From Acidobacteriota bacterium (GTDB lineage Bacteria; Acidobacteriota; Polarisedimenticolia; J045): a DNA stretch of 35,702 nt. The notes below the pieces were generated by a model. The model did not search any database. It saw only the letters and a program-made list of their open reading frames with translations, and was not told where the DNA came from. Each line of letters opens with the position of its first letter. Positions within the stretch are counted from its first letter, which is position 1. The position numbers were made by a program, and so were the translations under genes. Location of the stretch: contig RFHH01000047.1 of the NCBI GenBank assembly GCA_003696075.1, positions 1 through 35,702 on the forward strand. The letters run 5' to 3'. This document shows positions 1 through 35,702 of the stretch, in pieces.

Positions 1-219
1 GGGCCGATCGGCGCGCGCGTCCCGGCTGCGGGAGGTGGCATGGAACAGGCCGCACCTGCGCCCCGCCGGCGCGGCAGCGCACCATCGGGGAAGCACCTCG
101 GGAGCGGCTCAAGGGAGCCGGCTTTCCGTCCGATACGACGAGCGCCGCCCCGCGGCGGCACAGACGGGCGGCGCGGCCGACAACCACGATCCCCCACCGC
201 AGGACGTCCGCGCCGCGCG
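1..219. other. Stretch without a recognised gene; possible structured RNA
   Basis: None of the three plus-strand frames has a stop here, and none of the translations looks like a protein: all are dominated by Arg, Pro, Ala and Gly. On the minus strand one stop occurs near 109 and nothing recognisable is encoded. The stretch has several complementary segments, for example GCGGCGCGG at 168-176 with CCGCGCCGC at 208-216, and a short CGGCTC/GAGCCG hairpin near 105-120. It leads into a plus-strand terminator, so a plus-strand non-coding transcript starting before the window is possible. I compared it by eye with SRP RNA, RNase P RNA, tmRNA and 6S RNA hallmarks and found none, so no family is assigned. 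Confidence 0.3.
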
Positions 220-253
220 ACACCCCCGGCCGACCGCCGGGGGTGTGCTTTTT
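220..253 (+). terminator. Intrinsic terminator, plus strand
   Basis: An 11-bp perfect stem, ACACCCCCGGC (220-230) with GCCGGGGGTGT (236-246), closes a 5-nt loop. It is followed by GC and then five T (249-253). The T-run lies only on the plus strand, so it should end a plus-strand transcript entering from the left. On the minus strand it lies just after the panD stop and could still act as a 3' stabilising hairpin. Confidence 0.75.
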
Positions 254-260
254 GTGGGGC

Positions 261-644
261 TCAGGCGCGCGCTCGGGCGCCCTCTTCCTCGAGAACCTCG
301 AAGTCTCCGTTGTCCGCGCCGACCAGAACGACCCGCGGCCGGTGCCGTTCGATCTCCTCCGGCTCGAGGTCGGCGTAGGCGCAAATGATGACCCGGTCCC
401 CCCGCCGGCACAGCCGGGCGGCCGCTCCGTTGACACAGCAATCGCCGGCGCCACGCGGTCCCTTGATCAGATAGGTCGCGAGCCGGGTGCCTCGGGTGAC
501 GTTGTACAGCTCGATCCTCTCGTAGGGGAGCAACCCGGCGGCCTCCATCAGCGCTTCGTCCAGCGTGAGGCTCCCCACGTAGTCCGGATTCGCCTCCGTG
601 ACCACGGCGCGGTGGATCTTCGCCCTCAGAAACGTCCGTCTCAT
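261..644 (-). CDS. panD: Aspartate 1-decarboxylase (PanD proenzyme)
   Basis: Decarboxylates L-aspartate to beta-alanine, the amine half of pantothenate; a cytoplasmic, normally tetrameric pyruvoyl enzyme. The 127-residue length is normal for the family. Gly24-Ser25, the self-cleavage site where Ser25 becomes the pyruvoyl group, is present in the motif YVGSLTLD. Lys9 and Tyr58, residues known to be important in the family, are at their usual positions. The ATG at 644 overlaps the panC stop as ATGA, so the two are translationally coupled. It is the last gene of the folK-dck-panBCD cluster. The acidic tail (EVLEEEGARARA) is ordinary. Confidence 0.97.
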   Translation of the reverse strand: MRRTFLRAKIHRAVVTEANPDYVGSLTLDEALMEAAGLLPYERIELYNVTRGTRLATYLIKGPRGAGDCCVNGAAARLCRRGDRVIICAYADLEPEEIERHRPRVVLVGADNGDFEVLEEEGARARA

Positions 645-1519
645 CCGCCGTCCCTCGTACGCTCCTCCGACGCGGGCGGGCGCAGGATCGTGTTGTCGAT
701 CAGCCGGGCCTCTCCGACCCACGCGGCCAGCGCGAGCAGAGCCTCGCCCTCGATCCTTTCGAGCGGAGCGAGGTCCCGCGGGTCGACCACCGCTACGTAG
801 TCGGGGCGCACCAGCGGGTTCGCGGCCAGCACCTCGCGGGCCGCGGCCTCGATTCTCTCCACCGACCGCTCCCCGGTGCTCACCAGCTCTTCCGCCCGCG
901 CCAGCGCCGCGTACAACTGCCTGGCGGCGCGCCGTTCCTCCGGGTTGAGGTAGGCGTTGCGGGAGGACATCGCCAGGCCGTCGTCGTGGCGCACCGTCTC
1001 GGCGATCACCAGCTCCACGTCGACGTTCAAGTCCTCCACCATCCTCCGGATGATGATCGCCTGTTGGGCGTCCTTCTGGCCGAAGACGGCAATGTGCGGC
1101 TTCACGATGTTGAACAGCTTGAGAACCACGGTGCACACGCCGCGGAAATGTCCGGGCCGGGAGGCTCCCTCCAGAACGGCCGAAAGGCCCTCCACCTCGA
1201 CGAAGGTCCGGTGGCCCGGTCGGTACATGTCCGCCGCCTCCGGAGCGAACAGGAAGTCCACCCCTTCCTGGATGCAGAGGTCGGCGTCCCGGGGAAGGTC
1301 GCGCGGGTACTTGTCGTAGTCCTCGGCGGGACCGAACTGCGTCGGGTTGACGAAAACGGAAACGACGACGACGTCGGCCAGCTCCCGCGCCTTGCGCACG
1401 AGCGAGAGGTGTCCCTCGTGCAGGGCGCCCATGGTCGGCACGAGGCCGATCTTCTTCCCCCGCCCGCGGGCTTCCCCCGCGATCTCCCGCATCATGTGCA
1501 CGCGGCGGATCAGGTCCAT
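641..1519 (-). CDS. panC: Pantothenate synthetase (pantoate--beta-alanine ligase)
   Basis: Joins pantoate and beta-alanine with ATP through a pantoyl-adenylate intermediate, the last step of pantothenate synthesis. At 292 residues it has the usual size. The N-terminal nucleotide-binding signature PTMGALHEGHLSL (residues 28-40, with the HIGH-like H34-E-G-H37), the FGQKDAQQ segment and the KMSKS-equivalent MSSRNAYL are all visible. The ATG at 1519 follows the panB stop by only 12 bp, and its own stop overlaps the panD start by 4 bp. So panB, panC and panD form one transcription and translation unit that makes the whole pantothenate branch. Confidence 0.97.
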   Translation of the reverse strand: MDLIRRVHMMREIAGEARGRGKKIGLVPTMGALHEGHLSLVRKARELADVVVVSVFVNPTQFGPAEDYDKYPRDLPRDADLCIQEGVDFLFAPEAADMYRPGHRTFVEVEGLSAVLEGASRPGHFRGVCTVVLKLFNIVKPHIAVFGQKDAQQAIIIRRMVEDLNVDVELVIAETVRHDDGLAMSSRNAYLNPEERRAARQLYAALARAEELVSTGERSVERIEAAAREVLAANPLVRPDYVAVVDPRDLAPLERIEGEALLALAAWVGEARLIDNTILRPPASEERTRDGG

Positions 1520-1531
1520 GGCCGCTCCGAT

Positions 1532-2425
1532 TCAGTCTCCCGCGCGCGCCAGACCCCGCCGCTCGAGCGCGCGCGCCACCTCGCGCGGCAGGCGATAGCT
1601 CTCCTCCCGCGCGGGAAACGAGCGGCCCCGGACGTCGTCCGCGAACCGCCGCACGGCCTCGACCGCCGCCCCGTGAAGGTCCGCGTACCGCCGGACGAAC
1701 TTGGGGACCGGTCCGGGCGTCAGCCCGAGCAGATCGTGGATGACGAGGACCTGGCCGTCGCAGGCCGCGCCGGCGCCGATACCGATCGTGGGCACCGGCA
1801 CCTCGGCGGTGATGAGGGCCGCCACGCGGGACGGTATCCCCTCCAGAACGATGCTGAACACCCCCTCGGCCGCCAGAGCGCGCGCGTCCGCCACGAGCGC
1901 GTCGATCTCCTCCACCGCGCGGCCCTGCACCCGGTAGCCGCCCATCGCATGGAGAGACTGCGGGGTCAGGCCGAGGTGCCCCATGACCGGAATCTCGGCG
2001 TCGAGCAAGGCGCGCACGACCGGCAGCCGCTTCCGCCCCCCTTCCAGCTTCACCGCTTCCGCCCCGGCGCGGATCAACCGCCCCGCGGCCAGCACCGCGT
2101 CGCGCGGTCCGGTGTGGTAGCTGAGGAACGGCATGTCGGCGACGACCAGGGCCCGGGGCCGCACCCGCGCCACGGCGGAGGTGTGGTGCGCCATCTCCTC
2201 GATTCCGACCCGCAGGGTGTCCTCGTGACCGAGGACGACCATCGCCAGGGAGTCGCCCACCAGGATCAGATCGGCGCCCGCCTCGTCGACGATGCGCGCG
2301 GTCGGGGCGTCGTAGGCGGTCAGCATCACCAGTGGATCCCCGCCCTTCCGGGCGCGGACCTCCGGGACGGTGACCTTGACAGGGGCAGCGGCACGCGGCG
2401 AAGCGCCGCGCCGGTTCTCGTTCAT
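1532..2425 (-). CDS. panB: 3-methyl-2-oxobutanoate hydroxymethyltransferase
   Basis: Transfers a hydroxymethyl group from 5,10-methylene-tetrahydrofolate to 2-oxoisovalerate to give ketopantoate, the first committed step of pantothenate synthesis. TIM-barrel motifs are clear: MLTAYDAPTARIVDEAGAD, the metal-binding GDSLAMV and VVADMPF, and the catalytic LEGIP. I chose the ATG at 2425 because GGAGGT stands 4 nt before it; an in-frame GTG at 2437 would add four residues but has no room for a ribosome site. The 165-bp gap to the kinase gene holds an extended -10-like TGGTAACGT on the minus strand (-10 hexamer at 2561-2566), so panBCD could also have its own promoter; that is weak evidence. Confidence 0.96.
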   Translation of the reverse strand: MNENRRGASPRAAAPVKVTVPEVRARKGGDPLVMLTAYDAPTARIVDEAGADLILVGDSLAMVVLGHEDTLRVGIEEMAHHTSAVARVRPRALVVADMPFLSYHTGPRDAVLAAGRLIRAGAEAVKLEGGRKRLPVVRALLDAEIPVMGHLGLTPQSLHAMGGYRVQGRAVEEIDALVADARALAAEGVFSIVLEGIPSRVAALITAEVPVPTIGIGAGAACDGQVLVIHDLLGLTPGPVPKFVRRYADLHGAAVEAVRRFADDVRGRSFPAREESYRLPREVARALERRGLARAGD

Positions 2426-2590
2426 CGGTACCTCCACCTCCCCGCCGGCGAGCCTACGGTCGCGGGGTGGGGGTCGCTGGCTGGTCGACCGGGGCCCCGG
2501 CCGGCCCCCTCCGCGTCCCGGTCCTCGGGATCCGGGCGCCGGGGCCGGGCGGCCCCCCCGACGTTACCAGCGGAGGCGTGCCGGCACCAG

Positions 2591-3223
2591 TCACCCTCCG
2601 GGGCGGTAGTACTCCACCCCGCCGCGGTCCATCCTCTCGATCCGGCGCACCAGATCGTCGAGCTGGGTGGCGTCGTGAGCCGGGTCGAAGTCGTTGGTGT
2701 CCACGACGAGGAGCGGGGCCTCCTCGAATCGGAAGAAGAAGTGGTCGTAGGCCTTCACCACCTCCTCGAGGTAGGCCTCGGAGATCCGCCGCTCCACCTC
2801 CCGCCCGCGGCGCGCGATCCGTTCCGCGAGCACCGGCACCTTGGCCTGGAGGTAGACGACGAGGTCGGGCTTGGGCACGTCGGCCGCCAGCAGGTGGTAG
2901 AGCTTTTCGTACGTGGCCAGTTCCGTGTCGTCGAGGTTCAGGAAGGCGAAGATCCGATCCTTTTCGAACAAGTAGTCCGCGACCGTGGTCTGATGGAAGA
3001 GGTCGCGCTGGATCAGATCCAGTTGCCGCCGGTATCGGGTGACGAGGAACCAGATCTGCGCGGAGAAGGCTGCGCCGCGCCGGTCCCGGTAGAAGGCCTC
3101 GAGGAACGGGTTGTCGACCGGCTCCAGCTCCAGCCGGGCGTCCCACAGGGCCGCCAGCCGGCGCGCCAGCACCGTCTTGCCGACGCCGATCGGCCCCTCG
3201 ATGGCGATGTACCGGGATCGCAT
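2591..3223 (-). CDS. Deoxynucleoside kinase (dNK/dGK family)
   Basis: Phosphorylates deoxynucleosides at the 5' position with ATP, in nucleotide salvage. The 210-residue protein starts with MRSRYIAIEGPIGVGKT, whose P-loop GPIGVGKT (10-17) and preceding Glu are typical of the deoxyadenosine/deoxyguanosine kinase family. The family segments DNPFLEAFYRD and DYLFEKDRIFA follow. Base specificity (dA, dG or dC) cannot be read from the sequence. The gene lies 14 bp after folK and upstream of panB in the same direction. A kinase of this family between folK and panB recurs in former Deltaproteobacteria, from memory. The ATG at 3223 is the only start giving a normal N-terminus. Confidence 0.9.
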   Translation of the reverse strand: MRSRYIAIEGPIGVGKTVLARRLAALWDARLELEPVDNPFLEAFYRDRRGAAFSAQIWFLVTRYRRQLDLIQRDLFHQTTVADYLFEKDRIFAFLNLDDTELATYEKLYHLLAADVPKPDLVVYLQAKVPVLAERIARRGREVERRISEAYLEEVVKAYDHFFFRFEEAPLLVVDTNDFDPAHDATQLDDLVRRIERMDRGGVEYYRPGG

Positions 3224-3237
3224 GGCGGGACCGGATG

Positions 3238-3777
3238 CTACGGGCAGGGCCGCACCGGCGGCAAGCGGTCCCCGCGCCGGCAGCGCGCCAGCATCTCGGC
3301 CGGCGTCCGGCCCGCGGGCGGCACCGGGAGGTCGGGGAGGATCTCCGCCAGGGGAACCAGAACGAAGGCGCGCTCGGCCAGCCGCGGGTGCGGCACGGTC
3401 AGGCCCGGCTCGTCGATCTGCCGGTCCCCGTAGACGAGGAGATCGATGTCCAGCGTCCTGGGGCCCCAGCGGACCGTCCGGCGGCGGCCCGCCTCCTCCT
3501 CGATCCGGAGGCAGAGCTGGAGAAGCCGGCGCGGCGGGAGCGTTTCCGGCCCCAGGGGCGCCGCCAGCACCTGGTTCAGGTACGGGGGCTGACCCGGCGG
3601 CCCGCCCCACGGCGCCGTCTCGATCACCCGCGAGGCGAGGGTCCAGCGCCATCCCTCCTCGATCAGCCGCCGCCGGGCGAGGGCGAGGGCGGCCTGGCGG
3701 TCGCCGAGATTGGCGCCGAGACCGAGGACCACCCACCGGCCCTGCCGTTTGACACCCCCTGGGTGGCGACTTACCAT
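3238..3777 (-). CDS. folK: 6-hydroxymethyl-7,8-dihydropterin pyrophosphokinase
   Basis: Transfers pyrophosphate from ATP to 6-hydroxymethyl-dihydropterin, making the substrate that FolP (encoded at 15644-16813) joins to p-aminobenzoate. The 179 residues carry the signatures GLGANLGDR, the HPPK hallmark RWGPRTLDIDLLVYGD and VPHPRLAERAFVLVPLAEI. About 15 residues precede the first strand, slightly long, so a later start is possible, but the ATG at 3777 has a GGGAG-type site upstream. It is first in the minus-strand cluster and divergent from the TPR gene, with 56 bp between them for both promoters. Confidence 0.95.
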   Translation of the reverse strand: MVSRHPGGVKRQGRWVVLGLGANLGDRQAALALARRRLIEEGWRWTLASRVIETAPWGGPPGQPPYLNQVLAAPLGPETLPPRRLLQLCLRIEEEAGRRRTVRWGPRTLDIDLLVYGDRQIDEPGLTVPHPRLAERAFVLVPLAEILPDLPVPPAGRTPAEMLARCRRGDRLPPVRPCP

Positions 3778-3833
3778 CCGCGCCGCTCCCGCGCCGCCCC
3801 GCGTGCGGCGCCTCTCCGGTCGGAGATTGCCCG

Positions 3834-4460
3834 ATGTCGGCTGCGAAGACCACCCGGCGGAAGAAGAAGGACCCCCACGCCGACGAGCGGCACGTCGCGG
3901 CGGAGCGGGATTACGCCGCGGCGATGAAGCTCTACGCCGGCGAGCAGAAGTGGGAGGCGGCGGCCTCCGCCTTCGAGAAGTTCATCGAGCGTTATCAGGG
4001 CCAGCCCGACGTCGCGGAGATCGTGGACCGGGCCCGCGTCCACCTCAAGGCCTGCCGCACGCGGCTCGCCCCGGCACCCCCGAGGCCGGAGAACGCGAGC
4101 GAGTGGCTGCACCAGGCGGTCTGCCTGACCAACCAGGGCCGTTTCGACGAGGCCCTCGCGGCGCTCGACGAAGCGGAGCGGGGCGGGGCCCCGATCGCCC
4201 GCGTGGCCTACGTCCGCGCGTCGGCGCTCGCGCTCGCCGGCCGGGCGGAGGAGGCGCTGGTCCATCTCGGACGGGCGATCGAGGCCGACCCCGACAACCG
4301 GGCCTACTGCCTGGGTGATCCGGATTTCGACTCGCTCCGCGAGATGCCCGGCTACGTCGCGCTGGTGGAACCGCCCTCGGAGGTCGCCTTCCCAAGGGAG
4401 GGTTCGAGCCATGCGCCGAACGCCGGACCGGAAAGCCTCGAAGAGCCTCCGGCGCTCTGA
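3834..4460 (+). CDS. Tetratricopeptide-repeat protein of unknown role
   Basis: A 208-residue soluble protein with a basic N-terminus (TTRRKKK) and helical repeats of TPR character. One repeat pair is around residues 20-70 (YAAAMKLYAGEQKWEAAASA) and another around 85-155 (CLTNQGRFDEALAALDEAE, then ALAGRAEEALVHLGRAIEAD). The last part, DPDFDSLREMPGYVALVE, is the ending often seen in TPR proteins that finish with a last partial unit. No signal peptide is visible. GGAG stands 8 nt before the ATG. The gene runs 50 bp into glmU, which suggests coupled expression with cell-wall precursor synthesis, but its partner is unknown. Confidence 0.8.
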   Translation: MSAAKTTRRKKKDPHADERHVAAERDYAAAMKLYAGEQKWEAAASAFEKFIERYQGQPDVAEIVDRARVHLKACRTRLAPAPPRPENASEWLHQAVCLTNQGRFDEALAALDEAERGGAPIARVAYVRASALALAGRAEEALVHLGRAIEADPDNRAYCLGDPDFDSLREMPGYVALVEPPSEVAFPREGSSHAPNAGPESLEEPPAL

Positions 4461-5844
4461 GCCGCCCCTGGCCGCGGTCATCCTCGCCGCCGGCGAGGGA
4501 ACGCGGATGCGCTCGCGGCGAGCGAAGGTGCTGCACGAGGCGGCTGGCAGGCCTCTCGTGGAGCACGTCCTCCGCGCCGCCCGCGGCGCCGGGACCGATC
4601 CGGTGGTCGTCGTGGTGGGTGTCCAGGCCGACGAGGTCCGCGAGAAGCTCGGGCCGGGGCCCCGGTACGTCATCCAGACCGAGCGCCGCGGGACCGCCGA
4701 CGCGGTCCGCCGGGCCGGCGCCGCCCTTCGGGGATTCGGCGGGGATGTGCTGATCCTCTGCGGGGACGTGCCGGCCCTCCCCGCTGCCGCCCTCCGCGGG
4801 CTCGTCCGCCGCCACCGGTCCCGGAAGGCGGCCCTGACGGTGCTGACCGCGGTGCTCGACGACCCCTCCGGGTACGGCAGGATTCTGCGGGGTCCCGACG
4901 GGGCGATCCGCGCGATCGTGGAGGAGCGGGACGCCGGCCCGGCGGAACGCGCCGTGTCCGAGATCAACACGGGGACTTACTGCGCCCGGTGGCCCGAACT
5001 CCGGCGCGTGCTGCGGCGGATCACTCCGGACAACGCCCAAGGGGAGTTCTATCTCACCGACGCGGTCCGGATCCTCATCGACGGCGGTGCCCGTGTGGAG
5101 GCGGTGGTCCACGAGCCGGCCCGGGAGGCGCTCGGTGTCAACAGCCGGGCCCACCTGGCGGAGGCCCACCGCATCCTCAACGAAAGGGTCCTCGCGCGGC
5201 TGATGCGGAACGGCGTCACGATCCTCGACCCGGCGACGACCTGGGTGCACGACACCGTGCGCGTCGGGCGGGACACCGTGATCCACCCGGGGGTCGCCCT
5301 GGAAGGCGCGACGCGGGTCGGTACGGACTGCGTGATCCGCAGCGGCTGCCGGCTCACGGACGTGGTGGTCGAAAGCGGCGTCGAACTTCTCGAGCACACG
5401 GTGGCCGCCGAGAGCCGGATCGGAGCCGGTAGCCGGGTGGGGCCGTTCGCCCACCTCCGGCCCGGAAGCGTGATCGGCCGGGGCTGCCGCGTCGGCAATT
5501 TCGTCGAGACGAAGAAGGCCTCCCTCGGCGACGGATCGAAGGCCTCCCACCTGAGCTATCTCGGCGACGCTCGCATCGGCAGGGAGGTCAACATCGGGGC
5601 CGGCACGATCACCTGCAACTACGACGGCGTGCGCAAGCACCGGACCGAACTGGCCGACCGCGTGTTCGTCGGCTCGGACACTCAGTTCGTCGCCCCGGTC
5701 AGGGTGGGCGAAGGGGCCTATGTCGCCGCCGGTTCCACCGTGACCGAGGATGTCCCGCCCCGAGCCCTCGCGATCGCCCGGTCCAGGCAGCGCAACATCC
5801 CCGGCTGGGTCGACCGCCGCCGGAACGAACCCGAAAAACGCTGA
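4411..5844 (+). CDS. glmU: Bifunctional UDP-GlcNAc pyrophosphorylase / GlcN-1-P acetyltransferase
   Basis: Acetylates glucosamine-1-phosphate and then couples it to UTP, giving UDP-GlcNAc for peptidoglycan and envelope glycans. The N-terminal Rossmann-type domain starts with LAAGEGTRM (25-33) and includes [10 protein letters not shown] and FYLTDAV. The C-terminal left-handed beta helix has many hexapeptide repeats, the diagnostic [13 protein letters not shown] and the end [12 protein letters not shown]. The start at 4411 is fixed by AGGGAGGG 8 nt upstream and gives 477 residues. That is about 20 longer than the E. coli enzyme because of a basic N-terminal extension. The first 50 bp overlap the TPR gene in another frame. 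glmS follows 109 bp later. Confidence 0.96.
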
Positions 5845-5953
5845 ACCCCGGTGCCGGACCCAGCGGCCGCTCCGGCGTGCCGCGCGCCGCGGGTCGGGGG
5901 ATATTCTGTGGGGAAAAGGCGGCCCGGGCGGGCGCGGCGCGGGAGGATCTGTC

Positions 5954-7801
5954 ATGTGCGGCATCGTGGGCTACGTCGGCGGCCGGAACGCGACCGCGAT
6001 CCTCGTCGAGGGGCTGAAACGGCTCGAGTACCGCGGCTACGACTCGGCCGGACTCGCGCTCCTGGTGGATGGCCGCTTCGAGCTCCGCCGGGCCGCGGGG
6101 AAACTACGCGACCTCGAGAAAGTGCTCGAAAGCGAGCCGGTGGCGAGCAGCCGCCAGGGAATCGGGCACACCCGCTGGGCCACACACGGACGGCCGACCG
6201 AAGAGAACGCGCACCCGCACCGCGACGCCGACGACCGCGTGGTCGTCGTGCACAACGGGATCATCGAGAACTACCTGGAACTCAAGGAGGAGTTGACCCG
6301 GGAAGGCGACACGTTCCGCTCGGAGACCGACAGCGAGGTGATCGCTCACCTGATCGCTCGCGAACTGCGCGCCGGGGAGGTCGGTCTGGAGGAAGCGGTC
6401 CGCCGGACCTGCAAGCGGCTGGCAGGAATCTACGCTTTCTGCGCCATGAGCCTCGAGGAACCGGGCCGGATCGTCGGTGCCCGCCTCGGCCCCCCGCTCG
6501 TCATCGGGCTGGGTGACGGCGAGAACTTCCTCGCTTCGGACGTGATGGCCCTTCTCGAGCACACCCGGGACGTCGTCTTCCTCAAGGACGGGGAGGTGGC
6601 CGCCATCACCCCGGAGGGAGCCACGGTGACCGGCGCCGACGGCGCCCCCAAGAAGCTCGAGGTCCAGCGCATCTCCTGGAGCCCGATCCTCGCCGAGAAA
6701 GGTGGGTACCGGCATTTCATGCTGAAGGAGATCCACGAGCAGCCCCACGCCATCCAGGAGACGCTCGCCGGGCGGATCTCGCTCGATCGAGGCGAGGTTT
6801 TCTTCTCCGAGGAGGAATTCCCGCTGGATGACAGCGACCTGCGGGAGATCGACCGCGTCTATCTCGTCGCCTGTGGAACCTCCTGGCACGCGGGGCTGGT
6901 GGGGAAGTTCCTCTTCGAGCGCCTCGCGCGGATTCCAACGGAAGTGGACTACGCCTCGGAGTTCCGCTACCGGGATCCGCTGGTCGACCGGCGAAGCCTG
7001 ATGACGATCGTCACCCAATCGGGTGAGACGGCCGACACCCTCGCGGCCCTGCGCGAGGCGCGGGCGCGGGGAGCGAAGAGCGTCGCGGTGTGCAACGTCA
7101 TGGGTTCCACCGCGACGAGGGAGGCGGACGGAACGGTCCTCACGCACTGCGGCCCCGAAATCGGCGTGGCGTCGACGAAGGCGTTCACCGCCCAGCTCGC
7201 GGCGCTCCATCTGATGGCGCTGCGCATCGGCGTGGCGAGGGGCACCCTCGGGCGCGAGGAGGTCCGGCGCCATCTGACCGAGCTGGCCCGGTTGCCAGCC
7301 CTGCTCGAGAAGGTCCTCGAGGACGAAGGTCCCGTTCAGGACCTGGCCAAGAAGTTCAAGGACGCGACCGACTTCCTCTACCTGGGCCGGGGGATCAACT
7401 ACCCGATCGCGCTCGAGGGGGCACTGAAGCTGAAGGAGATCTCGTACATCCACGCCGAAGGCTATCCGGCCGGCGAAATGAAGCACGGACCGATCGCCCT
7501 GATCGACGAATCGCTGCCGGTCGTCGCCCTGGCGCCGCGGGACGACGTGTACGAGAAGATGCTCGGAAACATGGAGGAGGTGAAGGCGCGGGGCGGCGTC
7601 CTCATCGCCGTCACGACCGCCGGGAACGGCGAGCTGCGCGGAAAGGCGGACCACGTCATCGAGGTGCCCGAAGCGCCGCCCCTTCTCCTCCCCGCACTCC
7701 TCGTCGTCCCGCTCCAGCTCCTCGCCTATCACATCGCGCTGCTCCGCGGTTGCGACGTCGATCAGCCGCGCAATCTCGCCAAGAGCGTCACCGTCGAGTG
7801 A
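5954..7801 (+). CDS. glmS: Glutamine--fructose-6-phosphate aminotransferase (isomerizing)
   Basis: Makes glucosamine-6-phosphate from fructose-6-phosphate and glutamine, the entry to the amino-sugar pathway. The protein begins [10 protein letters not shown], so Cys2 becomes the N-terminal nucleophile of the glutaminase domain (to about residue 220, with [11 protein letters not shown] and GHTRWATHG). Two SIS sugar-isomerase domains follow ([40 protein letters not shown]), and the typical end is NLAKSVTVE. With 615 residues it is full length. GGGAGG lies 7 nt before the ATG. The 109-bp gap after glmU contains a TATTCT that might be a -10 element. I see no glmS ribozyme core there. Confidence 0.97.
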
Positions 7802-7829
7802 GGGGCGTCGCGACCGCGGGACCGTCACC

Positions 7830-8234
7830 GTGATCCGCCTTCCTCCGAGGCCGCCCCGCGATCTGAGCCGGGTGCAGCGGGCGTTCACCGCTCCGCTGGT
7901 GGCGGCGGGCGGGGTCTGCCTGGCGGCTCTCGCCTCCGGGCCGCGGTTCCTCGGCGGGGCCGGACCGGGCCGGATCGCCCTCCTCCTGGCCGCCGCCGCG
8001 GTCGTCTCCGCGGTGACGGGTGGAGCTCTTCTGCCGCGCCGCCCGCGCCCGCTGGCAGCAGTCGCGGTGGGCGCCGCCGCGGCGGCGGCCGCCGCCCTGC
8101 TGTACTGGCGGCTGGCCTCCCAGCGGCCCGATCTCTCCCCCGCTCCCCTTCTCGCCGCTCCGGTGCTCCTCGCCGCCTGCGCCGGCGCGGCCCTCGGCGG
8201 TGCGTCTCTCCGCGCCCTCCTTTCTCGCTCCTGA
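7830..8234 (+). CDS. Small hydrophobic membrane protein, unknown function
   Basis: A 134-residue protein starting at a GTG, 28 bp after glmS. After a basic, Pro-rich N-terminus (about 20 residues) it has four Ala/Leu/Val-rich stretches of transmembrane length, roughly residues 23-41, 49-68, 73-91 and 104-125, split by short arginine-rich turns. The positive-inside pattern suggests the N-terminus is cytoplasmic. I recognise no family. Its position between glmS and a helicase gives no functional clue. The ribosome site is weak (GGGACC), so expression may depend on read-through from glmS. Confidence 0.6.
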   Translation: MIRLPPRPPRDLSRVQRAFTAPLVAAGGVCLAALASGPRFLGGAGPGRIALLLAAAAVVSAVTGGALLPRRPRPLAAVAVGAAAAAAAALLYWRLASQRPDLSPAPLLAAPVLLAACAGAALGGASLRALLSRS

Positions 8235-8279
8235 GCGGCGTGCGCCGGGTGTGGCAGAATCGCTTTTTTCGGAGGGACG

Positions 8280-10496
<2,217 letters not shown>

Positions 10497-10497
10497 C

Positions 10498-10526
10498 GCG
10501 ACAGGGCGGGACCGACGCGGTAAGAT
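10498..10526 (+). promoter_or_regulatory. Candidate promoter overlapping the pcrA end
   Basis: GCGACA (10498-10503) and TAAGAT (10521-10526) are separated by exactly 17 bp, each matching 4 of 6 bases of the sigma-70 boxes. It lies right after the pcrA stop and would start a transcript about 7 bp later, just before two hairpins. It could be chance in such a sequence. Confidence 0.25.
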
Positions 10527-10532
10527 CGGCAG

Positions 10533-10599
10533 CAAGCGGGGAGCCTCTCTCCCCCCGGGCGCTCCCCGCGGGGCGGTCCCTCGGCGGACCGCCCTTTTT
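10533..10599 (+). ncRNA. Candidate short RNA made of two hairpins
   Basis: If the promoter-like boxes at 10498-10526 are used, the product would be about 67 nt. The first stem-loop is GCGGGGAGC (10536-10544) with GCTCCCCGC (10561-10569), the second is the terminator hairpin, and a T-run ends it. No family is recognised. The simpler reading is a two-hairpin 3' end of the pcrA message. Confidence 0.2.
10571..10599 (+). terminator. Intrinsic terminator of the glmU-pcrA unit
   Basis: A perfect 9-bp stem, GGGCGGTCC (10571-10579) with GGACCGCCC (10586-10594), has a 6-nt loop and is followed by five T (10595-10599). It separates pcrA from the convergent transporter gene, whose stop is 14 bp further on. 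There is no T-run for the minus strand. Confidence 0.88.
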
Positions 10600-10612
10600 C
10601 GTTGCTTCCCCG

Positions 10613-11590
10613 TTACCCGAGCGCCCGCCAGCCGATGTAGGCCAGATAGATCGCCAGGAGGAGCGCCCCTTCGGCTCGGACGATGCGCCGCTTGTCGCTG
10701 GCGGCGATCGGGAACAGGAGGAGAGAGAGCAGCGAGACGGCGGCGAGATCGCCGCGGCCGCCCGCCGGTACGGGGACCGGCCGGATCAGCGCGGAGACGG
10801 CCAGGACACACAGCAGATTGAAGATGTTCGATCCGACGACGTTGCCGATGGCGATGTCGGGCTGATCGCGCCAGACGGCCACGAGCGACGTCGCCAGCTC
10901 CGGCAGGCTCGTGCCCACGGCGATCAGCGTCAGGCCGATGATCGTCTCCGGCACCCCCGCCGCGCGGGCGAGGCCCACGGCGCCGACGACGGCGAGCCGC
11001 CCTCCGGCACCCAACGCCGCCACCCCCGCCAGCGAGAGCAGGATGTCACGGGCGGGTCCGCGGCCGGCCCGCGGCGGAAGGGCCCCGTTCATCTCGCGGA
11101 GCAACCGCTCCTCCGCGCGGCTCCGCATCAGGTCGACCGCGTTGTAATACAGGAAGACCGCCAGAAGCAGGAGCAAGACCAGCCCATCCCCGCGGTGATA
11201 GACGTCGGCGGGCGCCCCCCAAAGCCGATCGATCCCGAGCGCCACGGTCACCCCCGTGGCGAGCAGCATCATCGGAATCTCCCGCCGCACCGCCCCGGCG
11301 TCGACGCGGATCGGGCGGACGAGCGCCGAAAGGCCGAGGATCAGGCCGATGTTGGCCATGTTCGAGCCGGTGATGTTCCCGAAGGAGACCCCGCCGCGAC
11401 CCATCCAGGCGGCGATGACGTTCACCGCCAGTTCGGGCGTGCTGGTCCCGAAGGCGACCAGGGTCAGACCGATGATCAGCCGGGGAACCCCGACGGCGGT
11501 GGCGAGCGAAGAGGCGCCGCGCACCAGCATTTCGCCGCCGCCGACGAGCAGCGCGAGGCCGAGGACGAGCAGGAGGAAGTCGAGCACCAT
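10613..11590 (-). CDS. Calcium/sodium antiporter family (CaCA, YrbG-like) transporter
   Basis: An inner-membrane cation exchanger, by family exchanging Ca2+ for Na+ or H+. The 325 residues show the two inverted halves of the family, each with an alpha repeat: GLTLVAFGTSTPELAVN and GNITGSNMANIGLILG in the N-half, GLTLIAVGTSLPELATS and GNVVGSNIFNLLCVLA in the C-half. The acidic Glu of each TPEL/LPEL motif, which coordinates the ion, is kept. About ten transmembrane segments can be counted. A charged loop (RSRAEERLLREMN) joins the halves. It lies 51 bp downstream of the FKBP gene on the same strand, with a strong hairpin between them. Ion specificity cannot be stated from sequence. Confidence 0.92.
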   Translation of the reverse strand: MVLDFLLLVLGLALLVGGGEMLVRGASSLATAVGVPRLIIGLTLVAFGTSTPELAVNVIAAWMGRGGVSFGNITGSNMANIGLILGLSALVRPIRVDAGAVRREIPMMLLATGVTVALGIDRLWGAPADVYHRGDGLVLLLLLAVFLYYNAVDLMRSRAEERLLREMNGALPPRAGRGPARDILLSLAGVAALGAGGRLAVVGAVGLARAAGVPETIIGLTLIAVGTSLPELATSLVAVWRDQPDIAIGNVVGSNIFNLLCVLAVSALIRPVPVPAGGRGDLAAVSLLSLLLFPIAASDKRRIVRAEGALLLAIYLAYIGWRALG

Positions 11591-11606
11591 CCCGCAGCGG
11601 GCTTGG

Positions 11607-11636
11607 CGGCCGCCGGGGCGGTTGCCCCGGCGGCCG
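11607..11636. other. Perfect 13-bp intercistronic hairpin
   Basis: CGGCCGCCGGGGC (11607-11619) and GCCCCGGCGGCCG (11624-11636) enclose a 4-nt loop. It sits between the FKBP stop and the antiporter start, ending 17 bp before that start. There is no T-run on either side, so it may protect the upstream message or lower read-through rather than terminate. Confidence 0.55.
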
Positions 11637-11641
11637 TCCGG

Positions 11642-12334
11642 TCACGGCTTCGGCTGCGACGGTTGAACGACGTCGAGCAGCTCGACGTCGAACACGAGGG
11701 TGGCCCCGGGAGGAATCGCCGGCGGCCGCCCGGTGTCCCCGTAGGCGATGTCGGACGGGCAGTACAGGCGCGCCTTCCCGCCGACCTTCATCTTCTGGAG
11801 GGCCTCGGTCCAACAGGGGATCACCTGAGAGAGGTTGAACTCGGCCGGCGTGCCGCGCTGGCGAGAGCTGTCGAAAACCGTGCCGTCGACGAGCCGGCCG
11901 GTGTAGTGGACTCTCACCTTGTCGGTCGCCTTCGGTGACGGGCCGCTCCCCGGCTCGAGCTCGAGGTAGGCGAGGCCGGACTCGCTCCGCACGGCGCCCG
12001 ACTCCTGGCAGGCTTTGTCGACGAAGGCCTTGCCCTCGGACTTGTTCCGCGCCGCCACCATCTGCATCCGCTGGGTCCGCAGCTCCCTGAGCTTCGGCAG
12101 GTACTCCTCGAAGGAGACCTTCGGCTCCTTGCCCAGGATCCCGTCGCCCAGGCCGGCGTACAGCGCGTCGAGCTCGTCGGCCTGGAGCCCGAACTCGGTG
12201 AGCTGCTTCGAGAGGGCGAGCCCGAGCGCGTAGATCGTCTTCTGGTCTTCGCTCTCGAGCGCCGGCTTCTCGGCCAGGGCCGGCAGCCCCAGCAGGGCTC
12301 CCAACGCCGCGATCGCGATCATCCGTGACTTCAT
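11642..12334 (-). CDS. Exported FKBP-type peptidyl-prolyl cis-trans isomerase
   Basis: A periplasmic folding helper that catalyses prolyl cis-trans isomerisation. The 230 residues begin with a clear signal peptide (MKSRMIAIAALGALLGLPALA, cleavage after ALA). Next comes an alpha-helical FKBP_N-type dimerisation region (about 25-115, with DQKTIYALGLALSKQL), and then an FKBP_C domain (KVRVHYTGRLVDGTVFDSS, ending in IPPGATLVFDVELLDV), as in FkpA and Mip. In the catalytic domain IPCWTEALQKMKVGGK replaces the usual IPGW with a Cys. GAGGAG stands 9 nt before the ATG. The tail QPSQPKP is disordered. It may be cotranscribed with the antiporter. Confidence 0.93.
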   Translation of the reverse strand: MKSRMIAIAALGALLGLPALAEKPALESEDQKTIYALGLALSKQLTEFGLQADELDALYAGLGDGILGKEPKVSFEEYLPKLRELRTQRMQMVAARNKSEGKAFVDKACQESGAVRSESGLAYLELEPGSGPSPKATDKVRVHYTGRLVDGTVFDSSRQRGTPAEFNLSQVIPCWTEALQKMKVGGKARLYCPSDIAYGDTGRPPAIPPGATLVFDVELLDVVQPSQPKP

Positions 12335-12392
12335 GGGCCGTTTCTCCTCATGCCGGCGGCGCGCGGGCTGTGCGGCTGCCGGGTCGGCGCGC

Positions 12393-12401
12393 AGCATACC
12401 A
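12393..12401 (-). promoter_or_regulatory. Extended -10 element for the FKBP gene
   Basis: On the minus strand TGGTATGCT fits the extended -10 form TGnTAnnnT, about 60 bp upstream of the FKBP start. No good -35 is present, which extended -10 promoters do not strictly need. Confidence 0.4.
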
Positions 12402-12430
12402 GCCGGCCGGCGGCGGCGCCCGGAGCCGGC

Positions 12431-12459
12431 TTGACGGCCCCCCGGCCCGCTCTTACGAT
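12431..12459 (+). promoter_or_regulatory. Sigma-70 type promoter of the tRNA-tilS unit
   Basis: TTGACG (12431-12436), a 17-bp spacer and TACGAT (12454-12459) form the best promoter in the window. Transcription should begin near 12466, about 20 bp before the tRNA. It may also drive tilS and genes further on. Confidence 0.75.
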
Positions 12460-12485
12460 CCGTCGCGTCCGAAGCGTTCACGTGG

Positions 12486-12560
12486 GGCGGTGTAGCTCAG
12501 TGGTAGAGCGCGCGGCTCATAACCGCGTTGTCCCCGGTTCAAGTCCGGGCACCGCTACCA
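12486..12560 (+). tRNA. tRNA with CAU anticodon (Met elongator or Ile2)
   Basis: The 75-nt sequence folds as a complete tRNA with encoded CCA. The acceptor stem GGCGGTG pairs with CACCGCT (first pair G-U), the D stem is GCTC/GAGC, the anticodon stem is CGCGG/CCGCG with loop CTCATAA, and the T arm is CCCGG TTCAAGT CCGGG. The anticodon CAT is at 12518-12520. The A1-lacking, G-U closed acceptor and GGCGGTG start resemble elongator tRNA-Met as I remember it from other bacteria. However, CAU is also the gene form of tRNA-Ile2, the substrate of TilS, whose gene starts 37 bp downstream. Initiator identity is unlikely because the anticodon stem lacks three G-C pairs in the right place. Confidence 0.95.
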
Positions 12561-12597
12561 CCCCGTTCCCGCGCGCCGCGCCGGGCGCCGGAGTCCG

Positions 12598-13626
12598 ATG
12601 GTCCATCCCGTCGCGTCGCTGAGAGCCGCGCCCCGGTTCCTCCTGCAGGAGATGACCCGCCCCTGGGCCCCCCCCGCGGGATCGCGGATCGTCGCCGCGG
12701 TCTCCGGCGGATGCGACTCCGTCGCGATGCTGCACCTGCTCGCCGGCCTGGCGCCGGGCCGGGGCTGGGACCTCGTGGTGGCGACGCTGGACCACGGCCT
12801 GCGAGGGGAGGAAGGGGCGGAAGACGCGCGATTCGTCGCCCGCGAGGCGCGGCGCCTGGGATTGCCCTGCGTCGCGGGCGCAGCGCGGACCCCCGCCGGC
12901 TCCGGATCGCTCGAGGAGGCCGCGCGGCGGGTGCGCCTGGCCTTCCTCCGCAGCGTCGCGCAGCGCGAGCGGGCGGCGGCGGTCGCCCTGGCGCACACCC
13001 TCGACGATCAGGCGGAGACGGTCCTGATGCGCCTGACGCGGGGCTGCGGCGCGCGCGGCGCCGCAGCGATGGCGCGCCGCCGGGGCGACCTCTGGCGCCC
13101 CCTCCTCGGAGTCCGCCGCGAGGCGCTTCGCGAGTTCGCGCGCCGGGCGGGACTGGAATGGCGCGAGGATCCGACCAACCGGGATCCGGCTGCGACGCGC
13201 AACCGCGTGCGGATGGAGGTGCTCCCCGCGATCGAGCGCGCGCTCGGGCCCGGGGCGATTCGGGCGCTGGCCCGCAGCGCCGAGCTGGCGCGCGAGGAAG
13301 AGGAGGCGCTGGACCGCTGGGCACGCGACTGCCTGCAGGAGGTCGTGCTGGAGCGGGGACCGGGAGCGATCGTCCTCGACCGGCGGCGGCTCGGGTCCCT
13401 CCCGGAAGCGGTCGCCCGCCGAGTTCTGCTCGAAGCGGCGGCTTCCGTCGGCGGGGCGCGGGCACGGCTCACGGCCGCCCACGCGCGGGCGCTTCTCGCC
13501 CTGGCGCGGGCCGAGTCCTCCGGTTCTCGGGCCGATCTCCCCAACGGCCTTCGTGCGCGGCGGACGGGCGCAGGCCTGAGGATCGAAGCGTCCGCGGGCC
13601 CCGCAGCCGCGGCCGGCCCCGGCTGA
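12598..13626 (+). CDS. tilS: tRNA(Ile)-lysidine synthetase
   Basis: Attaches lysine to C34 of the CAU-anticodon isoleucine tRNA, changing its codon from AUG to AUA and its charging from Met to Ile. The PP-loop SGGCDS (36-41) has Cys in place of the usual variable residue. The family motifs LDHGLRG and [18 protein letters not shown] are present, and WREDPTN follows. At 342 residues it has the catalytic domain and a shortened C-terminal region compared with the E. coli protein (about 430), closer to the short Aquifex type. GGAG precedes the ATG by 4-5 nt. It lies 37 bp after the tRNA, so both may share one transcript. Confidence 0.94.
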
Positions 13627-13630
13627 CGCG

Positions 13631-13655
13631 ATGGCGGGCCCTTCGGGACCGCCAT
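13631..13655 (+). other. Hairpin between tilS and ftsH
   Basis: ATGGCGG (13631-13637) pairs with CCGCCAT (13649-13655), with an inner CCC/GGG pair and a TTC tip. It begins 5 bp after the tilS stop. There is no T-run. The TAGAAT that follows (13655-13660) could be a -10 element for ftsH, but no -35 is found. Confidence 0.4.
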
Positions 13656-13694
13656 AGAATTGATGGCGGGCGACCCGGTCGCCGGAGGTCCCGC

Positions 13695-15626
<1,932 letters not shown>

Positions 15627-15643
15627 CCGGGCGGTCCACGTCG

Positions 15644-16813
15644 ATGGCGCTCGGCATCCGGATCTGGACACTGTCCCATGCCGGCGACGCGGCGGCGCTG
15701 CTCGAGGTCGAGCGGCCGCCCTCCGCGCGGTGGCGCCTGCCTTGGCCGTGCCTCGCCGCCCAGATCCCGGCCGGCCCCGACGCGATCCCGCTCCCCGAGC
15801 CGCCGGCGCGCGGCGGTGCCGCCCTGTTCGAGGGCCGCCGGTCCTGGGTCGCCTGCGGCGACGCTCAGGCGCTCGCCCGCCTCGCCGAGAGCTGGGCCGA
15901 TGTCGGCGAGCGGCTGGCGAAGGCGCTGGAGCGCTTCAGCCGGCGGCCGGACCGGCTCCGTTTCGCCACCGGGCCCGATCTCGAGCTCGGAAGCCGGACG
16001 GCGGTGATGGGAATCCTCAACGTCACTCCCGACTCGTTCTCGGACGGGGGGCTGTACGCGGAGCCGGACGCGGCCCTGCGGCGCGTGGAAGCGATGCTGG
16101 AGGAAGGCGCCGACATCGTCGATGTCGGTGGAGAGTCGACCCGGCCGGGTGCGGCGGAGATCGATGCCGAAGAGGAAGCGCGCCGCGTGCTTCCCGTGAT
16201 CGAGGCGATCCGCCGGCGCTTCCCCGAGGCCCGCGTGTCGATCGACACGCGCCGCTCCATCACCGCTCGGCTGGCACTCGACGCAGGCGCGGACATGATC
16301 AACGACGTCTCGGGGCTGGCGGATCCCGCCATGGCGGCGCTCGCCGCCGAGCGCCGCTGTCCCGTCGTCGTGATGCACATGCGGGGCACCCCGCAGACGA
16401 TGCAGCGCGACACCCGGTACGAGGATCTCATCGGAGAGGTCTACGCCGGCCTCGAACGGAGCGTCGACCGCGCGCTCGCAGCTGGGCTCTCCGATGATAG
16501 AATCGTCATCGACCCGGGAATCGGCTTCGGCAAGTCGGCCGAGGGCAACGAGACGCTCCTGCGCCATCTTTCGGTGCTGCGAGGTCTCGGGCGGCCGATC
16601 CTCGTCGGCGCCTCGCGCAAGTCCTTCATCGGCCGGCGCACCGGCGAGCCGGAACCGGCGCGCCGCCTGCCGGGCAGCATCGCCGCGGCTGTGGCCGCCG
16701 TTCTGGGCGGGGCGTCGATCGTGCGCGTTCACGACGTCGCGCCGACCCGCCGGGCTCTGGCGGTCGCCGATCCCTTGCGGCCCTGGGCGGTGGGCGGGAC
16801 GGGGGAGCGATGA
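15644..16813 (+). CDS. folP: Dihydropteroate synthase with N-terminal extension
   Basis: Condenses p-aminobenzoate with the pterin pyrophosphate made by FolK; sulfonamides target this enzyme. The catalytic TIM barrel begins near residue 120 with VMGILNVTPDSFSDGG and continues with VDVGGESTRPGA, RVSIDTRR, ADMINDVSGL, VVMHMRGTPQTMQ, VIDPGIGFGKSAEGN and LVGASRKSFIG. All motifs are standard. About 115 residues precede the barrel, giving 389 in total against about 280 for a minimal enzyme. The extension includes hydrophobic and Pro-rich stretches of unknown fold. The stop overlaps the cdaA start as ATGA, and ftsH ends 17 bp upstream. The ribosome site before 15644 is weak. Confidence 0.94.
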   Translation: MALGIRIWTLSHAGDAAALLEVERPPSARWRLPWPCLAAQIPAGPDAIPLPEPPARGGAALFEGRRSWVACGDAQALARLAESWADVGERLAKALERFSRRPDRLRFATGPDLELGSRTAVMGILNVTPDSFSDGGLYAEPDAALRRVEAMLEEGADIVDVGGESTRPGAAEIDAEEEARRVLPVIEAIRRRFPEARVSIDTRRSITARLALDAGADMINDVSGLADPAMAALAAERRCPVVVMHMRGTPQTMQRDTRYEDLIGEVYAGLERSVDRALAAGLSDDRIVIDPGIGFGKSAEGNETLLRHLSVLRGLGRPILVGASRKSFIGRRTGEPEPARRLPGSIAAAVAAVLGGASIVRVHDVAPTRRALAVADPLRPWAVGGTGER

Positions 16814-17676
16814 GCCACCTGGTCAGCGCGCTGAACCTCGATCAGCTGCGGGATCCGATGCAGATCCTGCAGATCGCGCTGCTCTGGTTCGGCATCTACC
16901 AGCTCCTCCTTCTTCTCCGGAGGACGCGCGCCCTCGAGATGGTCTACGGGGTGATGGCCGTGGTGCTGCTCTGGTGGGTCACCCGGCAGCGCTGGCTGAA
17001 CCTCCCCGTGGTGAACTGGGTGCTCTCCCAGTTCCTCTTCTACCTGCCGTTCGCCCTGATCGTCATTTTCCAGAACCAGATCCGCCAGGCACTCGCCACG
17101 TTCGGACGGTATCCGCTGCGGCGGTTCCGGCAACAGGAGTCGTCGCTGCGAATGATCGAAGAGGTGGCCCTGGCCTGCTCCTCGATGGCCTCGCGGAAGA
17201 TCGGGGCGCTGATCGTGTTCCAGCGCTCCGTCGGGCTGGGCAACTTCATCGACACCGGCATCAGGCTGGACGCCCGGGTCAGCTACGACATCCTGATCAA
17301 CATCTTCACACCGATGACGCCTCTGCACGACGGCGCGGTGATCATCGCCGGGGACCGGATCCGCGCGGCCAGTTGTTTCCTCCCCCTGACCGCCGACCCG
17401 TACGTGTCCCGCCGCTACGGGACCCGTCACCGCGCCGCCATCGGCATCTCCGAGGAGAGCGACGCAGTCGCTGTCGTGGTCAGCGAGGAGCGCGGAGTGA
17501 TCTCGGTGGCCGTGAACGGAAAGATGGAGGAGGACTTGGACACCCGGCGGCTGCGCGATCGGTTGGAGCAGATGCTCGGCGGCGAGCAGCAGGTCGCCGC
17601 AGGTCCGCGCACGTGGTTCACCCGGCGCCAGCCCGAAGGGACCGGGGCGGAAGCTGCTGTCGAGACGGCGCGGTGA
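16810..17676 (+). CDS. cdaA: Diadenylate cyclase CdaA (DisA_N domain)
   Basis: Makes cyclic di-AMP from two ATP at the membrane; in studied bacteria this messenger controls potassium and osmolyte transport and is tied to cell-wall synthesis. Three transmembrane helices (about 18-36, 42-58 and 66-88) and a short linker precede the cyclase domain. The catalytic LHDGA (172-176) and RHR (206-208) motifs are intact, so activity is expected. Its 288 residues match the family. The order cdaA-cdaR-glmM is the conserved module first described in Firmicutes. It starts in a 4-bp overlap with folP. A tail of about 35 residues follows the domain. Confidence 0.95.
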   Translation: MSHLVSALNLDQLRDPMQILQIALLWFGIYQLLLLLRRTRALEMVYGVMAVVLLWWVTRQRWLNLPVVNWVLSQFLFYLPFALIVIFQNQIRQALATFGRYPLRRFRQQESSLRMIEEVALACSSMASRKIGALIVFQRSVGLGNFIDTGIRLDARVSYDILINIFTPMTPLHDGAVIIAGDRIRAASCFLPLTADPYVSRRYGTRHRAAIGISEESDAVAVVVSEERGVISVAVNGKMEEDLDTRRLRDRLEQMLGGEQQVAAGPRTWFTRRQPEGTGAEAAVETAR

Positions 17677-17680
17677 GACG

Positions 17681-18622
17681 ATGAAGTCGTTCCTTCACCG
17701 GAACATCGGCCTCAAGATCTTCTCGCTCTTCCTCGCCTACGTCACGTGGGCGATGCTCGCGCAGCTTCCCAAGGTCCCGATGAGGGTGAAGGTCCCCGTG
17801 GTGCCCCTCGTCGACGACGGCGCCGTGGCGGTTTCGATCGAGCCGCGCGACGTCGAGATCGAGGTGCGCGCGGACGACATCATCATCCGGCGGCTTTCGA
17901 CGGAAGGCCTGTACGTGGAGCCGGATCTGCGGGCCATGCGCGAGGGCGAGTTCACCGTGCAGGTCCAGCCGTCCGACGTCCGCAATCTGCCGTCCGGAAA
18001 CGTGGAAGTGCAAGTGCTCGACAGCACGATCACGGTGAAGATCGAGCGGCTGAAGAAGGTGCGGAAACCTGTGGAGGTGCAGCGTGCGGGCGAACCGGCG
18101 GAAGGCTTCGCGGTGGGCCGAGTGGCCGTCGAGCCGGCCGAAGTCGACGTCATCGGGCCTCGCAGCGCGGTGACCGCACTGAGCTCCGTCCGAACGGCCT
18201 ACGTGGACCTCACCGGCCGCCGGGCGAGCTTCGAGACGACGGTCGAGCTGCTCTCGCCCGGACCGAAGATGGAGACGCAACCGGACAAGGTCCGCGTCGC
18301 CGTCGAGATCCTCGAGCAGGCGGCCGAACACGCGATCACGCTCCCCGTTCAGGCCAGCTCCCCGCTCTGGCGGTGCGACCCGCCGGAAGTGGAAGTGGTG
18401 CTCAAGGCGCCGCCCTCTCGTGTCGGCGAAATCCGCTCCGCGCTGACCCCGGTGGTCGTTCCCGTCGCCGCCGACGGCGCGGCGGCACGCCGGGGACGGG
18501 TGCAGGTGCAGATCGATCTCGGCCGCCTGGCGGGGGACCTGCAGGGGAAGGTCGAGATCGTGGAGATTCGCCCGCCCTCGGTGACGATCGCGCCCGCGCG
18601 GGCGCCGGCCGGGAGGAAGTGA
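17681..18622 (+). CDS. cdaR: YbbR-domain protein CdaR, regulator of CdaA
   Basis: By family, a membrane-anchored protein with extracytoplasmic YbbR domains that modulates CdaA. The N-terminus MKSFLHRNIGLKIFSLFLAY carries a single signal anchor (about 8-27, ending in WAMLAQ). After it come repeated beta-rich YbbR-type units, recognisable by the recurring pattern of a strand followed by GLYVEPD or GFAVGRV and then VxVIGPRSAV. Three units can be made out in the 313 residues. The gene starts 4 bp after cdaA, and glmM follows. In the opposite reading it is a long open shadow that I disregard. Confidence 0.9.
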   Translation: MKSFLHRNIGLKIFSLFLAYVTWAMLAQLPKVPMRVKVPVVPLVDDGAVAVSIEPRDVEIEVRADDIIIRRLSTEGLYVEPDLRAMREGEFTVQVQPSDVRNLPSGNVEVQVLDSTITVKIERLKKVRKPVEVQRAGEPAEGFAVGRVAVEPAEVDVIGPRSAVTALSSVRTAYVDLTGRRASFETTVELLSPGPKMETQPDKVRVAVEILEQAAEHAITLPVQASSPLWRCDPPEVEVVLKAPPSRVGEIRSALTPVVVPVAADGAAARRGRVQVQIDLGRLAGDLQGKVEIVEIRPPSVTIAPARAPAGRK

Positions 18623-18666
18623 CTGCCCAGGGCCCGACGGGCCGGAACGGCGAACGGGAGGCAGGT

Positions 18667-20013
18667 TTGAGGAAGCTCTTCGGCACCGACGGCATCCGGG
18701 GAACCGCCGGCTCGCCTCCGCTCGACCGCAGCACGATCTATCGCCTCGGGCGCGCACTGGCCGCTTCCCTGCGGGAGGAGGGGCGGCCGGCCCGCGTCTG
18801 CCTCGGTCAGGACACCCGGGAATCGAGTGACTGGATCGCCGCCGAGCTGGCCAGGGGCGTCCGCGACGGCGGTGGCGAGGCGGTCTCCGCGGGCGTTCTT
18901 CCGACACCCGGGCTGGCCCTGGTGACCCGGAGCTGCGGCTTCGACGCCGGGTTGATGATCTCGGCCTCCCACAACCCCTACCGGGACAACGGGGTCAAGG
19001 TGTTCGACGCCGCCGGCAGCAAGCTGCCGGACGAGAAGGAGGCGTGGCTCGAGAAGCTGATGGAAGGCATGCCGGAGCCGCCGAGCGCGGCGGCGGAGGA
19101 TGTCCCGGTCGAACCCGGCCTCCGGGAGCGCTACCTCCGGCACCTCGACGCCTGCCGCGGAAGCGTCTCGTTCGAAGGTCTCACGGTCGTGCTCGACACA
19201 GCGAACGGCGCCGCGACGGCGGTCGCGCCGGAGGCCTTCCGGCGGGCAGGCGCCGAAGTGGTGACCCTGGCCGACGCTCCCGACGGGCGCAACATCAACG
19301 CGGGCTGCGGCTCCCTCCATCCGGAAGCGATGGCGCAGGCGGTGACCTCGAACTCCGCCGCCATCGGCTTCGCCTTCGACGGCGATGCCGATCGATGCAT
19401 CGCCGCGTCCGCATCCGGCGCGGTGCTCGACGGGGACTTCACGCTCTTCTACGCCGGCTGCGCCCTGCGGGAGCGCGGTGCCCTCCCGCACGACACGGTG
19501 GTCGCCACGGTGATGAGCAACCTCGGACTCGAATTGGCGCTGCAGCAGGAGGGCATTTCCCTCCGACGAACCGCGGTCGGAGACCGCTACGTGCTCGAGG
19601 AGATGCGGCGCGGCGGTTACGCCCTCGGCGGCGAGCAGTCGGGCCACGTCATCTTCATGGAGCACGCCCCGACGGGGGACGGCATCCAGACGGCGATCCT
19701 CCTTTGCCGCCTGTGGCTCAGCGGGGCCGAGGATCCCGAGATCGCCCGGTCACGGCTGCCGCGCTTCCCCCAGGTTCTTCGCAGCGTTCCCGTCGCCGAG
19801 AAGCCGGAGATCGAGGGACACCCGGTGATCGGACCGGCCGTGGCGGCCGCCGAGCGGGAACTCGGCCGGGAAGGCCGGGTTCTGGTGCGCTACTCCGGCA
19901 CCGAGCCGAAAGCCCGGGTGATGGTGGAAGGAAAGGACCAGCGCCAGGTCACGAGGATCGCGGACGACCTGGCCGAGCTGTTCCGGACCACGCTGGGTTC
20001 GGGCGGCGGTTGA
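18667..20013 (+). CDS. glmM: Phosphoglucosamine mutase
   Basis: Interconverts glucosamine-6-phosphate and glucosamine-1-phosphate, the step between GlmS and GlmU. The start TTG at 18667 gives the family N-terminus [11 protein letters not shown], with GGGAG 6 nt upstream. A GTG at 18619, overlapping the cdaR stop, is in frame and would add 16 residues, but they do not look like the family. The phosphoserine is Ser101 in ISASHNPY, the metal loop is D238-G-D-A-D-R243, the sugar-binding loop is GEQSGH, and the phosphate-binding loop is [12 protein letters not shown]. It has 448 residues, full length. In studied bacteria CdaA and CdaR bind GlmM, which fits the order here. Confidence 0.96.
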
Positions 20014-20033
20014 CCGGCGGGGTGGAGGTCGTC

Positions 20034-20759
20034 ATGACGAGGCTCTCGGTGAACATCGATCACGTCGCCACGGTGCGGCAGGCACGCCGCGCCACCGAAC
20101 CGGACCCGGTCGCTGCGGCGGTGCTGGTGGAGCTGGCGGGCGCGGGCGGGATCACCTGCCACATCCGAGGCGACCGCCGTCACATCTCCGACCGCGACCT
20201 GGAGCGCCTGCGGGAGATCGTCACCACGCCGCTGAACGTCGAGATGGCAGCGACGCCCGAGATGCTGCGCATCGCCCGCCGCGTCCGGCCCGATCTGGTC
20301 ACGCTGGTCCCCGAACGCCCGGGTGAGGTGACCACCGAGGGGGGCATCGACGCGGCCGGCCGGTTCCGCTCGCTCCAGGCCCACGTGCGGGCGCTCAGGC
20401 GCTCGCGAATCCGCGTCAGCCTGTTCATCGATCCCGACGCGCGCCAGGTCGACGCCGCCGCCCGCCTCGGAGCGGAAACGGTGGAACTGAACACGAGCGC
20501 CTACAGCGCGGCCCGCTCGCCCTCCGAACAGGCGCGGGCCTTCGACACCCTCGTCGCCGCCGCGCGGGAGGCGGCCACCCTCGGCCTCCGCGTCGCCGCC
20601 GGGCACGGCCTCACGCTGCGCAATGTGCGGCCGGTCGCCGACATCCCCGAGATCGTCGAGCTCAACATCGGGCACTCGATCGTGGCGCGCGCCGTTCTCG
20701 TCGGTCTCGAGCGGGCGGTGCGCGAGATGCTCGCCGCGATCGGCGCCCCGACCGGTTGA
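20034..20759 (+). CDS. pdxJ: Pyridoxine 5'-phosphate synthase
   Basis: Condenses 1-deoxy-D-xylulose-5-phosphate with 3-amino-2-oxopropyl phosphate to form pyridoxine 5'-phosphate, in the DXP-dependent vitamin B6 route. The 241 residues match family length. The signatures are [16 protein letters not shown], the [14 protein letters not shown] loop, [50 protein letters not shown] and [16 protein letters not shown]. The catalytic His in NIDHVA and the Glu in EGG are kept. GGAGG lies 5 nt before the ATG, 20 bp after glmM. pdxJ at the end of a cdaA-cdaR-glmM unit is a common arrangement in Gram-negatives. The stop codon overlaps the -35 box of a candidate promoter for the next unit. Confidence 0.96.
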
Positions 20760-20785
20760 CGCCGCTGCGGCTCACTCCCTAGCCT
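20756..20785 (+). promoter_or_regulatory. Candidate promoter for the NSS transporter unit
   Basis: TTGACG (20756-20761), sharing bases with the pdxJ stop, and TAGCCT (20780-20785) are 18 bp apart. The -35 is identical to that of the tRNA-tilS promoter. The transcript would have a leader of roughly 240 nt containing a 7-bp hairpin (20818-20840). A second lone -10-like CATAAT is at 20942-20947, nearer to the gene. No gene is seen in 20760-21029. Confidence 0.35.
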
Positions 20786-21029
20786 GGGGCGCGCGCGACG
20801 CGCCGCGGCGCGAGGCCACCGGGCAAGCCGCCAGCCCGGTTCCGAGGACGCGCTCCCCGCGGCGGCGGCGTGTCCGCCCCGGCCATCCCTTCGAGACGGC
20901 GCGGAATGGCCGACAAGGCCGTGCGCGGCGCCGATTTCGTGCATAATCCGGGCCGGAGCGGCGCCGGGCCTCGCGGGCCCCGCGTCGTGTCCCCTCGGAA
21001 CGAAGGGGATGGGTGGGCAGGAGGGTCTG

Positions 21030-22919
21030 ATGGCGAACTCGTCGGGTCCGACGCGCGAGCGCTGGGGAACGAGGATCGGCCTGATTCTGGCCGCCGCGGG
21101 AAACGCGATCGGCATCGGGAACCTGCTGCGCTTCCCGAGCCAGGCCGCGCAGAACGGCGGTGGCGCCTTCATGATCCCTTACATCGTGTCCCTTCTGCTC
21201 TTCGGCCTGCCGATGATGTGGGTCGCCTGGACGGTCGGCCGCATGGGCGGACGCTGGGGGCACGGCACGACTCCCGGGATCTTCGACAGGCTGGCGGGCG
21301 GGCGCCCCTGGGCGAAGTACCTCGGCGTGATCGGCGTCGCGCTTCCGATGGTGTTCGTGCTCTACTACGCTTACATCGAGGCGTGGTGCCTCGGATACTC
21401 GTGGTTTTCCTTCCGCGGCGCCTACAGCGATCCCAGCGTCGATCTCAGGACTTTCTACAACGAGTTCCTCGGCAACGCGACCACGTCCAACTACTTTTCG
21501 GGGGTGGGTGTCGCGCTCCTCTTCATGCTGATCACCCTGGCGCTCAACGTCTGGATCCTCTACCGCGGAATCCAGGGAGGCATCGAGCTGCTCGCGAAGA
21601 TCGCCATTCCCCTGCTCATGGTGTTCTGCCTCGTCCTCGGGGTCCGCGTGCTCACTCTCGGACAGATCAAGGGCACCGTGGCCGACGGGCTCAACTTCCT
21701 CTGGACACCACACCTGGACCGGCTGCTGGACTTCAACGTCTGGATGGCCGCCGCGGGCCAGATCTTCTTCACGCTCTCGATCGGCTTCGGCTCGCTCGAG
21801 TGCTACGGTTCCTATCTGAAAGAGGACGACGACATCGCGCTGACCGGCCTGACGACCGCTTCGCTGAACGAGTTCGTCGAGGTGATCTTCGGCAGCATGA
21901 TCGCGATCCCGGCGGCCGCCGTCTATTACGGCGCCGGACAGGTCGAGGCGATCGCGAAGTCGGGGGGATACGCGATCGGCATGGTCTCGATGCCGGAGAT
22001 CCTTCGAGGCATCGGGGGCGTCGAGGTGTTCGGCTCCATGTGGTTCCTGCTCCTGTTCTTCGCCGCCTTCACCTCCTCGGTCGCGGTCGCCCAGCCGGTG
22101 ATGTCGTTTCTCCAGGACGAAGCGCGCCTGAGCCGCGCCGCGTCCGCCGCCGTGCTCGGCCTGCTGTGGCTGCTGGGTTCCGTCCCCGTCGTCTTCTTCT
22201 ACCGCTATGGATCCCTCGACGAGATGGACTTCTGGTCGGGCACCATCGGGCTCGTCGTCTTCGCCATCTTCGAAGTGGTGCTGTTCGCCTGGGTGTTCGG
22301 GATCGACCGCGGCTGGCAAGAGATGAACCGGGGCGCCCAGATCCGCATCCCGGTGGTGTTCCGGTTCATCATCAGGTGGGTGACGCCGGCGGCTCTCGTC
22401 GCGATCTTCGCCGGTTGGTTCTTCCCGGCGACGATGAACGGCTCGCTGATCGCCTCGCCGAAGCTCTATTGGGGCGTGATCGACGCCGGATCGATCGGCG
22501 GCCGCGTGACCGAGCACCTTCCGGAACGTGGATCCCTGGAAGAGGCGCGTCTGAAGAAGATCGAGGAACGCTTCGCGCGGGCGGTGACCAAGGCCGGACG
22601 CGATCTCCGCGCATGGGCGAACGTCACGCTCAACCCGGCGGCACCCCCGGCGGTGGACAGCGTCGGCGGTGATCCCGAACTGCTGGCGGAGTTCGGCCGA
22701 CGCGACCTGCAGGAGTGGCTCGCCGCCCGCGGACTCCGTTTCGAGCCGGAGGAGGGGTCCCCCTCCCGCTCCGTGGCCCTGTCGCTGGCGATCGAGGGTC
22801 GCTACCGGGAAACGGCCATCTGGATGACCCGGATCGTCATGCTCGGCTTCCTGTTCGGGTTCGGCGTGATGGTCTGGGCGATCTGGCTCCGCCGGTCGGC
22901 CGGGGAGGATCGCGCATGA
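21030..22919 (+). CDS. Neurotransmitter:sodium symporter (SLC6/NSS) family transporter
   Basis: An inner-membrane Na+-coupled uptake carrier, by family probably for an amino acid; the substrate is unknown. The start ATG at 21030 has GGAGGG 4 nt upstream. TM1 holds the unwound NSS signature GNAIGIGNLLRFPSQA, followed by NGGGAFMIPY, and TM6 has FFTLSIGFGS. The protein is 629 residues, longer than compact bacterial homologues such as LeuT (about 510). The extra length lies between the penultimate and last membrane segments, about residues 485-595, as a charged, helical insert (LEEARLKKIEERFARAVTKA). The final TM is about 600-620. It overlaps the metS-like gene as ATGA. Confidence 0.93.
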   Translation: MANSSGPTRERWGTRIGLILAAAGNAIGIGNLLRFPSQAAQNGGGAFMIPYIVSLLLFGLPMMWVAWTVGRMGGRWGHGTTPGIFDRLAGGRPWAKYLGVIGVALPMVFVLYYAYIEAWCLGYSWFSFRGAYSDPSVDLRTFYNEFLGNATTSNYFSGVGVALLFMLITLALNVWILYRGIQGGIELLAKIAIPLLMVFCLVLGVRVLTLGQIKGTVADGLNFLWTPHLDRLLDFNVWMAAAGQIFFTLSIGFGSLECYGSYLKEDDDIALTGLTTASLNEFVEVIFGSMIAIPAAAVYYGAGQVEAIAKSGGYAIGMVSMPEILRGIGGVEVFGSMWFLLLFFAAFTSSVAVAQPVMSFLQDEARLSRAASAAVLGLLWLLGSVPVVFFYRYGSLDEMDFWSGTIGLVVFAIFEVVLFAWVFGIDRGWQEMNRGAQIRIPVVFRFIIRWVTPAALVAIFAGWFFPATMNGSLIASPKLYWGVIDAGSIGGRVTEHLPERGSLEEARLKKIEERFARAVTKAGRDLRAWANVTLNPAAPPAVDSVGGDPELLAEFGRRDLQEWLAARGLRFEPEEGSPSRSVALSLAIEGRYRETAIWMTRIVMLGFLFGFGVMVWAIWLRRSAGEDRA

Positions 22920-23038
22920 ACATCTCGGCGGCGGTTTTCATGATCCTGAGCTGGCTCCTCGTCGGCTCGCTGTCGGCCTACTGCTTCGTGAAGGTCCTGG
23001 GGGGCGACCGGGAACGAAGGAACGGCGGCGGACGCTGA
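22916..23038 (+). CDS. MetS-like small subunit of the NSS transporter
   Basis: A 40-residue membrane peptide with one transmembrane helix (about residues 5-27, FMILSWLLVGSLSAYCFVKV) and a basic tail (GGDRERRNGGGR). Its start overlaps the symporter stop by 4 bp, so its production is coupled. Small single-helix partners of NSS carriers are known as MetS, after the methionine transporter MetPS of Corynebacterium. The position, size and topology match that role. The assignment rests on context and topology, because so short a peptide carries little sequence signal. Confidence 0.75.
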   Translation: MNISAAVFMILSWLLVGSLSAYCFVKVLGGDRERRNGGGR

Positions 23039-23043
23039 CGTCG

Positions 23044-23499
23044 ATGAACCCCGGCGCCGACCGGCGGCGACGCCTCGCGGAGCTGGTGGAGAGGGAGCTC
23101 GGCGCGCCGCGCCCGTTCGAAGAGGTCGCGGACGAAATCCCCCGCCTGCTGCCGGATGCCGGCGAGGCGGCCGAGGTGCTCAGAGCCCTGGCGAAGGCCG
23201 ACCGGGCACGCTTCTGGCTGCGGGCCGAGCGCCGCTGGACCCGGCGCCTCGGCTGGCGGCTGGTGCGCCCCTTGATGGCCGTCTCGCTCGCCGGGGCCGT
23301 GGTGGCCGTCGCGCAGCGCGCGCTCGACGCCACCGCGGCCTACCTCCTCTACCTGGCCGGTGTCGCCGCGCTCTACGTCGCGCTCCAGCTCTACCTGTCC
23401 CGGTGGTCCGCCGCGACCGAGCGCCGGCTGGCCGAGATCGAACGCGCCCACCGGGAGGAGATGGCCCGCCTGCTCGAGCGCCTTCGTGTCACGAGATGA
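23044..23499 (+). CDS. Membrane protein with coiled-coil tail, unknown function
   Basis: A 151-residue protein with an Arg/Glu-rich cytoplasmic N-terminal helix region (1-70, [19 protein letters not shown]), two transmembrane helices (about 74-92 and 97-116), and a C-terminal charged helix (120-150, [22 protein letters not shown]) with coiled-coil heptads. It follows the MetS-like gene by 5 bp and so belongs to the transporter unit, perhaps as a third component. I recognise no family. Its end overlaps the convergent kbl gene by 11 bp. Confidence 0.65.
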
Positions 23500-24679
23500 C
23501 GGAAAGCTCCCGCCCCACCTCCGTGAACGCTTCCACCGCCCGGTCGAGCTGTTCGATCGTGTGCGCCGCGGAGACCTGCACCCGGATCCGCGCCTGCCCC
23601 TTCGGCACCACCGGGTAGAAGAAACCGATCACGTAGATGCCGCAGTCGAGCAGCGCGGCCGACATCTTCTGCGCGAGAACCGCGTCGTACAGCATGATCG
23701 GGACGATCGGGTGCTCGCCCGGTTTGATGTCGAACCCGGCCTCCGTCATGCGGCGCCGGAAGTGCTTCGTGTTGCGTTCCAGCCGGTCCCGCAGCTCGGT
23801 GGTTTCGCTCAGGCGGTCGAGCACGGCGATGGAGGCCCCCGCCACGACGGGCGCGAGCGTGTTCGAGAACAGGTACGGCCGCGACCGCTGGCGCAGGATG
23901 TCGACGATCTCCTGGTGCGCGGCGATGAACCCTCCAGAGGCGCCTCCGAGCGCCTTGCCGAGGGTTCCGGTGACGATCTCCACGCGATCCATCACGCCGC
24001 AGTGCTCCGCCGACCCTCGGCCCGTCGCTCCCACGAATCCGGTGGCGTGGCTGTCGTCGACCATCACCAGCGCCTCGTAGCGGTCGGCGAGCTCGCAGAT
24101 CTCGCGCAGCGGGGCGATATCGCCGTCCATCGAAAACACGCCGTCGGTGGCGATCATCCGGCGCCGCGCGCCCGAAGCCTCTTTCAGCTTCGCCTCGAGA
24201 TCGTTCATGTCGGCATGCTTGTAGATGAAGCGCTTCGCCTTGCACAGGCGGATGCCGTCGATGATCGAGGCATGATTCAACTGGTCGGTGACGATCGCAT
24301 CCTGCTCGCCGAGAATCGGCTCGAAGACCCCGCCGTTCGCGTCGAAGCAGGCCGCGTACAGGATCGCGTCGTCCTTCTGGAGGAAGGCGGCGAGCTTCCG
24401 CTCCAACTCCCGGTGGATGTCGAGAGTCCCGCAGATGAAGCGCACCGAGGACATCCCGTAGCCGCGCGCATCGAGAGTCTTGTGGGCGGCCTCGATCAAC
24501 CAGGGCGCCCCCGAAAGCCCGAGGTAATTGTTCGCGCAGAAGTTGAGCACCTTCCGCCCGTCGGCCAGGGTGATCTCCGCGCCCTGAGGGCTGGCGATGA
24601 TCCGCTCGCTCTTGAACAGCCCCGAGTCCTTGATCTGCTGAAGCTCCTGCTGCAGCTCGGTCTTCACCGCTCCGTACAT
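23489..24679 (-). CDS. kbl: 2-amino-3-ketobutyrate CoA ligase (glycine C-acetyltransferase)
   Basis: A PLP enzyme that cleaves 2-amino-3-ketobutyrate with CoA into glycine and acetyl-CoA, the second step of threonine breakdown. The 396 residues align throughout with E. coli Kbl from memory. Diagnostic segments are [20 protein letters not shown] (specific to Kbl against BioF or serine palmitoyltransferase), [31 protein letters not shown], and [13 protein letters not shown] with the PLP lysine. The C-terminus [17 protein letters not shown] is also typical. GGGAGG is 5 nt before the ATG at 24679. No threonine dehydrogenase (tdh) gene is in the window. Confidence 0.95.
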
Positions 24680-24741
24680 CGGCTCCTCCCGAAGGAGACC
24701 TTCGGCGCGCCACTTTCTGCGCGGCGCCCGGGAAACGCTGC

Positions 24742-24747
24742 ATGATA
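24742..24747 (-). promoter_or_regulatory. Candidate -10 box for kbl
   Basis: TATCAT on the minus strand, about 63 bp upstream of the kbl start, fits a -10 hexamer, but no TTGAC-like -35 lies 16-18 bp before it. It overlaps the ATG of the divergent CAP gene. Confidence 0.3.
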
Positions 24748-25689
24748 CTACGACGCCGCGCGGCGGCACGGGGGCGAACGGTGGCCAGCGTCCGATGCAT
24801 CGCGGCGGTGGGGATCGGTTGGCTGGCCCTCCTCGTGCCTTCCGGCGCCGCAAACCCGCTCGAAGCGCTCGCCGGCCGCCTCGCCCAACGGCTCGCCGCC
24901 GAACGCGCCGCCGGCGGCGGGCCCCCGCTGATCCGGTCGGCGGAGCTCGATCGCCTCGCCGCTCGGCGCGCCGGGGAGATCGCCGCGAGGGCGCCCGGCC
25001 GCCGGCTCGGCGGGAGAGAGCCGGTCTCGTCGTGGCTGGCCCGCGCCGGGCCGGTGCGGTTCCGCCGTGCGCTCGAGTTCGTGCACCTGCAGCGCCACGA
25101 GCGCGACCCGGTGGGCGCCGTGCTCGCGCGCCGGCCGGATACCTCTCCGTTCTGGCAAACGGTCCGTTCGGGCCGGCGCCCGGGCCGCGTCGGGGCGGGG
25201 GTGGCGCGAACCGCGGACGGGTGGCTCGTGTTCGTGGCGCTCCTCACCGAGGCCCCACGGAGCGCCGGGGAGCTGCGCGCGCTCGAGCGCGCCGTGGCCC
25301 GGGAAGCGAACACCGTCCGCTCCGCCCGCGGCCTGGAACCGCTGCAGCCCGATGCCGCGCTGGGGGAGGCCGCACGGCGGCACGCGGAGGCGATGGCGGC
25401 CGCCGGCCGGGTGACCCACCGCCTCCCGGGAGGTCCGGCGCTCGCGGAGCGCGTCCGCCGGGTCGGGGTGAGGTTCCGCCGGCTGGCCGAGAACCTGGCG
25501 GCGGTCGGCGACTCGGACGATGCTCCGGCGCGGGTGCTGGCCGGCTGGCTCCGAAGCCCCGGCCACCGCCGGAACCTTCTCGATCGCCGCTTCACCCGAA
25601 CGGGCGTGGGTGTCGCCGCGGGGGAGGACGGCTCGCTCTACGTGACCCAGCTCTTCGTTCAGCCCGAACCGGCCGATCCGTCCCGATAG
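24742..25689 (+). CDS. Exported CAP/SCP-domain protein with two CAP-like repeats
   Basis: A secreted or periplasmic protein of the CAP superfamily (PF00188 type), whose bacterial members have no settled general function. The N-terminus has a basic stretch and a signal peptide (about 15-37, [19 protein letters not shown]). The C-terminal half (172-308) is a good CAP domain, with [47 protein letters not shown] and [19 protein letters not shown]. The N-terminal half (about 40-168) follows the same layout but is degraded, for example [20 protein letters not shown]. An in-frame GTG at 24781 would give a neater signal peptide ([13 protein letters not shown]) and is an alternative start. The gene ends overlapping its convergent neighbour by 31 bp. 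Confidence 0.85.
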
Positions 25690-26204
25690 AGATCCCGGCG
25701 GCGCCAGAGGTGCACCGTCCCGATCAGCAGGAGCGCGAGCCAGACCGCCGCGAAAAGGGCGAGGCCGGTGACGACGCCCCGCGGCACCAGATCCCCGAAC
25801 GTCCCGTCCTCTCCGAGAACTCCGATCCGGCGGGCCATGGTGACCGCGGTGCGCATGTGCATCCGAAGGCGCGGTCCCGGGCGAGCTCCCAGCGCCACCG
25901 TCACCAGCGCGCCCCACCCGGGGATCGTGAAGAGCCAAGGGGCGAGGCGCGAGCGGGCCACGATCGCCCAGCCCGCGGCCAGCAGCAGGAGGCCGGAGCC
26001 CACCTGCCCGGCGAAGAACCAGAAACCGCTCCACGGAAGAAGCCGGTCGAACAGGGGCAGCGGGTACGCCGGCCGCAGCGCGGGGACGAAGGTGGCGACC
26101 AGGCGGTGGGCCAGGAGCAGAGTCCCCGCCAGCAGGCAAGCGGCCGCCGTCAACCGGCCCGCCACCGGTAGAGGCCGCCTCACCCGACCGGCCCCCGCCG
26201 CCAC
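25659..26204 (-). CDS. Membrane protein, unknown function
   Basis: A 181-residue protein with about four transmembrane segments (roughly 19-38, 58-80, 86-105 and 140-165) and a periplasmic or cytoplasmic middle loop (RPGPRLRMHMRTAVTMARRIG). The C-terminus is basic and short. I recognise no family. The GTG start at 26204 has GGAG 6 nt upstream. It lies 10 bp after the shikimate-kinase-like gene, so the DUF1684, kinase-like and membrane protein genes look like one operon. Its last 31 bp overlap the CAP gene. Confidence 0.65.
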   Translation of the reverse strand: MAAGAGRVRRPLPVAGRLTAAACLLAGTLLLAHRLVATFVPALRPAYPLPLFDRLLPWSGFWFFAGQVGSGLLLLAAGWAIVARSRLAPWLFTIPGWGALVTVALGARPGPRLRMHMRTAVTMARRIGVLGEDGTFGDLVPRGVVTGLALFAAVWLALLLIGTVHLWRRRDLYRDGSAGSG

Positions 26205-26214
26205 CGCCAGCTCC

Positions 26215-26742
26215 TCAGCCGAGCTTCTCCGCCCAGACGCGGTCCTCGAGACGCTGCACGATCTCGTCGGCGATCTCCTCCGGAGGGCGGCCGAGCGGTT
26301 CGACGATCAGGTCGGCCTCCTCGTAGATCGGGCGGCGCTGCTCGTACAGGGTGGTGAAGCGCTCGTTGCTCTCGTCGTCCGGGCGGAGCTGGCCCCGCTC
26401 GATGGCGCGCGCGAGGCACTCCTCGAGCGACGCGTCGATGAACACGGAGACACCCGACTGCTGGATGGTGCGCCGGTTGCCCCTATCGGTGAACGTGCCC
26501 GGCCCCGTGACGATCACGCCCGGGGGGCCCGTCGCCACGGCGACCAGCGCCCTCCGCTCCCGCTGGCGGACGCTGCTTTCGCCCTCCTTGCGGTACAGCT
26601 CGGCCAGCGGCATCCGTGCGCTCGCCTCGATGACAGCGTCGGTGCTGAACAGAGGGCGGTCGATCTTGTCCGCGAGCGCCCGCCCGACCTCGTCGGTCCC
26701 CGAACCGAAGAAACCGACGAGAAAGATGCGATCCGGAATCAT
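26215..26742 (-). CDS. Shikimate-kinase-like protein with degenerate P-loop
   Basis: A 175-residue protein clearly built like shikimate kinase: STDAVIEASARMPLAELYRKEGE (with Asp35), SVRQRERRAL (Arg59), VSVFIDASLEECLAR, LRPD and RFTTLYEQRRPIYEEADLIVE. But the P-loop, normally GxxGxGKST, reads GFFGSGTDEVG (10-20), so Thr16 replaces the essential ATP-binding Lys, and Asp-Glu follow. The GGG that normally contacts shikimate reads GPG (80-82). Several residues changed together, so a single sequencing error cannot explain it. It is therefore probably not a kinase, though a binding role is possible. The ATG at 26742 overlaps the DUF1684 stop by 4 bp. Confidence 0.8.
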   Translation of the reverse strand: MIPDRIFLVGFFGSGTDEVGRALADKIDRPLFSTDAVIEASARMPLAELYRKEGESSVRQRERRALVAVATGPPGVIVTGPGTFTDRGNRRTIQQSGVSVFIDASLEECLARAIERGQLRPDDESNERFTTLYEQRRPIYEEADLIVEPLGRPPEEIADEIVQRLEDRVWAEKLG

Positions 26743-27452
26743 TTCGTCACCTCGGTCGGCCGGCCCGCCTGTCCGTGCGAGGCCGCCGGGCCGCCCGCGC
26801 CGTGCGCGTCAACCCATCCCCTCTCCCCCGCGCGAACCGGGAAATCGAGCCGGTTCGCCGGTGGGGTCCGGGGGCACTGGTAGCCCGGCTTGCCGTAAGC
26901 GCAGGAAGGATAGTAGGCCAGGTTGAAGTCGAGAACATACCAGTCGTCGATTCCGCCGGCCAGATCGATGTAGCGTCCGGCTCCGTAGGTCTCCACACCG
27001 CTGGTCTCGTCCTGGAACGGAAGGAACAAGCCGCCCCACTCCCGGGGTCCGACGTCGCGCAGCTGGTAGACCTCCAGCTCGCGCCGCACGCCGTCCTGGG
27101 TCCAGACCAGCTTGCCGACGGCCACGGCGGGCCGCCGCTCCCCGTTGGTCGTGGTCATCGGGTGCGGCTTCGGATCGTCGTACCGCTCCAGGTGGGCGAA
27201 GAAACGCAGCGACGGATTGAAGGGATAGTAGTCGAGTCCTTGGAACCGGCGCTTCACCTCCTCGGGGAGAGGGGACTCGGGAGAGGTCTTGAACCACTCG
27301 TTCCGCTCCGCCCGGGCGGCTGCGATCTCCTCCGGCGAGAGGAACCTCAGCCCCGGCGGCGGTCCCTCCGGGCCGGGCGCCGGCGCGCAGCCCGCCAGGA
27401 GCGCGCCCAGCAGGGCCGCCTGGCGTCCGATCGATGCTCCCGCTCGTCTCAT
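26739..27452 (-). CDS. DUF1684 lipoprotein
   Basis: An envelope lipoprotein of the DUF1684 family, whose function is unknown. The N-terminus has a lipoprotein signal with lipobox LLAGC (Cys22 of the ATG 27452 version). DUF1684 features follow: the N-terminal NEWFKTSPESPLPEEVKRRF, FQGLDYYPFNPSLRF, WGGLFLPFQDETSG, TYGAGRYIDL, LDFNLAYYPSCAYG and CPRTPPANRLDFPVRAGE. The ribosome site is not obvious. A TTG at 27473 in frame is another possible start. It shares a 4-bp overlap with the kinase-like gene and follows the YfcC-type carrier by 46 bp. Confidence 0.9.
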   Translation of the reverse strand: MRRAGASIGRQAALLGALLAGCAPAPGPEGPPPGLRFLSPEEIAAARAERNEWFKTSPESPLPEEVKRRFQGLDYYPFNPSLRFFAHLERYDDPKPHPMTTTNGERRPAVAVGKLVWTQDGVRRELEVYQLRDVGPREWGGLFLPFQDETSGVETYGAGRYIDLAGGIDDWYVLDFNLAYYPSCAYGKPGYQCPRTPPANRLDFPVRAGERGWVDAHGAGGPAASHGQAGRPTEVTK

Positions 27453-27498
27453 CGGCGGCGATGATGCACGCAACGGCCGCAGGCGGCCAGCCCGCCGC

Positions 27499-28890
27499 TC
27501 AGGCGTACCCGAGCTGAACGGCCACGACGAGCGCGAGCGATCCCACCACCCAGACCTTGAGCATCAGCGGCGTGACGAAGCGCAGCCACCGGTCGAAGGG
27601 GATGCCGGCCATCGCCAGGATACCCATCAGGACGGCGTTGGTCGGGACGACGATGTTGGTGAACCCGTCCCCGAACTGGTAGGCCAGCACGGCGACCTGG
27701 CGCGTGATGCCGAGCACGTCGGACAGCGGCGCCATCAGTGGCATCGTGACATAGGCCTGCCCGCTGCCCGACGGAATGAAGAAGTTGCACACGCTCTGCA
27801 CCAGGAACATCCCGGCCGCCGCCAGCGAGGGGCCGAGGTGGCGGAGCGGCTGAGCGATTCCGTGGACGATCGTGTCGATCACCTGGGCATCGGCGAGGAC
27901 GAGCTTGATGCTGTTCGCGAAGCCGATGAGCAACGCCGTGGTGGTCAGATCGGTCGCTCCCCGGCAGAACTCGACGGCGATGCGGTCGGCCCCCAGGCCG
28001 CCGACCGCCCCGAGCACGATCGTCAGCCCCAGGAACAGGGCCCCCATCTCGACCAGGTACCAGCCACGGCTCGCCAGACCCCACACCAGCAGGCCCAGCG
28101 CCGCGAAGGTCACGGCGAGCACGGCCACGTGCCGGCGCCCCAGGGCGGGCGGGTCGGACGGCAGCGCGACGGGCGGCGGGCCGAGATCCGAGACCAGCGA
28201 GCGGGACGGCTCGCGCGCGACCTTGGTGGCATAGGACCAGACGTGGTGGATACCGATCGCCAGCATCACCGGCGTGAGCAGCAGGCGGAACCACATCCCG
28301 GAAGCGGGCGGCAACCCGGCGATGTTCTGGGCGATCATGACGGTGAAGGGGTTGAGCACCGCCGTCCCGTAGCCGACCCCGTAGCCGACGCACATGATGC
28401 CGACGCCGGTGACGGCGTCCATCCCCATGCCACGGGCGAGAAGCAGCAGAATCGGGACGAACGGGAGGTACTCCTCCGCCATCCCGAAGCCGGACGAACC
28501 GGCGGCGAAGGCCGTCACGCCGATGGCGATCAACCAGCCGCGCCGGTCGCCGAACCTGCGGAGCAGGAGCCCGATCGAGGCATCGACCGCGCCGGTGGCG
28601 CGGAGGACGGCGAACGCCCCGCCGATGATGAAGACGAAGAAGATGATGTCCTGAACCGAGGCGAAGCCTCGGGGAACGACCGTCAACGGGGTCAGCAGAT
28701 CCCCGACGCCGAAGGGCGCTTCCCGCTCGATCCGGTGATAGGTGCCGGGGACGACGACCTGGTGGCCGTCGTGGTCGTGCCGCTCGTAAGCGCCCGCGGG
28801 GAGCACCAGGCTCGCCAGCCAGGCCAGCACGATCATGCCGAAGAGCAGGACGAGGGTGTGAGGGACCTTGAGACGCCGCTTTTCTGCCAT
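27499..28890 (-). CDS. YfcC-family (C4-dicarboxylate anaerobic carrier type) membrane transporter
   Basis: An integral membrane carrier of 463 residues, related to YfcC and basic amino acid antiporter-like proteins; the substrate is not known. It begins [19 protein letters not shown] and has repeated hydrophobic segments, about 11-12. Conserved pieces are [83 protein letters not shown] and [20 protein letters not shown]. Charged SN..PSGSGQ is the typical C-half motif. GGGGAG is 4 nt before the ATG at 28890, and a GC hairpin (28901-28917) lies just upstream. It is first in the minus-strand block after the helicase. Confidence 0.88.
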
Positions 28891-28900
28891 GGCGCTCCCC

Positions 28901-28917
28901 CCCGGGGCGGCCCCGGG
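28901..28917. other. GC hairpin between helicase and carrier genes
   Basis: CCCGGGG (28901-28907) and CCCCGGG (28911-28917) with a 3-nt loop lie just upstream of the carrier's ribosome site and 10 bp after the helicase stop. The A-run (28920-28925) is on the wrong side for either strand to be a standard terminator, so a translational role is as likely. Confidence 0.45.
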
Positions 28918-28926
28918 CCAAAAAGG

Positions 28927-31917
28927 TCACCAGTCTACCGGAATCCGGCCCACCTCACCGCGCCGGCTGCGGAACAGGACGTATCCGTGCCGGCGCCCGT
29001 ACGCCCACAGGGCGGCGGTCAGGAGGACGTCGCGCCGGCAGTAGCGCTCGATGAGATCGAACCGGCCCTGCTTGACCCACTCGAGCGACTGGAGCCCGTT
29101 CGCCGTTTTCTCGATGCCGAGGGTGGCGGCGGCGAGGTGCGCGAGGGAGAGCCGGAAGCCGAGCCGCGCGTGGATCGCCCGGAGGAGATCGAGCGTCGCG
29201 ACCCGGCTCAGGTCGGCCCTGGCGTAGGGGGCCAGCACGGCGAGGTCGAACCGCTCGATGTTGAAGCCGACGACGCGGTCGGCCCCCAGCAGCTCGTCCA
29301 CGAGAGCGTCGGCATCCGATTCGCGGTAGGAGCGGAACCTTCCCGTCCCTGCGTCCAGGCAGACGGCCAGGGCCAGCCCCATCCCCGCGATGTTCCCCCA
29401 GCCGCCGACCTCCTCCGCCCCGCGCAGCGTTTCGACGTCGAAGAAGATCCAGCGGCCCTCGCCGGGGCGGAGCAGCTCGGAGGGAGGCGGCAGATCGGGC
29501 GGCCAGCCGGCCTCTTCGAGCCCCGCCGGCGCCGGTGTGTCGCTCCGGGCATCGAAGAAACCGGGCGGCAGCGGGCCGCCGCCCCGAACGCCGGGATGCC
29601 GGGCGGAGCGATGGGAGGCGAGCGCCGCCTCCGCGGCCGCCTCCGCCGCGCGGCCGCCGGGACGGAGCCGCTCGGCCCCGAGGAGCAGATCCAGCACCCG
29701 AACCGCCCCCTCCTTGTCGAGCGGCTGGTTGCCGGACCCGCACTTGGGCGAATGGACGCAGGAGGGGCAGCCGTCCTCGCACGGGCAGCCGGAAACGAGC
29801 TCCCGCGTCCGGGCAACGAGCCGCTCCGCGCGGTCGTATCCGGTTGCCGCCAGGCCGATGCCTCCCGGCCACCCGTCATAGACGAAGACCGCGGGACCGC
29901 CGAGCTGAGGGTGCTGGGCGTAGGAAATGCCGCCGAGATCCCAGCGATCGCAGATGGCCTCGAGCGGGAAGAGGCCGATCAGCGCGTGTTCCGCCGCGTG
30001 CAGCGCGCCGGCGGGATGGTGCTCCGCCTGCACCAGGTGGACGACGGTTTCCCGTGGGAGTTCGAACCAGAATCCATGCGTCTCCAGCACGAGCGGCGGC
30101 GCCTCGAGAGGATGGCGCGAGATCTCCTCTTGCCCGAAGATGCGGCGCTTCGAGTAGCCTTCGACGAACGTCGTCACGCGCAGGCGTCCGCGCGCCAGCG
30201 TCGCGGGGCCGACCGACCTCGCCTCCTCCCGGGAGAGGATCTCGGTTTCCTTCCGCGCGTAGACCTGTGTGAAGTAGTCGACCTGCGCCGGTTCGAGCAG
30301 AACCCGCCGCTCCTCGCGTTCCAGCGCGAGAACCCGGTAGGACTGACCGCCGTGCAGGTAGATGGCGCCCGGATGCCCTTCGAACCAGACCCGCGCCTCG
30401 TCGAGAGTGCCGAGCCGGCGCCCGTCGGACGCGCGCACCAGCTCGTAGGCGATCCCGGCACTCCGGAGCGAGATGCTCCTCTGGGGTCGCCGCCGCAGCA
30501 CGAACCAGCGCTCGGCATCGTGCTGCCTCAGGACGCGTCCCTCCCTCTCGAGGCGCCGGAGCCGCTCCGGGCCGGCCTCTCCCTGGAGAAATCGCGCGTC
30601 GTCGAGATCGAGGGAGCGCTCGGCGGCTGCGGCCTCGAGGTGCGCCGCCGCGATCGATTCGTTTCCCGGATCGAGAACGACGCGCTCGAACTCGCCGGAG
30701 AAGAAGTGCTCCGGGTGGGAGACGACGTACTGGTCGAGGGCATCCGGCATCGCCACGAGGACGGCGAGAGATTCGCGGTCCGAGCGCCCGGCCCGGCCGA
30801 TCCGCTGCCAGGCCGTGGCCAGCGAACCCGGATAGCCGACGAGCACGCAGACGTCGAGACCGCCCACGTCGATCCCCGCCTCGAGCGCGGACGTGCTGAT
30901 GACGCCGTCGAGTTCCCCGGAGAAGAGCCTCCGCTCGATCTCGCGCCGCTCTTCCGGGAGGTACCCGGCCCGGTACGGCGACACTCGCCGCGCGAGTTCC
31001 GGCTCGCTCTCGGCCAGCCAGCGGTGCATCAGCTCGGTGATGCGCCGCGCCTTGGTGAAGGCGATTGTCTTGTGCCCCGCTTCCACAGCGCGGGCCACGA
31101 CGCGCGTGGCGACCGTGTAGGGGCTCGCCATCGTCGGCGAGAGAAACAGGACGTGACGGGCCGGCCGGGGGGCTCCCGAGTCGCGGATCACCTCGAACGG
31201 CTCTCCGGTGAGGGTCCGGATGAACTCCTCGGGAGCACCGATCGTCGCCGATCCGGCGATCAGCCGCACGCTCCCCCCCTCGTGCCGGACGAGGCGCATG
31301 AGGCGGCGGAGAACGTGATGCACGTGCGCCCCGAAGACCCCGCGGTAGACGTGCGCCTCGTCGATCGCGATCAGCCGGAGTCTCGCCAGCCAGCCCGACC
31401 AGCTCTCGTGGTAAGGAGCGAGGCCCAGGTGAACCATGTCGGGGTTCGTGATCAGAACGGCGGGTGGACGCCGCCGGATCCGGCGCCGCTCGCGGTCGGG
31501 GGTGTCACCGTCGTAGACCGCGGCCGCACGATCCGGCTCCAGCCCGAGAGGGACCAGGAAGGCACGCACGGCTTCGAGCTGGTCCCGGGCCAGCGCCTTG
31601 AGCGGATAGATGAACAGGGCCCGGGCCTCCGGATCCTTCTCCCGGGCCGCGAGGTAGGCGAGCAGGTAGGCCAGGGTCTTCCCGGAGGCCGTCGGCGTCG
31701 CCAGCAGCACGTTGCGGCCGCCCGCGGCGAGATCGAGCGCTTCCCGCTGGTGGCTGTACAGGCGCTCCACCCCGGCGCCGCGGAGGGCCGGTTCCGCGCC
31801 GGCGGGCAGCGGGCCGCCGGGATCCCACCGGGGCGGCCGCGCCGGGGAGAGGCCGCGGTAGACGACATGGCCTGCCAGCCTCGGGTCACGGCAGAGCCTG
31901 CTGACGAACCGCTCCAT
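28927..31917 (-). CDS. MrfA-MrfB fusion: DEAH-box helicase with DUF1998 zinc motif and DEDDy exonuclease
   Basis: A 996-residue two-part protein. The first part is a superfamily 2 helicase of the MrfA/YprA type: Walker A ATPTASGKT (73-81), DEAH (186-189), SATIGAPEEF, STSALEAGIDVGGLD, QRIGRAGRSDR, and the C-terminal DUF1998 cysteine cluster C711-C713-C717-C720-C726. The second part, from about residue 815, is a polymerase-B-like 3'-5' exonuclease fold with D827-x-E829, D891 and Y959-x3-D963, the DEDDy catalytic set, as in MrfB/YprB. In Bacillus subtilis mrfA and mrfB are separate genes acting together on mitomycin C damage. Here they are one chain joined by an Ala/Pro-rich linker (about 745-815). 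It follows the HDAC-family gene by 10 bp on the same strand. Confidence 0.92.
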   Translation of the reverse strand: MERFVSRLCRDPRLAGHVVYRGLSPARPPRWDPGGPLPAGAEPALRGAGVERLYSHQREALDLAAGGRNVLLATPTASGKTLAYLLAYLAAREKDPEARALFIYPLKALARDQLEAVRAFLVPLGLEPDRAAAVYDGDTPDRERRRIRRRPPAVLITNPDMVHLGLAPYHESWSGWLARLRLIAIDEAHVYRGVFGAHVHHVLRRLMRLVRHEGGSVRLIAGSATIGAPEEFIRTLTGEPFEVIRDSGAPRPARHVLFLSPTMASPYTVATRVVARAVEAGHKTIAFTKARRITELMHRWLAESEPELARRVSPYRAGYLPEERREIERRLFSGELDGVISTSALEAGIDVGGLDVCVLVGYPGSLATAWQRIGRAGRSDRESLAVLVAMPDALDQYVVSHPEHFFSGEFERVVLDPGNESIAAAHLEAAAAERSLDLDDARFLQGEAGPERLRRLEREGRVLRQHDAERWFVLRRRPQRSISLRSAGIAYELVRASDGRRLGTLDEARVWFEGHPGAIYLHGGQSYRVLALEREERRVLLEPAQVDYFTQVYARKETEILSREEARSVGPATLARGRLRVTTFVEGYSKRRIFGQEEISRHPLEAPPLVLETHGFWFELPRETVVHLVQAEHHPAGALHAAEHALIGLFPLEAICDRWDLGGISYAQHPQLGGPAVFVYDGWPGGIGLAATGYDRAERLVARTRELVSGCPCEDGCPSCVHSPKCGSGNQPLDKEGAVRVLDLLLGAERLRPGGRAAEAAAEAALASHRSARHPGVRGGGPLPPGFFDARSDTPAPAGLEEAGWPPDLPPPSELLRPGEGRWIFFDVETLRGAEEVGGWGNIAGMGLALAVCLDAGTGRFRSYRESDADALVDELLGADRVVGFNIERFDLAVLAPYARADLSRVATLDLLRAIHARLGFRLSLAHLAAATLGIEKTANGLQSLEWVKQGRFDLIERYCRRDVLLTAALWAYGRRHGYVLFRSRRGEVGRIPVDW

Positions 31918-31927
31918 TCCGGCGCTC

Positions 31928-33781
31928 TCAATCCTCCGCCGCGTTCGGGCGGATCACGAATCTCGCCGCTTCCCGGGCCGCGGCCCGTTTCCGCTCGTAC
32001 TCCTCGCCGCCGATCCGCTCCTTCAGCGCCGGGGAGACGGCAAGGACCATCGGGGCCGGCTCCCAGCGCACGGGCCTGCCGGTGGCCGCGTCGACGACTC
32101 GTCCCTCCTCGAGCAGGCGGTTCGCGACCGCGAGCGGCATGCCGGCGAGCCGCTGCCTCATCGCCTCGAAGCGCCCCTGGCGCTCGGGGTCGAGGAAGCG
32201 GAGGAGGCGGCTCGACTGGGCGGCCATGTGGTAGTGTGCCGGCACGAACAGCAGCCCGTCGAGTCCGAGCCTCTCACACGCGAGAACCAGGAGGGCGACC
32301 ACGTCGCGGAGAAGGCCGAGCCCGGGGTGCTGCTGGCCCGGGAGCGGCGGCCGATCCGGCGGAAAGACCGCGCGTGGATTCTGCAGGAGCAGCCACTCGA
32401 CCGCGAGGAGGCGGAACCCCGGCACGGCGTCGTCCCTCGAGCGCGCCCTGAGCTCCCCGAGGAGCTCCCGCCGGTCCGGATCGCCGTAGAGCCGGACCAC
32501 TTGTCCTGCCTCCCCCGAGAGATCGAACTCGAGCACGGGGTGAGCGAAGCCGAGCTGACGGATGCGCTCGAGCAGCCCGAGCCGCTCGAGCGCCACCTCG
32601 ACCCCGTGCGGGGAGTAGAAACCGAGGAAGCGGTCGGCTCCCGTGCGCAGCCCGAGGGCGGGGGCGATGTCCTCCGCCGTCAGAAGGAGCCCCTCCCCTC
32701 CCCGCGGGGCCGCGAGCAGCTCCTCGTCGAGCCGCTGCGCCGCCGCGCGGTACCGCCCGAGCACGAGCTCCTCGGTGGGCGGGGGCTCGTCGCGCCTCCC
32801 GCCGGACAGGATCCTGCCCAGCCACCGTGCGGTGGGCCGCCACGCGTCCGGGCCGTAACCGCCTCCGAGGAGGACGACGAGACCCGGCCGGCCCGCGGCT
32901 CTCCGAACGGCCTGGTAGACGGCCAAGTCGCGAGCCAGGAGCCCCTCCGGCGTGAGACGCCACGTGCCGCGGGGATCGGACGCCGCCCCGTCGACGCCGG
33001 CGACGTAGAAGACCAGGCGCGGCCGGAACCGGAGCAGGATCGCCGGAAGCTCGCGCCGGAGGGCGCCCAGCAGCTCGGCGTCGCCGACGTCGTGCCCCAG
33101 GGAGACGCTGGTCGACTCGACCGCCGCGGTCGGAGCCCAGTGGTCGGCGTGGATCGAGAAGGTGTGGACGGTGGCGTCCCCGGCAAACAGGAGGCGGGTG
33201 CCGTCACCGTCGTGCATGTCGAGATCGACGACCAGCACCCGGCCGTCGAACCCTTCGCGGCGAAGCGCCGCCACCGCGACACCGATGTCGTTCACGAGAC
33301 AGAATCCGCCGGCGCGGGCGCGGCGCGCGTGGTGAAGTCCGCCGCCGAGGTTGACCGCCAGCGGCCGCCGGCCGAGGGCGGCGCGGGCGGCCAGAACGGT
33401 TCCCCCCGCCATCGCGCGCTGCATCGCGACGATCCTGTCGAGCTGAGGGGGGTCCAACTCGAACCCGAACGCGTCGCGCGCGGTCTCGGGGCTTTCGAGG
33501 GCCGCGACGTAGGTCGGATCGTGAACCTCCTCCAGGTCGCGGACGCTCGCCGGCGGCGGTCGAACGACGCGGGAGGGCAACAGGCCGCGGGAATCGAGGA
33601 AGGCGAGGATCCGCTCCCCCCTGTGGCGGTCGACGTCGCTCGACGGCAACGCCTGGGAGTATTCCGGGCCGTGCACGAACAGCGCCCGGCGTCGCGCCAG
33701 CCAGCCGCCCAGAAAGAACGGGCGGCACGGCACCGGGGGAAGCGGAGGGCCGCGCCGTTCCGTTGAGCGCCTCCCGGTCAT
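31928..33781 (-). CDS. Histone-deacetylase-family (arginase/deacetylase fold) enzyme with C-terminal module
   Basis: The N-terminal domain (about 35-345 of 617) is a class I/II-type deacetylase. It has GGGLHHA with His150-His151, GFCLVNDIG, the zinc ligands D188-x-H190 in DLDMHDGDG, D264 in AGVDGAASD, and catalytic Tyr309 in LGGGYGPD. Substrates in bacteria are acetylated amines or polyamines and proteins; none can be chosen here. About 270 further residues (345-617) contain QQHPGLGLLRDVVALL, LDGLLFVPAHYHMAAQ and RGRVVDAATGRPVRW, a module I cannot name. I took the ATG at 33781; an ATG at 33850 would add 23 residues, but a -10-like GATAAT overlaps it. Confidence 0.88.
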   Translation of the reverse strand: MTGRRSTERRGPPLPPVPCRPFFLGGWLARRRALFVHGPEYSQALPSSDVDRHRGERILAFLDSRGLLPSRVVRPPPASVRDLEEVHDPTYVAALESPETARDAFGFELDPPQLDRIVAMQRAMAGGTVLAARAALGRRPLAVNLGGGLHHARRARAGGFCLVNDIGVAVAALRREGFDGRVLVVDLDMHDGDGTRLLFAGDATVHTFSIHADHWAPTAAVESTSVSLGHDVGDAELLGALRRELPAILLRFRPRLVFYVAGVDGAASDPRGTWRLTPEGLLARDLAVYQAVRRAAGRPGLVVLLGGGYGPDAWRPTARWLGRILSGGRRDEPPPTEELVLGRYRAAAQRLDEELLAAPRGGEGLLLTAEDIAPALGLRTGADRFLGFYSPHGVEVALERLGLLERIRQLGFAHPVLEFDLSGEAGQVVRLYGDPDRRELLGELRARSRDDAVPGFRLLAVEWLLLQNPRAVFPPDRPPLPGQQHPGLGLLRDVVALLVLACERLGLDGLLFVPAHYHMAAQSSRLLRFLDPERQGRFEAMRQRLAGMPLAVANRLLEEGRVVDAATGRPVRWEPAPMVLAVSPALKERIGGEEYERKRAAAREAARFVIRPNAAED

Positions 33782-33847
33782 CGCGCCCGCCGCGCTCCTC
33801 CGCCAACGGGGAAGCCCCGAACCGCGCGCTTCCCGATCCGGACGTGC

Positions 33848-33853
33848 CATTAT
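33848..33853 (-). promoter_or_regulatory. Candidate -10 box for the deacetylase-helicase unit
   Basis: GATAAT on the minus strand lies about 67 bp before the deacetylase ATG. No clear -35 is 17 bp upstream. If used, the earlier ATG at 33850 could not be in the message, which favours the start at 33781. Confidence 0.35.
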
Positions 33854-33898
33854 CGTCCGTGCCGGCGTGCCGCGGCGCTTGCCGGCCGGAGGGTCTCG

Positions 33899-34693
33899 TT
33901 GGTCGCCGCTTACCTCACCGGGGAGGAACGCGACCTGTTCGACGCGTGGCTCGCGGAAGCGGTCGCGCGCTGGCGCGAGCTCCTCACCTTCACCGAGATC
34001 CGGCGCGGGGTGCAGGCGCTGTCCGAACTCTACCGCGGAGGCGGGAGCGGCCCCGACCTGGCGGCCCGCGCCCTGGCGGGACGGGGGAAGCGCGCCGCGC
34101 TCGCCACCTACTGGTCCGCGCTGCATTACGTGACCGTTCACCACGTCCTGCTGGCGATCGGACCGAAGCGCCTGGGATCTCCCGCTCGGGTGATCGACGT
34201 CGGCTGCGGCACCGGCGCGACCGGGGCGTCCGCGGCCCGTGCGCTCGGCGCGGTGCGGGTTCTCGGTCTGGATCGCTCGCCGTGGGCGGCGGAGGAGGCG
34301 CGCCGCACCTACGCCGCGTTCCGGTTGGAGGGCCGGGTGCGCCGGACGACCCTCCCCGCCGGGATGCCGCGGGCCGGACCCGGCGTCCTCGTGGCGGTGG
34401 GATGGCTGGCAGCGGAGCTGGACGAGGCGGGGCGCCGGTCGCTCCTGGCGCGCCTCGACCGCTGCGTCCGCGCCGGGGGGCGGGTGCTCGTCTGCGAGCC
34501 GGCGGCGGCGCGGCGCGCCCCGTTCTGGCGAGAGTGGGCCAGCCGCCTCGCCGGCCTGGGGGTGCGGGAAACCTCGCTCCGCGTCAGCGTGGAGCGTCCG
34601 GACTTCGTGCGGGAGATGGACGGCGCCGCCCGGCTCGACCATCAGGTGCTCGGCGCGAGCGTGCTCTGGGGGCCGCCGGCGGATGCGGGGTGA
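33899..34693 (+). CDS. Class I SAM-dependent methyltransferase, Rsm22-like
   Basis: A 264-residue methyltransferase with motif I VIDVGCGTGATG (98-109), the acidic end of strand 2 in LGLDRSPWAAEEA, and a later GGRVLVCEPAAARR. The helical N-terminal region (LTFTEIRRGVQALSELYRG, then GKRAALATYWSALHY) resembles the region before the Rossmann fold in the small ribosomal subunit Rsm22 family, but I cannot prove that the substrate is ribosomal. The TTG start at 33899 has GGAGGG 5 nt upstream. It is divergent from the deacetylase, with 117 bp between the chosen starts. Confidence 0.78.
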   Translation: MVAAYLTGEERDLFDAWLAEAVARWRELLTFTEIRRGVQALSELYRGGGSGPDLAARALAGRGKRAALATYWSALHYVTVHHVLLAIGPKRLGSPARVIDVGCGTGATGASAARALGAVRVLGLDRSPWAAEEARRTYAAFRLEGRVRRTTLPAGMPRAGPGVLVAVGWLAAELDEAGRRSLLARLDRCVRAGGRVLVCEPAAARRAPFWREWASRLAGLGVRETSLRVSVERPDFVREMDGAARLDHQVLGASVLWGPPADAG

Positions 34694-34694
34694 C

Positions 34695-34746
34695 CGCGGC
34701 CGCTCGGACCGCCGCCCTCGAGCCGGGGCGGCGGTCCGGGGCCGCG
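34695..34746 (+). terminator. Long two-tier stem-loop after the methyltransferase
   Basis: The inner stem CGGACCGCCGCCC (34705-34717) with GGGCGGCGGTCCG (34726-34738) is 13 bp perfect with an 8-nt loop. An outer 7-bp stem CGCGGCC (34695-34701) with GGCCGCG (34740-34746) extends it. It begins right after the stop codon. No T-run follows, so it may be a Rho-aided or U-less terminator, or a 3' protector. Confidence 0.5.
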
Positions 34747-34811
34747 CGGAGGAGAGAGTCGGTCCGGCAGAGAGGGCGGAGCCCACTCGGGGCAGGTCCG
34801 CCTGTCCGCCA

Positions 34812-34841
34812 CCGGCCGGGTCGCGCCCCGCTCCCGGCCGG
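34812..34841. repeat. Inverted repeat (9-bp stem)
   Basis: CCGGCCGGG (34812-34820) and CCCGGCCGG (34833-34841) form a perfect stem with a 12-nt loop. Function unknown; no T-run. Confidence 0.4.
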
Positions 34842-34989
34842 GTTCACCGCGGGTGGTGCTCGTCGACCCGCTCGGGTCCCGTGTACCAGCCCGGGAGGGG
34901 TGGGCCAAGCGATTCCGAACATCTGGATCCGGGATCGTGGCGCGCGGCCTTCCACGTTTCTGGACCGCCGCCCAGTCCGCGGGCCCCGG

Positions 34990-34995
34990 TATGAT
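34990..34995 (+). promoter_or_regulatory. -10 box giving a possibly leaderless sensor transcript
   Basis: TATGAT ends 6 nt before the GTG start of the PAS sensor gene, the distance at which transcription would begin at the start codon itself. There is no Shine-Dalgarno sequence before that GTG. No convincing -35 is present. Confidence 0.45.
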
Positions 34996-35001
34996 GGCCG
35001 C

Positions 35002-35702
35002 GTGAGACGGAACGTTCTCGCGGCAGCCTCCTTCCTGCTGCTCGCGTTGTCGCTGGCCGGCATCGGGCGGGCCCTCTACTACTCGAGCGCCTGGCGCAGC
35101 GGCCTGGCCGCCGCGGCGCTGCTCGTGTTCGCGGTGGTGGTCCTCGCCGCTCTCCTGGCCAGGCAGCGGGAGCGGCTCGCCGACGCGCAGAAGGCGCTCG
35201 CCCGCTCGGAGATCCGGGCCCAGGCCCTCATCGAGGCGAGTCCGGACGGCGTGGTCCTCCTCAGCGGTACGCGGATGGTCTTCGCGAACCCCTCGTTCCG
35301 GCGCTTGCTGGCTCTGCCCCCCGACGAGGAGATCGCGGGCCGGGATCTGCTGGCGCTGGTGGCCCCGCCGGACCGGGAGAGGGTGGCGGCGTGGCTCGAG
35401 AAGCGCCAGCTCGGCGGGCAGGTGGGCGACGAGATCCAGTTCACCGGCCGGCGCGTGAGCGGCGCGGAGATCCCGCTCGAGGCCGCATCGGCCCTCCTCC
35501 CCGCCCGCAGCGGCCGGCAGTTGGCCCTTTTCGTGCGCGACCTCTCGGCGCGCAAGGCGCTCGAGACGCGGCTGGCCCATCTCGCGCGGCTCGAGGGCCT
35601 GGCCGACATCGCCGAGCGCCTGGTGCGCGACTTCGACGGCCTGTTCCAGCAGATCCGGAGGCTCGCTCGGAGCGCGGGCAAGCCGGGCGAGGCGAGGGGG
35701 GA
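35002..35702 (+). CDS. Membrane PAS-domain sensor protein, 3' end outside the window
   Basis: A partial gene, open at the window end, with 233 complete codons visible. Two transmembrane helices (about 5-22 and 33-54) are followed by a coiled-coil linker (RQRERLADAQKALARSE) and a PAS domain (about 72-190, IEASPDGVVLLSG, NPSFRRLL, LALVAPPDRERV, LALFVRDLS). After it comes a segment shaped like a histidine-kinase H-box helix, RLEGLADIAERLVRDF. There Arg209 stands where kinases of the VAHDFNNL type have the phosphorylated His. The start GTG at 35002 has no ribosome site. Whether an ATPase domain follows cannot be seen. Confidence 0.75.
   Translation, partial: MRRNVLAAASFLLLALSLAGIGRALYYSSAWRSGLAAAALLVFAVVVLAALLARQRERLADAQKALARSEIRAQALIEASPDGVVLLSGTRMVFANPSFRRLLALPPDEEIAGRDLLALVAPPDRERVAAWLEKRQLGGQVGDEIQFTGRRVSGAEIPLEAASALLPARSGRQLALFVRDLSARKALETRLAHLARLEGLADIAERLVRDFDGLFQQIRRLARSAGKPGEARG

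Follow-up and report, generated by a model that had tools for sequence, protein, structure and literature searches.

A MrfA-type helicase fused to a putative DEDDy exonuclease that probably takes the place of MrfB in an Acidobacteriota lineage

The window is the whole 35,702-nucleotide stretch of DNA analysed here, from contig RFHH01000047.1 of an Acidobacteriota bacterium. On its minus strand lies a gene that is read without interruption from an ATG start through 996 amino acids (translation of 28927-31917) and that encodes a helicase followed by an exonuclease. An earlier note on this DNA had described the two halves in one unbroken frame without stating the strand; this description holds, and the residue positions that it gave (C711-C726, D827, E829, D891, Y959, and D963) are all correct. 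The features of the gene and of the region downstream are as follows.

28927..31917, minus strand: whole gene for the 996-aa helicase-exonuclease fusion, stop codon included (open frame, full-length homologs)
29683..31917, minus strand: MrfA/YprA-type SF2 helicase with MZB zinc domain, residues 1-745 (6znp, Foldseek, TIGR03817)
31237..31755, minus strand: RecA1 (DEAD, residues 55-227) with Walker A ATPTASGKT, DEAH box, and SAT (PF00270, 99.3 bits)
30781..31086, minus strand: RecA2 (Helicase_C, residues 278-379) with motif VI QRIGRAGR (PF00271, 55.8 bits)
29755..29994, minus strand: MZB/DUF1998 domain, residues 642-721 (PF09369, 80 bits, cut-off 24.2)
29452..29682, minus strand: linker, residues 746-822, differing among homologs in both length and sequence (pLDDT, homolog alignment)
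28930..29451, minus strand: DEDDy exonuclease domain, residues 823-996 (model pLDDT 93.8, Foldseek/VIA)
29431..29439, minus strand: Exo I motif D827-x-E829 (D in 38/38 and E in 38/38 fused copies)
29245..29247, minus strand: Exo II D891 (D in 37/38 fused copies, one D891A)
29029..29043, minus strand: Exo III Y959-x3-D963, the DEDDy signature (Y in 38/38 and D in 38/38 fused copies)
26215-27473, minus strand: DUF1684/shikimate-kinase-like region (also at loci L018, L026, L031, L032, L038, L040, L042, and L154)

The G+C content of the fusion frame by codon position is 0.77/0.51/0.88, as is typical of a real gene in a G+C-rich genome, and its product is the sole MZB-domain protein of the 3.29-Mb, 98.6%-complete source genome. 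Homologs in independent assemblies keep the fusion at full length with 41-69% identity, which rules out chance or mis-assembly. An assembly artefact, which the earlier note had named as a possible refutation, was rejected because the same fusion recurs in many independent genomes (30/199 sampled in the phylum). One copy from the same family as the source genome (L018 in G003) is interrupted in frame by a TAG at about residue 37 and has its Exo II Asp (D891) replaced by Ala; it may be decaying or bear sequencing errors.

The genes around the fusion encode a DcuC transporter, a DUF1684 protein, a shikimate-kinase-like protein, and a deacetylase-like protein; no defence-type partner gene was found beside the helicase at the locus, where the neighbours are metabolic or transport genes. 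In several genera, a DUF1684 gene follows the fusion on its downstream side, in several cases together with a shikimate-kinase-like gene, and in the window the DcuC gene (27499-28890) sits between the fusion and this region. A downstream ORF of 493 aa at 27449-28930 was discarded as a wrong frame, the real gene there being DcuC. On the other side, a minus-strand ORF (31928-34786) that ends ten bases upstream of the fusion contains a histone-deacetylase-type domain (PF00850, 168 bits), and the first third of this ORF is probably non-coding.

The identification of the N-terminal part as a MrfA-type helicase, as the earlier note had proposed, is supported by both sequence and fold. Residues 42-723 match the solved Bacillus subtilis MrfA structure 6znp with an E value of 1.7e-127, and the top four Foldseek matches of the full-length model are MrfA structures, the best again being 6znp (E 2.3e-54). 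PF00270 and PF00271 score above their cut-offs, and the SF2 motif residues are mostly invariant in 10 homologs. The Cys cluster at 711-726 extends slightly beyond the end of the MZB domain, and C711, C713, C717, C720, and C726 are invariant across the compared homologs. TIGR03817 is the best NCBIfam model for the fusion protein, with 709 bits against a cut-off of 874, but this model is not discriminating, since MrfA proteins adjoining true mrfB genes also score only 658-667. By analogy with B. subtilis MrfA, the helicase presumably has 3'-5' polarity.

That the C-terminal part has an exonuclease fold and a complete DEDD set is likewise supported: all four acidic residues are conserved in 38/38 fused copies except D891, which is conserved in 37/38. 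The fifth catalytic residue, however, is Tyr in 38/38 fused copies and His in 19/19 operonic MrfB proteins of the phylum. B. subtilis MrfB is a DEDDh enzyme with a C-terminal TPR domain (PMC11194089), whereas the fusion has no TPR domain; its chain ends 33 residues past D963, and the model places the end of a helix and two strands there. In a Foldseek/VIA search with the exonuclease domain, T7 and family B DNA polymerases were on top among the matches listed, and the polymerase matches fall mostly on proofreading domains (first match: Z 14.2, rmsd 3.3, 158 residues). This search cannot separate MrfB from a PolB exonuclease, because the nearest folds of MrfB are also the proofreading domains of family B polymerases (PMC11194089), and the absence of the MrfB structure 8un9 among the matches listed carries no weight. 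From its fold class, the domain would be expected to act in the 3'-5' direction.

The two domains are joined by a linker of about 75 residues, of which 770-798 are predicted to be disordered (pLDDT below 50), and homologs have 51-96 poorly alignable residues from K735 to the start of the exonuclease. The full-length model has a pTM of 0.53. The helicase and nuclease domains are thus tethered, and the predicted model gives no support for rigid docking. The suggestion that the fusion would reveal the geometry of a MrfA-MrfB complex was not borne out; with a linker that varies in length and is partly predicted to be disordered, the fusion says little about geometry.

To compare the fused nuclease with candidate families, profiles were prepared with sequences from genomes of the source phylum, and 38 fused domains were scored. 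All of them (38/38) preferred the PolB-exo2 profile (mean 33.9 bits) over that of MrfB (mean 10.6), so that by profile score another RNase H-like family matches the C-terminal part better than YprB, the outcome that the earlier note had named as refuting its reading. In hhalign comparisons, the fused family was closest to PolB-exo2 (E 1.3e-12), followed by short DEDDy RNase_H_2 proteins (E 3.7e-10), both closer than MrfB whether taken as operonic (1.1e-6), other (2.6e-7), or all pooled (2.3e-8). The short subfamily (L110, L111, L112, L115, and L168; about 280-350 aa) has Tyr where MrfB has His, and it also occurs in some fusion genomes. Neither a phmmer search of the PDB with the fused exonuclease domain nor a comparison with 8un9, as a single sequence or as a profile, gave a match, and the fused-domain profile had marginal PDB matches only, for example, NrnC and T7 polymerase; as a control, one operonic MrfB of the same phylum matched 8un9 with an E value of 2.1e-33. 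In a tree of 80 domains, the fused family grouped with PolB-exo2, apart from MrfB and the short RNase_H_2 proteins (support 95). It does not simply belong to DNA_pol_B_exo2 (PF10108), with which, as with the family B and T7 proofreading domains, it shares the DEDDy set and the fold and gives its best profile match: it forms a separate clade, and the window's copy scores 17 bits, below the cut-off of 24. The fused nuclease is therefore probably a distinct DEDDy family within the same superfamily, other than MrfB, as judged from these sequence comparisons.

The main alternative is a true fusion of MrfA with MrfB, followed by loss of the TPR tail and a change from His to Tyr in the MrfB part. The fused nuclease occupies the same functional slot, MrfB is missing from the fusion genomes, and a 2025 preprint describes YprA fused to MrfB/YprB homologs (PMC12458937). 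In addition, the isolated fused domain passes the cut-off of RNase_H_2 (PF13482; 24.9 bits, cut-off 22), a family that also contains MrfB, and the AU test did not reject a common group of the fused domains and MrfB (p 0.29), long branches meeting in the tree; these points count against a substitution. The RNase_H_2 profile, on the other hand, had no match in the whole-genome scan or on the whole fusion protein, and MrfB proteins of the same phylum score about 115-150 bits with it. The alternative is further opposed by the preference of every fused copy for PolB-exo2, by the closer short DEDDy RNase_H_2 profile, and by standalone relatives of the nuclease that coexist with an MrfB-type gene (G041 and G053) and branch outside the fused copies, and we consider it unlikely. 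The proposal of the earlier note that MrfA and MrfB are joined in one chain accordingly stands for the MrfA half and for the single polypeptide, but not for the identity of the second half, which has a Tyr as its fifth residue, lacks the TPR domain, and scores higher with the PolB-exo2 profile. These features, together with the lack of MrfB in the fusion genomes, argue for a substituted exonuclease.

The genomic distribution bears on the same question. Among the 199 genomes sampled from the source phylum, 30 have a MrfA-type helicase fused to the nuclease (29 scripted detections and G178, with an 874-aa frame). An RNase_H_2 gene adjoins 32 helicase loci, directly downstream in 31 and upstream in one, which encodes a 1124-aa MZB helicase (L162, G072:C89), and for 26 further loci such a gene lies elsewhere in the same genome. 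About 30 loci of the phylum encode genuine MrfB (DEDDh) immediately 3' of mrfA. Canonical MrfB was found in 0/30 fusion genomes; the strong RNase_H_2 matches in G055, G119, G146, G162, and G186 are other DEDDy subfamilies. The presence of MrfB (0/29 fusion genomes vs 54/60) gives a Fisher p of 7e-18, which overstates the evidence because the genomes are related and the counts are phylogenetically clustered. That the helicases are either fused, beside an RNase_H_2 gene, or accompanied by one elsewhere, with no MrfB in the 30 fusion genomes, speaks for replacement. Our preferred reading, to which we give a probability of roughly two in three, is a chromosomal repair enzyme in which a MrfA-type helicase acquired a putative 3'-5' DEDDy exonuclease that replaces the DEDDh enzyme MrfB, probably through one fusion.

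The fusion occurs in every sampled genome of the window's class save G002, whose contig ends inside the gene, and outside this class in families f11, f36, f51 (G161), and f23. Beyond the phylum sample, its occurrence is given solely by loci with full-length fusions in records whose titles read Thermodesulfobacteriota, Desulfobulbaceae, Desulfofustis, and 'Deltaproteobacteria'. In the helicase tree, a branch with an SH-aLRT of 82 separates the fused helicases from those of MrfB-bearing and other genomes on the opposite side (support 97); this speaks for a single origin, although the support for one fused clade is moderate. Standalone relatives of the nuclease are present in G041, G053, G078, G087, G141, G153, and G196; none adjoins a helicase, and in the domain tree they mostly branch outside the fused copies. 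Judging from these sequences, the nuclease gene was most likely free-standing at first and was joined to the helicase in a single event, and the possession of both genes by G041 and G053 suggests that the nuclease family existed alongside MrfB. A different case is G021 (L091), which has no MZB helicase at all and whose nuclease stands alone but is nested among fused copies in the tree; this gene probably reflects loss of the helicase half.

Human WRN, a member of the RecQ family, combines a 3'-5' SF2 helicase and a DEDDy 3'-5' exonuclease, the latter N-terminal, in a single chain. The fusion shares this combination of helicase and DEDDy nuclease, and the likeness would be convergence. We lean slightly toward a history in which the MrfA of this lineage was fused once to a formerly separate, non-MrfB DEDDy exonuclease and MrfB was lost, converging on the WRN-like combination.

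Two further explanations are very improbable. An RNA-directed enzyme, in which the helicase and an RNase D/NrnC-like DEDDy domain would act in RNA turnover, is hinted at by a weak profile likeness to NrnC and DNA_pol_A_exo1, but the nearest solved helicase is a DNA helicase (MrfA, 6znp) and the PolA-exo1/RNase D profile was the poorest of those compared against the fused domain. An anti-phage defence system of YprA type (DISARM, Druantia, or ARMADA) with a nuclease effector was rejected: such systems do include YprA-family helicases with C-terminal nucleases (PMC12458937), but the gene context described above has no defence-type partners and recurs in part in several genera, the fusion is near-universal in its class and vertically coherent, unlike typical defence genes, and no relative of the fusion was found on viral contigs.

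For the preferred repair enzyme, a putative role in lesion processing like that of MrfAB is most likely. MrfA is a 3'-5' helicase that, together with MrfB, removes monoadducts or intrastrand crosslinks of mitomycin, a function that exists besides UvrABC (PMC11194089; PMC12458937). Complementation by MrfAB reportedly requires alleles from close relatives (PMC12458937). For the fusion protein, we infer both the substrate and the role in adduct repair. The helicase would load onto a single-stranded 3' end or gap beside a bulky adduct or crosslink and would then translocate 3'-to-5', driven by ATP hydrolysis. The exonuclease, held on its flexible linker of about 75 residues, would trim the exposed 3' end, and the removal of nucleotides would leave a gap for resynthesis. 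A tethered 3'-5' exonuclease could digest the tracking strand from its 3' end behind the motor, or ends released by the motor.

Compared with MrfA/YprA and MrfB/YprB of B. subtilis, the fusion agrees in the order of its helicase domains, in the MZB cysteines, in fold, and in the pairing of the helicase with a DEDD exonuclease, but it is one polypeptide with a DEDDy instead of a DEDDh nuclease and no TPR domain, and in the tree its nuclease does not fall within the MrfB clade, although this placement is not conclusive. Staphylococcus aureus DinG (SaDinG) is similar in that an SF2 helicase is fused to a 3'-5' exonuclease and linked to mitomycin C tolerance; it differs in its N-terminal DEDDh exonuclease, its 5'-3' helicase, and its position in another SF2 branch (PMC12345164). 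YprA fusions to 'MrfB/YprB homologs' are already mentioned in the 2025 preprint (PMC12458937), and these may be the proteins described here, or a set neighbouring them, within the part of the YprA tree assigned to DNA repair; the main text names the nuclease an MrfB/YprB homolog, does not contain the term 'DEDD', and does not discuss the DEDDy type or the relation to MrfB. We did not find a description of the fused nuclease as a DEDDy enzyme that is closer by profile to a non-MrfB family and replaces MrfB genome by genome.

If this reading is true, what the MrfAB pathway conserves is the pairing of a helicase with a 3'-5' exonuclease, not MrfB itself, and two different exonuclease families occupy the partner slot of MrfA. 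The fusion would then test what MrfB contributes through its TPR domain, its DEDDh chemistry, and its proposed activation on DNA. It would also provide an obligate 1:1 helicase-exonuclease enzyme that can be assayed where the interaction of separate MrfA and MrfB is hard to catch.
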